Shown: piece by piece, positions 1-64,000 of the stretch
Layout: each line of letters begins with the position of its first letter
Numbering within the stretch: position 1 is the first letter of the stretch
Assembly (NCBI RefSeq): GCF_007746795.1
Contig: NZ_CP036343.1
Span: 7,011,029-7,075,028 of the forward strand
Direction: 5' to 3'
Length of the DNA: 64,000 nucleotides
DNA from: Gimesia algae
GTDB lineage: Bacteria; Planctomycetota; Planctomycetia; Planctomycetales; Planctomycetaceae
Made by a program: the position numbers and the translations under genes
The notes under the pieces: model-generated
What the model was told of the DNA's origin: nothing
What the model saw: the letters and a program-made list of their open reading frames with translations, nothing else
The model's database searches: none

Positions 1-997
1 ATGTTTCCTGGTGGGTAAACCGACCAATAAACTGCGGGTATCCATCAGCATCATCCACATACTCCCGCGGCAATCCCGTAGCATGATTATAACCAAAGCG
101 AAAACGGGTACGCCCCAGTGAAAAATTCGGTGCTTCCAGTGTGGTATTATCCAATGACTCTACACCATGAAAGTTCGCATAAGCGGTTGGGGTGCCGTAA
201 CGATAGACGGAAAAATCAAAATCATTCAAGAAATTACCAGAGGTATAAGAATCTAAACCGACGTCGTATAAATTGTTGGCCGGGTCGAAGAATTCCCGTC
301 CCCCCGTGGTCATTGCATTTTCAGCAGTCTGCGGTTGGGTGGAATCGGTGGTTTCCAGATCCAGTGGCTTGCGAATTAACATGGTCCGTCGATAGAGGTT
401 TCCGCCTCTCATGAAATAGCAGACTTCAGCATAAGGAGACACAGAGGTCGTATCGGAGCTGATCCTGGCGTCATCGGTTTCGGGTTGATTGGGATGGGCA
501 ATCGATGGCTGTTGTCCAGAAGGTGTCACAGTAGCTCCCAGCACAGACGCTTTCCCGTAATAGGGGGTCGTATCCAGAAGCTTGGCGGTAATGTTGGCAT
601 CGACTGTAAACTGAATCAGGTCATCAGAATCGTTATTCGGATCGTTCTCCGAAATGACCAGATATCCTTTTCGATCTGTAAAATCGCTGACTCTGAAAGC
701 GGTTGCCTGCTCAGTGGGGTCAAAGGGTATCACATTCTGAAAAGTTCGTTTATTCAGGTCGGATTGGATGAGTGTGGTCAGCATGCGTGCCCGTTGATCG
801 TTTTCAGAGAGGCCACGCTGGGTGGTAATCGAGTTGGCAGCGATCTGGAAGATCTGGGTAAACATCACCATCATCAACAGAACCAGCGCAACAGATACCA
901 GCAACTCAACGAGCGTAAACCCGCTCTGAGTGATTGCATGGTACTGCCTGCTCTTTCGTCGGGCAGCGAGTTTTCTGTTACCTGCTGAGTATTTCAT
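1..997 (-). CDS. Prepilin-type pseudopilin, C-terminus cut by window edge
   Basis: The frame begins at an ATG at 997, the first start after an in-frame stop, and stays open to base 1, so about 332 residues are visible and the C-terminus is missing. Residues 24-45 form a class III prepilin leader and hydrophobic helix (SGFTLVELLVSVALVLLM): cleavage is expected between Gly26 and Phe27, and Glu31 is the +5 glutamate. The remainder is Asp/Asn/Thr-rich and resembles GspJ/PilW-like minor pseudopilins only in layout. It is the last visible gene of five prepilin genes transcribed behind GspF and three ATPases, so a place in the same filament is inferred. The short 56-base gap from the preceding gene suggests one transcript. 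Confidence 0.85.
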   Translation of the reverse strand, partial: MKYSAGNRKLAARRKSRQYHAITQSGFTLVELLVSVALVLLMMVMFTQIFQIAANSITTQRGLSENDQRARMLTTLIQSDLNKRTFQNVIPFDPTEQATAFRVSDFTDRKGYLVISENDPNNDSDDLIQFTVDANITAKLLDTTPYYGKASVLGATVTPSGQQPSIAHPNQPETDDARISSDTTSVSPYAEVCYFMRGGNLYRRTMLIRKPLDLETTDSTQPQTAENAMTTGGREFFDPANNLYDVGLDSYTSGNFLNDFDFSVYRYGTPTAYANFHGVESLDNTTLEAPNFSLGRTRFRFGYNHATGLPREYVDDADGYPQFIGRFTHQET

Positions 998-1053
998 ATT
1001 GAATTCTCAATTTCCGTTCGATATGTCATTTCTTTTGAATCGTATCCAGGTGA

Positions 1054-2370
1054 TCAGTTAGAAGGGTCCAGTTTGTTTCCCAAAGCATAAACCTGAACCA
1101 CATCCGAGCGGACGATCACGCCATCCGCAGTCTCAGCAAGGCCCGCCGAGTTCCGAATATCCTCCGCGATGGGTTGATCCAGGACTACGAGGGCTGCTGT
1201 GGCAGTACTGTTTTCTGTGTAGTTCTGAATGCGATACCAGCGCGCGTTTTTGACATCAAAGATGTGCCCCCCCTTCTTGAGGGGCGGCCTGACATGATCA
1301 ACGGACACGTTCAGAGGAGGTCCTGTAATGTTGTTATTGTAATTCAGTGTGAACTGATAGTTGGGTTCGTCATCCGAACCTTTCCAGCCCAGTTCACCCC
1401 GCTCATCGGTGGTTCCATCCTGGTTATCATCTTCGCCAGCAACTCCGGGAGCCCCGTCTGCCCCGGTCGTGTATCTCACAAAATCACTGACGCTGTGTAC
1501 GACTTCGCTGAGCGGAGAAAAGTCCCGTTTGAAAAATACGACTACATCCACAGAGGCGACCCGGGTAGGCTGGTGCCGTACAGAGAGGAGATAACTGTAA
1601 CGCTGTTCCTGGATTTCAATACGAACCTTCGACACAATCCCCAATCCGCCTGAATCGACGTAGCGCAAATTATCCGGAAGAGCCGTAAAACCTGTTAGCG
1701 TATGGCTGGAAATATTAGCGGGAGGAATCGACGTCAGGGGGCGTACCTGGGCGATTTTTCCCGATTCATCAAAGATCACAATTCGAGACCAGATCCCCTG
1801 TGAATAACCGGCGACCGCATTCTGGTCAATTTCTGTCATCAGTTCGGTCGACAGATCTTCCGGATAAAATTCGAGCTCGGTCAGAGAATTCGATTTCGGG
1901 ATCCCTTCAAACTGAACTCGCCAACTGTCCTGCTGAGAGAAGAAATTCGGTCCCGAGCCCATCGCAGTAAAACCGGCATCGAAACGGATCACCCTCCCGT
2001 TTGCAGCCCCCTGGCCATCATTGCCGAAACGTCCCCGATAAGCGGGATCATCTGCGAGCAGATAGCCAATCGGATCTACAATATATTTACGGTTGGTGTA
2101 ACGGTGCTCATCGCGATTTCCATCATTATCGGGATCGTGCAGTAACCGGTCGGGGAACGCATCGATCATGGCTTCGGCGTTATAACGTAATATGGTCGCG
2201 TTGGTCAACTGGGTCGCCTGCGCACTCCGCCTGACGGAGATTGGGAACAGTGTTGCCAGTGGAATCACGCCCAGCCCCATGATCATGACAGACATGAGGA
2301 CTTCCATCAAAGTCACACCACGACGGCGACTGACAGCGTTCTGGCCGATTGTTTGATAAAGGGATCTCAT
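1054..2370 (-). CDS. Prepilin-type pseudopilin (GspI/PilV-like)
   Basis: A 438-residue protein with a class III prepilin leader: GVTLMEVLMSVMIMGLGV at residues 18-35, cleavage predicted after Gly18, Glu23 at +5. Its start codon overlaps the stop of the preceding gene in an ATGA, which indicates translational coupling. The large C-terminal domain is unusual for a minor pseudopilin (most are 120-200 residues) and carries a DGAPG element followed by an Asp-rich, calcium-loop-like stretch (DDNQDGTTDE) near residues 300-320. The next gene upstream carries a matching element, so the two proteins may be paralogues or share a ligand. The family beyond the prepilin leader is not recognised. Confidence 0.85.
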   Translation of the reverse strand: MRSLYQTIGQNAVSRRRGVTLMEVLMSVMIMGLGVIPLATLFPISVRRSAQATQLTNATILRYNAEAMIDAFPDRLLHDPDNDGNRDEHRYTNRKYIVDPIGYLLADDPAYRGRFGNDGQGAANGRVIRFDAGFTAMGSGPNFFSQQDSWRVQFEGIPKSNSLTELEFYPEDLSTELMTEIDQNAVAGYSQGIWSRIVIFDESGKIAQVRPLTSIPPANISSHTLTGFTALPDNLRYVDSGGLGIVSKVRIEIQEQRYSYLLSVRHQPTRVASVDVVVFFKRDFSPLSEVVHSVSDFVRYTTGADGAPGVAGEDDNQDGTTDERGELGWKGSDDEPNYQFTLNYNNNITGPPLNVSVDHVRPPLKKGGHIFDVKNARWYRIQNYTENSTATAALVVLDQPIAEDIRNSAGLAETADGVIVRSDVVQVYALGNKLDPSN

Positions 2371-3692
2371 TTGGCTGTCGCTCCCGTTTCCGCATAATAA
2401 AAGACGTCTGGTGGCAATTGCGTTCTGGCATCAATGCCCATGGGAAATGCATTCACGCTACCCGTGCGGGTAAAGATCGTCAGCAGTGAAGGAGTCGTAT
2501 TCTCCACCACCTCCCATTTTGCCGAACCGTCCGTAAATATCTTCCCCGTATGACGGGGACCATTCAAAGCAGTGCTTAGGAACACGGCAGCATTACCACC
2601 GCTGGTGCCGGCTTTTCTGCAGATGTATGTTCTGTCGTAAGGCATATATTGATATGTGCCCCGCGCTGGAAGCTGTACGATAGCCCCTTCGGGATAGTCG
2701 GTATTCCTCAGCCAGGAAGATTGAATATTGGCGAGTGTATCAATCACAAAATGAATTTTTCCGCTGCTGGCTTCGCTGCCCATAACCGAACCACGGGGCG
2801 AAAACATCAGATCCAACTGGTTGGAATAGAGGCGAAAATCGTCTGAGCCTGGCCAGAGTAATTCGGCGTTATCATCAGCGCCACCACTGAGGTCATCATC
2901 GATCCCCGCTTTGCCTGGAGCTCCATCAGGCCCCAGATTTACATGGGCTGTATCAGCGGGAGGCTGCCAACTGGCAGGCAGGAACGAACGGTCCAGGTCG
3001 ATCCCGGTATCATTGGGCAGTAGAATCGGTTCTTCGCCTGAAAGGACAGCAGGAGGCAATTCCAGCAGATAAGTAGAAGGACCACTTCCGGGAGAGAAGG
3101 CCACAACCTCATCCGGTTCTGAAGTTCCCGCATCTCGATAGGGGGTGGTTAACCGCAACAGTTCTGTCCCACCTGAAACTTCCGACCCAGTGACGTCAAC
3201 CACATACCAGGTCCCGCTGTCATCGCCGGGAATCTTGATGCGTATATTTTCTTTAATCATGCCGCGTGTATAGAGTGTGGCCCAGTCGGTTCCCACACCA
3301 CTTACATAGTAGATATCCGGAGAGTCAGCGATGTTATCTGAAGGGCTATTGTCGGGCCGCTCCATCTTAATGAGTCCCTGTTGCCAGTAAGGGCTGGGGG
3401 CAATATAGACCATACTGGTAACCGCAGTCGGGTTATTAGGGTCGAGCATAAAGCGGACACCCCGGGGTGCTTTGGCATAAATGGCACGATCCCGTGCACC
3501 CGCGAGATACGACTGCACCTGGCGAGAGGCACTGCGGGTCAAATCGGTAGAGAGCGCAAAGTTGATCGAAGTGACTGTCATCACAATCAGGATGGCGATG
3601 ATGGAAATCACGACCAGCAACTCGACGAGCGTAAAGCCGACTCGTTTTGAAGATCGCAGCTTGAACTGATTGTTCCTGTGAAAGGCTGGCAT
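2367..3692 (-). CDS. Prepilin-type pseudopilin (GspH-like)
   Basis: The frame is open further upstream, but the ATG at 3692 is preferred because a strong GGAGGAAGG ribosome site sits just before it and it begins only 4 bases after the preceding stop. The 441-residue product has the leader GFTLVELLVVISIIAILIV at residues 19-37, cleavage after Gly19 and Glu24 at +5. The region after the helix (SASRQVQSYLAGARDRAI) matches the GspH/FimT way of continuing the N-terminal helix. Near residue 250 it has a GPDGAPGKAG element followed by acidic residues, then WPGSDD, parallel to the gene downstream. It is much longer than usual GspH (about 170 residues), so an added extracellular domain is likely. Confidence 0.85.
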   Translation of the reverse strand: MPAFHRNNQFKLRSSKRVGFTLVELLVVISIIAILIVMTVTSINFALSTDLTRSASRQVQSYLAGARDRAIYAKAPRGVRFMLDPNNPTAVTSMVYIAPSPYWQQGLIKMERPDNSPSDNIADSPDIYYVSGVGTDWATLYTRGMIKENIRIKIPGDDSGTWYVVDVTGSEVSGGTELLRLTTPYRDAGTSEPDEVVAFSPGSGPSTYLLELPPAVLSGEEPILLPNDTGIDLDRSFLPASWQPPADTAHVNLGPDGAPGKAGIDDDLSGGADDNAELLWPGSDDFRLYSNQLDLMFSPRGSVMGSEASSGKIHFVIDTLANIQSSWLRNTDYPEGAIVQLPARGTYQYMPYDRTYICRKAGTSGGNAAVFLSTALNGPRHTGKIFTDGSAKWEVVENTTPSLLTIFTRTGSVNAFPMGIDARTQLPPDVFYYAETGATAK

Positions 3693-3696
3693 ATGC

Positions 3697-4779
3697 TTAC
3701 CTTCCTCCGGCTCGTTGATTGTGATTGGTAATATTGTCAAAGACCCCTTCCACGGGTGGTACAGCCGTCGGTTGTGCCAGAACTCCATTGTTGGTGAAGT
3801 CATGCGGCTCATACAGTCCGAGGATTCCATCTTCACCAGCAGAAACGATCAGAGGCAGTGAGTAGGTATCCAACACCCCGTATTCGCAGGGAAACAGGCT
3901 GGGTAGAGCAGTCGTGTCGTAATAATAACTGGCAGAGTCGTTAAACAGTGTTTGGACCAGGCCGTTCGAACGGGAGTTCTCGTTGGCAAGCCGCCCCAGT
4001 GGATCATCTGCATCAACTTCCAGAGGATCCCGTTCGGAAGAGGAAGTGGGCACCGGGGGCAGGCTACTGAAAAATGCGCCTGCGACATCACGCCGAATAG
4101 CACCCCCCGCCCCGTAAGGGCGAAACAGGCGTGACGGCCAGTGATAGAACCGCAGAGGCCTTCCCCAGCCATCAATAAACTCTTTCAGTCCGTCACCATC
4201 GGTATCAGCAACTTCGGAAGCGTTAAACGCATCTTCTCCTATAGGAGCAATACCCAGTCCGTTAAATTGTGTCAGAACGAAATAGAGATATTCAGAACTG
4301 ATGCTGAGTCCATCGTCAGAACCGAGACTACCTGCAGTCCCTGCGGTGACACCAGGCTGAGCATCCATGACGTCATTGATTTTTACATTGTCTCCGATAA
4401 ACTGCGGGAAATTTTCCCGAAAGAGATCTTTGCGAACCAGGATTTCGACAATTGGATCAGTGAGCGAGTAATATTTCTTATTGCCCAGTTCTGAAACAAG
4501 CTGTCCCCGTTTACTGCTCAAACGAGGCTGAATCAGTTTGTCAGACCGCTTGGAATCCAGCAGCTTGTGAAAAGCCTGTATCCGCTGGCTCAGCAAACCA
4601 TTCACCTTGATGATATTCGCCATGGAAGCTTTTTCACGAGCTTTATTGCCGATATTACGTACCACGAACGCTGAGGTGGCAATCAAAAATAACAGGATTG
4701 CCACGACCATCATGAGTTCGATGATGGTAAAACCATCTCGGCTGGCTCGAATATCTTGATGAGTCTGAAAACGACGCAT
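3697..4779 (-). CDS. Prepilin-type pseudopilin
   Basis: A 360-residue protein with the leader DGFTIIELMMVVAILLFLIA at residues 15-34, cleavage predicted after Gly16 and Glu21 at +5. The mid-region has a DTDGDG calcium-loop-like motif directly before KEFIDGWGRPLRF, and the C-terminal part has SAGEDGILGLYEP; both recall the C-terminal calcium-binding loop and the conserved DGWGNP and SxGxDG signatures of GspG major pseudopilins, although the protein is more than twice the usual GspG length. The gene is 40 bases after its upstream neighbour and 4 bases before the downstream one. A filament subunit exported and processed by a prepilin peptidase (not in this window) is inferred. Confidence 0.85.
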   Translation of the reverse strand: MRRFQTHQDIRASRDGFTIIELMMVVAILLFLIATSAFVVRNIGNKAREKASMANIIKVNGLLSQRIQAFHKLLDSKRSDKLIQPRLSSKRGQLVSELGNKKYYSLTDPIVEILVRKDLFRENFPQFIGDNVKINDVMDAQPGVTAGTAGSLGSDDGLSISSEYLYFVLTQFNGLGIAPIGEDAFNASEVADTDGDGLKEFIDGWGRPLRFYHWPSRLFRPYGAGGAIRRDVAGAFFSSLPPVPTSSSERDPLEVDADDPLGRLANENSRSNGLVQTLFNDSASYYYDTTALPSLFPCEYGVLDTYSLPLIVSAGEDGILGLYEPHDFTNNGVLAQPTAVPPVEGVFDNITNHNQRAGGR

Positions 4780-4819
4780 GAAAAAACCTGACTTAAAAAT
4801 ACGGGCCCGAGTGACTTAA

Positions 4820-5695
4820 TTATTTCAGCGATCCGCTGGTGAAATTCGTGATATTATCTGCTTCTACAGTGCGTCCTGCAGGGAAGTTTGCATCCTGGGA
4901 GTAGTTCCCGCCGGTCCCAAATTGAGAGTCAGCGCCTGGTGAAATAATCTGGAATGATTTGGGCTTGAAAGCCGGCCCCAACGTATCGCCAGGTCTACCC
5001 TGATGATACACGTTAGTAACATTCAAACCTAAGGCAGGTATTGAAGGCAATTCTGAAGTACGATAACCGCGTCCGCCGTAACTGCTGAAGTACAGATAAG
5101 GCAACTGCTGACTGGGAAACGCATCTTTATATTCGACTGCCGTATCGTTATCGATATCAGTGAAACGTGAGATGTCGAATTCGAAATAAGGCCCCTGACG
5201 ATTCGTCCCGCCGGAAGCAATCGAAAAAGGGTTGGCAGGATTTTTAGAAAATCCATTTGGCGTTTTCCCCGTCGAATCGAAGACACCTCCCAGGAAAAAG
5301 ACCAGACATTCTCCCGCATTCAGAATGAACTCATCTGATGTGTCACCATCGTTGTTAATATCTTTACTTAACCCAAAATTAAATTGAGGCCACATCTTGC
5401 GAATTAATGCTTTGCTGTGTGCATCCCAAGAGGCACCACCCGCTTCATGCAATTTGATGTAACTGGGCGGATCAATTCCGAAGTCGGTTTTGAAATTGGT
5501 AATCGCTGCTTCCAAATTAGCGATTTCCGTGCGAACCTGTGACTGTTGTGCCCTCAGTCGGACAGAGCCGATGGCGGGGACGAGCAGACCGATCAGAATC
5601 AGGATAATGACAATCGCGATCATCAGTTCGATTAAGGTGAACGCACGCCTGCTATACTCTGACGCCGAGAGGGTAATTGGCGGCCGACGTTTCAT
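4820..5695 (-). CDS. Prepilin-type pseudopilin (GspG-like)
   Basis: A 291-residue protein starting at an ATG with an AGGAG ribosome site 7 bases upstream. The leader RRAFTLIELMIAIVIILIL covers residues 16-34; Glu23 is at +5 but the residue before the cleavage point is Ala18 rather than the usual glycine. The sequence after the helix (VRTEIANLEAAITNFKTDFG) closely follows GspG, and DINNDGD and SPGADSQFGTGG are further GspG-like elements that could bind calcium. Length is about twice that of typical GspG (140 residues). It is the first of the five prepilin genes and lies 240 bases after gspF, so it may have its own promoter. Confidence 0.87.
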   Translation of the reverse strand: MKRRPPITLSASEYSRRAFTLIELMIAIVIILILIGLLVPAIGSVRLRAQQSQVRTEIANLEAAITNFKTDFGIDPPSYIKLHEAGGASWDAHSKALIRKMWPQFNFGLSKDINNDGDTSDEFILNAGECLVFFLGGVFDSTGKTPNGFSKNPANPFSIASGGTNRQGPYFEFDISRFTDIDNDTAVEYKDAFPSQQLPYLYFSSYGGRGYRTSELPSIPALGLNVTNVYHQGRPGDTLGPAFKPKSFQIISPGADSQFGTGGNYSQDANFPAGRTVEADNITNFTSGSLK

Positions 5696-5935
5696 TGTTT
5701 ACTCCTAACTCTTTACGGAACAACAGTTTGAGACTGGAAAACCCTGTCTGCCAGTGCTTGAGAGCGAAATCAGCAGAGAGTTTTCTACATTATAATAGAG
5801 GCAAATTTCATGCCTTGATACCAGCAATAAACGTAACCTGTTGTTATTGTTTACTATATCGCTATTTCACTACGTCACAGACAGGTGATTTCGTGGGAAA
5901 AATCTGTATTATTCTGCAACACCCTGTCCAAAACA

Positions 5936-7201
5936 CTACGAAAGATCGTTCAATAGTTTAATTAAGGGCATGAAGAGGGCGATCACGATGAAACCCACAA
6001 TCAGCCCCAACACGATCACCATGAGTGGTTCGAGCAGACTCACGAGAGCGTCCACGAGCACGGCGACTTCTTCGTCGTACACGTCGGCCACTTTATAAAG
6101 CATATTATCGAGTGCACCGGTCTCTTCACCGACGTCCACCATATTGACCACGATATCATCGACGATTCTCGCCTCTCGTAATGGCACCGCCATGGTCTCC
6201 CCTTCGCGGATCGCGGCGTAAATGGTATCGAACGCGCGCTGGAAGACCATATTTCCTGCGGTATCGCGGGCAATGATAATCGCTTCCAGAATGGGAACCC
6301 CGGAGGCGATCAGCGTACCTAAGGTACGGCAGGTACGTGCCGTCACCGACTTACTGATAATCTTTCCTAATAACGGTATGCGCAGCGAGATCCAGTCGAC
6401 CACGAACGCCCCCTTCTTATTCTTCTTCACAATCTTGATAAAGATATAAAACGCCAGCGGCACCGCCGGAAAGAGGTAAAAGTAAGAGACGACAATATCA
6501 CTGATACCCATGAGCATCAGGGTGATACCAGGCAGTTCGGTACCGAAATCCAGGAAGATCTTTTTGAACTTCGGAATGATCCAGTACATGATGAACCCGA
6601 CGATCAGGCCGGCAACCGTGATCACGGCGACCGGATAGATCATGGCCCCCTGCACCTTTTTCTTCAGACTCTGGGCACGTTCCTTGAACTCAGCCAGGCG
6701 TTGCAGAATGATTTCGAGGGCACCACCGGCCTCCCCCGCTTTCACCATGTTGACGTAGAGGTTATCAAAACATTTCGGCTGTTTGGCCATGGCTTCGGAG
6801 AGCGTGTTCCCCGATTCAATATCATCAATCACGCCATCCAGCGACGCTTTGAGCGGACCGGGCTTGGCCTGTGCTTCCAGAATTCGCAGACTTCGCAGGA
6901 TCGGCAGACCGGCATCCTGCAGTGTGGACAGCTGACGGGTAAAGGTACAGAGCTGCTTAGGCCGCACGCCACCAATGGAGAAGCCCCCTTTTTTGGCACT
7001 GGCTTTTTTCGCTGCACCGCCGCCCGTTTTTCCGCCGGCTCCTTTTTTCTGTTTCTTTCCGCGACCTTTTTCGGCAATTTTGGTAACAAAAAAGCCCTTC
7101 TCTTTAATGAGTGTCTGCGCATCAGCTTCAGAAGGGGCCTCGATCGTGTCTTTCACTTCGAGTCCAGTATTATCCATGGCCTCATATTGATAAACCGGCA
7201 T
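5936..7201 (-). CDS. GspF/PilC-family inner-membrane platform protein
   Basis: A 421-residue protein of the GspF/PilC family, the polytopic inner-membrane platform on which the assembly ATPases act. Two T2SSF domains are seen, about residues 90-215 (FTRQLSTLQDAGLPILRSLR) and 290-415 (RTLGTLIASGVPILEAI), each ending in hydrophobic segments; three membrane spans lie near 192-212, 238-262 and 390-412. Residues 44-72 form an unusual Lys/Gly/Ala-rich linker (KKQKKGAGGKTGGGAAKK) between the N-terminal cytoplasmic part and the first domain. The start has a GGAG site 7 bases upstream. It lies 67 bases after a GspE gene, as expected for an E-F gene order. Confidence 0.93.
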   Translation of the reverse strand: MPVYQYEAMDNTGLEVKDTIEAPSEADAQTLIKEKGFFVTKIAEKGRGKKQKKGAGGKTGGGAAKKASAKKGGFSIGGVRPKQLCTFTRQLSTLQDAGLPILRSLRILEAQAKPGPLKASLDGVIDDIESGNTLSEAMAKQPKCFDNLYVNMVKAGEAGGALEIILQRLAEFKERAQSLKKKVQGAMIYPVAVITVAGLIVGFIMYWIIPKFKKIFLDFGTELPGITLMLMGISDIVVSYFYLFPAVPLAFYIFIKIVKKNKKGAFVVDWISLRIPLLGKIISKSVTARTCRTLGTLIASGVPILEAIIIARDTAGNMVFQRAFDTIYAAIREGETMAVPLREARIVDDIVVNMVDVGEETGALDNMLYKVADVYDEEVAVLVDALVSLLEPLMVIVLGLIVGFIVIALFMPLIKLLNDLS

Positions 7202-7268
7202 GGCGTTACTCCGTCAAAAGTCGTCTTAAAAAATGGTTTGTTTTGTAAATGAGCCTGATGGCTCTCAA

Positions 7269-8975
7269 TTATGCAATGTCTTCCACCACGGTTTCGCGGA
7301 CCACTTCGTCGATAGTGGTGACGCCGTCAAAAATCAGTTTCAGCCCCGCTTCGCGGAGGGTGGTCATCCCCTGGCTGCGGGCCATGTTGCGTATATCATC
7401 AACCGACGCATCTTCGGTAATCAGGTCGCGAATTTCATCGGTGACATCCATAAGTTCATACAGACCGGTACGGCCTTTATAACCCGAGTTATTGCAGGTC
7501 GCACAACCTTTGCCGTAATAGAAGCTGTACTGGCGCGCCTGCTCGATCGGGAGCTGCAGTTCCATTAACAGTTCATCGCTGGGTTCAAATTCAGTGCGGC
7601 ATCCCTTGCAGATTGTACGCACGAGACGTTGTGCCTGAATGGCTTCCACGGTTGCGGTGATCAGGAACTTGGGAATATCCATATCGAGCAGACGGGTAAT
7701 CGCTGAGGGCGCGTCGTTGGTATGCAGGGTGCTGAATACCAGGTGGCCTGTCAGCGCCGACTGAACGGCGATTTCTGCTGTTTCGAAATCGCGAATTTCG
7801 CCGATCAGAATCTGGTCGGGATCGTGACGCAAAATCGCACGCAGAACGGTAGCAAAGGTGACTTGAATATCGGGATTGACGGGAACCTGAATCAAACCAT
7901 CGATATCGTATTCGATAGGGTCTTCAGTCGTAATAATTTTTTCTTCGATGACGTTGAGTTCATTTAAAGCGGAATACAGCGTTGTCGTCTTGCCACTTCC
8001 CGTTGGCCCCGTCACCAGTACAATTCCGTTGGGGCGGTGAATCATTTCACGAAAGCGTGACAGGGTGGTGGGATCCATGCCGATCTTATTGAGGTCCAGC
8101 TGCACCACGGTCCGGTCGAGCACCCGCATAACAACCGCTTCGCCAAACAGGGTCGGCAGCACACTGACCCGCAGGTCAACCGGGTTACCGCCCACGTTGA
8201 GTTCGATACGACCATCCTGTGGCATACGGCGTTCTGCGATATCCAGGTCGGCCATAATTTTCACACGCGAGACGATGGCATTGGCCAGGTGGCGTGGTGG
8301 CGGCACCATTTCATAGAGCACGCCATCGGCACGCACGCGAATTTTGAATTCGTCTTCGAAAGGTTCCAGGTGGATGTCGCTTGCCTGATCTTTGATCGCC
8401 AGCAGCATTACCATGTTTAACAGTTTTCGAATGGGAGCGGCGTCGGCAACTTCTTCGGACGAAGAGAGGTCGTAGACATTTTTTGTTTTATGTTCACTCA
8501 GCTCGTCTTCCATTGAGCCGATGACATCTTCAATGCTGTCCTGACGCTCCGCGTAGTGTCGGGCAATCGCTTCTTCCACATCTTTCAGATTGGAAACGGC
8601 ACCCCGGACATCATACCCCAGGAAGTTACGCAGGTCATCCAGTGCGGACACATTCTGGGGATCCGCCATGGCAACGGTGAGCACCCCATCTTTCAGTGAC
8701 ACCGGCATAATTTTGTAGATGGAGGCCATCGTTTCCGGCACGAGTTCGAGCACCTTGGAAGGGATATTGGTCTCTTCCAGCTCGATGACGGGCATACCCC
8801 ACTGCTCAGCGAGCGCCTGGGTGACTTGTTCATCAGTCACCAGCCCCATGCGGATGCCGACCTGACCGATGACCTCACCCGGGCTCTGCTTCTGCTCTTC
8901 CAGGATATCCCATAACTGATCTTCTGAGATATATCCCAGATCGACCATGATTTGACCAAGGCGTCTCGCTGCCAT
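7269..8975 (-). CDS. GspE/PilB-family assembly ATPase (copy 1)
   Basis: A 568-residue hexameric secretion/pilus-assembly ATPase. Residues 1-150 form a T2SSE_N/MshEN-type domain; the ATPase core has Walker A GPTGSGKTTTLY near residue 321, the Asp box ITTEDPIEY, Walker B QILIGEIRD near 384 and the His box STLHTNDAPSAI. Two CxxC pairs (CKGC and CATCNNSGYKGR) near residues 450-495 form the zinc module typical of GspE/PilB and absent from PilT. It is followed by gspF in the same direction and preceded by pilT. A second, similar ATPase lies upstream at 10568-12271, so the locus may serve two filaments or use two motors. Confidence 0.93.
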   Translation of the reverse strand: MAARRLGQIMVDLGYISEDQLWDILEEQKQSPGEVIGQVGIRMGLVTDEQVTQALAEQWGMPVIELEETNIPSKVLELVPETMASIYKIMPVSLKDGVLTVAMADPQNVSALDDLRNFLGYDVRGAVSNLKDVEEAIARHYAERQDSIEDVIGSMEDELSEHKTKNVYDLSSSEEVADAAPIRKLLNMVMLLAIKDQASDIHLEPFEDEFKIRVRADGVLYEMVPPPRHLANAIVSRVKIMADLDIAERRMPQDGRIELNVGGNPVDLRVSVLPTLFGEAVVMRVLDRTVVQLDLNKIGMDPTTLSRFREMIHRPNGIVLVTGPTGSGKTTTLYSALNELNVIEEKIITTEDPIEYDIDGLIQVPVNPDIQVTFATVLRAILRHDPDQILIGEIRDFETAEIAVQSALTGHLVFSTLHTNDAPSAITRLLDMDIPKFLITATVEAIQAQRLVRTICKGCRTEFEPSDELLMELQLPIEQARQYSFYYGKGCATCNNSGYKGRTGLYELMDVTDEIRDLITEDASVDDIRNMARSQGMTTLREAGLKLIFDGVTTIDEVVRETVVEDIA

Positions 8976-9050
8976 GTATGCCTACCTTTTCAGTTTGATT
9001 ATTCTTTCCGAAATGACTGACGCGACCTGGTGCTTCCCTGCTCCCGATCA

Positions 9051-10169
9051 TTAATCTTCAAAATCATCATCATCCTCTTCGTCGTCATCTTCGAGCAGTC
9101 CCTTCTTGGCCATGGCGATTTTGGCTTTGAGCTCGCCGGGATTATTCGACCGCATGACGACATCTTTTTCCTCGCAGAGCCCATCGCGCCAGAGATTAAA
9201 CAGCGCGTCATCCAATAACTGCATACCGTACTTACGTCCGGTCTGAATACTGGAGTTGATACGATAGGTTTTGGCTTCACGAATCAGGTTGGCAATCGCC
9301 GGCGTTACTACCAGCATCTCATACGCAGCCACCAGCCCTTTTGGTTTTTTCGGCATGAGAGCCTGACTGAGAATGCCGATAATAGACGAGGAAAGCTGAG
9401 TTCGAATCTGGTCCTGCTGACTGGTGGGAAACACGTCGATAATACGGTCGACAGTCCCCTGAGCCCCGGTTGTATGCAGTGTCCCAAACACGATGTGTCC
9501 GGTTTCCGCAGCAGTAATCGCAGCGGAAATCGTTTCCAGGTCACGCATTTCCCCCACCAGAATCACATCGGGGTCCTGCCGCAGAGCACGCCGCAAGGCT
9601 TCGGGGAATGTGGGGACATCGACGCCAATTTCCCGCTGGTTGATCGTGGATTTATTATGCTGATGATAATATTCAATGGGGTCTTCCATCGTGATGATAT
9701 GATGGTCCATCGTATTATTCATGTGATTAATCATACTGGCCAGACTGGTTGTCTTACCACTACCCGTTGGTCCCGTCACCAGAAACAGACCGCGCGGGCG
9801 TTCGAGCAGATCTGAAATCACCGAAGGCAAACCCAGCTGCTCGAATGTCAGAAACTCGTTGGGAATTCGTCGCAACACCATGCCGATCTGGCCGCGCTGT
9901 TTGAAAACCGAAACCCGGAAGCGAGCTTTATCACCAAAGGCAAACCCGAAGTCAGTCCCCCCGACTTCCTGCAGTTCCTGCTGGTTTCGTTCGGGTGTGA
10001 TACTCTTCATCAGGGCGACAGTATCATCGGGCTCCAGGCTTTTGGTTTCCAGACGCACCATGTGTCCGCCCATGCGAACAACGGGGGGCTGGCCTGTGGT
10101 GATATGCAGGTCACTCACCTTTTCTTTAACGACCGTCTCCAGCAATTTGTCAATCTGAACTGTTGCCAT
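9051..10169 (-). CDS. pilT: PilT-family retraction ATPase
   Basis: A 372-residue PilT-type ATPase, close to the usual 345-370. It has Walker A GPTGSGKTTSLASM near residue 131, the Asp box ITMEDPIEYYH, Walker B DPDVILVGEMRD near 200 and the His box FGTLHTTGAQGTVDRI. It lacks the zinc CxxC module, which separates it from GspE/PilB. The C-terminal AIRNLIREAKTYRI-like region (here ATPAIANLIREAKTYRI) matches the PilT AIRNLIRE element. The last 15 residues are almost entirely Asp/Glu, an unusual tail. Presence of PilT between two assembly ATPases argues for a retractable type IV pilus-like machine, not only a secretion pseudopilus. Confidence 0.93.
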   Translation of the reverse strand: MATVQIDKLLETVVKEKVSDLHITTGQPPVVRMGGHMVRLETKSLEPDDTVALMKSITPERNQQELQEVGGTDFGFAFGDKARFRVSVFKQRGQIGMVLRRIPNEFLTFEQLGLPSVISDLLERPRGLFLVTGPTGSGKTTSLASMINHMNNTMDHHIITMEDPIEYYHQHNKSTINQREIGVDVPTFPEALRRALRQDPDVILVGEMRDLETISAAITAAETGHIVFGTLHTTGAQGTVDRIIDVFPTSQQDQIRTQLSSSIIGILSQALMPKKPKGLVAAYEMLVVTPAIANLIREAKTYRINSSIQTGRKYGMQLLDDALFNLWRDGLCEEKDVVMRSNNPGELKAKIAMAKKGLLEDDDEEDDDDFED

Positions 10170-10567
10170 CCAAAGTACTTTCTGAAAACTCTTTGACTGA
10201 AAAGTGAGCGATCACCGAAAGTTCACGGGAACGACGATTTACGCCAGAAGTCTGGATCATTCTTTGGTTTGAGTTATTCCATTTCCCAGAACGAATCAGC
10301 TCCTGGATCTTTGTCCCTGAACAACCGGGTCTAACAAGAATTTAGTGAAACGAAAATCAGTAAAATTAAGGAAATAAAGATAAGACGATTTAGAAATGTA
10401 GTATGAAATCAGGCCGCTTTTGGCGTGCCTGGCTTAATTATCCGGTATTCTGCAGCAAAACTCAACAAATGCACGAAAATAGATCAAACTCTTCACATGA
10501 AAGCAGAAGCTGTTTTTTCCCCCGTTTCACCTGAAGAATCCAATCGAAGTCGCTTTTTCTCCCCTGT
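10170..10567. other. 398-base intergenic stretch, nothing recognised
   Basis: This gap separates pilT from the second assembly ATPase. It is A/T-rich around 10340-10400. A reading frame that starts inside it runs into the downstream gene out of frame and has no ribosome site, so it is treated as chance. It probably contains the promoter of pilT but no convincing -35/-10 pair was found. Confidence 0.5.
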
Positions 10568-12271
<1,704 letters not shown>

Positions 12272-12735
12272 TCAATTTCTCCACGGAATAGAATCAGTTT
12301 TAAACTGCGAGGACTCTGTTTTTCCCATAACATACAGTTGGAATCAAGACTCCGGTCAAATCTGGTTTATGAAAATTATATGAACTCCCAGTGGCATTCC
12401 ACCATCCAGCAGATCTAAATCCTGCTGAATCCGTTCGTCATACCCGCATCAACGGAGCGGACTGCTTTCTACTTTTCCAATACGCGATTGGGGAAATAAG
12501 AGGTTAGATATGTCGAGCGAGAATTGTTCAAGGTGTCTGGAGCTGATAGAGCGACTTCCCCGGAACACGTTTTGAATCGAGTTGACGGGAAAACTCTATA
12601 ATCAACCAGAACAGGCTATTTTAATTTTGTAGTAGACGTTGAAGGGTGTCAAGGATGTAAATCACGATACTGATAATACTTGAGAGAGTTTTCACATTCT
12701 CCCTTTCCAGCAGGTTCACTGCTGGTCCAGAAGTC
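12272..12735. other. 464-base intergenic stretch, nothing recognised
   Basis: The stretch lies between the start of the pilus locus and the end of the cysteine desulfurase gene, so it should carry the pilus-locus promoter and possibly a terminator for the molybdopterin operon. No hairpin with a T-run, no reading frame with a ribosome site and no RNA gene were recognised. Confidence 0.5.
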
Positions 12736-13911
12736 TCAGCCCGAAAAAGAGAGTGCCATCTCCTGCATGGCCGCTACGGTTGTGTTAATTTGCTCCACTG
12801 TTGTAAAAGGCCCGGGACTAAAGCGAAGTGTTCCCCCGGCTTCTTTTGAGCCAATACAAGCGTGAATTCGAGGGGCACAGTGTAAACCTGCCCGGATCTG
12901 AATCCCGAAATTCTCATCCAGAATGGAGGCCAGTACCTGTGGTTCAGCGGATTCACTAATCAGACTGACCACCCCTACCCGTTCTTCGGCCGCTCGGGGT
13001 CCGGTCATCAGAAAACCGGGGAGTTGCTGTAGACCTTCCAGCAGTTGTGCTGTCAATTGCTGCTCATGCTGGCGGAGTGCAGAGATCCCCTGTTCGAGCA
13101 CGTACTCAAGGGAAGCACGCAATCCAATCAGCCCCGGGGCGTTGTGATTCCCTGATTCGAATTTTTCAGGTATGGAATCTGGTTGTGTTTCTTCTTCGCT
13201 ACGTGTGCCGGTTCCCCCCTGGCGAAAGCTTTCCACCTGATCGGCCAGTTCCGCACGCAGATACACCAGGCCAGTTCCCAGCGGGCCCAGCAAACCCTTA
13301 TGGCCGGGACATGCCAGGAAATCAACAGGCATCTGGGATACATCCAGAGGCAGATGACCGGCTGTCTGAGCGGCATCGACCAGAAAAAGTACGCCCGCCT
13401 GGCCTGCGATTTCCCCAACTTCATTCACGGGTTGAATGGTGCCCGTCACGTTTGAAGCATGATTGAGCATGATGAGCCGCGTGTTTTTTCGAATGGCCTC
13501 CCGAAATGCCATCGGTTCGACCAGACCAGCCTGATCTGCGGGAATGATGGTAGTCTCCAGTCCCCAGCGGTCTTTCAATGTCTGCAGCGGCCGCAGTACC
13601 GAATTGTGTTCCACGTCCGATGTGATGACATGATCTCCGGGCTTCAGCACGCCATGAATAATTGTATTCAGGCTGTCTGTCCCGTTGAAGGTGAAAGCGA
13701 CTTCTTCAGGACGTGCTGCCCCCAGCAGTCTGGCAGCGAGTTTTCGACATTGATCGATAGAGGTCTGCAGTTCGATTGATTTCCGATAGGCTCCACGACC
13801 GACGGCGGCACCTATGTTTCGATTGTAATCATCCATCGCAGTGTAAACGGAATCTGGCTTGGGAAAGCTGGTGGCTGCGTTATCCAGATAAATCAACGAC
13901 TGCTCATTCAT
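12736..13911 (-). CDS. Cysteine desulfurase (class V aminotransferase fold)
   Basis: A 391-residue PLP enzyme. The PLP lysine is Lys205 in CPGHKGLLGP, the cofactor aspartate is Asp179 in VDAAQ, and Cys345 in the GLHCAP loop is the expected catalytic cysteine that takes sulfur from L-cysteine as a persulfide. The SGNHNAPG motif near 253-260 is typical of this group, which is nearer to the NifS/SufS-like cysteine desulfurase-like proteins than to IscS. It lies 27 bases after moaA, the last gene of an operon with MoaE and MoaD. MoaD needs sulfur to form its C-terminal thiocarboxylate, so a role as sulfur donor for molybdopterin is inferred from position. Confidence 0.88.
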   Translation of the reverse strand: MNEQSLIYLDNAATSFPKPDSVYTAMDDYNRNIGAAVGRGAYRKSIELQTSIDQCRKLAARLLGAARPEEVAFTFNGTDSLNTIIHGVLKPGDHVITSDVEHNSVLRPLQTLKDRWGLETTIIPADQAGLVEPMAFREAIRKNTRLIMLNHASNVTGTIQPVNEVGEIAGQAGVLFLVDAAQTAGHLPLDVSQMPVDFLACPGHKGLLGPLGTGLVYLRAELADQVESFRQGGTGTRSEEETQPDSIPEKFESGNHNAPGLIGLRASLEYVLEQGISALRQHEQQLTAQLLEGLQQLPGFLMTGPRAAEERVGVVSLISESAEPQVLASILDENFGIQIRAGLHCAPRIHACIGSKEAGGTLRFSPGPFTTVEQINTTVAAMQEMALSFSG

Positions 13912-13938
13912 GGTTCAAACTCAATCCACTTTCAGATT

Positions 13939-14940
13939 TCAACCACCGATGGAATACATCGGGCGATCCGGCTGAATGAATCGTGCTGTGTTGATTTCAT
14001 GCCCTTCTTTTTTCGCGGTAATACTGCTGTGTACCGCCGCGATAATTTCCGCATCGGGGGCGTTCGCATGAAACAGCCCGCGGATATCCGTTTCCTCCAG
14101 ACTGAACAGACAGTTGCGCAACTTCCCGTCGGCGGTTAACCGAAAACGATTGCAACTCATGCAGAAGGGGGCACTGATTGAGGAGATAAACCCAATCCGT
14201 CCGACACCATCCTCGAAAATAAAATTCGAAGCGGGGGCACTCTTATCAGGCTGTTCCTGCGGTACCAGTGGCATGATCCCCTGTGAAAGGATCTCCTGAA
14301 TTTCATGAGCGAACAGTACTTTTTCGCGTTCCCATTGATTATCCGCATCCAGTGGCATGAACTCAATGAAGCGAATTTCGGCACCCGTTTCCCGGGCGAG
14401 TTTTCCGAAGGGAACGATTTCTTCTTCCGTCAGATTGCGAATGGAAACCGCATTGATTTTCACGGGATCAAAACCGGCGTCATGGGCAGACTGAATCCCC
14501 GCCAGGACTTTATCGTAATCATCGCGGCGGGTGATCTGTTTAAACTTGGCGGCATTCAGCGCATCCAGACTGATGTTGATCCGTCTCAAGCCGGCATCAT
14601 AGAGTTGTTGTGCCTGTTGTGGCAGCAGGATACCGTTCGTGGTAATGCCGATATCCTTAATTCCCGGAATGTCGGCAATCATTTTCACCAGCTCGGGAAT
14701 ATTTTTTCGAACCAGAGGCTCTCCACCGGTCAGTCGAATTTTGTCGACCCCCAGTGGTACTACCAGTCGGATGAAGCGAACGATCTCCTCGAATGACATA
14801 ATCTTACTGCGATGCACGAACTGCACATCTTCGGAAGGCATGCAATAAAAGCAGCGAATGTTACAGCGATCCGTTACGCTGATGCGAAGATTATTATGCA
14901 CACGTCCAAAGGTATCTATCAGTTGAGTCAGATTTTCCAT
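13939..14940 (-). CDS. moaA: GTP 3',8-cyclase MoaA
   Basis: A 333-residue radical SAM enzyme that turns GTP into 3',8-cyclo-GTP, the first step of molybdopterin synthesis. The radical SAM cluster cysteines are Cys26, Cys30 and Cys33 in CNIRCFYC; the second 4Fe-4S site is CMSCNRFRLTADGKLRNC (three cysteines) near residue 260; the C-terminus ends in Gly-Gly, which MoaA needs for activity. The ATG at 14940 is chosen over a TTG one codon upstream because AGAGG lies 5 bases before it. It follows moaE by 93 bases and precedes the cysteine desulfurase. No MoaC or MoaB is in the window. Confidence 0.95.
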   Translation of the reverse strand: MENLTQLIDTFGRVHNNLRISVTDRCNIRCFYCMPSEDVQFVHRSKIMSFEEIVRFIRLVVPLGVDKIRLTGGEPLVRKNIPELVKMIADIPGIKDIGITTNGILLPQQAQQLYDAGLRRINISLDALNAAKFKQITRRDDYDKVLAGIQSAHDAGFDPVKINAVSIRNLTEEEIVPFGKLARETGAEIRFIEFMPLDADNQWEREKVLFAHEIQEILSQGIMPLVPQEQPDKSAPASNFIFEDGVGRIGFISSISAPFCMSCNRFRLTADGKLRNCLFSLEETDIRGLFHANAPDAEIIAAVHSSITAKKEGHEINTARFIQPDRPMYSIGG

Positions 14941-15033
14941 CAATGCCTCTTACGATCAAGGTGGGAAGTACGGCCTGCTGTCTTCCGCCGGTTCTTTACT
15001 CCTATTATAGTCAGTCTCAGACCGGAACCTGCT

Positions 15034-15468
15034 TTATTTTGCTTTGATTTCCGGATGTTCCCATTCGGTTGTGCCATCGGACCAGTTTTCCTTTTTCCAG
15101 ATGGGCACAATCTCTTTGAGCCGATCAATTAGAAAATGCCCTGCTGCGAAGGCTTCCTTGCGATGCGCGGAACTGACGGCGATGGCCACACTGATTTCCC
15201 CCAGGGTCAGGTGCCCGACCCGATGTTCGATGGCAATCGCGTGCACGTCCCACTGGTCGCGTGCTTCGTCGATTAATTGCTGCATCATCTGGTCAGCCAT
15301 CTCCGGATAGGCTTCATAGTCTAATGCCACAGTCTGTTTACCTGCGGTCATTTCCCGCACGGTCCCCATAAACAGAACCACGGCACCACATTCATTAGAG
15401 CGCACCTGCTCGGTGATGGCGGCGTAGTCAATGGGTTGATCTGTGATGGAAATGGAGTCTGTTTTCAT
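15034..15468 (-). CDS. moaE: Molybdopterin synthase large subunit MoaE
   Basis: A 144-residue protein with the MoaE signature: VVLFMGTVRE near residues 30-39, EHRVGHLTLGE at 81-91, SSAHRKEAF at 99-107, and the active-site lysines Lys118 and Lys125/126 in IVPIWKKE. MoaE binds precursor Z (cPMP), and MoaD delivers the sulfur to make the dithiolene. It starts 36 bases after moaD ends. Length matches the family (about 150). Confidence 0.95.
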   Translation of the reverse strand: MKTDSISITDQPIDYAAITEQVRSNECGAVVLFMGTVREMTAGKQTVALDYEAYPEMADQMMQQLIDEARDQWDVHAIAIEHRVGHLTLGEISVAIAVSSAHRKEAFAAGHFLIDRLKEIVPIWKKENWSDGTTEWEHPEIKAK

Positions 15469-15504
15469 GATCGGTAACCAAAATACCTGTTTGTAAGATT
15501 CACT

Positions 15505-15759
15505 TCAGCCACCACTGACGGGGGGAAAGCAGGCGACTTCCTGTGTTTCCGTCAGCAACTGGTCTTCTCCGGCGTAGGCATTATCAACGGCAATTAAGAG
15601 CCGTCCACTTAATGGCTGTAACTGCGGAACCTGTTCGGCGATGGCCTGACGCAGACGGGCGACCGTTGTTTCTCCCCCCACCTGGACCGAAATCAAATCG
15701 CTGTTTGCCAGTTCGCGGGCGCGGGCGAATAACCTGACCTGAATCTGCTGGGCTGTCAT
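15505..15759 (-). CDS. moaD: Molybdopterin synthase sulfur-carrier subunit MoaD
   Basis: An 84-residue ubiquitin-fold protein with the MoaD N-terminal pattern (IQVRLFARARELANSD) and the essential C-terminal Gly-Gly, here PPVSGG. The terminal glycine is adenylated and then carries the thiocarboxylate that MoaE uses. Its ATG overlaps the stop of the long upstream oxidoreductase gene in an ATGA, so translation is coupled to that gene. Confidence 0.93.
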   Translation of the reverse strand: MTAQQIQVRLFARARELANSDLISVQVGGETTVARLRQAIAEQVPQLQPLSGRLLIAVDNAYAGEDQLLTETQEVACFPPVSGG

Positions 15760-18737
15760 GACACTACCAGTTTTTTCTTTTGCGGCTGCAAAGCCCGTCC
15801 CAGTTCAGGCATCAGTCCATAAGAGAGTGCCAGCAGTTTGAGAGGGTGAATGGTGGGAATCCGGCTTTCCTGTTCCATCTGCATTTTGCAACTGCTGCAT
15901 TCAGTCACACCCGCTTGAACGTTTGTTATTTTCATGTGATCGATCAGCTCCCGACCGATCTGCCTGGAGGTTTCAAAGGTGTCGCGGGCCAGACCGTAGG
16001 TCCCGGCCATGCCCGAACAACCTTTTTCAATTGTATTCACCCGCAGCTCAGGAATCAAAGCGAGAAGCGCATTTAAAGCCGAACGGGACGATAAAGCCTT
16101 GATATGACAGGGTGTATGGTAGTCCAACTCCAGATCCAGGCCCCCAAAATCGGTCCTTAAGCATTGCTCTTCATATCGTTGCCAGAGGAATGCCCCTGCT
16201 TCACTGACCTGTTCAGAAATGACCTGGCTGTCTTCGCCGGGCACCAGCATCGGATACTCCTGTTTCAGACAGATTGCCGCTGCAGGTTCTGTGCAGATAA
16301 TCTGATGCCCTTCTTTGGCAAATTCTGCGAGGATTTTGATATTCTCTTGCGCAACGCTGCGTGCCGCGATTAAATCACCGGCGGAAACCATCGCCATCCC
16401 CGATGCCAGCTGCTGCGGAGGGACGTACACGGGAATCTGATTGTGCTGCAAGACCGCCAGCATCGCGTGGGCCAGTTCGGGATCGTGGTAGTTGGCGTAA
16501 TAGTCGACAAAAAAGATGACCAGATTCGGGTCACTGCCTGGTCGCGGTCGTTTCAAATATTTCTTGGGGACTGATCTCAAAAATGACCGCCGCGAAAAGA
16601 AAGGCAGCTTGCGATCGCGGTGAATGCCCATCATTTTTTCCATGAGCCAGCGCGCGGAGGAATTATTGATCGCCCAGTTCGCCGCCATCGAAAGTGTACT
16701 GCCAAATGCGCCGAAAGAATGAGCCCTCGACAAGATCCAGTCGGTATGATCCAGCCCGTTCGCAGAAACATACGCTGCTTTGGCTTCGATTGCCATCTGA
16801 GGAATATTGACGGTTGAAGGACAGTCCAGTTGACATTGCTTGCAGTTGAAACAGGTGTCGGCGAGATGTTTGGTTTCTGCTGAGGAGAGTTCATTGGGGT
16901 GCAGTGCACCAGAGAGCAGTCCGCGGAAGAGATTCGCTTTAGCACGGGGGGAAGCCTCTTCCTCAGGGGCAATCCGAAAGACCGGACACATCCGCGAGCC
17001 GGCGTCCTGTCGACGGCAGGAACCACAACCATTACAGCGCGATGCCTCGTCCTGCAGCTCCTGTGGTGTCCAGGCAAGCTGAAGATCAACCAGTTCAGGA
17101 AACTTATCAGGAACCGGTCTTAAGTTTCGAATGGTCACATGCGGATCATCGTTGATAATCTTGCCCGGGTTGAGCAGATTGTGCGGATCAAATATATCTT
17201 TGACCTCACGAAATACACGATACAGATCACCGTATTGAGAGCGAATAAAGGCAGTTCGCGCCAGTCCGTCGCCATGTTCACCGCTGATCGTGCCATTCAG
17301 AGCGAATACCGTCTGGTAGAGTTCGCGGGCAATGGTTTCCAGAATGGGTGCGTTACGATCTGTCAACGCCGGTAAAAAGGGACGCAAGTGAATCTGCCCG
17401 GAGGCGGCATGGGCATATAATGTCGCAGTGACCTGATGTTTCTGAAAGACTTTTTGTGCTTTTTGCGAGAACTCATACAGGCATTCGGGGGGAACGGCGA
17501 TATCTTCGACGAACGGCTGAGGCCGAGATTCACCAGGAAGACGACTGAGCGAGGGAACGACTTTTTGCGGCAGTGACCAGAGAAAATCCACTTCGTCCGG
17601 CTGATTGGACTCCATGGCGACGACCACACGGGAATTAATATTCTTCACTGCGAGGATCACGTTATGCAGTCGCTGTTGCACCTGAGCATCACTGAAGCCG
17701 ACCTGCTCAACCAGCAGCGCCGCTTCCGCCGCGGGAGAAATCAGCGATGCGAACCGCGGGTCTGCGTCGCGTGCCAGTGACAGCAGACGCCGATCCAGCA
17801 GGTCACAGGCCGAAGGCTGCTCGTGAATAATCGTCTGCACAGCCTTGATGGCAGAGGCCAGATCTCCGAACAGCAGCAGCGTCACACCCCGATGCGCGGG
17901 CAACGGTGAGACATGCACCAGCGCTGAAGAAAACAGAGCCAGAGTGCCTTCCGATCCAACCAGCATCCGCGCCAGATTCAAATTTTGTCGACTTCTAATC
18001 CCTTTGAGGAAATACCCACTGCAGTTGGGAATCCCGGACCGCTGTTTTTCCTGAATCAAGGCGGCATGATCGGTCAGCAGTTTGGAGAGTTTGCTCAAAA
18101 TCGTACGCTTGGCCTGTTCGCCACGTGCTTCGGGAGTCGGCTCGTTCAGGAGTGATGTCCCGGACCCCATTGGAAACGGCTGGTTCAGAATCGACAGACT
18201 TTCATTTCCCACTTCGAAGCAGGTTCCATCTGCAAGAATCAATTCCAGTCGATTGACATAGTCGCGGGTCGAGCCAACACGAATCGCCCTTGAACCGGCA
18301 GCGTCGATCGCCAGCATACTGCCCAGCGTCGTCACTTCCGTATTGGAGGGATCCGGAGGAAAATAGAGCCCCTGCGTTTTCAGAAAACGATTGAGCTGTG
18401 CGTGCACCACACCTGGTTGCACGTGGACCAGATTATCGCTGATCAACTCAAAAGCGTTCATGTAGCGTGCGCAGTCAATCACAATCCCACAGCCGACTGC
18501 ATCGCCAACCAGACCAGTCCCTGCTCCGCGTGGAATCATGGGGACATTCATTTCAGAGGCATAGCGGGCAATCGAGATCAGATCGTTGCGATCACGGGGA
18601 GAGGCAATACACAGCGGCGGAACCTGGTACAGGCTGGCATCGCTGGCGTAAATTGACAACGCAACGGGATCGCATCGTACATCACCTGCAATCAGACTGG
18701 AAAGATCTTCTGCAATTCGTTGCTGTTGACGGTCCAA
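15756..18737 (-). CDS. Fused FAD / Fe-S 2-hydroxyacid dehydrogenase (YdiJ/GlcD-GlcF type)
   Basis: A 993-residue fusion. Residues about 20-230 are a FAD_binding_4 domain (IPRGAGTGLVGDAVG), 260-540 the FAD-oxidase C-terminal domain (ending EHGDGLARTAFIR), 560-680 a ferredoxin-like segment with CNGCGSCRRQDAGSRMC and CFNCKQCQLDCP, and about 720-980 two cysteine-rich CCG domains (YHTPCH, GCSGMAG, CSSCKMQ). This is the D-lactate, glycolate or D-2-hydroxyglutarate dehydrogenase layout, passing electrons to quinone or a cytochrome; the substrate cannot be told. The frame has no ATG before the conserved N-terminus: a TTG at 18737 just after an in-frame stop is the only start that keeps it. The second CCG motif reads CSG, not CCG. 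It overlaps moaD by 4 bases. Confidence 0.88.
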   Translation of the reverse strand: MDRQQQRIAEDLSSLIAGDVRCDPVALSIYASDASLYQVPPLCIASPRDRNDLISIARYASEMNVPMIPRGAGTGLVGDAVGCGIVIDCARYMNAFELISDNLVHVQPGVVHAQLNRFLKTQGLYFPPDPSNTEVTTLGSMLAIDAAGSRAIRVGSTRDYVNRLELILADGTCFEVGNESLSILNQPFPMGSGTSLLNEPTPEARGEQAKRTILSKLSKLLTDHAALIQEKQRSGIPNCSGYFLKGIRSRQNLNLARMLVGSEGTLALFSSALVHVSPLPAHRGVTLLLFGDLASAIKAVQTIIHEQPSACDLLDRRLLSLARDADPRFASLISPAAEAALLVEQVGFSDAQVQQRLHNVILAVKNINSRVVVAMESNQPDEVDFLWSLPQKVVPSLSRLPGESRPQPFVEDIAVPPECLYEFSQKAQKVFQKHQVTATLYAHAASGQIHLRPFLPALTDRNAPILETIARELYQTVFALNGTISGEHGDGLARTAFIRSQYGDLYRVFREVKDIFDPHNLLNPGKIINDDPHVTIRNLRPVPDKFPELVDLQLAWTPQELQDEASRCNGCGSCRRQDAGSRMCPVFRIAPEEEASPRAKANLFRGLLSGALHPNELSSAETKHLADTCFNCKQCQLDCPSTVNIPQMAIEAKAAYVSANGLDHTDWILSRAHSFGAFGSTLSMAANWAINNSSARWLMEKMMGIHRDRKLPFFSRRSFLRSVPKKYLKRPRPGSDPNLVIFFVDYYANYHDPELAHAMLAVLQHNQIPVYVPPQQLASGMAMVSAGDLIAARSVAQENIKILAEFAKEGHQIICTEPAAAICLKQEYPMLVPGEDSQVISEQVSEAGAFLWQRYEEQCLRTDFGGLDLELDYHTPCHIKALSSRSALNALLALIPELRVNTIEKGCSGMAGTYGLARDTFETSRQIGRELIDHMKITNVQAGVTECSSCKMQMEQESRIPTIHPLKLLALSYGLMPELGRALQPQKKKLVVS

Positions 18738-18968
18738 AGTTACTGGCTCTCAGGTTGAAATATTCGCACGCAGATCAAAAGTTTTTGAGGCAGGTTCCAT
18801 TGTATGCGATTGAAGTACCCGGTTTGAATACTCAATCGACCGAATCAGGCTTCGAGCCGTTGATTCCATTGCCGCTGTGAAAGAACCCCTATAATACACG
18901 CAGCCCACAACATTTATCCATCCTACCTGTTCGACACTGCTTCACCAGCAAGTCAGACTCCAGTCGCT

Positions 18969-20003
18969 TCAACGCGCTTCAGCAGACTTCTTGCCGAAAC
19001 CAGAGGTATCGCGTGACTGTGTTGAGAGCCACTCGCAGGCAGGTTCCGGTAAGCCTTCATGGCCTCCCTGAAAAATTGTCACACGTGCTTTACCCGATTT
19101 TCGTCTGAGATGAATGTCGCGACCGTAGGTTTTATCAGTCGCCTGATCGGAGGGCTGAGGATCTTTCAGGGCACCCAGGTCCCACAACTGTTCTATTTCT
19201 GCCTCAGTCACAGGGGCCGTCTCGTTCTTTTTCGACAGTACGTTAAAGGCATTAATTGTATGTGCGAAGGGAACCGAACCGGTTTGGCCATCCGTCACAC
19301 CGGCATTGAGATCCAGGGGTAATTCCGTCGCATTTCCGATCCAGAAGAGAGGAGAACGATCGCGGTATTCGACATCAATGGCTTCAGAGGTGCCCGGCTT
19401 GTCAGTCAATGATTTTAAAATCATGCGTGCATAATTCTGCGGCACGCCGTCTTTGAGATGAAAGCGGTACCACTCCGCCAGATCGCTGATGCCGACCCAG
19501 GCGGAAGCCGCCGAGAAACGATCAGGATGATGACCGGCCATCAACATCGTCATGTGTCCGCCTCCTGAAGAACCGGCCAGGTAAATGCGTGACTGATCCA
19601 CATCGTAATGTTTGATGACATAATCAATGGCATCCAGAATATCCTGTCGCGCCAGTCGAGAACCACAGGCTTCGGGCTGCTGATTGACGCCCCGAAAGTC
19701 AGGGTGCAGGTAAATCCAGCCGCGCTGTTGGGCTTCTTTCAGCCACTTTGCATTGTTCTGCTTATAATTGCCACTCCAGGAATGCAGAAAGACAAACAGC
19801 GGTGTCGGAGTTGTTTTCGCAGCAGCGGGAGCCCAGAGCATAGAGGGTTGCATGCTGTCATCCAGACTGCTGTTGACTTTGATGAGCTCCAGCCTGGCCG
19901 GATTCTGTTTCACCTCAGAGACTTTTTCCGCTGCTGACAGACATTCCGAATTTAAGCAAATCATTCCTGCTACGAAGAGGGAGAGCAATACGAATTTTGA
20001 CAT
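18969..20003 (-). CDS. Secreted alpha/beta-hydrolase (esterase / prolyl-oligopeptidase-like)
   Basis: A 344-residue protein with a signal peptide (about residues 1-24, hydrophobic core FVLLSLFVAGMICL). The nucleophile elbow is GSSGGGH, with Ser146 in Gly-x-Ser-x-Gly; the LHSWSGNY and DFRGVNQQPEACGSR elements resemble secreted feruloyl-esterase, PHB-depolymerase-like and S9-like hydrolases. GGHEGLP near residue 310 holds the likely catalytic histidine. The ATG at 20003 is preferred to an upstream GTG because GAGGAA lies 10 bases before it and it begins the signal peptide. It starts 38 bases after the secreted protein at 20042-20554, so the two are probably co-transcribed. The substrate is unknown. 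Confidence 0.8.
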   Translation of the reverse strand: MSKFVLLSLFVAGMICLNSECLSAAEKVSEVKQNPARLELIKVNSSLDDSMQPSMLWAPAAAKTTPTPLFVFLHSWSGNYKQNNAKWLKEAQQRGWIYLHPDFRGVNQQPEACGSRLARQDILDAIDYVIKHYDVDQSRIYLAGSSGGGHMTMLMAGHHPDRFSAASAWVGISDLAEWYRFHLKDGVPQNYARMILKSLTDKPGTSEAIDVEYRDRSPLFWIGNATELPLDLNAGVTDGQTGSVPFAHTINAFNVLSKKNETAPVTEAEIEQLWDLGALKDPQPSDQATDKTYGRDIHLRRKSGKARVTIFQGGHEGLPEPACEWLSTQSRDTSGFGKKSAEAR

Positions 20004-20041
20004 GGATGCGGTTTCCTCAGTTCTTTGATATGACACAGTAC

Positions 20042-20554
20042 TTATTTCTCTTCCTGCGACTCTGGTTTCTGGTCGGCATATTCAATTCGGCCCCAGAGGT
20101 TTCCGCCGACCTTACCATGCTGCCAGGTACCGGCATAGCGGCCTTCGAAAAACATTACGCGCGAGGTGAAGGTCCCCAGTCCGGGGATGGTCATGTTGGT
20201 CAGAGAGATGACGGGGGTGTCACCTGCCCAGAAAACATTCAGAGGCATCGGGACATTGACATCATTATCGCCGTACTTGATACGGGCGGTAATCAGCCAC
20301 TGGTCTCCCTGCAGTTTTTTCATGGAAGCGATTTCATAACGTTCTTCGCGGGGTGGTTTGCCGTTCTGTTTTCCATCGACGCTGAAATGCCCGACCAGCG
20401 TTGCACCGCTCATCTGCTGTTCCAGTTTTTGTTCCAGTTCCGCCTGACCAGTTGTACCTGAACCCTTCTCATCCGCCTGTTGGGCCGCAGAGACTGCTAC
20501 AGATGTCAGCAGCAGCACACAGACAGTCAAAAAACGATTCTTGAGAAAACTCAT
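20042..20554 (-). CDS. Secreted protein of unknown function
   Basis: A 170-residue protein with a Sec signal peptide (hydrophobic core VCVLLLTSVAVSA, cleavage likely after about Ala24). The mature part is probably beta-rich: segments such as VGHFSVDGKQNGK, WLITARIKYGDND and YAGTWQHGKVGGNLWGRIE resemble planctomycete secreted proteins that occur next to dehydrogenases or hydrolases, but I do not recognise a named family. It is the upstream member of a two-gene unit with the esterase-like protein at 18969. Confidence 0.75.
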   Translation of the reverse strand: MSFLKNRFLTVCVLLLTSVAVSAAQQADEKGSGTTGQAELEQKLEQQMSGATLVGHFSVDGKQNGKPPREERYEIASMKKLQGDQWLITARIKYGDNDVNVPMPLNVFWAGDTPVISLTNMTIPGLGTFTSRVMFFEGRYAGTWQHGKVGGNLWGRIEYADQKPESQEEK

Positions 20555-20662
20555 GATTTCGGCCTCTCATTTTCTTTGTGAATTTTCAGAACGAAGTAAA
20601 TTCGCTACGATACCTTAATCCTACACGATAACTGCTCAGAGGTGAATCAACCGGTCGAACAT

Positions 20663-21601
20663 ATGACAGAATCAGATCATCAATCACAGCCTGCCGGCCC
20701 CATCGGGTCGGGAGCCCCCTTGCCGGGAACTCCCCCTGATTATAGCATCTTAACCCCTGCTTTTGAAAAGCTTTGCGATGTAATCGCCCGTCTGCGTTCA
20801 CCGGAGGGCTGCCCGTGGGATCGGGAGCAGACGCTGGAATCCATCAAGCCTTATACGCTGGAAGAGACCTACGAACTGCTGGAAGCCATCGATTCCGGCA
20901 ACGACGAACACATAATCGAAGAGCTGGGTGACCTGTTGCTGCAGATTGTACTCGATGCACAGATTGCCGCCGATGAAGGTCGATTTGATCTAACGCATGT
21001 TGTCGATCGACTGACTCAGAAAATGATCGAACGCCATCCGCATGTGTTCGGCAACGTCGCTGCCGAGACACCCGATGAGGTGCGGCGCAACTGGGACCAG
21101 ATCAAAGAGCAGGAAAAACAGCGAAGTTCGATCTTTGATGGCCTGCCTGCAGCGCTACCGGCATTGGCCCGGGCGTCACGCGTGGCAGAGAAAGCGGCCA
21201 AGGTCGGCTACGATTTCCCGCAGCGTGATATGCTGTTTGATAAACTGCGCGAAGAAATCCAGGAACTGGCAGACGAAATTTTCCCCGATGGTCAGATTCC
21301 TCATACACCGGCAACGGTTGAGGCAGACATTGTCGCTGATACGGAACTCTCGGACCCTGAACTGCGGGCGCGGGTGGAAGGGGAACTGGGAGACATCCTG
21401 TTTGTGGTCGCGAATATCGCCCGCCGCTGGAAGATCAACCCCGAGGAAGCGCTCCGCAAAAGCAACAGCAAGTTTCAACAGCGTGTACAGAAAATCGAAC
21501 AGGAACTGGAGCGAGCCGGTGGTTCCATTCAGAATGCATCACTGCAGGAAATGGAGCAGATCTACCAGGCGGTGAAGTTACAGGAAAAGCAGGACTCCTG
21601 A
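20663..21601 (+). CDS. mazG: Nucleoside triphosphate pyrophosphohydrolase MazG
   Basis: A protein of about 312 residues with two MazG domains. The first (about residues 40-140) has the metal-binding ExxE and ExxD pairs in LEETYELLEAI and IEELGDLLLQIV, preceded by CPWDREQT, the classic MazG signature; the second (about 175-290) includes GELGDILFVVANIARRW. It hydrolyses NTPs to NMP and pyrophosphate, which clears abnormal nucleotides and can influence (p)ppGpp. Length exceeds E. coli MazG (263) through a proline-rich N-terminal extension. The ATG at 20663 is preferred; an in-frame GTG at 20642 is also possible and neither has a clear ribosome site. It converges with the gene at 21632, with 30 bases between. 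Confidence 0.92.
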   Translation: MTESDHQSQPAGPIGSGAPLPGTPPDYSILTPAFEKLCDVIARLRSPEGCPWDREQTLESIKPYTLEETYELLEAIDSGNDEHIIEELGDLLLQIVLDAQIAADEGRFDLTHVVDRLTQKMIERHPHVFGNVAAETPDEVRRNWDQIKEQEKQRSSIFDGLPAALPALARASRVAEKAAKVGYDFPQRDMLFDKLREEIQELADEIFPDGQIPHTPATVEADIVADTELSDPELRARVEGELGDILFVVANIARRWKINPEEALRKSNSKFQQRVQKIEQELERAGGSIQNASLQEMEQIYQAVKLQEKQDS

Positions 21602-21631
21602 AACTTTGACCTGCCAGCAGCAATCAGGAGA

Positions 21632-22588
21632 CTAAAAAGGCAGGTCAACGCCCAGCCCTTCTTCGAGAGCCAGCTCATAAACTTTGACGCCCATGGCGAC
21701 ATCTTCGACCGCCAGTCCGACGGATTTAAACAGGGTGACCTGATCATCGGTGGCCCGGCCGGTTTCGCGTTCTGCAACAATCTCACACAGGTTATGCATT
21801 AACCGCCAGTCGGTAATGCCTTCGTCGACGGGCTGCATGAAGTCGCCTGCTTCAATTTTGCATTGTTCAATGTCGTCGCAAACAATCACGTCGGCCCGTT
21901 TAATGGTTGTACGGTCGATTTCCCGTCGCGTGCGGTGATTGGATCCGATCACATTGAGGTGCGTACCTTCATCAAGCACACGCCCGTCAAACAGGGGGGC
22001 TTTACTGCTGGTGGCGCAGATAACAATATCTTTTTCCGCAGCCGTTTCATCGGGAGAGTGTGAGGCGGTGACTTCAACATCACATAATTCGGTCATTTCT
22101 TCGGCGAAGCGGCTGCAGTTCTCGAAGTTGCGTGAGTAGACTGAAACAAATTCGATTTTTCTGGTTAAACAGATCGCCTGTAACTGAGTGCGTGCCTGAA
22201 GCCCGGTGCCAAACAGGCCAACCACTTTGGAATCGGGTCGCGCCATATATTCGGTTGCCACCCCACTGGCAGCACCGGTGCGAAGCTGACCGAGAAAATC
22301 TCCTTCGATCAAAGCCTGCATTTCGCCAGTCTGCTGATCATAGATGGCAACGTGGAACTGGGCAGCATCTTTGGTGGTCGTGTAGGCTTTCCAACCAACA
22401 TAACCCAGATATTCACTGGCAGCTGACATGGTATGCAGCATGATCCCGGGCGCTTTGACTCGTTGCCGGGGCTCATTTTTTGCGCGACCGGCGGCCAGTT
22501 CCTTGAAGACCTTATGTGTGATCAGGATGGATTTCTCCATGTCCATGAGAGAACGAACGTCGTCTTCGGTGATATACAGTGCCGCCAT
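21632..22588 (-). CDS. Ornithine cyclodeaminase / mu-crystallin family enzyme
   Basis: A 318-residue NAD(P)-dependent enzyme of the OCD/mu-crystallin family. The Rossmann motif is VGLFGTGLQARTQL near residue 125; upstream are the family elements YLGYVGWKAYTT and QALIEGDFLGQLRTGAASGVA (the ExxxLxxxRTGAxS signature), and downstream HLNVIGSNHRTRREID. Family members include ornithine cyclodeaminase, alanine dehydrogenase (archaeal type), ketimine reductase and tauropine-type enzymes; the exact substrate is not decided by sequence. AAGGT lies upstream of the ATG. It stands alone and converges with mazG. Confidence 0.87.
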   Translation of the reverse strand: MAALYITEDDVRSLMDMEKSILITHKVFKELAAGRAKNEPRQRVKAPGIMLHTMSAASEYLGYVGWKAYTTTKDAAQFHVAIYDQQTGEMQALIEGDFLGQLRTGAASGVATEYMARPDSKVVGLFGTGLQARTQLQAICLTRKIEFVSVYSRNFENCSRFAEEMTELCDVEVTASHSPDETAAEKDIVICATSSKAPLFDGRVLDEGTHLNVIGSNHRTRREIDRTTIKRADVIVCDDIEQCKIEAGDFMQPVDEGITDWRLMHNLCEIVAERETGRATDDQVTLFKSVGLAVEDVAMGVKVYELALEEGLGVDLPF

Positions 22589-22757
22589 GTACGGTTACCT
22601 TTGCAAGTGTAGCCTGTGTTCAGGATTACTGTAGCGTCATCTGAGTCGAGTATTATAGATCGAGAGGCGCTATGATTACATGTGATGCGTTTTAAAAATC
22701 ACTGGTGCACATCGATGATGTCGTCCACAAAAGACGACGTCACCATCTTATTACACG

Positions 22758-23714
22758 CTAACGTGAAACCAGTTGATATACAATACCAGTATCAACCTGA
22801 TAGTAGCCAACCGCTTCCGCAACATTCCAGGCAACTGTATTAGTCTCATCGACGTGCAGTTCGAGCTTGGTGATCAGTTCATCCTGCAGTCGGCGGGCGA
22901 TCTCCAGCAGTAACGACTGACCATACCCTTTGCCGCGTTCCTCTTGCTTCACGAAGACATCGGTCAGTCCGATCACGCGTTCTTCCCATTTGGGTATGTA
23001 GAGATCCAGGCCGACGATGGTAGCAGAGGCGACTGCCGGCTCACCTGTTTTGGAAGCAAGTTCAAAATGCAGCGTTTCAAGTCGTCCCAATCGGGTGAGC
23101 CACCACCAGTTGGGTGCCTGGAAATCATCGGAAATGTTCAACTGCATTTTCCGGCGGATCGTCACCAGATGAAATTTGATGGGCGGTTTCTGGCCGAGCA
23201 GATCTCGCTGATAGATGCGGGTTGAACCAATCGATTCATAACCCAGGCTTTTGAAGAAGGGATCCGCCAGTGGATCAGACAGTAGAAAACCAGAAGGACG
23301 AGTGCCCCCATACAGGCCCACCAGATATGGGGATCGCTGTCCGGAAGGTCCCGCAGTAATATCGGTCGCGCCTTTGGATTTGAGGTACTCTACTGCCCTT
23401 CGCACGAGTTCGCGACCGATTCCCTGGCGACGGTGATCCGGGTGCACAATAACAGCACAAATCACGCCTTTGGCATAATCCAGCGCCGAGCCTGCCTCAT
23501 TGGCTCCAAAACCGGCAAGAATAAACCCGACCCTCTCGCCGTTCTCTTCCGCAATGATCAGACCATCGGGATCGAAGTAGGGTTGTGAGAAAATCAAAAC
23601 TTCGAAGGCATCGTTGCTGAGACATTCCGCGGCTCCTCTACCCAGTCCTGCAGTATGCCATAATTTCAGCAGCTGCGGTGGGTCAGTATTATGAAACGCG
23701 CGAAACTCAGTCAC
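22758..23714 (-). CDS. Tandem GNAT N-acetyltransferase
   Basis: A 318-residue protein with two GNAT domains. The N-terminal one (about 1-160) has the acetyl-CoA loop HPDHRRQGIGRELV; the C-terminal one (about 190-318) has EERGKGYGQSLL and the late-beta element AWNVAEAVGYYQVDTG. Such double-GNAT proteins resemble MshD-like acetyltransferases in layout, but the acceptor here is unknown. The start is a GTG at 23714. It is monocistronic: a strong terminator of the transketolase operon lies just upstream. Confidence 0.83.
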   Translation of the reverse strand: MTEFRAFHNTDPPQLLKLWHTAGLGRGAAECLSNDAFEVLIFSQPYFDPDGLIIAEENGERVGFILAGFGANEAGSALDYAKGVICAVIVHPDHRRQGIGRELVRRAVEYLKSKGATDITAGPSGQRSPYLVGLYGGTRPSGFLLSDPLADPFFKSLGYESIGSTRIYQRDLLGQKPPIKFHLVTIRRKMQLNISDDFQAPNWWWLTRLGRLETLHFELASKTGEPAVASATIVGLDLYIPKWEERVIGLTDVFVKQEERGKGYGQSLLLEIARRLQDELITKLELHVDETNTVAWNVAEAVGYYQVDTGIVYQLVSR

Positions 23715-23771
23715 AAAGCTCTCTCACAAAATGTGAACGGGACTTAGAATCAGATATTCTGAAACAGGAAT

Positions 23772-23806
23772 AGAAAAAGCCCTCTTGCGAAATCCCAAGA
23801 GGGCTT
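23772..23806 (-). terminator. Rho-independent terminator of the transketolase operon
   Basis: AAGCCCTCTTG at 23777-23787 and CAAGAGGGCTT at 23796-23806 form a perfect 11-bp stem with an 8-base loop. Read on the minus strand, the stem is followed by TTTTT, 10 bases after the stop codon of the transketolase C-terminal subunit. Confidence 0.9.
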
Positions 23807-23815
23807 GTTGATTCC

Positions 23816-24769
23816 TTATTTTACTTTTTTAACAGCTTCGATAATAGCGGCAGCGGTCAGACCGTATTTGTCCAGCAGCCCCTGGGGATCTCCACTTTCT
23901 GCAAAACAGTCACCCACGTTGACGTAAGCCATGGGAACCGGATTGGCCTGCGAAACCGCCATGGCAACAGCAGAACCGAGTCCCCCGTGTGAGAGGTGCT
24001 CTTCTGCAACGACAATCGCACGGGTTTCATGGGCTGCTTTCTGAATGGCTTCCACATCCAGTGGTTTGACAGTATGCATGTCGATAACACGTACACTGAC
24101 TCCTTCTTCAGCCAGCTTGGTAGCAGCATCGATCGCACCAGCGACCATCAGGCCATTCGCGATAATCGTGACATCGTCACCTTCACGAACCGTATTTGCT
24201 TTACCAATTTCGAAGGTATCACCCTCGGTATAAATTTCGGATACTTTAGGACGTCCCAGACGCAGATAAACAGGTCCATCGTACTCCAGCATGGCAGCGG
24301 TTGCCGCTTTAGTGGAAACAGCATCGGCGGTGACAATCACCACCATGCCCGGCAGACTGCAGGCCAGCGAGACATCTTCGATACCCATCTGTGAAGGACC
24401 ATCTTCGCCGATGGAAATACCGGCGTGGGTTCCCACCAGTTTCACGTTCATATGCGGGAACGAAATTGACATTCTGATCTGGTCGTAAGCATTACACAGC
24501 AGAAAGGCGGCAAAGCTGGCGACCACCGGGATATGTCCCGTTGAAGCCAGGCCCCCGGCCACACTGACCATGTTGCTTTCTGCAATCCCGACATTAAAGG
24601 CCCGTTCCGGATAGGCGTGGGCAAAGACTTCTGTTCGGGTGGAGTTCCCGACGTCACCGTCTACCGTCACGATTCCCGGATATTTATCACCCAGCTCTTT
24701 TAATGCATCACCAAACGCATCGCGGGTGGCTTGTCCAATTTTCAATCCACTCAGTTCGCCTAAATACAT
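23816..24769 (-). CDS. Transketolase, C-terminal subunit
   Basis: A 317-residue split-transketolase subunit covering the pyrimidine-binding and C-terminal domains. It begins with GQATRDAFGDAL, has the VDGDVGNSTRT and GIAESNMVSVAGGLA elements of the pyrimidine domain (the Glu activates thiamine diphosphate) and the C-terminal transketolase domain from about residue 190 (VRVIDMHTVKPLD). The ATG at 24769 fits the domain start; the frame extends 33 codons upstream without conserved sequence. The N-terminal subunit is the gene just upstream. Together they move two-carbon units between sugar phosphates; paired split transketolases may also act on other substrates. Confidence 0.9.
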   Translation of the reverse strand: MYLGELSGLKIGQATRDAFGDALKELGDKYPGIVTVDGDVGNSTRTEVFAHAYPERAFNVGIAESNMVSVAGGLASTGHIPVVASFAAFLLCNAYDQIRMSISFPHMNVKLVGTHAGISIGEDGPSQMGIEDVSLACSLPGMVVIVTADAVSTKAATAAMLEYDGPVYLRLGRPKVSEIYTEGDTFEIGKANTVREGDDVTIIANGLMVAGAIDAATKLAEEGVSVRVIDMHTVKPLDVEAIQKAAHETRAIVVAEEHLSHGGLGSAVAMAVSQANPVPMAYVNVGDCFAESGDPQGLLDKYGLTAAAIIEAVKKVK

Positions 24770-24883
24770 AATGATCAGTCTCTTTTTGTATATGTTAACT
24801 TTAGATGTTATTTGTTTCGATCCTCCAGCGGTGTTCGACTGTCCGGAACCGATTCCGTTCAGGGACACCTGCTGGCATAGGTT

Positions 24884-25726
24884 CTAAGCAAGAAACGCCA
24901 GAGCTTTTTCTGCCAGTTCCGGTGAAAGCGGCTTACCGTGATAGTTCACATCGCCGGTCTCTTCCAGGATCGGAAGAATTCCATACCCTTTTTTCGTCTT
25001 TGAAATAATTGCTTTGGGACGATCTGTGACGTTGGCTGCATTTTCCAGGGCTTCCACTACCGCTGCCTGGTCGTTGCCTTCAATTGTCTGTACGTACCAG
25101 CCAAAAGCGGCAATTTTTTCTTCAAAGGATCCCAGATCGAGTACATCATGAGTCGCGCCGGTCTGCTGATATCCGTTCTGATCGATGATGGCAGTCAGGT
25201 TGCCCAGTTTGTACTTTTCGGCAGCCGCTAATGCTTCCCAGACCTGGCCTTCTCCCATTTCCCCGTCACCGATGACGACGAAGACGTTGGAACCATTGTC
25301 GTTCAAACGTGCGCCGAGGGCCTGCCCGATTCCCAGTGAAAGTCCCTGCCCCAGTGAGCCTGTCGAGGCTTCAATCCCGGGCAGACGTTTCATGTTAGGG
25401 TGACCTTCAAACGGGCTGCCCAGTTTGCGGAGGGTCATCACATCGTCTTCAGAGAAGTAACCTGCTTCTGCCATAGCTGCGTACAGCACGGGAACGGCGT
25501 GGCCTTTACTCAGAATGAATCGATCACGGGCTTCCCAGGTCGGGTTTTCGGGATCATATTTCATGAAACCACCAAACCAGAGTGCGTTCACAACTTCCAC
25601 AGCAGACAGACTGCTGCTGGGATGTCCGCTGCCGGCTTCAGTGGTCATACGGATGATCAGACGACGAAGGACTTTACCTTTTTCCTTCAACTCTTCCAAT
25701 GATAAGGCATTTGCTTGAGCAGCCAC
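24884..25726 (-). CDS. Transketolase, N-terminal subunit
   Basis: A 280-residue subunit that binds the diphosphate end of thiamine diphosphate. GHPSSSLSAVEVVNAL near residue 35 and the ThDP/Mg motif GDGEMGEGQVWEAL to IIDQNGYQQTG (about 150-185) are diagnostic. The start is GTG, with AAGGA 7 bases before it. The C-terminal subunit begins about 114 bases downstream on the same strand. Enzymes split this way are common in archaea and many bacteria. Confidence 0.92.
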   Translation of the reverse strand: MAAQANALSLEELKEKGKVLRRLIIRMTTEAGSGHPSSSLSAVEVVNALWFGGFMKYDPENPTWEARDRFILSKGHAVPVLYAAMAEAGYFSEDDVMTLRKLGSPFEGHPNMKRLPGIEASTGSLGQGLSLGIGQALGARLNDNGSNVFVVIGDGEMGEGQVWEALAAAEKYKLGNLTAIIDQNGYQQTGATHDVLDLGSFEEKIAAFGWYVQTIEGNDQAAVVEALENAANVTDRPKAIISKTKKGYGILPILEETGDVNYHGKPLSPELAEKALAFLA

Positions 25727-26197
25727 TGTGTTTCCTTCAATTCTTCAAGACAGACAAAAAAGTCGCCCTGTTCCCATCCGACTTACTTCCTTCAGTTTGT
25801 AATTATGACGAACTGATTGTACATGACTGAAGAAGTGCGGTGCCGAAACCGGGTAACCGTAGATTTGAGCGGCGACAGCATTCACGCGCCACCAGGCGCA
25901 ACTTAAGCGCGTCGATATATTAAGCGTATGCTAACGAGCAAAGCTGCCAGCGACAACCATTCCGGCAGGAGAAACCGGTTTGACAAACTGGAAAAAGGGC
26001 TTACCTGACCCGATTTTTCGCTAAATTCACAAATCTCTCCCTGAACTTTCATCCGGGTAACACTCTGTCTCTGTTTTAGCGAAATACACAACTGTTTACA
26101 CAAATTACCTTTAAAGCCTGAGACACTTCACGCATAATAGAAATTATTCCACCAGCCAGATCATCGTAGATCCTGTCAAAAGTGAGGCTCTCAAGTC
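25727..26197. other. 471-base divergent intergenic region
   Basis: It separates the minus-strand transketolase operon from the plus-strand gene at 26198 and should hold both promoters. A 66-codon frame on the minus strand has no ribosome site or protein-like composition. A short GC-rich hairpin (GCGCCACCAGGCGC near 25886) is present. No RNA gene was recognised. Confidence 0.45.
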
Positions 26198-26620
26198 ATG
26201 CCTGAAAAACCGTTTACAGACCAGGAACTTCTGGCCTACCTGGATGAAAATCTCTCGGTCGCGCTGATGTCTCAGATTGAAGACGCGCTGCGGCATTCTG
26301 ATTCACTGCGGGTCCGACTGGCTTCGCTGTCACGACAGCGGAACGAGGGCGTGCATTCGGTGGGAGAAATCTGGAGACGCAATCGGTTGAGCTGCCCTTC
26401 CCGCAGCCAGCTGGGAGGTTATCTACTCGAAACATTGTCACCCGAGTATCACGAATTTATCGATTTCCATTTAACGGAAACCGGTTGTCGCTACTGCGAG
26501 GCGAATCTGGAAGACCTGAAAGCAGGGCTCTCTGCTGCGTCTCAGGATTCGAATCGACGTCGCCAGAAATACTTCCAGTCTTCCGCCGGTTATCTGTCCG
26601 CTGACAAAGACGAGCAATAA
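26198..26620 (+). CDS. Small soluble protein, possibly anti-sigma/zinc-finger-like
   Basis: A 140-residue protein without signal peptide or membrane span. The N-terminal half (TDQELLAYLDENL, MSQIEDALRHSDSLRVRLASL) is the layout of planctomycete anti-sigma-like proteins, and the C-terminal half has HLTETGCRYCEANLEDL, a His/Cys/Cys pattern that resembles, but is not spaced like, the HxxxCxxC of zinc-binding anti-sigma domains. No sigma factor is next to it. It converges with the sulfatase gene, leaving only 9 bases between stop codons. The functional idea is an inference; the gene itself is well supported by composition and start. Confidence 0.7.
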   Translation: MPEKPFTDQELLAYLDENLSVALMSQIEDALRHSDSLRVRLASLSRQRNEGVHSVGEIWRRNRLSCPSRSQLGGYLLETLSPEYHEFIDFHLTETGCRYCEANLEDLKAGLSAASQDSNRRRQKYFQSSAGYLSADKDEQ

Positions 26621-26629
26621 CCAGCGCCG

Positions 26630-28225
26630 TCAGTCAAGCGGCTGCGACTCAAAGTCGGTTTCATTGACCCAGCCTGCTTTGATTTTTTCACCCTGCATAA
26701 AGCGTTCATAAAAGCTGCGTGTACGTGGATCGGAGTACTGATAGTTCTCGAAGATCGAACCGTTCCCCAGTACCCGCGGATCTTTTTGTGCCGTCAATTC
26801 GTCCTGCAACTGTTTTTTCAGTGAATTCTTCACCCCCTGATGGGCGGGCAGTGTTGCCAGGTTCTGCATGCATTCCGGGTCCTCGCTGATGGCATACAGT
26901 TCTTCTGCTGGTCGTCTGCCGAACGCCCACTGCCAGAAGTCTGCCTGTTTTCCGTCGCGACGCAGCTGCAGGATGACCGATTTGGTCGGGCTGCCATCAC
27001 AGTTCAGATAACCGGTTTCAGGATTGCCGGCCGGCCAGCGACCGGGTTCGTCATTTTTGAGATAGAGCATCCCCTGCTTGACGATGCCTCGAATCGGATA
27101 TCCCTGATCATGAGGTCTGCCGATATCGTGACGTTCTTTACCAATCAGAACATGGTCGCGCTCTGGATTAACAATGCCCGATTTTTCTGACTGGAAAATA
27201 TCCGACAGACTACGTCCGGTGATCGGCTGCATGCCCGCATCTTCAGTGGTCAAACCCGCGACTTCCAGAAACGTCGGCGCGAAATCGATGAAACTGACAT
27301 AATCTTCGATCACCCGGTTACCGGTGGGAATCCCCTGCTTCCACATGATGGCCAGCGGCAGATGGTTGGAACGTTCATACTCCTGTCCCTTCACTCGGGG
27401 GAACGGCATCCCGTTATCGGCGGTCAAGACCACCAACGTATTATCCAGTTCGCCACGTTGTTCCAGCAGATTCAGCATGCGCACCAGATGCTGGTCGAAG
27501 TGTTCAATTTCATAGGCATAGTCGAGCATATCCGTGCGAATGGTTTCGTTATCAGGCCAGTAAGCGGGAACACGATCGATGTCGGTAAGCTTCTTGCCAG
27601 CTTTCTTTATACCCGCGCCGTACTCATATCTACGATGCGGTTCGAATCCGCCATACCAGAAACACCACGGCTTTTCTTTTGCACTTTGTTTGAGAAACAG
27701 CTCAAAGTTGGCGGCGTAATCGATGGGTGAGATCCCGCTGGCTGGTGGCTTCGTCTTTTTCTGATTAAAAGCGGGTCCTGCCAGATTGCGGCGTTTGCCG
27801 TTCGCATCGACGGCGACACCGGGAGCCCAGCCTTTCGCCGTCTTCCCCACTGCATAACCGGCATCCGCCAGTGATTCGACGTAGGTTTTAAATTCCGGAG
27901 GGAAAAACGCCATATGATTGCCGGCTTCCTTAAGCTGCCAGGAATTGCGGCCGGTCAGAATACAGGCCCGTGAGGGCGCGCACTTGGCATTCGGCGTATA
28001 CGCGTTGTTGAAGAGCAGTCCTTCTCGCGCCACCCGATCGAAGCCGGGCGTCTTGACCCAGGAACAGCCATATGCGCCCATATGAGGAAACGAGGCATCG
28101 TCGGCAATACAGAACAGAATATTCGGACGTTTTTTCGCTGCCGCTTTGGACTCTGCTCTGGTTACACCGGTGCAGAGCATTCCGAAAAGTAACAGGTATA
28201 TTACTGCGGTCAAACGGTTCTTCAT
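26630..28225 (-). CDS. Secreted sulfatase (heparan/N-sulfoglucosamine-like)
   Basis: A 531-residue type I sulfatase with a signal peptide (core [14 protein letters not shown]). The motif [12 protein letters not shown] at residues 82-93 holds Cys82, which must be converted to formylglycine by a maturase; the metal-binding [11 protein letters not shown] at 35-45 and VLTADNG near 270 complete the site. The overall pattern is nearest N-sulfoglucosamine sulfohydrolase-like sulfatases. GGAG lies 8 bases before the ATG. Planctomycetes carry many such enzymes for marine sulfated polysaccharides; the actual glycan is unknown. No glycan-degrading partner is adjacent. Confidence 0.93.
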
Positions 28226-28338
28226 TTCAACTATTCTCCGGTAGAGCTATCCAGGGTGGAAGCAGTGACGGCTGTAAGATCGATCAATTATCTTACGCGA
28301 CCAGAGATGCAGTCTCAAGAAAGAAAGGCCCGCGCGGC

Positions 28339-29046
28339 TCAGTTACAACTGAAGTCAGTCGAAAGTACACAGGCGACAGGGTTCTGCTGCCGTTCGCGGT
28401 GCCTGTTTTTGAGGAAGCTCAACAGGAGATCACTGCGGAGGTCGACATCCCTTTCATTCAGGAGCATCTGGCTCAACGCCGGCTCCAGCCTGATCGTACC
28501 GGCCAGCGTATCACAAAGTGTTCCCAGGCTGACCTCACAATGCAACTGGTGATAATACATCGGATTGGAAGCGTGATCCATATAGATGCGGGAATAAAGT
28601 TCCAGCAGTTCCAGTTGACGATGGTCGCGGTGAATGACAGGCTGATCAGCATAATAATCTGTTTTCAGATCGAGCAGCGCTTTCTGATAAGGCAGCGTTG
28701 AATTCTGCAACACCACCATCTGTGCGCGACACAGACCCTGCAGCAGAATCGAACGGGCTCCCGACTGCAACTGGTAGGGTGCTTGAACAGAAGCGACGCA
28801 AACGGTGCGAATCTTGGACTCGGGGGAAAGTTCCGTGCCCGTAGCAGGACACGTCTGCTTGAGATCGACGGCGATGAATCCATGGGCATTCAGGGCATCA
28901 TCGATCAACTGGCAGTCAGCGGGATCGGTGAGGCGGAGTGGAATCACCGCATGCGGCAGGAGTACGCAATCTTCCAGCTTCAAGACGGGAACCATTCCGG
29001 TGACGGTCTTTAACTGCTGCTCGATTACTGCGTTGTCTGTTAGCAT
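28339..29046 (-). CDS. Lon substrate-binding-domain (LON-SB) protein
   Basis: A 235-residue protein containing only the Lon N-terminal substrate-binding domain, without AAA+ or protease domains. Markers are LEDCVLLPHAVIPLRL near residues 24-38, the GTELSPESKIRTVCVASV and RSILLQGLCRAQMV strands, and a helical tail. Stand-alone LON domain proteins are widespread and their function is not established. It is divergent from the endonuclease III gene at 29181. Confidence 0.82.
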   Translation of the reverse strand: MLTDNAVIEQQLKTVTGMVPVLKLEDCVLLPHAVIPLRLTDPADCQLIDDALNAHGFIAVDLKQTCPATGTELSPESKIRTVCVASVQAPYQLQSGARSILLQGLCRAQMVVLQNSTLPYQKALLDLKTDYYADQPVIHRDHRQLELLELYSRIYMDHASNPMYYHQLHCEVSLGTLCDTLAGTIRLEPALSQMLLNERDVDLRSDLLLSFLKNRHRERQQNPVACVLSTDFSCN

Positions 29047-29180
29047 TATTTATATTCCAATTCCATACATTGAAAAACCATTCCGAGTCCCCCATACTGA
29101 GTCTGTTCTTGAATCTCAGCTGGCGGGTCAAATCATGTCCGTCAGAGTAGCACCTCAATTTGGGAATTGTCACGCAGAAT

Positions 29181-29882
29181 ATGGCTAAAAATAAATCGCA
29201 AATCGCAGCCGGTTCCGGTTATAGCGACTCACTTGATGACAAAAAGAAACATGCCCGCAAAATCGCGAGGGGGCTGGCACGACTGTTCCCGGAACCCGAA
29301 TGTGCGTTGATTCATGATTCGCCGTTTCAACTGCTTGTCGCAACCATTCTCTCAGCACAATGCACTGACGAACGCGTGAATGCGACTACGCCGACCCTGT
29401 TCAAAAAATATCCGACTGCGGAAAAACTCGCGGCCAGTAAACAGGAAGATGTTGAAAAGATTGTGTACCCGCTCGGGTTCTTCCGTGCCAAAGCAACGAA
29501 CATCCGTAAGATGGCCCTGGCGATCACAGAAGAACACAACGGCGCGATTCCCCGCACACTCAAAGAACTGGTGGCGTTACCCGGTGTCGGCCGCAAAACT
29601 GCCAATGTGGTTCTGGGAACCGCATTTGGAATTCCGAGTGGCGTCGTTGTTGATACGCACGTCAAACGCATCTGCAATATCTTCGGGCTGACCACCAGTA
29701 AAAACCCGGAGATCATTGAACGCGACCTGATGGAAGTCCTGCCGAAAAAAGAATGGATCGACTTTTCCCATCGCGTCATCCTGCACGGTCGCGCCACCTG
29801 CGTGGCCCGCAGACCCCGCTGCACGGAATGCAGTCTGCTGAAGATCTGCCCGCGGATCGGGTTGAAGCCGCTGGTGGAGTGA
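29181..29882 (+). CDS. nth: Endonuclease III
   Basis: A 233-residue base-excision repair DNA glycosylase/AP lyase. The helix-hairpin-helix is LPGVGRKTANVV with catalytic Lys139; Asp158 in VVDTHVKR is the second catalytic residue; the 4Fe-4S cluster cysteines are Cys207, Cys214, Cys217 and Cys223 with the correct 6-2-5 spacing. The ATG at 29181 is preferred over a TTG seven codons upstream. The N-terminus carries about 20 extra residues compared with E. coli Nth (211). Confidence 0.95.
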   Translation: MAKNKSQIAAGSGYSDSLDDKKKHARKIARGLARLFPEPECALIHDSPFQLLVATILSAQCTDERVNATTPTLFKKYPTAEKLAASKQEDVEKIVYPLGFFRAKATNIRKMALAITEEHNGAIPRTLKELVALPGVGRKTANVVLGTAFGIPSGVVVDTHVKRICNIFGLTTSKNPEIIERDLMEVLPKKEWIDFSHRVILHGRATCVARRPRCTECSLLKICPRIGLKPLVE

Positions 29883-30020
29883 ACGCTTTTCACCAGTGGA
29901 GTGCTGGTACTTGGCTCTGTTTCCGAAAAGGTTTGCCCGAACTGTTGAAAGCCGGTGCGCGTCGGTTTATGGTTCCAGTATGCAGAGTCTTTTTCCAACC
30001 TTCACAATAATGAGAAGCCA

Positions 30021-30590
<570 letters not shown>

Positions 30591-30630
30591 TCTGTTTTCA
30601 CTGATCACAGAGTTGATTGAACAACAAAAA

Positions 30631-30665
30631 AGGCGTTACAGAATTCACTGTAACGCCTTTTTTTA
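30631..30665. terminator. Bidirectional rho-independent terminator between dcd and korB
   Basis: AGGCGTTACAG (30631-30641) and CTGTAACGCCT (30648-30658) form a perfect 11-bp stem with the 6-base loop AATTCA. It is preceded by an A-run and followed by TTTTTTT, so it can end both the plus-strand dcd transcript and the minus-strand 2-oxoacid oxidoreductase transcript, which converge here. Confidence 0.93.
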
Positions 30666-30682
30666 TTTGAGATTTGATCCGC

Positions 30683-31705
30683 TTACACGGTCCAGGTATC
30701 ACCGGTGTTAAACAGTGCTTCCAGATCTCCTTCGCCGTTACGTTCGGTGGCAGCCTCCACCTGCTGATAGACGGCTTCGTTGTAGGTGGGCTGATCAACG
30801 GCTCGGAAGACACCCATCGGTTCCGGCATTTCCGGATACCGCATGCTGGCCAGCAGAAACGCCAGGTTCATATCTTCTGACTTTTCATCGTGGAACAGCA
30901 GATCGTCTTCCGTGACTCCTTTACCCAGTTCGACCACTTCCGGCTGGTCGTGACTGTTGAGGCGAACGCCTTTATCGCGATTTTTACCAAAGATCAATGG
31001 CTTGCCATGCTCGAGGAAAATCACATTCTCTTCCTTTTCCCCTTTTTTGGAGGCAAATGCAAACGCACCGGAGTTGAACACATTACAGTCCTGGTAGACT
31101 TCCACGAAAGCAGACCCTTTGTGATGTGCGGCACGCTCCAGTATGCTGGCCAGGTGCTTCACATCGACATCGACAGAGCGGGCGACGAATGTGGCCCGGG
31201 CACCGATGGCAACCGACAGTGGATTCAAGGGACGGTCGACCGAACCGAAGGGCGTACTTTTCGTTTTGGTTCCCGTAGGACTGGTAGGCGAGTACTGACC
31301 CTTGGTCAAACCGTAAATCTGATTATTGAACATAATCACTTTGAGATCCACGTTGCGACGCAGTACGTGCATGAAGTGATTCCCGCCAATCGACAGCGAA
31401 TCACCATCACCGGTGATCACCCAGACCTGCAGATCGGGGTTCGCCAGTTTGACGCCGGTCGCAATCGCAGGAGCCCGTCCGTGAATACTATGCATGCCGT
31501 AAGTGTCCATGTAATACGGAAAACGGCTGGAGCAGCCAATCCCGGAAACGAACACGAACTTCTCTTTAGGAATACCCAAAGTCGGCAGGACTTTTTTCAT
31601 CTGGGCGAGAATGGAGTAATCACCGCAGCGTGGGCACCAGCGAATTTCCTGATCACTGGCAAAATCTTTTGGCGAGAGGACAGGTAGTGGGATATCAACG
31701 CTCAT
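30683..31705 (-). CDS. korB: 2-oxoacid:ferredoxin oxidoreductase beta subunit
   Basis: A 340-residue thiamine-diphosphate subunit. The ThDP motif is GDGDSLSIGGNHFMH to MFNNQIYGLTKGQYSPT (residues about 99-142). Cys24 and Cys27 (RWCPRCGDY), Cys58 (GIGCSSR) and a later cysteine (YQDCNVFN) are the expected ligands of the single 4Fe-4S cluster. With the alpha/gamma subunit 78 bases upstream it catalyses reversible oxidative decarboxylation of a 2-oxoacid, most likely 2-oxoglutarate, with ferredoxin as acceptor. The symbol follows the two-subunit 2-oxoglutarate family; pyruvate cannot be excluded. Confidence 0.92.
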   Translation of the reverse strand: MSVDIPLPVLSPKDFASDQEIRWCPRCGDYSILAQMKKVLPTLGIPKEKFVFVSGIGCSSRFPYYMDTYGMHSIHGRAPAIATGVKLANPDLQVWVITGDGDSLSIGGNHFMHVLRRNVDLKVIMFNNQIYGLTKGQYSPTSPTGTKTKSTPFGSVDRPLNPLSVAIGARATFVARSVDVDVKHLASILERAAHHKGSAFVEVYQDCNVFNSGAFAFASKKGEKEENVIFLEHGKPLIFGKNRDKGVRLNSHDQPEVVELGKGVTEDDLLFHDEKSEDMNLAFLLASMRYPEMPEPMGVFRAVDQPTYNEAVYQQVEAATERNGEGDLEALFNTGDTWTV

Positions 31706-31783
31706 TTATTTCTATCCTTAAACGCAATTGCAGTTTCTTAAAATGGTAGATTATTAATTTGAAAACCAGAGGGAACCGTAAAA

Positions 31784-33652
31784 TTATTTCTCGTCAAGCA
31801 TCTCTCTGATTTTCTGTTTGACTTCACTGATCAGGAATGGCTTACCCTGGACCTTATTCAGGCCAACCGCATCAGCCAGATAAGTACCGCGAATGATCAT
31901 ACGTAATTGTCCGGTATTCAACTCGGGAATCAGGACTTTCTTATATCGCTTGATCAGATCGCCCAGATTTTTCGGGAACGGATTCAGATAGCGGATATGG
32001 GCATGCGCCACCGACAAACCTTCCTGAACCGACTGTTTCACCGCTGTGCGGACCGCACCGTAAGTCCCCCCCCAGCTGATCACCAGCAGGTCGCCGGATT
32101 CAGGACCTTCGACGGTCTGTTCGGGAATGAAGTCGGCAATCCCGGCAATTTTTTCTGCCCGGAGTGTCGTCATGAACTGGTGATTTTCGGGTGAGTAATT
32201 CACGTTGCCGGTCACGTCCGATTTTTCCAGACCGCCGACACGATGTTCGCAGCCGGGTGTGCCGGGAATGACCCACGGACGAGTTTTCTTTTCATTCCGC
32301 AGGTAGGGCATGAATTCCCCATCCGTTTGCGTATTTTTCTGGACGATCGGAATTGGTTTGAGTGACGAGACATCAGGAATTTTCCAGGGCTCGGCACCGT
32401 TGGCGATATAACCATCGCTGAGTAAGAGTACGGGCGTCATGAATTCCACCGCGATCCGCAGTGCTTCCTGTGCCATCTCGAAGCAGTCTGCTGGTGTCGC
32501 AGGTGCGATGAGAGGCATCGGGCAGTCACCGTTGCGGCCGAACATGCACATATACAGGTCCGACTGCTCTGTTTTGGTAGGTAGACCCGTGCTGGGTCCG
32601 CCGCGTTGTACATCAACCACAACCAGCGGCAATTCCATAATCGCAGCCAGTCCCATACCTTCACCTTTTAAAGCGATGCCGGGACCACTGCTGGCGGTAA
32701 TCGCCAGATCGCCGGCGAAAGCAGCACCAACGACACTGGTAATCGCGGCGATTTCATCTTCCGCCTGAAAGGTGACCACGTTGAAATTTTTCAGTTTGGA
32801 AAGTTCGTGCAAAATGTCACTGGCGGGAGTAATTGGATAACCGCTGTAGAAGAGTTGCTTGCCAGCCAGTTTGGCTGCCGTCACAAAGCCGAATGCCAGT
32901 GCTTCGTTGCCGGTCACCTTGCGGTAATTACCCGGTGGCAGATCCGCGGGATCAACGCGGTAATGCACGGTAATCGCTTCGGTAGTGATGCCATAGTTAT
33001 AACCGGCGTGCAACGCTTTGAGGTTCGCTTCTACCAGTTCGGGTTTCTTGGCGAATTTGGATTTGACCCATTCTTCGGTCGGTGTGGCATCACGCTGATA
33101 GAGCCAGTACACCAGGCCCATCGCGAAAAAGTTTTTGCAGCGTTCGGCTTCGCGTGGTGAGAGTCCCAGTTCCGCGACAGCATCACGCGTCAGGCTGGTC
33201 ATGGGCACTTTCTGAAGCTGGTAGGCAGCCAGTGCTTCTTCGTCGTCGAGCGGATTACTGTCGTAGCCGGCTTTCGACAAGTTGCTTTTTTCAAAGGCGT
33301 CTTCATTGACGATCAGCGTACCGCCACGTTTCAGGTCTGCCACGTTGGTTTTCAAGGCAGCAGGGTTCATGGCAACCAGTGTATCGACTTCGTCACCGGG
33401 TGTGAAAATATCGCTGCTTGAGAAACAGATCTGGAAGCCACTCACTCCCCCCAGCGTACCGGCGGGTGCGCGGATTTCTGCGGGGAAGTCAGGTAATGTT
33501 TTCACATCGTTACCGAAGACAGCAGACACATTCGTGAACTGCGTGCCGGCCAGCTGCATTCCATCGCCACTATCACCACAAAAACGAATAACAACAGCAT
33601 CCAGTTGTTCGCTGATCTTGCCATTAGCACCAGACACATCAGTGGTCGACAT
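31784..33652 (-). CDS. korA: 2-oxoacid:ferredoxin oxidoreductase alpha subunit (gamma-alpha fusion)
   Basis: A 622-residue fusion. Residues about 10-195 are the gamma domain ([16 protein letters not shown], then [18 protein letters not shown]); from about 220 the alpha domain follows with the [13 protein letters not shown] motif, then [24 protein letters not shown]-like sequence, typical of the 2-oxoglutarate/2-ketoisovalerate type. The ATG at 33652 is preferred to a longer frame starting at 33697. It is the first gene of a two-gene operon with korB. No separate ferredoxin subunit is present, as in other gamma-alpha/beta enzymes. Confidence 0.93.
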
Positions 33653-34325
33653 TCTTTTATTTACTCCCCGGTAGTCGCCTGGGTTCAGGCGGTACAATCT
33701 CAGTTGAATGAAAAAAATATTTTAATGGTCTGTCTTCTCGGCGATCGCAACTGCCGTCCGATTACAGAGACGGGTTTGCTGGTCTGGCCCTGTTTCTCGA
33801 TAACGAAAAACCAGACGCTTCATCACTGACAAGTTGAAACCGTGGAAAACGCGATGTGCTCTCTCAGACATGGTTCGGGACTGAATTGCTTCAGACCCCG
33901 CAGAAGGAGGGAAAGACGCAGGAGTAGGCCACACTTGGTTTTCACAATTTACATGCATCATTTCGTCTGTCGGGCGATTCCTTTCAATCCCTTGCGAGCA
34001 TTGAAGTTCCGGCTCCAGACATCCGTGCTTTCCATCACGGCCTGCTTACCATCACTCCTTTGAACGGCAAACTCAACGTAACAGATTTATTCCTTATAAT
34101 CGGCATTTTTGCACTATATTCAACAGTTGGAAAGGCCTTAAACATCACATTCTTTGCTGATTCTTCAGATTTTCTCTCATGAGATGCGGCAGACCTTCAC
34201 TCATATTAAATTATAGGCAGCCTTTCCTGTCATCCAAACTATTTTATACCCTGATGTCCTGTTTTAATTCCCTGGCTGATTTCAGACCAAGGTCAGCGAT
34301 ACAACTTGTCCTAAGTCCAATGAAA
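33653..34325. other. About 670-base intergenic stretch, nothing supported
   Basis: It lies upstream of korA and downstream of the methyltransferase gene. Two frames of about 80 codons cross it, but neither has a ribosome site, and their products are rich in Arg, Ser, His and Cys without order, as expected of chance frames. The korA promoter should be here. The A/T content rises around 34080-34260. No RNA gene or repeat was recognised. Confidence 0.45.
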
Positions 34326-34361
34326 ACAGGGAGTAAAAACCAATTGGTTCCCACTCCCTGT
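34326..34361 (-). terminator. Rho-independent terminator of the methyltransferase gene
   Basis: ACAGGGAGT (34326-34334) pairs with ACTCCCTGT (34353-34361); the loop holds a second palindrome AACCAATTGGTT that can extend the hairpin. Read on the minus strand the stem is followed by TTTCA, and it lies 26 bases beyond the stop codon at 34387. Confidence 0.75.
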
Positions 34362-34386
34362 AGAGACACGGTTCACAACAACCTGT

Positions 34387-35472
34387 TCAACTCATTTTCG
34401 TCATTGTGTAAAAATAATTCATAATATCGTGAGGCAGCTCCTGAACATCAATATTATTGAAGCCAGCCTCTTCCAGCATCGAACAGGCCAGTTCTTTGCC
34501 CCAGCAGGTTCCCAGCCCCGCGCCTCCCTGGGCCAGAGAGACGGTCATGCAATGCATGGTCGAGATCGTATAGAACATCGGCCCCAGTGGATTTGCAATA
34601 TTCTGCTCCACATTACTGGAGGCGGCGATATCCTGCATGAGAAAGGTTCCCCCCGGTTTCAGAGCCGTATTGACCTGGCTCAATACCTGGTCCGGTTTAG
34701 CCTGATCGTGAATCACATCGAAGGCGGTAATCAGATCAAAAGTATTGGTCAGATTCATCTGAGAAACATCCTGCACCTGGAAAGTCACGTTGGTCACGCC
34801 CCGTTTTGCGGCTGAGGCTTGTGCCCGGCCGATCGATTCTTCTGAGATATCGAAACCGGTAAAGCGACTTTGAGGAAAAGTCGCGGCCATTTCAATCAGC
34901 GCCAGCCCACTGCCACAACCGATATCCAGCACTTCAATGCCTGCGTTCAGTTTCTCTTCGAGTCCGGGTACCAGTGGCAGAATATGTTCGAACAGGCCAC
35001 ACACAACCGAGTTATAACTCTCTTCGGCCATGACTTCGTGGAAGCGGGCGAACTCGGAATAAGGGACTCCGCCCCCTTCACTGAAGCAGTCTACGATCTG
35101 ATCTTCCACGGAGCCGAGCACGGAAAACCACTGCATTGTCGTGGCAAAGTTATTCGAACCAGCGGCCCGCGTCAGCAGGGCGGCATGCTCAGCAGGCAGA
35201 AAATAAGTCTTCAAAACCGGGTCGTATTCCATAATTCCGCCTGTGACCATCGCCCCCAGCCACTCGCGGATATAGCGTTCATTCATGCCGGACTGCTCTG
35301 CGATGGCCTCGCTGGTGGCATGCTCCATCTCACTCATGATGTCAAACAGCCGGGCCCGGTGACCGATTGAGAGCATGAATGACAACGCACTGTGATTGAC
35401 GATCTGCAGCAGTTTCTGGCCGAACTCGTCTGTCCGCTCCGCGTCAATATTCAGATTACAGTTGTTACACAT
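34387..35472 (-). CDS. SAM-dependent methyltransferase with N-terminal winged helix
   Basis: A 361-residue protein. Residues about 15-110 are an O-methyltransferase-type winged-helix domain (TSEAIAEQSGMNERYIREWLGAMVTGG), and from about 170 a class I methyltransferase follows with motif I VLDIGCGSGLALIEM, motif II FTGFDISEESI and motif IV FDLITAFDVIHDQ. This is the Rv2258c-like family, whose substrate is unknown. The N-terminal CNNCNLNID is a possible metal-binding element or simply a flexible start. AAGGG lies 8 bases before the ATG. It is monocistronic, with its own terminator. Confidence 0.88.
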   Translation of the reverse strand: MCNNCNLNIDAERTDEFGQKLLQIVNHSALSFMLSIGHRARLFDIMSEMEHATSEAIAEQSGMNERYIREWLGAMVTGGIMEYDPVLKTYFLPAEHAALLTRAAGSNNFATTMQWFSVLGSVEDQIVDCFSEGGGVPYSEFARFHEVMAEESYNSVVCGLFEHILPLVPGLEEKLNAGIEVLDIGCGSGLALIEMAATFPQSRFTGFDISEESIGRAQASAAKRGVTNVTFQVQDVSQMNLTNTFDLITAFDVIHDQAKPDQVLSQVNTALKPGGTFLMQDIAASSNVEQNIANPLGPMFYTISTMHCMTVSLAQGGAGLGTCWGKELACSMLEEAGFNNIDVQELPHDIMNYFYTMTKMS

Positions 35473-35733
35473 TGTGAATCCCTTTCTTACTGATTCCGTT
35501 GATCTAATTGGTTCTGATTTCCAGTCCGCGGGAAGCCCGACAATCCCGCGGATAAATTACTGAGCGAAAAAGTCGACCGAATGTTACCTGTTTTTTTGAA
35601 AAACACGAGACTGGATCCAACTTTGTCCACCAGATGCATAAAGAATCTCTTGTGCGATAGACTTACACAGGCATCGAGTGCTAAAATAGCGTCTCTTCCG
35701 ATCCGGAACACATCCGCACACAGGAGGCCGCTG

Positions 35734-37104
35734 ATGCCAGGCAGATTATCAGACCGTCGTCTATCGCGCCGCGAATTGTTACGCGTGGGCGCACTGGGTA
35801 CCGCCGGTCTCACCCTGCCTCAACTGCTGGCATCACAAGCGGCGCGCGCCGCAGACTCGGTGAATGGTCCCGCAGCGAAAGCCGATGCCTGCATCATCCT
35901 GTTTTTGAATGGCGGCCCCAGTCATCTCGACATGTGGGACATGAAACCTTCCGGTCCGATTGAAATTCGCGGCGAATTCAATCCCATCGCCAGTTCGCTG
36001 GAGGGGGTCCAGGTCTGCGAACATCTGCCACTACTCGCGCAGCAAATGCATCACACGACTTTAATTCGTTCGATGAATCACAGCGTTAACAATTCCCATG
36101 CGGCTGCCGTCTATGCCGCACTCACCGGACACGATCGCGGCGAACAGGGAGGCGTCGCAAAACCCGATGATCATCCCTGCCCGGGAGCCGTGCTCGCCAA
36201 ACTGCGACCGACGCCCCACGGTTCGCTGCCCTATATCTCACTTCCCTACAAAACCAAAGAAGGTGCCGCCGGCCCGCTGCAGCCCGGTTTTCTGGCCGGC
36301 TTCATGGGCGCGACCTACGATCCGTTCTGGGTACTCGATGATCCCAATCAACCGAATTTTCATGTCCGCAATCTGGCGCTGCCGGACGGCCTGGCCATGG
36401 ATCGCATGAACGATCGTCGCAGCCTGCTCTCATCACTCGACCACGGATTAGACCTCGATTCGAATCAGACGCTGGCCTCGATGAACGATTTCCAGAGACA
36501 GGCGTTTGACCTGTTAACATCCAATAATGCCCAGCAGGCATTCAAACTGAGCGAAGAACCAGACTCTGTCCGCGACCGTTACGGCCGCAACATCTACGGA
36601 CAGAGTGTGCTGCTGGCGCGACGACTGATTGAAGCCAATACACGTGTCGTCACCATGTCGTGGGCGCCGCATGCGAATGCCACCTGGGACACACACGGTC
36701 AGAACTTCAACAAACTGAAAAACGAGCTGCTGCCGCAATTCGACGCCGCCTGCAGCAGTCTGATCGCCGACCTCGCTGAACGGGGAATGTTACAGCGCAC
36801 GCTGGTTGCCGTGCTGGGCGATTTCGGCCGCACACCGAAGATCAATAATAACGCCGGTCGCGACCACTGGAATTCGTGTTATTCAATCATGCTGGCCGGC
36901 GGCGGGATCAAGCCCGGCTTCGTCCTGGGAGCCAGCGACCGCTCGGGCGCGGTTCCCACGCACAGTCCCGTCTCCCCCGGCGACATCGTCGCCACCATGT
37001 ATCGCCTGCTGGGCATCGACCACCAGCATCTGATCTACGACACACTCAACCGCCCACACACGGTTGTCCCCGAAGCCCGACTTGTACCGGAAATTATGGC
37101 GTGA
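35734..37104 (+). CDS. DUF1501 family Tat-exported protein
   Basis: A 456-residue member of DUF1501, a large planctomycete family in the alkaline-phosphatase/sulfatase-like superfamily. A Tat signal is clear: SRRELLRVGALGTAGLTL with a twin Arg at residues about 10-11. Family marks include LFLNGGPSHLDMWDMKP, VCEHLPLLA, IRSMNHSVNNSH and GDFGRTPKIN with GRDHW near residue 380. The ATG at 35734 has CAGGAGG 7 bases upstream; the frame continues upstream without conserved sequence. DUF1501 genes usually follow a DUF1549/DUF1553 cytochrome-like gene, which is missing here. The biochemical role of the family is unknown. Confidence 0.92.
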   Translation: MPGRLSDRRLSRRELLRVGALGTAGLTLPQLLASQAARAADSVNGPAAKADACIILFLNGGPSHLDMWDMKPSGPIEIRGEFNPIASSLEGVQVCEHLPLLAQQMHHTTLIRSMNHSVNNSHAAAVYAALTGHDRGEQGGVAKPDDHPCPGAVLAKLRPTPHGSLPYISLPYKTKEGAAGPLQPGFLAGFMGATYDPFWVLDDPNQPNFHVRNLALPDGLAMDRMNDRRSLLSSLDHGLDLDSNQTLASMNDFQRQAFDLLTSNNAQQAFKLSEEPDSVRDRYGRNIYGQSVLLARRLIEANTRVVTMSWAPHANATWDTHGQNFNKLKNELLPQFDAACSSLIADLAERGMLQRTLVAVLGDFGRTPKINNNAGRDHWNSCYSIMLAGGGIKPGFVLGASDRSGAVPTHSPVSPGDIVATMYRLLGIDHQHLIYDTLNRPHTVVPEARLVPEIMA

Positions 37105-37131
37105 GTAAGTTTGTATTAGTCGGAGTGAGCA

Positions 37132-37722
37132 ATGATAAATGGCATGATCACCTGGGATTACTCAAAACGGACGTCCCTGGTCTTCCTGTTTGTCTCACTG
37201 GTCGCAGGTCTGCTCTCCTGCAGTTCTGAAACTTCCACACAGGTTTCGAAAGAGGCCTCCCTCAAACAACTGCAGCAGTTGAAAGCCGAATTGTCGTTCA
37301 ATGCGCAGAGACAACTGATCGCCATTGATCTCTCTGAACGCGATCTCGCGGATGCGGATCTACCCGATTTCTCGCCGTTTGTGGAACTGCGTGAATTCCA
37401 TGCCATTTACACATCACTTCGCGGCCAGTGTCTCTCCTCACTCAGTCAGTGCCCAAAACTCGAAGTGCTCAACCTGTATGCGGCACCGATTGAAGACACA
37501 TACTTAAACCACCTGTACGGTGCCGCCACTCTCAAAAAAGTCAATCTGACAGGATCCAGCGTTTCAGATAAAAGTATCTCTATCATTAAATCCTGGAAAA
37601 ATCTGGAAGAACTGGAACTCGGAGATACCAGATTCACCCTTGAGGCAATCGAAAAATTACACAGAGAACTACCGGAAATTGAAATTTACCCAACGCCGTC
37701 CTCTTTACCTGCAGGCCTGTGA
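37132..37722 (+). CDS. Lipoprotein with leucine-rich-repeat-like region
   Basis: A 196-residue protein with a lipoprotein signal: hydrophobic core SLVFLFVSLVAGLL followed by the lipobox LLSC (modified Cys about residue 30). The C-terminal 120 residues contain irregular 22-25-residue repeats such as LSQCPKLEVLNLYAAPIED and SWKNLEELELGDTRFTLEA, the look of degenerate LRRs found in many planctomycete proteins. GGAG precedes the ATG. It begins 27 bases after the DUF1501 gene and overlaps the next gene by 4 bases, so the three are likely one operon. Confidence 0.75.
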   Translation: MINGMITWDYSKRTSLVFLFVSLVAGLLSCSSETSTQVSKEASLKQLQQLKAELSFNAQRQLIAIDLSERDLADADLPDFSPFVELREFHAIYTSLRGQCLSSLSQCPKLEVLNLYAAPIEDTYLNHLYGAATLKKVNLTGSSVSDKSISIIKSWKNLEELELGDTRFTLEAIEKLHRELPEIEIYPTPSSLPAGL

Positions 37723-38735
37723 GCAAAATGGCTTCGACTCGCTCACCCCGTTTCCGCAAGTTTTTAATCCTGGCAGGGATCACGCTTGTCTGTCTCTGTA
37801 GCTTCATTGCCTGGCAGATCATGAAACCCAGATATCTGTTATCAGGTGTTACCAGATCATGCTTCAATGCAGAGTATATCGCGCCTGAAACCTTACTGGC
37901 CGTTGGAAATCGAAAGCTTTATGAATTCAAAGGCCAGAACTATTCAGAGTCAACGATTTTGTACGCTTCGGAAACGCGGTTATTTTCTCTGGGGATACAC
38001 CGCGATTCGCCCGTGAAAGTCATCGTTGGTGATTTAGAGGGTCGGATTCACTTCCCAGAGACTGATCTGGCTCCAGTGAAAGCCATTGGGGGGGTTGTCT
38101 TTGCCTGTGGCATTAAAAGTTCCCGGGATTCCTCTGAATGCACCATCATCGCCGCAGGACATGACGGCGTCCAGGATATGGGATGGGGAGGAAATGTTCG
38201 CCTGATTCGATACAACGGCAAAACACTTGAACTCGGGAAGAACTACGAATTCGAATGGACGCCAAAGAGCTTGTGTATCGCCCGCAAAAGCAACACGATC
38301 ATTGTCGGCTGTGCGTCTAAAGAAGTCATACACATTGACCTGGATACTGATGTGCGCAAAACGATTCGAGTGGAAGGAGGTGTAATCAACTGCGTTTTGT
38401 CGCACGATGAAAATCTGCTCGCGGTCGACGAATACGAGTCTGTGACTGTACGGCGTGTTGCGGACCTTGAAGAAGTCATCGCAAGTATCCCCATTCAAAA
38501 AAACGAGCAGAGGGTTCACACCTGTATCCGCTGGCATCCGACACAACCAGAAGTGCTGATGATCGCGGAAGCCGGCGTTGGTATTAAACTGCTCAATGTT
38601 TCCAGCCAGGAAATTCAGATCATCAAAAACCCGGACATCACAGAGCCAACCACGATCTGGTTTTCAGAACACGATCACACTTTCAACCTCGTGGAGAGAG
38701 ACTGGCGTTTTGTGACGATGAAACTGGATAAATGA
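37719..38735 (+). CDS. Membrane-anchored beta-propeller-like protein
   Basis: A 338-residue protein with an N-terminal membrane anchor or signal (FLILAGITLVCLCSFIAWQI, about residues 15-34). The rest is beta-rich and has spaced motifs such as HRDSPVKVIVGDLEGRIHF, KSLCIARKSNTIIVGCA, INCVLSHDENLLAVDEYES and CIRWHPTQPEVLMIAE, which fit blades of a WD40-type propeller. The GTG at 37719 overlaps the previous stop as GTGA; an ATG three codons later (37728) is the alternative. Coupling to the LRR-like lipoprotein suggests the two act together at the membrane. No named family is recognised. Confidence 0.7.
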   Translation: MSKMASTRSPRFRKFLILAGITLVCLCSFIAWQIMKPRYLLSGVTRSCFNAEYIAPETLLAVGNRKLYEFKGQNYSESTILYASETRLFSLGIHRDSPVKVIVGDLEGRIHFPETDLAPVKAIGGVVFACGIKSSRDSSECTIIAAGHDGVQDMGWGGNVRLIRYNGKTLELGKNYEFEWTPKSLCIARKSNTIIVGCASKEVIHIDLDTDVRKTIRVEGGVINCVLSHDENLLAVDEYESVTVRRVADLEEVIASIPIQKNEQRVHTCIRWHPTQPEVLMIAEAGVGIKLLNVSSQEIQIIKNPDITEPTTIWFSEHDHTFNLVERDWRFVTMKLDK

Positions 38736-38771
38736 TAATTAAGATTGATTACCTGGTCAGACCTCTCCGTC

Positions 38772-39050
38772 TCAATCCACATTTTTCCGATAGACGAAAT
38801 TCATAGTGTCGAGTTGTAACAACATGCTCAGTTCGACCAGCATGTACAGGGTGCGGTAGATGGTTGCCCGCGCACAGCGCCTCTGCTCTGCCTGCTGCGC
38901 TTGCATCGCTTCAACCAGTTCCTCGGCGGTAAACTCGTCCGGCTGTCGGGCGACTGCCTGGGCTACCAGCAAACGTTCCCGGGTCAACCTGTGGTTTTGA
39001 GAAATTTCGTGCGTCTCAAAGCGTGCCTGCAGTTCATCTTTAAAGCTCAT
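38772..39050 (-). CDS. Short Fur-family winged-helix protein without metal domain
   Basis: A 92-residue protein that matches only the N-terminal DNA-binding half of Fur/PerR/Zur: LTRERLLVAQAVARQPDEFTAEELVEAM, then RCARATIYRTLYMLVELSMLLQL, where ATIYRTL is the recognition-helix signature (ATVYRTL in Fur). A normal Fur is about 140-150 residues and dimerises through a C-terminal domain with metal-binding His/Cys residues; here the frame ends right after the winged helix, and the next 36 bases lead straight into the end of the facing gene, so no lost C-terminus follows. Any metal sensing must be lost or supplied otherwise. It is divergent from the gene at 39208. Confidence 0.78.
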   Translation of the reverse strand: MSFKDELQARFETHEISQNHRLTRERLLVAQAVARQPDEFTAEELVEAMQAQQAEQRRCARATIYRTLYMLVELSMLLQLDTMNFVYRKNVD

Positions 39051-39207
39051 GCTTCTCTGCCGTCACCAGATCGCAAAAAGTGGAGAAAAATAACCACGTG
39101 TTAGACACGGATGGACCGCCGCAGTTATAATGAAAAGTAATCCATGCCTCGCGCGATTCCAGACTGATCCATATTGAGAATATCTGTTTACAGACATTTG
39201 GAACATC

Positions 39208-40251
39208 ATGATCAAATACAAAATCCCCCACTCCCTGTGTTTCTTATGCTTCGTTCTCATCCTCTGGTTCAGCATTGACTCGTCTTCCGTGCGAGCAGCA
39301 GATGAGCAGTCGAGCAATAATTCGTCGGAGACAAAAGAAGATGCTCCGTTGCGACAGCAGGAAAAACAGTTCCGCTGGAAATTTGAGCCGGGTAAAAAAT
39401 ATTTCTGGTCGTCTATGTTCGAAACCAACTTCACTGTGCCTCAGGGGGATGCTGTCGTGAAAGCCGCCGGAGGGTCCACACTCGATTTTGAAATCCTGGT
39501 ACTTGATCGAACCGGGGATCAGAATCTGACCAAACTGAAAGTTTCCCTGGTGGGAGTACGTGCCCACAGTACCATTCCGGAAATGGAGTTCGATTACGAT
39601 TCGTCGAAAAAAATCGATGAAGCAGAGCAGAATGAGATTTATCAACTAACTGCTAAAATGTTTTCTGCGATTATCACGGAATTTAAACTGGAATGTCTGG
39701 TTGATGCACGTGGCGTGGTCAAAGATGTGAGCTATGACAAAATTTTGATGACGAAACTGGAAACGTTACCGAATTCTCAGTCGCTCACCGCATTGTTGAC
39801 TGCTAAAGGATTGAATTCCTTATTCTATGGCGGGTTGATTCCTTTTCCTGAGGAACCATTGCAAAAAGGAGACTTCTGGGGTCAATCCTATTTTGGTCAA
39901 GCCGGCGGATTGGGCACAATAAAAATTGAGTTCATACCCCGCTATGCAGGTCCCGTAAAACGGGAAAACAAACAATGGGAACAATTTGATGTTGAGTTAA
40001 AAATGCATTTGCTCAGATCTTTTCAACAACTGCCTGTCAAAATAAAAAAACGAACTTCGACCGGCGTCTTTTACTTTGACCCGCAATCGCAAATCGTACG
40101 CAGTAGCGAGTGGGAGTTGAAGTTCGATCTCGTCTTAAATGACGGTGCCGCTAAGGGACAATTTAACTTTAAGGGAAACTCGCGCTTTGGTTTTGCTGAG
40201 GAACGAAATAAAATAAAAGCCAAAGCCACTGAAGCAGAAAACCAGAAATGA
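39208..40251 (+). CDS. Secreted DUF6263-like protein
   Basis: A 347-residue protein with a signal peptide (core SLCFLCFVLILWFSI, cleavage likely near VRAA at about 30). The mature part reads like the DUF6263 family of planctomycete exported proteins: FRWKFEPGKKYFWSSMFET near the start, a middle LTALLTAKGLNSLFYGGLIPFPEEPLQKGDFW and a C-terminal beta-rich domain. Function unknown. It stands alone between the Fur-like gene (divergent) and the unknown gene at 40417. Confidence 0.72.
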   Translation: MIKYKIPHSLCFLCFVLILWFSIDSSSVRAADEQSSNNSSETKEDAPLRQQEKQFRWKFEPGKKYFWSSMFETNFTVPQGDAVVKAAGGSTLDFEILVLDRTGDQNLTKLKVSLVGVRAHSTIPEMEFDYDSSKKIDEAEQNEIYQLTAKMFSAIITEFKLECLVDARGVVKDVSYDKILMTKLETLPNSQSLTALLTAKGLNSLFYGGLIPFPEEPLQKGDFWGQSYFGQAGGLGTIKIEFIPRYAGPVKRENKQWEQFDVELKMHLLRSFQQLPVKIKKRTSTGVFYFDPQSQIVRSSEWELKFDLVLNDGAAKGQFNFKGNSRFGFAEERNKIKAKATEAENQK

Positions 40252-40416
40252 ACCAGGTATGGTCTACCGTGCAGAGATTACAGCCGGTGCAGATTCAATT
40301 TATGTCTACTGCTCCCGATATCCCTTGAGATTGAGATTAACCTGTAGCAGCGAGTCATTACGTTAAATTTTTTCAGATTGATCTGACAACAATGAAACTC
40401 ACCAAGGCGTTTCGCG

Positions 40417-40893
40417 ATGTCCAATACGATTCCTGGATTTGCTGAATTCGCACAGCAGCCTGATATATCCCATCAGGAACTGGTGTCCCGACTGGAAAAC
40501 AGTTCCGGCCTGGGTGTCTCTCTAATGGATCCGAGCGAACTATATAACTTTCCTGACAGCCATCTGCCAAGCGAGTCTGCGCTGGTATTTCTGGTTTCAG
40601 ACTATCCGCGCAGCAAAAACGCGACTTACCTGGTTGACGGTCTGGACTTTGCGCCGGAAGCAGACATTGACTTGCCACTTCGCAGCCGGGATCGTCTTGA
40701 GCTGATCCTGTTGCTCATCGAGTCGCTGTTCGAGAACTACAATATTTCCCGGCTCTGTATTGCCTTTAGTGACATGGATCAGATTGAAGCGGTCATCAAA
40801 ACCGGTCAAGCCGATCTGCGTAAGACAATTTTAGAGGATTGCGAATCCAATATCATGCCCCCCTGCTCAATCTATGACATCGTGGCAGATTGA
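40417..40893 (+). CDS. Hypothetical soluble protein
   Basis: A 158-residue acidic protein without signal peptide, membrane span or recognised domain. It contains VSRLENSSGLGVSLMDPSEL, an LVFLVSDYPRSKNATYLVDGLDF beta-rich region and a Cys-containing C-terminus. The protein-like residue distribution and lack of any competing frame support it as a gene. It converges with the old yellow enzyme gene. Confidence 0.6.
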   Translation: MSNTIPGFAEFAQQPDISHQELVSRLENSSGLGVSLMDPSELYNFPDSHLPSESALVFLVSDYPRSKNATYLVDGLDFAPEADIDLPLRSRDRLELILLLIESLFENYNISRLCIAFSDMDQIEAVIKTGQADLRKTILEDCESNIMPPCSIYDIVAD

Positions 40894-40924
40894 GCGGTTC
40901 AATAATATTGAAGCGTGAAGCCCT

Positions 40925-42025
40925 TCATGCCTCTTCTGCGACGGGGAAATCGGTATAACCTTTGGCACCGTTGGGGCTGTACCAGTCCTGCATTTCGGCT
41001 TCAGGCGCGAGTTCCAGGCCTTCCGCGAACCGGTGGACCAGATCCGGGTTGCTGATAAAGGGACGGCCGAAGGCGATCATGTCGGCATCACCGGCGGCGA
41101 TGGCTGCTTCGGCTGATTCCTGTGTGTAACCGCAGTTGCCGATCAAAGGGTGGTGAAAGACCTTACGAAACTCGGCAAGCGTCATCGGCTCACCCAGTTC
41201 GTGAAAGCCGAAACCCAGGCCATCCATGACGTGCAGATAAGCCAGGCCGAACTGATCCAGCTGAGAGGCGACGTAAGTAAACTGCTCCCGATAGTCGGGG
41301 GAGCCCATGTCGTTGAAATTTCCATTAGGGGAAAGCCGCACGCCTACACGATTTGCCGGCCAGACTTCGGTCACCGCAGAGACCACTTCGCCCAGCAGAC
41401 GATACCGGTTCTCCACGCTGCCGCCATACGCGTCATCGCGGTGATTGGTTTTCGACTGCAGGAAGGTGTCGAGCAGATAGCCGTTGGCCGAGTGGACTTC
41501 GATGCCATCAAAGCCAGCCCGTTTCGCCCGTTCGGCCGCCTGTTTGTAGTCGGCGACGATAACCGGCAGCTCTTTGGTTTCCAGTGCGCGGGGGACTTCG
41601 TGTGGTTCTTTGCCTTTAGGCGTATGAATATATTCCGCGTCGATGGGAATGGCTGAGGGCGCGACGTGCTTCTCTCCGTTATGGAAACTGGGATGCGAGG
41701 CCCGCCCACAGTGCCAAAGCTGCAGAAAGATTTTCCCCCCCTGCTCATGGACGGCGGCGGGAATCTGCTTCCAGGCCGCTTCCATTTCGTCCGTATAAAT
41801 GCCGGGACTTTCATTCCAGCCATTCGCCTGCGGGGAGATTGTGGTTGCTTCCGTTAGAATCAGACCGGCAGCGGAGCGCTGTTTATAATATTCTGCCATC
41901 AAAGCAATGGGAACTCGCTCTGTTCCTGCGCGAGACCGCGTCAGGGGAGCCATGGCGATCCGGTTGGGCAGTCTGAAATCACCAATTGTGACAGGCGTAA
42001 ACAACTGGGGTGAAGTCGTGGTCAT
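40925..42025 (-). CDS. Old yellow enzyme-family NADH:flavin oxidoreductase
   Basis: A 366-residue FMN enzyme of the OYE family (NemA/YqjM-like), reducing alpha,beta-unsaturated carbonyls, nitroesters or quinones. Seen are IAMAPLTRSRAGTERVP near residue 20, QLWHCGRASHP near 100, FDGIEVHSANGYLLDTFLQ near 180 with substrate-binding His/Asn in that His-Ser-Ala-Asn stretch, NHRDDAYGGSVENRYRLL, and the C-terminal GDADMIAFGRPFISNPDLV phosphate-binding element. The ATG at 42025 has AGGAA 8 bases upstream; a start at 42067 is possible. No partner genes. Confidence 0.93.
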   Translation of the reverse strand: MTTTSPQLFTPVTIGDFRLPNRIAMAPLTRSRAGTERVPIALMAEYYKQRSAAGLILTEATTISPQANGWNESPGIYTDEMEAAWKQIPAAVHEQGGKIFLQLWHCGRASHPSFHNGEKHVAPSAIPIDAEYIHTPKGKEPHEVPRALETKELPVIVADYKQAAERAKRAGFDGIEVHSANGYLLDTFLQSKTNHRDDAYGGSVENRYRLLGEVVSAVTEVWPANRVGVRLSPNGNFNDMGSPDYREQFTYVASQLDQFGLAYLHVMDGLGFGFHELGEPMTLAEFRKVFHHPLIGNCGYTQESAEAAIAAGDADMIAFGRPFISNPDLVHRFAEGLELAPEAEMQDWYSPNGAKGYTDFPVAEEA

Positions 42026-42340
42026 AACAGATTTCCTGGATGAAGTCAGTTCAGAATGAGCGCTCATACAATGCTTAAGTCCGGCTGGTCAGTGTAGTTC
42101 ACCATACCCGTGGAATAAAAGGTTACGGCACCCGGTTTATTCTGAGGTGCGTCGGTTCGCAGTGGTACGGGCAGATCCGGGGAGATTTACGAAACTGGCA
42201 GTTTAGAGACCAGACCGCGGGCTGAGACGTCGATGTTCAGGTCTATTTCCACTTCCAAACGCCTCGAATAGGTCACTGGCATGTGAATTGCTTTTAAGCA
42301 GGCCGTACCCGTTGCATCGTATTTTGAGGATCGAAGCCCC

Positions 42341-43318
42341 ATGAAAATCAGTCGCCTGCGAAATGTGTTGAAACAGACCGGCTCTGAATTCATGTCCGAC
42401 GAATGCATGGGCAGCGGTGCGGCGATTGCGTATTACATGATCTTTTCACTCCCCCCCTTACTGGCAATCGTATTCGCAGTGGCGACTCAATTCTCATCAC
42501 CCGAAAGAGTGACGACGGTCATCAATTCCCAGCTGGGGTTACCTGTCGAGCAAAATAATGTTGAGACAGACGGCAGTTCGTCCTCATCCGCGTTTAATCT
42601 GACCAGTGTTGCCGAGCGTGCTCAGCCTGGACCTAAACCGGAACACCCCTGGTGGTCGCGCATCCTGGGAATAGGGATTCTCGTATTTTCTGCCAGTGGC
42701 GTGCTGGCCCAGTTGCAGGGTGCCTTGAACAAAGCCTGGAATGTCGAACCCGATCCCCGTCAAAGCGGAATGATGTCCTTTCTCAAAAAAAGATTGATCT
42801 CCCTGGGGATGCTGGTCGTTATCGGACTGCTGTTACTCGTTTCCCTGGTGCTGACCACGTTTGTGGATGAGTTCACCCGCTGGATTCAGGATGGCGAACT
42901 CACCGCTGGCATGCTCACAGTGATGATGGTCATTAATAGCATCTTGACTTTAGGGCTGGCGACCTTATTATTTGCCGCCACGTTTAAAGTCCTGCCTGAT
43001 GCACAAATTAGCTGGCGCGATGTCTTTGTGGGAGCAGGCGTGACAGCGTTCCTGTTTGTGATCGGAAAAACCGGTATCGGCTGGTATCTGCAGGTTTCGG
43101 AGGCAGGGTCCAGCTGGGGAAGCGCTGCGACGTCCATGATTGGAATTCTGATCTGGGTTTACTACTCGTCCCTGATCATATTACTGGGAGCCGAATTCAC
43201 ACAAAACTGGGCCATCGAATTCGGCAGCGGCCTCAAGCCGGCTCCGGGTGCCATTCTGGTCACCGAAGAAAAAAACTATCACCGCACAGAAAGTGAAGTT
43301 CTGCTTCACAAAAGTTGA
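42341..43318 (+). CDS. YihY/virulence factor BrkB family membrane protein
   Basis: A 325-residue integral membrane protein with about six spans, matching the YihY/BrkB family (often misnamed RNase BN). Conserved parts are AAIAYYMIFSLPPLLAIVF near residue 30, RLISLGMLVVIGLLLLVSLVL near 150, FKVLPDAQISWRDVFVGAGVTAFLFVIGK near 225 and the final SMIGILIWVYYSSLIILLGAEFTQNWA. Between spans one and two is a Ser/Glu-rich periplasmic loop (about 60-105). The family function is not established; export or transport has been suggested. DUF4112 follows 53 bases downstream. Confidence 0.88.
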   Translation: MKISRLRNVLKQTGSEFMSDECMGSGAAIAYYMIFSLPPLLAIVFAVATQFSSPERVTTVINSQLGLPVEQNNVETDGSSSSSAFNLTSVAERAQPGPKPEHPWWSRILGIGILVFSASGVLAQLQGALNKAWNVEPDPRQSGMMSFLKKRLISLGMLVVIGLLLLVSLVLTTFVDEFTRWIQDGELTAGMLTVMMVINSILTLGLATLLFAATFKVLPDAQISWRDVFVGAGVTAFLFVIGKTGIGWYLQVSEAGSSWGSAATSMIGILIWVYYSSLIILLGAEFTQNWAIEFGSGLKPAPGAILVTEEKNYHRTESEVLLHKS

Positions 43319-43371
43319 TTCCGTGTAATCGTTATCCCCTCCCTGATGACCCGTATTGAAAGGCATGTATC

Positions 43372-43797
43372 ATGATTCAGAAAGTAAAACGCAAACAGTC
43401 GTCCCCCGTCAAACCCATTGTTCTGCCCGCGCGGGACAGTGCTTACCGCGCAGAACGCGCCGATCGCTTTGCACAGTTTGAAAAGCTGACCCGTTTTCTG
43501 GATGATGCCATCAAAGTGCCGGGAACCAACATGCGAATCGGCTGGGATTCCCTGATAGGAATTGTGCCCGGCCTGGGAGATGTGGTTTCGACTGCCTTAT
43601 CCGGCTACCTGATTTATCAGGCAAAACAGCTGGGTGCCTCTAAATGGGTGTTGACCCGTATGGCGGGCAATGTGGGACTGGACTTTTTGATCGGCGCCGT
43701 CCCCGTCGTGGGAGATGTCTTTGACGCCTTCTTCAAATCGAACCGTCGCAATTCCCAACTGTTGAAAAAACACCTGGATCGACGCAACGCCGGTTGA
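43372..43797 (+). CDS. DUF4112 protein
   Basis: A 141-residue protein of the DUF4112 family. The signature is RIGWDSLIGIVPGLGDVVST, followed by LIYQAKQLGASKWVLTRM and DFLIGAVPVVGDVFDAFFKSN with NSQLLKKHL at the end. The two IGxxPxxGD elements flank short hydrophobic segments that may insert in the membrane. Function is unknown. It is likely co-transcribed with the YihY gene just upstream. Confidence 0.85.
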   Translation: MIQKVKRKQSSPVKPIVLPARDSAYRAERADRFAQFEKLTRFLDDAIKVPGTNMRIGWDSLIGIVPGLGDVVSTALSGYLIYQAKQLGASKWVLTRMAGNVGLDFLIGAVPVVGDVFDAFFKSNRRNSQLLKKHLDRRNAG

Positions 43798-43842
43798 TTT
43801 CCACTGTCGGAACAGAATTGCTTCACTCTACAGAAAATCGAC

Positions 43843-44298
43843 CTATTTCAGTTCGAGATCATAGGCCCCTGGCGGGGCGTCAGCTTTGACTTCGATCCGC
43901 AGTTCGGTGGTGGCAGGGTCGCTGTATTTTTTATCGAAGGTCGGCAGTTTGACTTTAGGAGCACCACTACCCGGTGGCGGCGTGTAAGGGAAAACAACGA
44001 CTTTATACCAGCCGGGGGGCGCCCCGTTTTTTGCAGCGGCAATCAATTCGTATTTCCCCGTGTCATCAGCGGCCCCGCCCGGTTGATATGGAGCTGTGTT
44101 CCCCTGCTCCGCGTCAGGTCGAAAAGAGATGCCGACTTTCGGCAGTGGTTCACCATTCACACGGACCATTCCCGATACGGGAACCAGCGTGGGACCCGCC
44201 TCCTGCGAACTGCAACTGCTGAGACAGCAGGCGGTCATCAGCAGGCACAGCTCACTCAGAAGACGGTTCCCGAACCGCCGATGATACCAGTCAGTCAT
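43843..44298 (-). CDS. Lipoprotein with carboxypeptidase-regulatory-like fold
   Basis: A 151-residue lipoprotein: LLMTACCLSSCSSQE gives a lipobox with the modified Cys near residue 29. The mature part is a single beta-sandwich with VSGMVRVNGEPLPKVGISF and YELIAAAKNGAPPGWYKVV, the transthyretin/carboxypeptidase regulatory-like layout common in planctomycetes after DUF1559 genes. The ATG at 44298 is chosen because AGGAG lies 9 bases upstream; an ATG six codons earlier lacks one. It follows the DUF1559 gene by 52 bases in the same direction, so the pair is probably an operon. Confidence 0.8.
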   Translation of the reverse strand: MTDWYHRRFGNRLLSELCLLMTACCLSSCSSQEAGPTLVPVSGMVRVNGEPLPKVGISFRPDAEQGNTAPYQPGGAADDTGKYELIAAAKNGAPPGWYKVVVFPYTPPPGSGAPKVKLPTFDKKYSDPATTELRIEVKADAPPGAYDLELK

Positions 44299-44350
44299 CT
44301 TATATATCTCCTGCATTTATTTTTACACAATCAAATTGTTGTCGAGTTTT

Positions 44351-45295
44351 TTAAAACTCTCCGAGTATTTCTCCGCCATTCGTACTCGACAGGTCCCGGT
44401 ACGTTGCCAGATCGATGTTGTCTGAAATGAAACGTACTGCGCCGTCGGCCATCAGAAAATGACCGCCGCCTGTATGCTGGCTGGCAAAGCTGTGCACGAC
44501 ATCCCAGGGCAGCGTCAGGGGAGATCGCGAGTTGTAGGTATTTAACGGGACGGCACAACTGGCATTACATTCGGCGGCGTTCATCCAGCTCCAGCCGGGA
44601 CGAAAGCTGGCCGCCATTGCTTCATTCGCCACCGATTCCCCCACAACGGTCGTATTACTGGCGCCATCGGTAATATCTCTGAGGCGTCTGAATTTCCGAT
44701 AACTGAGCGCGAAAAACAGCCCGTTATTGCTTTCAAAAGAATCACCACCCACGGTGATAATGTTGTTGGTGTAAGCGCCCCACTGCCAGTCGCTCCCCAT
44801 GACACCTTTGTAATCGGTGCGTGCGACATTGGTACCTCCCGTTGTATAGGGAGTTGATTCAGTGATCACCGCCGGCGCCGGATCGCTGGGGCAGAGGAAG
44901 ACGGGAACGACTGTCGCCAGATGCCCGCTGTCCAACATCGTTTTATTACCCGGATCGCATTCGTTATAGAGCGAAGCCTGGTCGATATAAGGCAGAATCC
45001 GTACCATCCAGCCCCAGGACTTTGAGGTCTGGGTATGGCCTCCAACTTTGGCTGTATCTCCGTAGCCACCGTACAGATTGACGGGAAATCCAGTAAAGGC
45101 ATCGTGATAATTGTGCAATGCCAACCCGAGCTGTTTCAGGTTATTTCGGCACGTGCTGCGCCGGGCGGCTTCGCGCGCCTGCTGTACCGCTGGCAGAAGC
45201 AGTGCAATCAATATGGCAATGATTGCGATCACAACAAGTAGTTCGATCAAGGTAAAACCGGTCTGACGGACCGGAAGACGGGATCTGGCCTGCAT
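44351..45295 (-). CDS. DUF1559 prepilin-like protein
   Basis: A 314-residue member of the DUF1559 family, expanded in planctomycetes. The leader GFTLIELLVVIAIIAILIA is cleaved after Gly13, Glu18 at +5, then ARRSTCRNNLKQLGLALHNYHDAFTGFP opens the family domain; near the end is FLMADGAVRFISDNID, the diagnostic C-terminal motif (H-x-G-G-x-NVLFADGSVxF in many members). These proteins look like pseudopilins with a large C-terminal domain of unknown role, and are distinct in family from the five pilins at 1-5695. A lipoprotein follows downstream. Confidence 0.93.
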   Translation of the reverse strand: MQARSRLPVRQTGFTLIELLVVIAIIAILIALLLPAVQQAREAARRSTCRNNLKQLGLALHNYHDAFTGFPVNLYGGYGDTAKVGGHTQTSKSWGWMVRILPYIDQASLYNECDPGNKTMLDSGHLATVVPVFLCPSDPAPAVITESTPYTTGGTNVARTDYKGVMGSDWQWGAYTNNIITVGGDSFESNNGLFFALSYRKFRRLRDITDGASNTTVVGESVANEAMAASFRPGWSWMNAAECNASCAVPLNTYNSRSPLTLPWDVVHSFASQHTGGGHFLMADGAVRFISDNIDLATYRDLSSTNGGEILGEF

Positions 45296-45398
45296 AGGAC
45301 ACCTCCTTAATAATAAGCTCTATTTCACCTGTTAATCATAGCGTTTATGAATCACTGTGTCAGAAACCACGGGAGCGTCTGCTGTTTCTGAGATCAAT

Positions 45399-46127
45399 TT
45401 ATTTCCGGGTCGCAGTGTAAGTTTGAATGTTGTTCCAGTAGTTGGCTTTAAATCGTCCAGTGCTGTAATCATCGAGCAACAGCTCCAGTACGGACATGAT
45501 TTGAGAGACCATTGATTTTCGTGCTGCATCAGGATCATGTTGTCGGATCGCGCGCAGCACGGTTCCATGTTCCCGACAGACACGCGAGACCATCAGCGGT
45601 ATCGGCTCCGGAGTCACTTCGAAGAACATGTCCATAATATGTAAGTTACTGACCAGCTTTTCAGCCGACTGATTTCGGGCAGCGTGTACCACCGCCATAT
45701 GAAAATCGAGGTCAACCTGCTGCCACTCTTTCATGAGAGTGCCTTCCAGCTTCGTCAGTCCCTCGGCGCGGATCTGCCTGGCCAGTTGCAGCATCCGACG
45801 ATGGACGGCAGTAATCACTTCAATCGCCTGGGGGGTGGCTTCCAGAGCCGCTTTTTCGGCCGCAAAACCTTCCAGCGCGGATCGCAGTTCGCACCATTCC
45901 CGGATTTCGTCGCGACTGGGGAGTTTGACGAAGGTCCCCACCCGGGGAACCTGGCAGAGAATGCCTTCGCTTTCCAGTTGTAAGATGGCTTCGCGGACTG
46001 GTACCCTGCTGATGCCCAGCTCTTTCGCCAGCTTCAGTTCTTCCAGGCGGTTTCCCGCGGTTAATTCACGGTGTTGAATTTTATTTCGGATGTGAAAATA
46101 AGCTTTTTCTCGCAATGTCGTGAGCAT
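45399..46127 (-). CDS. GntR-family transcriptional regulator (FCD domain)
   Basis: A 242-residue regulator: winged helix at about residues 8-75 (ELTAGNRLEELKLAKELGISRVPVREAILQLESEG, with the VPVREA helix typical of the FadR subfamily) and an all-helical FCD ligand domain from about 85 to 225. The ATG at 46127 has GGAGG 7 bases upstream. A strong palindromic operator lies 28-49 bases before the start, implying autoregulation and possibly control of the sulfatase gene just upstream on the same strand. FCD regulators usually bind organic acids or sugar acids; the ligand is unknown. Confidence 0.9.
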   Translation of the reverse strand: MLTTLREKAYFHIRNKIQHRELTAGNRLEELKLAKELGISRVPVREAILQLESEGILCQVPRVGTFVKLPSRDEIREWCELRSALEGFAAEKAALEATPQAIEVITAVHRRMLQLARQIRAEGLTKLEGTLMKEWQQVDLDFHMAVVHAARNQSAEKLVSNLHIMDMFFEVTPEPIPLMVSRVCREHGTVLRAIRQHDPDAARKSMVSQIMSVLELLLDDYSTGRFKANYWNNIQTYTATRK

Positions 46128-46154
46128 TTTGGCCTCCACGCGAAAAACGGACGC

Positions 46155-46176
46155 TGTGTATACACAGAGTATACAC
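46155..46176. promoter_or_regulatory. GntR-type operator, paired GTATACAC sites
   Basis: TGTGTATACACA at 46155-46166 is a perfect 12-bp palindrome and GTATACAC recurs at 46169-46176, so the two GTATACAC copies are 11 bases apart, one helical turn, between the start of the GntR gene and the end of the sulfatase gene. FadR/GntR subfamily sites often contain a TnGTATACnA core, so this is a good candidate for an autoregulatory site. Confidence 0.7.
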
Positions 46177-46279
46177 ATAAATAATTGCGCATAACATCAC
46201 AATTTTTAAATAAATGGCAGTTTATGAATAAATGATCAGAATTGCGTTACTGGAATTTTGTCAGTATCTGACGAAGATC

Positions 46280-47692
46280 TCAGTTTTGCGGATTGGGGAC
46301 CGGCAGTTGTGCACCGACCTGTTTGAGATGCTCCTGCAGCCGCCGTTCAAGCCGGGCGGTGAGTTCCGGGTACGTCTTTGAAATATCGCTGGTCTCACTC
46401 AGGTCGTCAGCCAGGTTGTAGAGTTCATCGTGGCCGTCTTCATAATAATGGATCAGCTTATACTCGCCGACACGAATGGCTGAATAAGGAACGCCGATGA
46501 ACACGTTGTAATGTGGATAATGCCAGTAAAGGGCTTCGCGGTTGAGTGTCGCGGCGGGGTCTTTCAGCAGGGGAACCAGGGAGAGTCCGTCGACGCTCTG
46601 ATTGTGGGCCGCGTTGCCTTTAACGCCGGTGATGTTCAAAATCGTCGGATAAAAGTCCATGGTGATGACAGGTTCCTGACAGACAGAGCCTGCGGGAGTG
46701 ACGCCAGGCCAGAGCACGATGGCAGGCACGCGGGTCCCCCCTTCCCAGTGTTGCCCCTTCTCGCCGCGGAGGGGATCGTTATTACTGGTTTTGCGGCGGA
46801 CTCCGCCATTATCGGATGTAAAAACAATCAGCGTGCGGTCCGCGATGCCACTCTCTTTCAGTTGGGCACGGACGCGGCCGATGGCTTCATCGACGCTTTG
46901 AATCATGGCGGCGTACTCGGGATTTTTGTGCCGTTTACCGGCGGGTAAGCCTTTATACTTCTTTACCAGATCGGGGCGGCCCTGAATGGGGGAGTGCACG
47001 GAATAGAACGAACAATACAGAAAGAAAGGTTTATCCTGCTGCCCGCGGATGAGTGCGACCGCTTCGTCGGCCATGCGATCGGTGAGATAACGATCCTGCC
47101 GCTGTGCTTCCGTCAGACTGCTGTCCCACTTCATCGCATCACCGCCATAGGGGAAGTGATAACTGCGGGGCAGACCACGATTCGTCCCGCTGATGTTGAC
47201 GTCAAAGCCATGATCCTGCGGAAGATTCCCGCGGCCGCCCAGATGCCATTTGCCGACATGAAACGTCTGATAGCCGGCTGTGCGCAAGGCCTCGGGCAGC
47301 GTCGTGTATTTCTGATCCAGATGTTTTTTCCATCCGGGCGGCTTCAAAGGGAAATCGGTGTAGGACTTGGCCCAGCCGGGAATCCAGTCGGTCAGATGTG
47401 TGCGTGCGGGATACATGCCGGTCAGGAGCGCACCCCGGGTTGGCGAACAGGCATTACAGGCGGAATAGTTCTGCGTGAACTTCATCCCCTCAGCAGCGAG
47501 TTGATCGATGTTCGGACTCTGGTAGAAGTCACTGCCATAACAGCCCAGATCGGTCCAGCCCAGATCATCAACGAGGAAGAAGACCACGTTCCAGGGCTTT
47601 TGGTCTGCGGCGTGTGACGTTCCTGGGACAGCAAACATCGACGATAACAGGAGCACAGCCTGTAAAACCAGTAACAGCATGCGATACATCAT
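46280..47692 (-). CDS. Secreted sulfatase
   Basis: A 470-residue type I sulfatase with a signal peptide (MLLLVLQAVLLLSSMF core). VDDLGWTDLGCYGSDFY near residues 41-57 provides metal ligands; CSPTRGALLTGMYPAR at 82-97 contains Cys82 for formylglycine conversion; VFTSDNGG near 265 completes the metal site. The LYNLADDLSETSDIS element near 425 is the usual sulfatase C-terminal subdomain. The second ATG pair at 47689-47692 begins the signal peptide; the frame runs further upstream. A GntR-type regulator lies downstream. Glycan target unknown, perhaps an arylsulfatase-A type substrate. Confidence 0.92.
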   Translation of the reverse strand: MMYRMLLLVLQAVLLLSSMFAVPGTSHAADQKPWNVVFFLVDDLGWTDLGCYGSDFYQSPNIDQLAAEGMKFTQNYSACNACSPTRGALLTGMYPARTHLTDWIPGWAKSYTDFPLKPPGWKKHLDQKYTTLPEALRTAGYQTFHVGKWHLGGRGNLPQDHGFDVNISGTNRGLPRSYHFPYGGDAMKWDSSLTEAQRQDRYLTDRMADEAVALIRGQQDKPFFLYCSFYSVHSPIQGRPDLVKKYKGLPAGKRHKNPEYAAMIQSVDEAIGRVRAQLKESGIADRTLIVFTSDNGGVRRKTSNNDPLRGEKGQHWEGGTRVPAIVLWPGVTPAGSVCQEPVITMDFYPTILNITGVKGNAAHNQSVDGLSLVPLLKDPAATLNREALYWHYPHYNVFIGVPYSAIRVGEYKLIHYYEDGHDELYNLADDLSETSDISKTYPELTARLERRLQEHLKQVGAQLPVPNPQN

Positions 47693-47968
47693 CAGTTCTT
47701 TTCTCACTCCTGGTTGGAACTCAGAGATCAGACTTGAACACAACATGATCTGACCTATCGTAACAGGTTTGAGATGCGGAAGCATTCGATAAACAACTTA
47801 AAAGCGATGAATGGACAACAGTTGCAGTAGTGAATTATCAAATTTCGGAAAGAGTTGACAAAGTGAATTGGTCGTATTGGAATTGTCGGTGACATGCTGT
47901 TTCGGTTAGCATGACGGATGTCAGAGTCACCCGCCGAATGATTATGTTCCCTTCGAAAGTCAACTACC

Positions 47969-48664
47969 ATGCTCCAGAACTGTTTCCTGTTTCTGTTCTC
48001 CTGTCTCTGCCTGGTCCCGATAAAAGCGACTGCCGCGACGGTGATTAACGCGGGTGTGGGTGGAAACCGGAGTTCACAACTCCTGAAGCGACTGGACCGC
48101 GATGTGCTGGCGAAAAAGCCGACGACGGTGGTGCTGATGGTGGGCACGAATGACCGGCTCAACTCGGGCGGGTTCATCGACATTCAAACCTATCGGAAGA
48201 ATGTGGAATCGCTGATCGATCAGATCGAAGCAGCCGGCGCAAAAGTTTTGCTGATGACACCTCCCACGTGTCTTCCCGAGCTGCTGTTCAATCGACATGA
48301 CCGTAAGAAGTATGACGATCAATCACCGATTGAGCGGATGCAGGAAGTACGAAGCGTGCTGCTGGATTTGGCCCAACAGAAACACGTGGGCCTGCTGGAT
48401 TTCCACGAATATCTGATCCAACACAAGATTGCCGACGATCAGAAAACGAGCATGCTCCGCAACCCGGCGAACAGTGGCGTGAAGGATGGCGTGCATCTGA
48501 TTCCCGCGGGATACGAGCTGCTGGCAAAGCTGGTCGCCGAGAAGCTTCAAGCAGGTGAATTTGATACGACGACGGTTGTCTGTTTCGGAGACAGTTTGAC
48601 CAAAGGTTCTGCGAAAGCGAATTACCCGGCGTCTCTGCAGACGATTCTGAATACCGGGAAGTGA
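47969..48664 (+). CDS. Secreted SGNH hydrolase in circularly permuted order
   Basis: A 231-residue protein with a signal peptide (residues 1-23) and all SGNH hydrolase blocks, but in permuted order. Block II VINAGVGGNRSS starts immediately after the signal peptide (Gly31-Asn33), block III VLMVGTND is at 56-62 (Asn61), block V DGVHLIP at 173-179 (Asp173, His176), and block I CFGDSLTKG, holding the nucleophile Ser209, is near the C-terminus at 205-213 followed by YPASLQTIL. In standard members GDSL comes first and YPxxLxxxL leads into VINAGVGGN. The C-terminus thus ends exactly where the mature N-terminus begins, as in a circular permutation. It is divergent from the sulfatase; esterase substrate unknown. 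Confidence 0.85.
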   Translation: MLQNCFLFLFSCLCLVPIKATAATVINAGVGGNRSSQLLKRLDRDVLAKKPTTVVLMVGTNDRLNSGGFIDIQTYRKNVESLIDQIEAAGAKVLLMTPPTCLPELLFNRHDRKKYDDQSPIERMQEVRSVLLDLAQQKHVGLLDFHEYLIQHKIADDQKTSMLRNPANSGVKDGVHLIPAGYELLAKLVAEKLQAGEFDTTTVVCFGDSLTKGSAKANYPASLQTILNTGK

Positions 48665-48702
48665 CAACAGGTCAGCTGGCATAGTTAAAAGGAGTACACA
48701 CG

Positions 48703-49140
48703 ATGGATGAGTTCATGCAGGCGGCGATTGAAGAAGCCGAAAAAGGACACGATGCAGGAGGCGTACCCATCGGGTCGGTGCTGGTTCACGAAGGCAAAAT
48801 CATCGGCCGCGGACACAACCAGCGACAGCAGAAAGGAAGCGCGATTCTGCATGGCGAGATGTCGGCATTGGAAGATGCAGGCCGGCAGCCGGCCCACGTG
48901 TATCGTAACTGTGTGATTTACACAACGCTCTCCCCCTGCCCGATGTGCAGCGGCGCGATTCGCCTGTACCAGATCCCCCGCGTCGTCATCGGCGAGAACC
49001 AGACCTTCCTGGGTGACGAACGCCTGCTGAAATCGAGCGGCATCGAAATCGAAGTCCTGCAGGACCCACACTGCATTCAACTGATGGAAGAGTTCATCGC
49101 CGCCCACCCCGAGATGTGGAACGAAGATATCGGGGAGTGA
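48703..49140 (+). CDS. Cytosine deaminase of the yeast Fcy1 type
   Basis: A 145-residue zinc-dependent deaminase. His50 and Glu52 in LHGEMSALE and Cys79 and Cys82 in SPCPMCSGA are the zinc ligands and proton shuttle. The sequence follows fungal cytosine deaminase over its whole length: GGVPIGSVLV, GRGHNQRQQKGSA, YTTLSPCPMC, IPRVVIGEN and the C-terminal WNEDIGE all have direct counterparts in yeast Fcy1, while the fold differs from the large amidohydrolase CodA of most bacteria. Deamination of cytosine to uracil is therefore the most likely role. It begins 38 bases after the SGNH gene. Confidence 0.88.
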   Translation: MDEFMQAAIEEAEKGHDAGGVPIGSVLVHEGKIIGRGHNQRQQKGSAILHGEMSALEDAGRQPAHVYRNCVIYTTLSPCPMCSGAIRLYQIPRVVIGENQTFLGDERLLKSSGIEIEVLQDPHCIQLMEEFIAAHPEMWNEDIGE

Positions 49141-49274
49141 TACACGGGTAAAATTTTCTTAGCAGCTCTGATGACGATACTACAGACCTGCTTTTCTGTG
49201 CGATTCCCTGGCAATCATGGAAATGTGTCATTGGAAGGAAGAGCATCTTCACAAGCTTTATAGAGATTTGCAAA

Positions 49275-49376
49275 AACCGGGGCTAATGGTGAACTCCTTG
49301 CAGTCGACTGTGTGACAGAAGATTGAACGCCGATTTGTGAATCAACAAGATCAGCCGCACGGCGTTAGCCGCGGTT
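49275..49376. repeat. Repeat-like element with inverted ends
   Basis: AACCGGGGCTAA (49275-49286) and TTAGCCGCGGTT (49365-49376) are inverted copies with one mismatch, enclosing about 78 bases that include a short GCCG-CA-CGGC hairpin at 49354-49363. The right end, reading AACCGCGGCTAACGCCGTGC on the minus strand, resembles repeats I associate with planctomycete intergenic regions. No second copy is in this window, so its status as a dispersed repeat is an expectation, not shown here. The whole 305-base gap between 49140 and 49446 has no gene. Confidence 0.4.
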
Positions 49377-49445
49377 CCTGTCCACTTCATTTGGCCTGCA
49401 TAACTTGATTGCCTTTTACAAAGTCTCATTCGAATTGAGAAGCAA

Positions 49446-49991
49446 TTACCAGGACTGAATCATCTCATCACCGCGATCAAGTACTTCGCGAATGGCAGTT
49501 ACCAGTTCATCGAGGGTATGAAGGCTTGTCGTTGAAAACCCGAATGATTGTGGTTCCTTCTGCCGGGAAGCAATTGCCGGTCTGACAACAGCGAACTGAA
49601 AACTCGGCTCTAATTGATCGACGTGCAGATCGCTGATCAGGTCCACGTCCCGTGCCACCTTACAGGCTGGGACATCAAAGAATTGCGCGATCGCTTCTCT
49701 TAGCTCGAGTAACAGCGAGGTATCTTCGCATGGTCTGGCTGACAGAAACTGTTCGTCGGTTGAATCCCATGAGGCGAGTAAATTGCCACGGACTTTCTTT
49801 ATCGTGGCAGAATGCCTGGCAAAGTCCCGGCTGCCCAGCAGAACCGCGGCAAAGAATGTGCAGAAGGCAGGTATCGAGGCCCCCACCAGCCGTGCGATCC
49901 AGGGCCCATCTGTAATAAAGAGTGAGACCACAAATCCGATCACGAACGGCACAACAGCCAACAGTCCGGAAAATATCAAGAGGAATCGCAT
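49446..49991 (-). CDS. Membrane protein with ACP-like domain lacking the serine
   Basis: A 181-residue protein with two N-terminal membrane spans (about residues 2-26 and 32-52) and a cytosolic domain. From about residue 95 the line LREAIAQFFDVP, then VARDVDLISDLHVDQLEP, follows acyl carrier protein helices I-II: in ACP the site reads DLGxDSL, and here Gln replaces the serine that carries phosphopantetheine. The domain therefore cannot be charged in the usual way, if it is an ACP relative at all. Similarity is by motif reading only. It stands alone between the cytosine deaminase and the sialate O-acetylesterase. Confidence 0.62.
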   Translation of the reverse strand: MRFLLIFSGLLAVVPFVIGFVVSLFITDGPWIARLVGASIPAFCTFFAAVLLGSRDFARHSATIKKVRGNLLASWDSTDEQFLSARPCEDTSLLLELREAIAQFFDVPACKVARDVDLISDLHVDQLEPSFQFAVVRPAIASRQKEPQSFGFSTTSLHTLDELVTAIREVLDRGDEMIQSW

Positions 49992-50067
49992 TGATCAGTC
50001 ATCTCCCCCACTGAGTACGCCGAACGGGATCAGGACTATTTTACATAACAATGCAAAGGCAGCCTCT

Positions 50068-52248
50068 CTACTGAGTCTGCACCAGCACACGTAATCGCTT
50101 CACTTCGTATTGTGAGGCGTTGGACATGAAGGTCCAGTCGCGGGTTTTTCCGGTACTGTTGCCGATGCCGACGTCTGCGCCGGGTCCGCTTTTCCACTGG
50201 TTGATGGCGAAGATCGTCTGCTTCGCCTCATAGTTGTGGACCTGCATGCAGCCGTAACCGTCTGAAGGCTCGGATGGTTCATCGCCGAAATCCCAGAGGG
50301 TCGCACTGGCGTTGGGGATGTTCTTCGCATTCAATGGGCCGTAGTTGCTCGGCCAGAATTCGATGTTGCCGCCGGGCAGACCTTTACCCGTCACGATACC
50401 GGGCACATTGGAAACCACATTGAGATTATTCACCTTCGTTTGAAAGCTGGCTTTGCTCTCAAACGTGGGCACAGCAATTTTAGTGATATCAGTGGTGAAG
50501 GCGTCCATGGAGACATACACGTATTGCGTTTCTTCACCGATCTTCTGCAGCTCCAGGAAGTAGGCGATGCGGCCATAGGGCGTGGTAAAATCCTGACTCG
50601 AATTGAAAGTGTAATTGATTTTGCTGCCCAGATTTTTCAAATCAAGATCGTAGACCAGTGTGTACTCTTTGGATTCTTCGACTTTGAGTGACATCCAGTC
50701 GCGCTGGGGCACATCGCCTGCCCGGAAGGGAGTCGCTGGCAGACCTTCTTTGTTGGACAGATTGGGTTCTGCCAGTTTATTCCAGCCGAACCGCATGGCG
50801 GCGGCCTGCTTGACTTTGGGAGAAGACAGAATCACCGAGTCCCCTTCAATGACAGCTTCGGCGGGAACGAAGTCGGTTTCTTCGCCGATGATTTCGAACC
50901 AGTTGAGCGGTTTACCATCGCGCGAGACGAGTCCGCTGCCGACATGATCGAAGGTCACACGCAGTTTGGCGCCTTCTTTCTTAAGCGATTTGAAGACCGG
51001 CCCGGAATGCACAAGGCCTTTCTGGCCGTATGTGTTTGCCAGCGCGATCAGTGCCAGACGATCGCCGACGTCCTGCTTGTTGGTGGGATGGATGTCCTTC
51101 AAATCGCCGATATCATGAATCACGACCTGCCCGGTATGGGGAATCTCCAGCGCCTTGTTCTGCGCTTCCCAGAAGACAGGCAGAATACTGGGCGATTCGC
51201 TACCGTACTGAAAGGGAGCGATCTGAACGTAAAGGAAAGGAAATTCTCCCTGGTTCCAGACTTCGCGCCAGCCGCCGATGAGGGCTTTCATTTTTTCATA
51301 GTAAAGCATGCCTTCGCCGTGATTGGATTCGCCTTGATACCAGATGGCACCACGAATGGCGAACGGAACGAGGGGATGAATCATACCGTTATAAAGCGTG
51401 GTGGGAGAACTGCGACTGGTGAGCGGCTGAATGGCCGTGGGATACGCAGGAGGCGGCGCGAGCGGCGTTTCCGCTTTCAATGCCGTTTTTGCTTCCGCCG
51501 TCCAGTTTTCCAGGCCTTTCAGATAATTTCCCAGAGTAGCCTGATAGGCGGCGGTTGCGGGGTTGGTGAGTTGCACCTGTTTCTCGATGTCGGCCAGCGC
51601 GGGAACTTGCGCAAATCCTACAGGGGGCGTCCAGGGTTCGATGCGAGTGCCGCCCCAGGAAGAATTGATCAGCCCGATCGGGACATTAAGTTCCCTGTGT
51701 AATTTGAGACCGAAGAAATAACCGGCTCCGGTATAGCTGCCTACGGTTTCGGGCGAACAGACGGTCCAGGCGGCATCGACGTCATCTTGTGGAAAGCCAT
51801 GGGGAACCTTGGGAATTTTGATGTGACGAATCAGCGGGTAGTTGGCGGCCGCCTGTTCCTGTTCGAAATTGTTGCTGCGGGAAACGGGCCATTCCATGTT
51901 GGACTGTCCCGAGCAGAGCCAGACTTCGCCGATCAGCACGTCTGAAATTGTGACCGTGTTTTTTTCTCTGACCATGAGCGTTATCGGATCGCCGATCTGC
52001 TGAGGTGGCATTTTCACCATCCACTCGCCTGCAGCGTTGGCAACTGTAGAAGTAATAGAAGTGCCCAGTTTCACCGAGACCTCATTCCCCGGATCGGCCC
52101 AGCCCCAGACCGGAAGGGGCTGCCCACGCTGCAGAACCATGTGATCCCCAAAGATATGGGGGAGACGGACTTCCGCCTGGGTCTGTGCGGTCACACAAAA
52201 CAGAACAAAGCAGGTCACAGCGAACAGTGAGATGCGATTTGATTTCAT
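50068..52248 (-). CDS. Secreted sialate O-acetylesterase-like protein (DUF303)
   Basis: A 726-residue protein with a signal peptide (core ISLFAVTCFVLFCVTAQT). The SGNH-like catalytic part has GEVWLCSGQSNMEWPV (Ser in GQSNMEW is the nucleophile), SSWGGTRIEPW, GAIWYQGESNHGEG and, near residue 435, QDVGDRLALIALANTYG, the classic pattern of sialate O-acetylesterases. The last 230 residues form an extra beta-rich module, perhaps for carbohydrate binding. The ATG at 52248 begins the signal peptide; a longer upstream frame is not protein-like. It likely removes O-acetyl groups from sugars, not necessarily sialic acid. Confidence 0.9.
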   Translation of the reverse strand: MKSNRISLFAVTCFVLFCVTAQTQAEVRLPHIFGDHMVLQRGQPLPVWGWADPGNEVSVKLGTSITSTVANAAGEWMVKMPPQQIGDPITLMVREKNTVTISDVLIGEVWLCSGQSNMEWPVSRSNNFEQEQAAANYPLIRHIKIPKVPHGFPQDDVDAAWTVCSPETVGSYTGAGYFFGLKLHRELNVPIGLINSSWGGTRIEPWTPPVGFAQVPALADIEKQVQLTNPATAAYQATLGNYLKGLENWTAEAKTALKAETPLAPPPAYPTAIQPLTSRSSPTTLYNGMIHPLVPFAIRGAIWYQGESNHGEGMLYYEKMKALIGGWREVWNQGEFPFLYVQIAPFQYGSESPSILPVFWEAQNKALEIPHTGQVVIHDIGDLKDIHPTNKQDVGDRLALIALANTYGQKGLVHSGPVFKSLKKEGAKLRVTFDHVGSGLVSRDGKPLNWFEIIGEETDFVPAEAVIEGDSVILSSPKVKQAAAMRFGWNKLAEPNLSNKEGLPATPFRAGDVPQRDWMSLKVEESKEYTLVYDLDLKNLGSKINYTFNSSQDFTTPYGRIAYFLELQKIGEETQYVYVSMDAFTTDITKIAVPTFESKASFQTKVNNLNVVSNVPGIVTGKGLPGGNIEFWPSNYGPLNAKNIPNASATLWDFGDEPSEPSDGYGCMQVHNYEAKQTIFAINQWKSGPGADVGIGNSTGKTRDWTFMSNASQYEVKRLRVLVQTQ

Positions 52249-52494
52249 CAGGGTTTCAATTCGTTTGGAGTAATACGTGAGTAGCTGGCAGGAAACAAAG
52301 AATGAGGAATGAATCCTGCTCTCTATTAAAATGATCACCAAATTTTGCACACGACGCAAGGGAAATGCCTGAGATTCACAACTATCGCTCAATACCAAAG
52401 CAATCTGCGCGACGGTGTTTCAGTGAGACGGAAGATATCGGCTGGCGCTCTGCCGGACCTGATACAGGGGGAATTGGGCAACAGTACTTCTGTT

Positions 52495-55400
52495 TCAATC
52501 ACCAAGTGGTTTGAGGCGCAGTGTGAGGGTTACCTCATCGGGATAGCGCCCGTCCGGTCCGGAGCTAAGCAATTCGACCTTCTGACGCTGCGTTTGAAAT
52601 CCCGGATAGGACGCGGTGAGTTCATAGATGCCCGGTGGTCCTGCAAACGAATACCTCTCATTCTGCTGGCTGTGAAGGGAGATTGTTCCCGAGCTGTTTT
52701 GCAGTTCAAGATCACAGCCTGGCAGCGGGACCCCATTCTGGGTGAAGACGTTGATCACTCGTAATGCCATATTCCTGGACGGATTTTTAATGTCGTTGGG
52801 AGTCAGGTTCAGGGATTTCGTTTCCTGCGCTTTGAGCGAGACCGGAAACGATTCAGTGGGATTTCGAATATCCTGTCTGGTTAAAAAATAGTTGCCCGCG
52901 GGAATATTGCCAGCCGTAAAGTTCCCCTTTTGATCAGGGTAGATGTGTGTCAGCAGCTGTTTATCCTCGCTCCATAATTTGAGCGAAGTGCAACCACCCG
53001 GGCCACAGAGCGATTCGTCCAGCTTACCCTGCAAGGATGACACACCTTCTGGTAATGGCAGCGTGACAGTGGAGTTCAACGATTCGGGAGTGACGCTGAT
53101 TTTCTTTCGCACCGCAGGATAACCGGGACGCTGGGCGACTAATTCGTATTCGCCCGGCGGGACCAGATTGAAGACATAAGGTTCACTATTATTCTGGCGT
53201 GGTGCCAGGATGCCCGTATCCAGGCCGAATGTCCAGACGGGGTTGTAAGTCTGAAGCGTCAGGCGCAGGTTTTCGGTCGCCTTTGGCGTACATTTCACCG
53301 TGAGCGTGCCGATTTTCTGTTCGATGGTGCCGAGATCCTGATCTTTTGCAAGCAACTGGAACGAGTCGACGCGAACCCATTTATCATGCATTCCCGGGAC
53401 CGCGTAATACAGAGTTCGTTCGGCGGGACCTGCTCCATAGAATTGAAATCCTCCATCGCCGCCGGTGATGGTAAACGCACGAAAGATGCCAAAATTCGGG
53501 TTCTCGCCGGCAAGCAGTAGACGCGTGTTTGATAAGGGGGCTCCGTTGACTTTCAACCGTCCTGTCAATTCGGGACGACCACCTAGATTGAGTATGCTGG
53601 TCTTACCATTTTCAGGCAGAATGGCCTGACGCACGACGCCATTCGAATTCCCTTCGTCGGCTCGTAGCACGTAACAGAGTTGTTCGGGCAGATGCGCGAC
53701 TGAGTACTGGCCTTTTTCATCGGTGATCACGGTGGCTAAACGTCCCGCATCACTGGTGGCACTACCGCTGTAGCCAAAACTGTCTTGAAAGAATAAGGTC
53801 ACGTTTGGTTCCGGCTGGCCTGCGTCATCAGTAACCAGTCCCTGTACCGTACCGCCACGTTTGAGAGTCACCTTGATATCAGGAATCGGAGTGGCTGTAA
53901 GGTCGATCGCTTTGACAATCGCAAAGACATAGTCCGGGTGAGTAACTTTCAGGGATTCCCTACCGGCGTCAAGGTGGGTCAGGGTGAATTTTCCATCAAC
54001 GGTTTTTGCAGATCCTTCCTCTGTTGTAAAAGCCCCTAATGCCGGTGGCATGACGCCTCTGGATTTGGAGAGGGGAATCACGGTGGCTCCGTTGATCGGC
54101 TGACCTTGTGCATTCACAACAGTTCCAGAAAGAGAAACCCCCGCTGTCAGTTTGACCTGGATCGGTTTCCCCTGGTTTTCATCGGTATTGATCGGTTCGC
54201 TCAGGGTTTGTGCAAAACCGTTCGCAGCGACTTCAATCCTGTAAATTCCAGGTCCATTCACTTCCACTGCGAATTTCCCGTTTAAATTATTGACGTCCTC
54301 CCAGCGGGAGCTCTGTACAAAATTAGGACCACGTAATGTCCTGATCTTGATCGCACGAACCTGGTATTTTTTGACTGGCAGAGAGCTATCGCCGCGGACG
54401 ACCGTGCCTTGCAGTTTTGGTTTTCCTTTCACCACCACATTGAGAGTGATATTTTCAGACGGAGCGGAGACATCGTGCGCCCCTTGCAACTCGAAATTGG
54501 GGGACTGGATATCGAGTTTATATTTACCACGCTGAATGGGATCGATCCGAAATTCTGTCTTCCCTGGCCTGATATAGACGCTGCCACTCCGCTGCGGGTC
54601 ATCTGAATTTGCGAAGATCCAGAAACCACGATATTGCTGAGGGTCGCCAGTAAAGTTGATCTTGCCGGAAATTGAGACCAGCGAGGCGGGTGAAGGATAA
54701 TGGAGCTTTAAGGAGAGAGGTTGCTCCTGCTTCAACAGAGTGGTTGAGTTGAGCATCGGCTTTCTCGTAAATGTGCTCCCCCCCGCAGGTACAGACACCG
54801 TGACGTTGTAGACATCATCCACGATGTGAGGCAGAGTAAAGGTACCATCCTTGCTGATCTCATAACCAGAGGGAGATCTGCCGAAGGTCCACCAGTCGGG
54901 CAGCGCAATGATCTTCCACCCGGCCGGAGGTTTGCCGTCCGAGCAGAGGACTTTACCTTTTACTTCGATTCCCTTGCGCTGTACCAGTTTCCGTTTGACG
55001 ATTTTTTCAGGATCGTCGAGTTTGATCACCAGTCTCGCAAAGCCATACTTCGACGAGGAGGTCGCAATCTGGTATTCGAACTCAGACGGTTTCAAGCCCA
55101 GTGTCACCTGGCCTGTGCGATCGGTGGAGACGGTTTCCGGACTGAAACCACTTGTGTCTGTCAAAGATTTGGCATGAACGGTGACATCAGGCACAAGTTT
55201 ACCCTGCTCATCCACGGTTTCGATACGCAACTGGCAGGCACGTTCGAGTGTGATATTCTCTACCGTATGTGAATTGGATGAGAGAATGACGCGCGGACAA
55301 TCTGTGCTTCGTTCAACCCCCACCCACCGCAGCGACTTGATCATCATCCGGTGCTCTCCCGGCTTTTGGATCTTCGAAAACAGATAATATCCTTCCTGAT

Positions 55401-56874
55401 CCGTTTTTGTCTGAATCAGACGCCCGCCATTCTGGTGCAGGAGTATGACCTCGGCATCGGTCACAGGCGCGCCAGATTGATCTACAATGCGTCCACTGAG
55501 GATGCCTTGCGAGACAGGTGATTCTTTTTTGACACTTTTCGGTTGCGCTGAAGGCTCTGATTTCTGGTTCGGTTTCTGCTTCGCCTTCGTTGCCGCCGTC
55601 TGATTCGATTTTGGTTCCTGCTCTGTTTTCGCCGACGGTGCTTTGTCCTGTTTCACTTCCGGATCAACTGCCGCTTGAGAACGATCCATCCGCGACATGG
55701 GCAGCAGCAAGATGCCAGCAAGGATGATGGTTGCAAAACCGGCAAACCCCAACCTGGCAGACCGGGGAACAGGACGCGAAATAATCCGTCGCACACGCTG
55801 TGCCAGCGGCTTACGCGGTTCGAGAATTCCAATCAGTTGCAAGCTGAGCTTATCTGGAAACGAGGTCAGAGCCGCGATATCCAGTAACGTAGACGAATAC
55901 TGGTGTGATTGCACCTGGAGTGTCACCAGCACAGTTTCATCCACGGCCTGTTCGCGTAAGCGTCTGAGCATGCTATGAGCAATCCACACCAGTGGATTAT
56001 AAAAATAAAGAATCAGCAGCAAAGTCTGTAGACAGTTCAACTGCAGATCGTAGCGTTTCCAGTGCGCGAGTTCGTGCACGAAGACCTGCCGCAGCTGATC
56101 GTGGTTAAGTTGATCCAGCAGGTGACGAGGCAGGATGATCGTCGGTTTCCAGAGTCCACAAATTGCCGGACTGCCGACCTGATCAGAGATTTTCAGTTGT
56201 ACAACATGTTGTTTGAGACCAGACAGCTGACAGCAATCATTGAGCAGGTTGACCAGTTCAGACGGTGCACCATCTGCTCGTTTGACAAGATACCGAACCT
56301 GGCGTGTGCGACGGACGACGAAAACACACAAGACTACCACGACCGATAACCAGGCCAGTAACAGCATTGCTGTGGGGTTGAGCCGTTGATAGGGAACGGG
56401 AGTTGCTTCGCGAGGTTCTGCAACTGGCAGAGGTGGAACCGGTGTGACGCTGGAAGCCATTGAGGGAAATTCAGCGGGCTCTGGTGCGACATCGGGAATC
56501 ACAACCGGAACAGGCGGTCGTTCTGTTGAAACAGGTGCTGTTGGTGTGGTCTGTAGTTTGAAAGATTCAGTCGATTCGACGTTCACCACGGCGGGGGAAG
56601 ATTCGACTGGAGAATTTGCGGGAATGTAGTCCGTTAACCAGTACGCGGCGCTGGCAGGAGAGTAAAGCGTGACTGGTAGAATAAGCTTGAGCAATACCAG
56701 AGACCAGAGCCAATACCGGGTGACGGCGCGCACTCTATGGCGCAGGCATAAATCGACCAGCAGCAAAACGACCACCAGGACACAGACCTGCGCAAACATC
56801 GCACTGCTGAAACTCCAGAATCTCTCGCCATAGTGATTGAGCAGTGTAATGATCTCATTCAATGGTTCAGCCAT
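52495..56874 (-). CDS. BlaR1/M56-type metallopeptidase with carboxypeptidase-regulatory repeats
   Basis: A 1459-residue protein. The N-terminal part is BlaR1/MecR1-like: spans near residues 25-45, 55-75, 170-190 and 380-398, and a zinc peptidase with HELAHWKRYD at 267 and a downstream EQAVDE element, the M56 signature. After the fourth span and a Lys/Gln/Pro-rich linker (about 410-465) the exported part is not a beta-lactam sensor but at least six to seven beta-sandwich repeats, each starting like LSGRIVDQSGAPVTDAEV, SLSGTVVNAQGQPINGATV or VQGLVTDDAGQPEPNVTL. It begins 31 bases after blaI. By analogy the peptidase cleaves BlaI when the outside part is engaged. Confidence 0.88.
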   Translation of the reverse strand: MAEPLNEIITLLNHYGERFWSFSSAMFAQVCVLVVVLLLVDLCLRHRVRAVTRYWLWSLVLLKLILPVTLYSPASAAYWLTDYIPANSPVESSPAVVNVESTESFKLQTTPTAPVSTERPPVPVVIPDVAPEPAEFPSMASSVTPVPPLPVAEPREATPVPYQRLNPTAMLLLAWLSVVVVLCVFVVRRTRQVRYLVKRADGAPSELVNLLNDCCQLSGLKQHVVQLKISDQVGSPAICGLWKPTIILPRHLLDQLNHDQLRQVFVHELAHWKRYDLQLNCLQTLLLILYFYNPLVWIAHSMLRRLREQAVDETVLVTLQVQSHQYSSTLLDIAALTSFPDKLSLQLIGILEPRKPLAQRVRRIISRPVPRSARLGFAGFATIILAGILLLPMSRMDRSQAAVDPEVKQDKAPSAKTEQEPKSNQTAATKAKQKPNQKSEPSAQPKSVKKESPVSQGILSGRIVDQSGAPVTDAEVILLHQNGGRLIQTKTDQEGYYLFSKIQKPGEHRMMIKSLRWVGVERSTDCPRVILSSNSHTVENITLERACQLRIETVDEQGKLVPDVTVHAKSLTDTSGFSPETVSTDRTGQVTLGLKPSEFEYQIATSSSKYGFARLVIKLDDPEKIVKRKLVQRKGIEVKGKVLCSDGKPPAGWKIIALPDWWTFGRSPSGYEISKDGTFTLPHIVDDVYNVTVSVPAGGSTFTRKPMLNSTTLLKQEQPLSLKLHYPSPASLVSISGKINFTGDPQQYRGFWIFANSDDPQRSGSVYIRPGKTEFRIDPIQRGKYKLDIQSPNFELQGAHDVSAPSENITLNVVVKGKPKLQGTVVRGDSSLPVKKYQVRAIKIRTLRGPNFVQSSRWEDVNNLNGKFAVEVNGPGIYRIEVAANGFAQTLSEPINTDENQGKPIQVKLTAGVSLSGTVVNAQGQPINGATVIPLSKSRGVMPPALGAFTTEEGSAKTVDGKFTLTHLDAGRESLKVTHPDYVFAIVKAIDLTATPIPDIKVTLKRGGTVQGLVTDDAGQPEPNVTLFFQDSFGYSGSATSDAGRLATVITDEKGQYSVAHLPEQLCYVLRADEGNSNGVVRQAILPENGKTSILNLGGRPELTGRLKVNGAPLSNTRLLLAGENPNFGIFRAFTITGGDGGFQFYGAGPAERTLYYAVPGMHDKWVRVDSFQLLAKDQDLGTIEQKIGTLTVKCTPKATENLRLTLQTYNPVWTFGLDTGILAPRQNNSEPYVFNLVPPGEYELVAQRPGYPAVRKKISVTPESLNSTVTLPLPEGVSSLQGKLDESLCGPGGCTSLKLWSEDKQLLTHIYPDQKGNFTAGNIPAGNYFLTRQDIRNPTESFPVSLKAQETKSLNLTPNDIKNPSRNMALRVINVFTQNGVPLPGCDLELQNSSGTISLHSQQNERYSFAGPPGIYELTASYPGFQTQRQKVELLSSGPDGRYPDEVTLTLRLKPLGD

Positions 56875-56905
56875 GTCTCTGACTCCCAATCTTAAAATGT
56901 GTTGC

Positions 56906-57310
56906 TTACTCAGGCTTGCGATCGGCACGTTTGATGATCTTGCGGAGTTGCTGAATCTCTTCGGTAGTGAGTTCTTCTTCGTCGACGATGAACTGCAGCA
57001 TGGGAGTCAAAGCACCATTAAAGGCGCGACTGAGCAAACGCTTCAACTCACCACGTTTCGCATTGTCGGGGCTGATAGCCGAGCTGAACAGGTTCAGGTT
57101 CCGGATCGACTTCCTGGTTAACAGCCCCTTGGTCACCATGCGATCCATCGTGGTCTTTACCGTGCTGTAAGCCCAGGCGTAAGATTCCGCCAACGCTTCC
57201 TGGACCGTTCCCGCGGCACAGGGTTCGTGCTCCCAGACCACGTTCATAATGACCCATTCCACGTCGGTCATGGTTGTGGACGGCTGATTCGATTTTGCTT
57301 TTTTGCCCAT
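56906..57310 (-). CDS. BlaI/MecI family repressor
   Basis: A 134-residue winged-helix repressor. TDVEWVIMNVVWEHEPCAAG near residues 15-34, SYAWAYSTVKTTMDRMVTKGLL near 45-65 and the C-terminal helix with LKRLLSRAFNGALTPML match BlaI/MecI. The ATG at 57310 has GAGGAG 8 bases upstream. It lies directly before the M56 peptidase gene that should inactivate it, the standard gene pair, and a palindrome with the core ACTACA-N2-TGT is upstream. The target genes are not known; no beta-lactamase is adjacent. Confidence 0.93.
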   Translation of the reverse strand: MGKKAKSNQPSTTMTDVEWVIMNVVWEHEPCAAGTVQEALAESYAWAYSTVKTTMDRMVTKGLLTRKSIRNLNLFSSAISPDNAKRGELKRLLSRAFNGALTPMLQFIVDEEELTTEEIQQLRKIIKRADRKPE

Positions 57311-57337
57311 CAGTTTCTCCTCATATTCGACACATGC

Positions 57338-57360
57338 CGACATTACACTACATTTGTCGA
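57338..57360. promoter_or_regulatory. Candidate BlaI operator upstream of the repressor gene
   Basis: ACTACATTTGTCGA (57347-57360) keeps the left half of the BlaI/MecI consensus ACTACA-N2-TGTAGT and the TGT of the right half, 37-50 bases before the ATG of the repressor. A wider inverted repeat CGACA-N12-TGTCG spans 57338-57359. BlaI/MecI repressors normally autoregulate from such a site, so this is a reasonable operator, but one arm is weak. Confidence 0.4.
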
Positions 57361-57541
57361 ACTGTCAAGAAAATGTTTTCCAGATTATCAGAAAATAAAT
57401 CAGAGCATCCGAAGCAGGATCGTACGGATCAACGCGCGGACGACTTCAAAAATTAATCCTCTGATAATCGGAATTGAACAATTTCGAGAATAATGGACCT
57501 GCGTAGAGAATTTGTAAGCGAACTTAGAGGACAATGATTCC

Positions 57542-57769
57542 ATGAATGAACCTGTTGCACCGGAAATGGCTGGCATTGCCTGTTTGTGTCTTGGATTAGC
57601 GCTGATCATCTGCGCGACCTGGTACCCTCAATTTCTTCTCTACCGCATGCATGCAGACCGAGTGGCCAGACATTGTGGAGAAGCAGCCACTAAGAAATTA
57701 TTTCAATTGATTGGCATCGTTTCTGTCGGGTTCAGTATCAAACACTTCCTTGGTGCCTGGTTTTCATGA
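57542..57769 (+). CDS. Small membrane protein, hypothetical
   Basis: A 75-residue protein with one good membrane span (GIACLCLGLALIICATWYPQFLLY, about residues 10-33) and a second weaker hydrophobic stretch at the end (LIGIVSVGFSIKHFLGAWF). No family is recognised. The ribosome site is weak (AGAGGACA region). The gene is plausible because it sits alone between divergent neighbours in a gene-sized window and reads as a typical small inner-membrane protein. Confidence 0.5.
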   Translation: MNEPVAPEMAGIACLCLGLALIICATWYPQFLLYRMHADRVARHCGEAATKKLFQLIGIVSVGFSIKHFLGAWFS

Positions 57770-58033
57770 ATCACCGGCCGTCTGGTAATTGATCTCTGCT
57801 TTGTGGGTTTGTAAACCATCACAGAGCGGATTCAGAAAGGCGGGTACGTAAAAATATCGCAAACAAATCGCGATTCGAACGTGCGACCTCTACTTCCCGA
57901 ACTTATTGATTGCATATACAGCTTCTTGTGGTCAAAAGCCTGGCAGGCGATCACCTCGTTCAAAACGGTTGAGGGACCGTCGTGTAGTGGAATTCGGCCG
58001 CGGTCTGCGGTGCGTGATCAAGAAACATGCTCT

Positions 58034-59428
58034 TCAGTCGCTGGTCTGCATTGCTTCCAACAGTGGTTTACTGTCGACATCAGGGTATTTGAGGCCCAGT
58101 AGTCTGGCGATGGTGGGAGCGATCACGGTATTGTCTACAGCGGGAAGTTTTATTCCTGTTCGGATGCCAGCACCAGCCAGGATGCACATGGCGTTCATCT
58201 TCGGAAGTTTTGCCAGAAACCCATGAGAGCCAAGCGACGTTCGCGCTTCTTCATACGTGGTAACAAGGGTATCTCCTGTCACGGAACCCGAAACAGCGTA
58301 TCCCTCTTTCGCGACCAAAATGGCGTCGGGGACCTGGTTGTATTCACGCGGGTGCGGGAATCCGACTTCGTCGAAGCGATCTGGCAAGAGAACGTCGGCA
58401 ACGCCTTCTTTTCCAACGAACATTTTCTTGAAATCAGCAGCTGCCCGAGCAGCCTCAGCTGGATTAGTGCAGTACACAAGACCAATGCCACCTTCTGGAA
58501 TGACATGCACCTGTGCCTGCGTCAGCTTTCCATCTTCGACCTTCAACAAACCTGCCTCTCGCAGTAAAACGTTGGGCCGAATCGCTTTGGGTGTGAGCGT
58601 AAAACCATGATCAGCCACCAGAATAATCGTCGTCTTTTCACGAATTCCAGCATCATCGATCGCGTCTATAATTCGAGACACACACATGTCTGCATATGCG
58701 TTGGCGGTGTAGCCCGCTTGTGACTGTGGCCCCCGCCTGTGATGGGTCGCATCATTATTCAGCAGATGGATAAGCATCAGATGTGGTTTTCGTTCACGAA
58801 TTAAGTGACACGCTGCTTCAGTCCAGACATAATCCAACCCGACGATGCTGGCTTTCCGAAAAGAGGCGTGTGTCTCGTCTTTCAAGAGCCCCTTTTCAAT
58901 CAGTTCTGTTCGTAATCGGGGCGTTGTATAATCAAGGGCATTGGGAACATCAGGAAACTGGTCATCAAATGACTTTGAATTGCGAGTACATGGCCAGTTC
59001 ACTTCAGCGGTTCTCAGCCCTGCGGCATGAGCCACATCCACCACGGTGGGAACTTTCACAAGATCACTCTGGTCGCGATGTGAATCAATCTTTACTGGCA
59101 CTCCAATTCCGCCACGCACCAGAACCCCATTTGCAAGTACACCATGCCGACCGGGTTTCATGCCTGTCACCAGAGTTGTGTGGTTGGGCCAGGTGACAGA
59201 AGGATCAGAAACTTTCATTCCACCATCCACGATACAGCCTTCGCGCGCGAGTCGACGAATTGTTGGCAATGGTACTTTAGGATCATCAACAAGATAGGCT
59301 GCTAACCCGTCAATGCTGATCACAACCACGTGATGTTGCGCATCGGCTGCTTGAGCCACAGTCAGAGTGTTTAGACAGACCAGAGCAACAACAATCAGAC
59401 AGTAGAACCGACAATAACTATAACGCAT
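58034..59428 (-). CDS. Secreted phosphodiesterase/nucleotide pyrophosphatase-like protein
   Basis: A 464-residue member of the alkaline-phosphatase superfamily, type I phosphodiesterase/nucleotide pyrophosphatase group. A signal peptide covers residues 1-28. VVVISIDGL supplies the metal Asp40; WPNHTTLVTGMKPGRHGV at 80-97 contains the nucleophile Thr84; LVADHGFTLTPK near 285 supplies further metal ligands. The C-terminus has PTIARLLGLKYPDVDSKPLL, typical of this family. The substrate could be nucleotides, phospholipids or phosphonates. It is monocistronic, in a region of scarred intergenic DNA. Confidence 0.88.
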   Translation of the reverse strand: MRYSYCRFYCLIVVALVCLNTLTVAQAADAQHHVVVISIDGLAAYLVDDPKVPLPTIRRLAREGCIVDGGMKVSDPSVTWPNHTTLVTGMKPGRHGVLANGVLVRGGIGVPVKIDSHRDQSDLVKVPTVVDVAHAAGLRTAEVNWPCTRNSKSFDDQFPDVPNALDYTTPRLRTELIEKGLLKDETHASFRKASIVGLDYVWTEAACHLIRERKPHLMLIHLLNNDATHHRRGPQSQAGYTANAYADMCVSRIIDAIDDAGIREKTTIILVADHGFTLTPKAIRPNVLLREAGLLKVEDGKLTQAQVHVIPEGGIGLVYCTNPAEAARAAADFKKMFVGKEGVADVLLPDRFDEVGFPHPREYNQVPDAILVAKEGYAVSGSVTGDTLVTTYEEARTSLGSHGFLAKLPKMNAMCILAGAGIRTGIKLPAVDNTVIAPTIARLLGLKYPDVDSKPLLEAMQTSD

Positions 59429-59449
59429 GCAAGCTTTCTCCCAGGCGAT

Positions 59450-59700
59450 TGGTCTATTGAAATATCACCTTCACCAGCGTTCGATCAGTACTTTGACTTA
59501 CTATAACGTATCGAAGACTGCCCCATTGAGCAATTTATCTCTCAGTTTTCAGTTGAAGGATTCGGTGTAGCCGTTTTTTCAGGGACTCCCCCAATGCACA
59601 AACAGCTAACTCAGGCGTTCCAGAACACTTTCACTGTTCAGCCTACATTCGACATCGATGCACAGGTACTTTCGTGGTAGTGCTGTAGCGACGTTCTAAA
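59450..59700 (-). pseudogene. Decayed IS3-family transposase (OrfB) remnant
   Basis: Translating the minus strand in one frame from 59692 gives, with stops, LPRKYLCIDVECRLN, SVLERLS*LFVHWG, SP*KNGYTESFN*KLRDKLLNG and AVFDTL**VKVLIERW*R. These match the IS3-family (IS407-like group) integrase C-terminal region, where intact copies read RECLAIDVxRxLN, VLExLxxLFxxRG, SPWENGYxESFNGKLRDExLNG, then FxTLxEAKVLIExWRRxYN. The block carrying the second catalytic Asp (about 35 residues) has been deleted between HWG and SP, and at least six in-frame stops are present, so it is inactive. No inverted repeats of the element were found. Confidence 0.8.
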
Positions 59701-60058
59701 GATGCTCCGGTTTTTTCACCACAGAGGGGAATAAATGATTTTGATTTCGAACACGGCAATCACGAATTCACCCTGGGTAGACCACGATGAGTATTGTGTG
59801 ATTCAGCAGACCTACGCGAAAACGAAGAATAAAGTTACATATTGAAAATCTAATTTTGCTTGGTATTATTTATAGCATGCTGGCATTATTTCCAGCATCT
59901 ATGTGTGATATGAAGCAGCTGGGCATCATAACAGAACTAAAACCGGTTATTTTGTGCGTATTTGTTCCATATCGGTGTCATATCAGAACAAGGCCGTGCA
60001 GGTTAATAACAAGTTATTTGGCACGATCACGAATACTCACACAGATCGGAGCGTCTCG
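59701..60058. other. Non-coding stretch with a short hairpin
   Basis: About 360 bases between the transposase remnant and the next gene. ATGCTGG-CATTATTT-CCAGCAT (59877-59898 approximately) is a perfect 7-bp hairpin without T-run. The A/T content is higher than in the coding regions. No gene or RNA family was recognised; the promoter of the gene at 60059 should lie here. Confidence 0.4.
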
Positions 60059-60517
60059 ATGAAACTAACGATGATTCTATTGCTTGCCGCCATTGCGACG
60101 CCCGCCATTTCCCACGGTCAAGAGAAACCTGCTAAAGTGGATTTCGTCGCTGCTCTCAAGCTCAAAGAGTTTGCGCAACTCAAACGCCTTTACATCGCTC
60201 TCGAGCATATGGAGTTTCCGAATCCAGAAAACCGGATACGAACCTGGAAGCAGCACAACACCGAAGGAATTGCTGGTGAATCTGATCCCGGCCTCGGAAT
60301 TACGATCGATGCAGACGAATGGACGCTCGAACGAGTAAAGAGTATCTGGAAGATCAACTGGAAGGATTACGATTTGTCGACTGTCGCCGTGATCACGAAA
60401 CGTGGCAAACAGATTCAATTTGTCGACATGACCGGCGACAATGTCGACAAGGTGAAGGATTTGCCGATTCGACGTGGCGATGCGGTGATCTTTCTTAAGA
60501 AAGAATTGGCCAAATAA
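60059..60517 (+). CDS. Small secreted protein of unknown function
   Basis: A 152-residue protein with a signal peptide (LTMILLLAAIATPAISHG, residues 3-20). The mature part has mixed charge and no domain I recognise; it includes VAALKLKEFAQLKRLYIALEHME and DPGLGITIDADEWTLERV. The ATG at 60059 has GGAG 6 bases upstream and starts the signal peptide; the longer frame from 59954 is not signal-like. It is directly followed by an attC-like hairpin, with its stop codon at the edge of the structure, the layout of an integron cassette gene. Confidence 0.62.
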   Translation: MKLTMILLLAAIATPAISHGQEKPAKVDFVAALKLKEFAQLKRLYIALEHMEFPNPENRIRTWKQHNTEGIAGESDPGLGITIDADEWTLERVKSIWKINWKDYDLSTVAVITKRGKQIQFVDMTGDNVDKVKDLPIRRGDAVIFLKKELAK

Positions 60518-60600
60518 TATTGGCATGAACGCGAAGCCGCCGATCGCGCGTATTCAAATGGAGCATCAACCGCGGCGGCCGGGTTATGCCAGACGTTATC
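60515..60600 (+). repeat. attC-like hairpin behind the gene at 60059
   Basis: GGCATGAAC (60522-60530) and GTTATGCC (60583-60590) pair with one unpaired G on the left arm, GCCGCCG (60536-60542) pairs with CGGCGGC (60573-60579), and GTTATCC (60595-60601) lies just outside on the right. This is the arrangement of an integron attC site: imperfect inverted repeats with an extrahelical base in the left arm, and a GTT core at the 3' end. The left outer core is degenerate (AAATAATATT instead of a GGATAAC-like partner) and merges with the stop codon of the gene. Low homology to known attC is usual, so this is a structural call. Confidence 0.42.
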
Positions 60601-60601
60601 C

Positions 60602-60959
60602 AATAAACTCATTTGTTTCTTCAGACGTCCTGTAATTCGACCGTTAAACGGTTTCGCGTCACTTCGATCTGATCTGGATTTGATTCATGTCAGTCCGACC
60701 GCTCAATTGTGTTCGCGAAACTTGTTGAATCCAGGACAGCAATCGAAAACGAATAATATAGCAAACTTCTTATGTACTCTCAAAACTCATAGGTTTTCGT
60801 GGGACCTGGCTTAATTAGACGAATCGCATTCCTGACAAATCTATTAATATTTCAATCACAGTACGCGCGCTTCTTGCAAATTTAGTCTGAAAACGCTCCT
60901 GGTTCACTAACATACAACAACAGTCGGTTGAGAATGGATATCATCAATTGATTTCAAAA
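60602..60959. other. Non-coding A/T-rich stretch
   Basis: About 360 bases after the attC-like site with no frame that looks protein-coding on either strand and no RNA motif or direct repeat that I could recognise. Confidence 0.4.
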
Positions 60960-61136
60960 CTAGATTGTCAAAGTACTTAACGCGCGACTGAATAAATTGT
61001 CCATACGTGGTTTTTCGTTTTTGTCAGCTGCCCAGTAGAGAAAATCAAGTGTGTAACCGCTTACGTTATCACCACATACCGCATCGACCAATGAGCATAA
61101 TTTCCAACCATTGCTGTCTTTAATCTCCTTCGCCAT
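60960..61136 (-). CDS. Small open reading frame, 58 residues, uncertain
   Basis: An ATG at 61136 begins a 58-codon frame ending at 60960. The product starts MAKEIKDSNGWKLCSLVD and has GYTLDFLYWAADKNEKPRM in the middle; composition is protein-like with mixed polar and aromatic residues and no run of one residue. AAGTTATTA, without a clear ribosome site, precedes the ATG. It lies in a gene-poor stretch beside the attC-like site and could be a small gene, a cassette leftover or chance. Confidence 0.3.
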   Translation of the reverse strand: MAKEIKDSNGWKLCSLVDAVCGDNVSGYTLDFLYWAADKNEKPRMDNLFSRALSTLTI

Positions 61137-61250
61137 TAATAACTTCTTGGCTATATATGCTGAGGATCTAAAACGCGAAAATGTAATTTTGAGTACTAGG
61201 TTTCTGAAGCAAATTCATGCGACTTTTGAAGATCGAGAAACCTTATCCGA

Positions 61251-61835
61251 TTATGGTTTGACGTTAGATTTCTGCTTGCCTAACATCGTTCCAAAGGCTT
61301 GTGCAGCAAGTTGCGCGAGGGAGTCGTCTTCCGGTCCTTCGACAGAACCTGCAACACCCACCCCTCCAACAACAACATTGCCGACCTTAAGGGGAACTCC
61401 CCCCATCAAAAAAAGTGCCTTCTGCGCATGCGGGAGTTGCCCATCATCTCCGTCATCACTTTTGATGGTTTTGAGAACATCGCTTGTGGATGCCTTAAAA
61501 TTCACTGCTGTCCAGGCTTTGCGAGTCGCACCGGTAATGAACTGTTCGGTGCCCAAGTCGGTCCGGAGAACAACGAGTGGAATTCCCGCCTCATCAACAA
61601 CGGTCACGGCGAGATGATCGACTCCCTTCTTTTTACCTTCTGCGATAGCGAGGCGCGCAATTATCAATGCCGCTTCAAACGTCACGCTTTGTTTCTCGGT
61701 CGTCGCCGATGTCACGCTTTTAGGAGGAGTAACTGACTTAGACGTTTGGGATTTCGCGCAACCCCAAATACTCATCATCACTATGCCGATGACCGGTACT
61801 TTAAGCATTCGCAGGCACATAATAATAATTACCAT
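61251..61835 (-). CDS. GlcG/HbpS-family (DUF336) lipoprotein
   Basis: A 194-residue protein whose N-terminus has a lipobox-like SIWGC (Cys about residue 26). From about 50 it follows the GlcG/HbpS heme-binding-like family: AALIIARLAIAEGKKKGVDHLAVTVVDEAG, then PLVVLRTDLGTEQFITGATRKAWTAVNF and VPLKVGNVVVGGVGVAG near the end. Family members bind heme or act with glycolate oxidase or aldehyde dehydrogenase systems; most are cytosolic or secreted, so lipoprotein anchoring is a variation. The start may also be a later ATG at 61820 or 61808. It lies 41 bases after the gene at 61877 in the same direction. Confidence 0.82.
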   Translation of the reverse strand: MVIIIMCLRMLKVPVIGIVMMSIWGCAKSQTSKSVTPPKSVTSATTEKQSVTFEAALIIARLAIAEGKKKGVDHLAVTVVDEAGIPLVVLRTDLGTEQFITGATRKAWTAVNFKASTSDVLKTIKSDDGDDGQLPHAQKALFLMGGVPLKVGNVVVGGVGVAGSVEGPEDDSLAQLAAQAFGTMLGKQKSNVKP

Positions 61836-61876
61836 TCCCTCGCGCGTACGCTATCTAAAAAGTGAAACTCATAAAC

Positions 61877-63064
61877 TTAATTGCGGCGGCGCTGTCTAAT
61901 GCGAATAGCGCCGTCGATTGAACCTGTCTGTTCAAGAGTTGCTGGTCCGGTACCGCTCTTGGGATCGGTTCGCCACGGCCATTCAGTCGAATTAAAGGGC
62001 GACATCGTTGGGAGAATCGGAGTCATCCCCCTTTTTTGGCATTGCTCTTCAATGGCACGTCGTGCGCCACCACCAAGCAATTCATAGTCCATGAGATAGT
62101 AATTCCCAAAGTACACCATTCCCAGTGACCTGTCAGCAATGACCCGCGTTAACAGGCTTAGCATTTGCTCTTCTGAGGTTACGAATTCCGTTGTCTCAAA
62201 GAGGATTAAACGGCGATGAATCGATTCTTTGCCCATGTATTGCACAAGAATGCTAAACAAAATGTTGTTCTGGCGAGTGACATACATTGTATTCGTGGCG
62301 GCGTGAACTTTATTCCAATCATCACCCAGCATTTTTTTCCATTGATCAAGGACCGTCATCCAATGCGAGACCTGCTCATCAGCGGCAAACCAGATTGCCT
62401 TCTCAGCCAACGGCTTGAACTTCTTCGCAAAGTCATCAAGATCTTCGAGAGTAAAGGTGCCGTTTTTAAGAGAATTATCCATGAAATCAAGATTGTTCTG
62501 TAATATTGCGCGTAAGACTTCCCGTTGATCGTCAGTGACTTCCAGAGAATCTAAAGAACCCACTGCTGTCTTTATCTTGCCTCGATACATTTGCATTGGT
62601 ACGCGCCATTCACCACGTGATGGATTGGTGATGTAAGGTACGGTAAGCTGATAGATGGCCATCGCACTGTGACCGCAGGACTTTACATACTGATAAACAA
62701 TCGAAGGTGATGGTGCGACAAGTGGCTCTTTTCCAGGACGATAAAGGGTCATTTCCCCACCGCCACCTGTGAAACGGGCGATGATAATCGGCGTTCGGGA
62801 AAGGATGTTCTTCTGAAACTTTTTTAAGGCACTGGCGTAGATGGGCATCATTGCCTTGTCGAGGGAGAGAACATTGTTCGAGGCGACTTGCCCCGCTGTT
62901 GCATGTTGAGAGCTAGAATTAGGCTGTCTTGTTTTGGCAGGTGAAAGAAGTTCTATGTACTCAGGCAGCTCTTGAGCACGTACTGCTGAGCAACAACAAA
63001 ACAATCCTACAAGGATGATACCGGAAAGAAATCTGAACGACATTTGTAGACAATTTGTTTTCAT
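61877..63064 (-). CDS. Secreted protein of unknown function
   Basis: A 395-residue protein with a signal peptide (RFLSGIILVGLFCCCSAVRA, cleavage about residue 30). The start has a perfect AGGAGGT 3 bases upstream. The mature part is long and helical: ALKKFQKNILSRTPIIIARFTGGGGEMTLY, then VYQYVKSCGHSAMAIYQLTVPYI and LFETTEFVTSEEQMLSLLTRVI. No family is recognised. It ends in an Arg-rich tail (AIRIRQRRRN). It is followed 41 bases later by the GlcG-like lipoprotein and is 378 bases from the porin gene, so a shared envelope role is possible but not shown. Confidence 0.68.
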   Translation of the reverse strand: MKTNCLQMSFRFLSGIILVGLFCCCSAVRAQELPEYIELLSPAKTRQPNSSSQHATAGQVASNNVLSLDKAMMPIYASALKKFQKNILSRTPIIIARFTGGGGEMTLYRPGKEPLVAPSPSIVYQYVKSCGHSAMAIYQLTVPYITNPSRGEWRVPMQMYRGKIKTAVGSLDSLEVTDDQREVLRAILQNNLDFMDNSLKNGTFTLEDLDDFAKKFKPLAEKAIWFAADEQVSHWMTVLDQWKKMLGDDWNKVHAATNTMYVTRQNNILFSILVQYMGKESIHRRLILFETTEFVTSEEQMLSLLTRVIADRSLGMVYFGNYYLMDYELLGGGARRAIEEQCQKRGMTPILPTMSPFNSTEWPWRTDPKSGTGPATLEQTGSIDGAIRIRQRRRN

Positions 63065-63442
63065 GTTACCTCCTGAAGCATACAAAATGAGCCCTAAAAC
63101 ACTAAACTAAAACCTCCTCGTCTAGTCCTTTGCCTAGTTGACATTCGACAAGGTCAAATGTCAACTATTTTTCCAGTGTTTTCAGGACTCCACAGACATT
63201 GGATGCATCACTTTTCAATATGAAAATTCATGTAAAACTCTGAAACTGGTTCGCATCTAGTAACGCTGAAACGTTCATGTTCACTACTGACCAGATTCAT
63301 AAATTTGATGATGTTCGAAAAACAAAGCCGGTAATAGCAAGAACTCATTGAATGATCGCCGCTTCAAGACGATGAAACAAAATCCAAGAGAATAAGTACG
63401 GTCTAAGAAACTTCGCTACAGGCCAGTGTGACAATAGGCATG
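63065..63442. other. 378-base intergenic stretch with an inverted repeat
   Basis: The space between the secreted gene at 61877 and the porin. Apart from the inverted repeat at 63136-63166, listed separately, no gene or RNA was recognised. It should hold the promoter of the secreted gene on the minus strand. Confidence 0.4.
63136..63166. promoter_or_regulatory. Perfect 10-bp inverted repeat (operator or terminator)
   Basis: AGTTGACATT (63136-63145) and AATGTCAACT (63157-63166) are exact inverted copies with an 11-base loop. On the plus strand the repeat is followed by ATTTTT, and on the minus strand TTGACA in the first arm could serve as a -35 box for the gene starting at 63064. It could be a hairpin terminator on the plus strand or a dimer binding site; the data do not decide. 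Confidence 0.45.
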
Positions 63443-64000
63443 TCAAAATAAGAGCAAAGCACGAAAAGTGAGTGCGAACACGTCAGAAGCACTGGGATTG
63501 GCTGCCGGGGTGCTGATATAGGTCAGGTTTTGTTGGAAAAAGAGATTCTTGCACAGTTTCATTTGATAATACCAGGTATAGATCTCTTCCTGAGGCCCGA
63601 GACCTAAAGTCGGATCATCGTTCATTTTCCCATAAGCAAAGGCAAAGCCTATCGAATCTTCATCACGTGTGGGAAGCGGGCCAAAATAGGTAAGACCAGC
63701 TCCAACGTACCGGTGCGTTTCAATGAATGCGGAATTGGTCGCTGCGAGTTGCAGGAAGGCGACAAGTCCATCCGGACTCTCACCCGGCCGCTCGTAAAAG
63801 AGTCGCTGCGAAGCAAAAAAGTAGCCTCCATCAGCACCATTCACGTTACCAATTGAGGCCGCCAGTGTCCCGGTTTGATACCAACCACCGATACCCATTT
63901 TGCCAGGTTTATTATCGAAACCGAGAGTCCAATTGATGCCGGTTTCGGCAACATGGAGGTAGTGACCATCGAAACGGGGTCCAGTCAGGCCCGTTTTACG
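63443..64000 (-). CDS. OprB-family carbohydrate-selective porin, C-terminal part
   Basis: The frame is open to base 64000, so the gene's start lies outside the window; about 186 C-terminal residues are visible. They have the amphipathic beta-strand pattern and the C-terminal phenylalanine (ending ALTFRALLLF) of an outer-membrane barrel. GIGGWYQTG and EETYTWYYQMKLCKNLFFQQNLTYIST-like strands with PAANPSASDVFALTFR fit the OprB carbohydrate-selective porin family, which in planctomycetes is widespread. The window has its last strands. It is followed, 378 bases later, by the secreted unknown and the GlcG-like lipoprotein. Confidence 0.75.
   Translation of the reverse strand, partial: RKTGLTGPRFDGHYLHVAETGINWTLGFDNKPGKMGIGGWYQTGTLAASIGNVNGADGGYFFASQRLFYERPGESPDGLVAFLQLAATNSAFIETHRYVGAGLTYFGPLPTRDEDSIGFAFAYGKMNDDPTLGLGPQEEIYTWYYQMKLCKNLFFQQNLTYISTPAANPSASDVFALTFRALLLF

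Follow-up and report, generated by a model that had tools for sequence, protein, structure and literature searches.

A gene on a 64,000-nt stretch of the Gimesia algae genome (hereafter the window) encodes a protein that has all of SGNH blocks I, II, III and V, including their Ser, Gly, Asn and Asp-His residues, but departs from the canonical S-G-N-H order, in which GDSL lies close to the start of the domain. This raises the question whether the gene product is a true circular permutation of the SGNH fold, as a first-pass annotation of the locus had proposed, or the result of an assembly error or of gene decay. The translation bears out the annotated block order II-III-V-I, followed by YPASLQTIL, and places Ser209, Asp173 and His176 in the 231-aa chain as described there. 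The catalytic blocks hence read G-N-DH-S, and because of this order we file the protein as a permuted variant and not as a standard SGNH member. The start of the gene is clear, as had been claimed, with an in-frame stop codon separated from the ATG by nine codons. The chain begins with a hydrophobic stretch before block II, which is also seen in the Gimesia rows of our alignment of family members (A1); judged by eye it is probably a signal peptide, and the protein would accordingly be secreted. A six-frame motif scan of positions 46400-47968 found no block I, II, III or V motif, in agreement with the statement that nothing upstream encodes a second GDSL block, and a hidden upstream copy was thereby rejected. 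In the same kind of scan over positions 48665-50200 the sole match was an unrelated GNST on the opposite strand at 50163. All features are listed in Table 1.

Table 1. Position of the permuted SGNH gene, its sequence blocks and its neighbors in the window.
Feature	Position	Strand	Basis
Permuted SGNH hydrolase gene, 231 aa + stop	47969..48664	+	translation, orthologues, AlphaFold2 model
Likely signal peptide, residues 1-23 (...ATAA before TVINAG)	47969..48037	+	by eye
Block II VINAGVGGN, residues 25-33	48041..48067	+	translation, alignment A1, model
Block III GTND, residues 59-62	48143..48154	+	translation, A1
Arg109-His110 pair	48293..48298	+	alignments A1, A3
Block V DGVHLIP, residues 173-179; contains Asp173 and His176, proposed triad members	48485..48505	+	translation, A1
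Block I CFGDSLTKG, residues 205-213, now C-terminal	48581..48607	+	translation, A1, selection analysis
Ser209, proposed nucleophile	48593-48595	+	within block I
YPASLQTIL, residues 219-227, near chain end	48623..48649	+	translation, model
Sulfatase (PF00884) neighbor, context only	46280..47785	-	Pfam
Cytidine/deoxycytidylate-type deaminase (PF00383) neighbor, context only	48703..49140	+	Pfam
SASA-type carbohydrate acetylesterase (PF03629) neighbor, context only	50068..52398	-	Pfam

The altered order is also apparent when the protein is compared with known SGNH sequences. The Pfam profile Lipase_GDSL_2 (PF13472) aligns residues 23-184 with profile positions 33-178 of 178 (E 5e-22), and the front of the profile has no counterpart ahead of this match. 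As Pfam matches residues 23-184 only, readers who expect an N-terminal GDSL would call such genes truncated, which matters for annotation. In a phmmer search against PDB sequences the chain of 1yzf was matched by two pieces of the query in swapped order, residues 23-193 on chain residues 40-186 with 47.2 bits and residues 203-214 on chain residues 4-15 with -1.0 bits, the latter alone not being significant. NCBIfam gave matches far below cut-off only, to TesA and AxeA1. We then exchanged head and body of the domains in silico and scored the best single domain against a canonical profile built from 23 canonical SGNH domains; the test comprised the 16 permuted and 23 canonical proteins of the first tree described below, with the canonical proteins scored leave-one-out. 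For the window protein, rotation lifted the score from 131.3 bits to 157.3 bits. A gain of 17.8-34.6 bits was obtained for all 16 permuted proteins, and a loss of 12.1-46.6 bits for every one of the 23 canonical proteins.

We used AlphaFold2 with an input alignment of 17 rows, made up of 3 permuted proteins and 14 canonical protein fragments from phage contigs, and obtained a model of the window protein with pLDDT 82.7 and pTM 0.84. It contains five strands (24-27, 53-57, 92-96, 141-143 and 202-207), and the last of these is followed by helices at 209-212 and 219-229. Strand 24-27 at block II is the counterpart of canonical strand 2, and YPASLQTIL lies within the predicted helix 219-229, which corresponds to the canonical first helix. 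The protein is thus predicted to have the canonical five strands of the SGNH fold, the first of them now last in the chain. Residues 155-161 and 165-171, beside the catalytic loop, have pLDDT values <50, and the mean for block 171-180 is 71. For the phage protein described below, these 17 sequences were used again with the row of that protein on top, and the resulting model has the same layout (pLDDT 87.3, pTM 0.87). Superposition was sequential and therefore covered the body, with the moved segment outside: the body of the window model fits acetyl xylan esterase 7ddy with Z 17.9 and 2.8 A over 158 residues (from target residue 53) and 1yzf with Z 17.4 and 2.5 A over 156 residues (from target residue 35). 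Structure prediction had been suggested in the first-pass annotation as a check and came out in its favor as to the order of the strands, the SGNH-type alpha/beta/alpha fold being indicated by the model as a whole and by superposition for the body only. No solved structure spanning the junction was seen among the 57 matches of the A2 profile (E ≤1, judged by matched ranges), and the same permutation was not recognised among the best rows of the Foldseek and VIA lists against the PDB or of Foldseek against BFVD.

In a different arrangement the C-terminal GDSL segment would complete the active site of a neighboring subunit in a swapped oligomer, or the protein would be a folded but non-catalytic binder of acylated glycans. 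The position of the moved segment at the chain end, behind a short linker, would permit swapping, to which a monomer prediction is blind. Yet a confidently predicted strand occupies the moved segment in both monomer models. Moreover, the residues of the proposed active-site blocks are invariant in all 20 rows of A1, and the sole change of GDS in the diverse set (A3) is a GAS in L079, where the Ser is kept. We consider swapping or loss of catalysis quite improbable.

How widely the permuted order occurs was examined within Planctomycetota, in 170 genomes of the family and in samples of the class (397 genomes) and the phylum (392 genomes). A search with the complete protein gave a match at 1e-6 in 150 of the 170 family genomes; the non-permuted family matches that were read (L003-L006, L030-L038) carry block I or a degenerate form of it in front. 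A junction profile, reaching from DGVH to GDSL..YP and applied to the family with a threshold of 1e-5, matched 24 of the 170 genomes. The permuted order was found in 15 of the 17 genomes of Gimesia, the genus of the window, in 5 of the 6 genomes of its sister genus g14, and in G042, the only family genome outside these two genera to have it. The three partial junction matches were not permuted genes, since G016 and G020 are canonical and G159 holds a remnant. We aligned 20 permuted proteins from family genomes (A1); the one named relative, PAJV01000052.1 from Gimesia sp. SAT87, is 89% identical to the window protein. The class sample of 397 genomes added no permuted gene. The phylum sample added G562 with two genes, G629, G696 and G703, and a second profile recovered the same genes from it. 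A class search around G629 (120 genomes) contributed G808, while no further permuted gene was found around G703 (59 and 23 genomes) or G562 (29 genomes). The gene in G696 is cut by the contig start so that only its end is visible. In G703 the permuted frame is open to the contig start, where it enters a repeated WPLAAGR stretch (L081:1-100), and its true start is therefore uncertain. Other partial-junction matches (L061, L062, L069, L074-L076, L122, L125-L127, L131) have block I before block II or are otherwise canonical; L123, L124, L130 and L133 lie outside the set read. The total is 27 permuted genes from 26 bacterial genomes, plus a single one from a viral contig; the homologue check proposed for the locus brought up the permuted order in these.

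Some copies are damaged or absent. In the single-contig genome G026 (L021 / L096:5759-6391) the gene is interrupted by an in-frame stop directly after GDSLT, with loss of the last helix, and no junction match was obtained in two Gimesia genomes (74-76% complete) and in the g14 genome G046 (93% complete), which indicates that the permuted gene can be lost. In G159 the end of a short ORF (L084:6262-6420, also L060) resembles no part of the permuted proteins but their C-terminal tail (CPDSLTKGSENANYPAYL), and the ORF is apparently the remnant of a lost copy.

The interrupted copy in G026 and the remnant-like one in G159 are what could be cited for an assembly join or a decaying, rearranged pseudogene. 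Against this, intact copies with this order occur in many genomes that were assembled independently of one another, including several that consist of a single contig, and the body is under purifying selection: dN/dS of the body is 0.03-0.21 in 10 orthologue pairs within the genus, and in the same pairs the moved tail of 25 residues shows few replacements (pN 0-0.088 vs pS 0.12-0.47). Orthologues and purifying selection together rule out an artefact or pseudogene, the chance of which we regard as negligible; two of the three findings that the first-pass annotation named as refuting the permutation are hence not borne out. The proteins have diverged considerably, with some permuted sequences in A3 only 30-34% identical to the window protein. 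The Arg109-His110 pair is invariant in all 20 rows of A1 and all 10 rows of A3, and is possibly part of the substrate site; in L129, which was found later, HH takes its place. L129 is the most divergent copy read and also departs from the others in block II, which reads NRGRCGQ. In the canonical body rows of alignment A6 the stretch with the Arg-His pair is mostly gap.

The viral gene is a permuted SGNH ORF of 231 aa on IMG/VR contig 3300028595_000028 (L086/L089; L086:1506-2201). Its product aligns collinearly with the window protein across the junction (E 2e-41, with 36% over 206 residues) and is without an evident signal peptide. The gene is preceded by an ORF of 588 aa that matches fn3 weakly, and on its 3' side are an Amidase_3 endolysin and a DNA polymerase exonuclease. 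Among the 8 listed of 1517 records, the closest matches of the exonuclease are in phages of human feces, Bacteroides and Cellulophaga, and our guess is therefore that the phage may infect Bacteroidota. Ahead of block II the phage protein carries LLLNKNKF, which reads as if it extended the C-terminal helix (FKNLIS) of the same protein and might be a leftover of duplication and trimming. Seventeen other viral contigs with SGNH genes that were read (L063, L066-L068, L087, L088, L101-L109, L111, L115) have block I before block II; L110 is the L068 contig again, and L064, L065 and L112-L114 are outside the read set. Junction queries gave no plasmid match and one weak match among the INPHARED phages, which on reading was in canonical order. 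The full-length phage protein matched 40 phage and 10 plasmid records, and among the 20 of the 40 phage matches listed, four that reach just into GDS are canonical on reading.

Regarding the origin of the permutation, we calculated two trees with 16 or 17 representatives of the 28 permuted genes known. The first was built on rotated domains, with 16 permuted and 23 canonical proteins, and has all permuted ones on one side of a branch with support of 98/97 and 98% of 200 bootstraps. In the second, from which the moved segment was left out (17 permuted and 23 canonical proteins), they do so with 92/84 and 94% of 200 bootstraps. The canonical sequences L006, L061, L062, L069 and L076 were left out, and L007-L009, L064, L065, L068, L074, L075, L088, L104, L106 and L109-L114 were unused. 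Both trees would fit a single origin, to be read with caution in view of long branches and thin canonical sampling. Alternatively, the permutation could have arisen repeatedly in SGNH proteins, with the lineages converging on the same cut. The strong divergence of the permuted sequences would allow for this, as would the moderate support of the body-only tree with its long branches and 23 canonical rows. However, the permuted rows are on one side of the branch in both trees and have the Arg-His pair in common, L129 excepted, and we therefore judge repeated origin unlikely and retain the single origin. The most likely course is one event that took place before the lineage reached several groups of Planctomycetota and at least one phage. 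The route may have been a duplication followed by loss of the outer halves. In G870 one ORF of 518 aa (L132:673 onward, minus strand) holds two SGNH-like halves, one behind the other; it is a possible model of an intermediate in permutation by duplication.

A link to carbohydrates is suggested by the neighbors of the window gene, a sulfatase upstream and an SASA acetylesterase downstream, and by the fusions in G562 given below. In 12 neighborhoods viewed, the neighbors differ between genomes apart from the deaminase gene, recognised by the start of its sequence, which is no more than 3.5 kb away in 5 of the 10 Gimesia neighborhoods; a conserved operon is thus ruled out, and any substrate we name is a guess. 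Several permuted domains are fused to others. One of the two genes in G562 is joined to CBM_4_9 and the other to DUF6259, and in three of the five g14 genomes (L025:655-2142, L026, L027) the permuted domain stands behind a domain of about 280 residues, which has no Pfam match and a weak NCBIfam match to polyhydroxyalkanoate depolymerase. We infer that the window protein is a secreted carbohydrate O-deacetylase that works alone, as its neighbors are not conserved, and that it would remove acetyl or similar acyl groups from a polysaccharide outside the cytoplasm.

Taken together, we regard the gene as a true circular permutation because the order is kept in 26 genomes and the viral contig, the body is under purifying selection and the moved segment has few replacements, rotation improves its score, and a well-scoring AlphaFold2 model puts the strands in the permuted order. 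The gene product is very probably a secreted, circularly permuted SGNH/GDSL-type ester hydrolase in which strand 1, the nucleophile elbow and helix 1 have moved from the N- to the C-terminus. The mature chain would then start at canonical strand 2, and a short linker at about residues 194-201 would join the old chain ends, with the parts most likely reassembling into the ordinary five-strand fold. Ser209 of block I, now the last block, would form the triad with His176 and Asp173 of block V, and the oxyanion hole would be completed by the block II Gly and Asn61 of block III. This triad geometry and the hydrolase activity itself are predictions. A natural permutation with all catalytic motifs intact allows one to test cleanly to what extent an enzyme relies on the order of its chain.

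Circularly permuted SGNH domains have been described for AlgJ/AlgX, PatB1 and WssI (PMC9487903, PMC4148444, PMC10302187, PMC5697884), a precedent that the first-pass annotation did not mention, and the following comparison holds for those parts of the papers that were available. Where an order is given it is H-S-G-N, with Y or D in place of N, and the domains of the AlgX family and WssI are linked to polysaccharide acetylation (PMC9487903, PMC4148444, PMC10302187). The window protein shares with canonical SGNH/GDSL enzymes (PF13472; TesA 1ivn, AlAXEase 7ddy, Axe2 3w7v, 1yzf) the four canonical block motifs and the alpha/beta fold of the body, but differs from them in having block I and the first helix at the C-terminus and the order G-N-DH-S. 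Like the AlgX family and WssI it has a circularly permuted SGNH domain; the latter are cut before block V and read H-S-G-N, with Tyr, or in WssI Asp, for Asn, whereas the window protein reads G-N-DH-S. AlgJ/AlgX have GTSYS as block I, DxH as block V and a cap domain, as far as their available descriptions go, in contrast to GDSL, GTND and DGVH without an added domain here. The DHHW family, represented by PatB1 with its Ser-His-Asp triad, likewise has a permuted SGNH core, but is described with the H-S-G-N order of AlgX, KDS and DHHW motifs and extra beta elements, from all of which the window protein differs. Neither a GTSYS or KDS block I nor a DxH or DHHW block V is found in it, the corresponding motifs being GDSLTKG and DGVH, and no AlgX or DHHW model is among its 8 Pfam matches (E ≤1, a list from which weak ones may be filtered). 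A description of the order G-N-DH-S was not found in the parts read of the papers covered. On the best reading of these sources the permutation point of the window family is new and lies elsewhere than in AlgJ/AlgX, PatB1 and WssI. As the permuted SGNH proteins described in them share another cut, most of them with altered motifs, this suggests that nature has opened the SGNH fold at a second place. The chances seem to us about even that the full picture holds, namely a further natural SGNH permutation, apart from that of AlgX/PatB1, cut between blocks I and II, with canonical motifs and the nucleophile last, which arose once, spread in Planctomycetota in the form of polysaccharide deacylases, some free-standing and others fused, and passed between bacteria and phages, being encoded beside a lysis gene in the latter.
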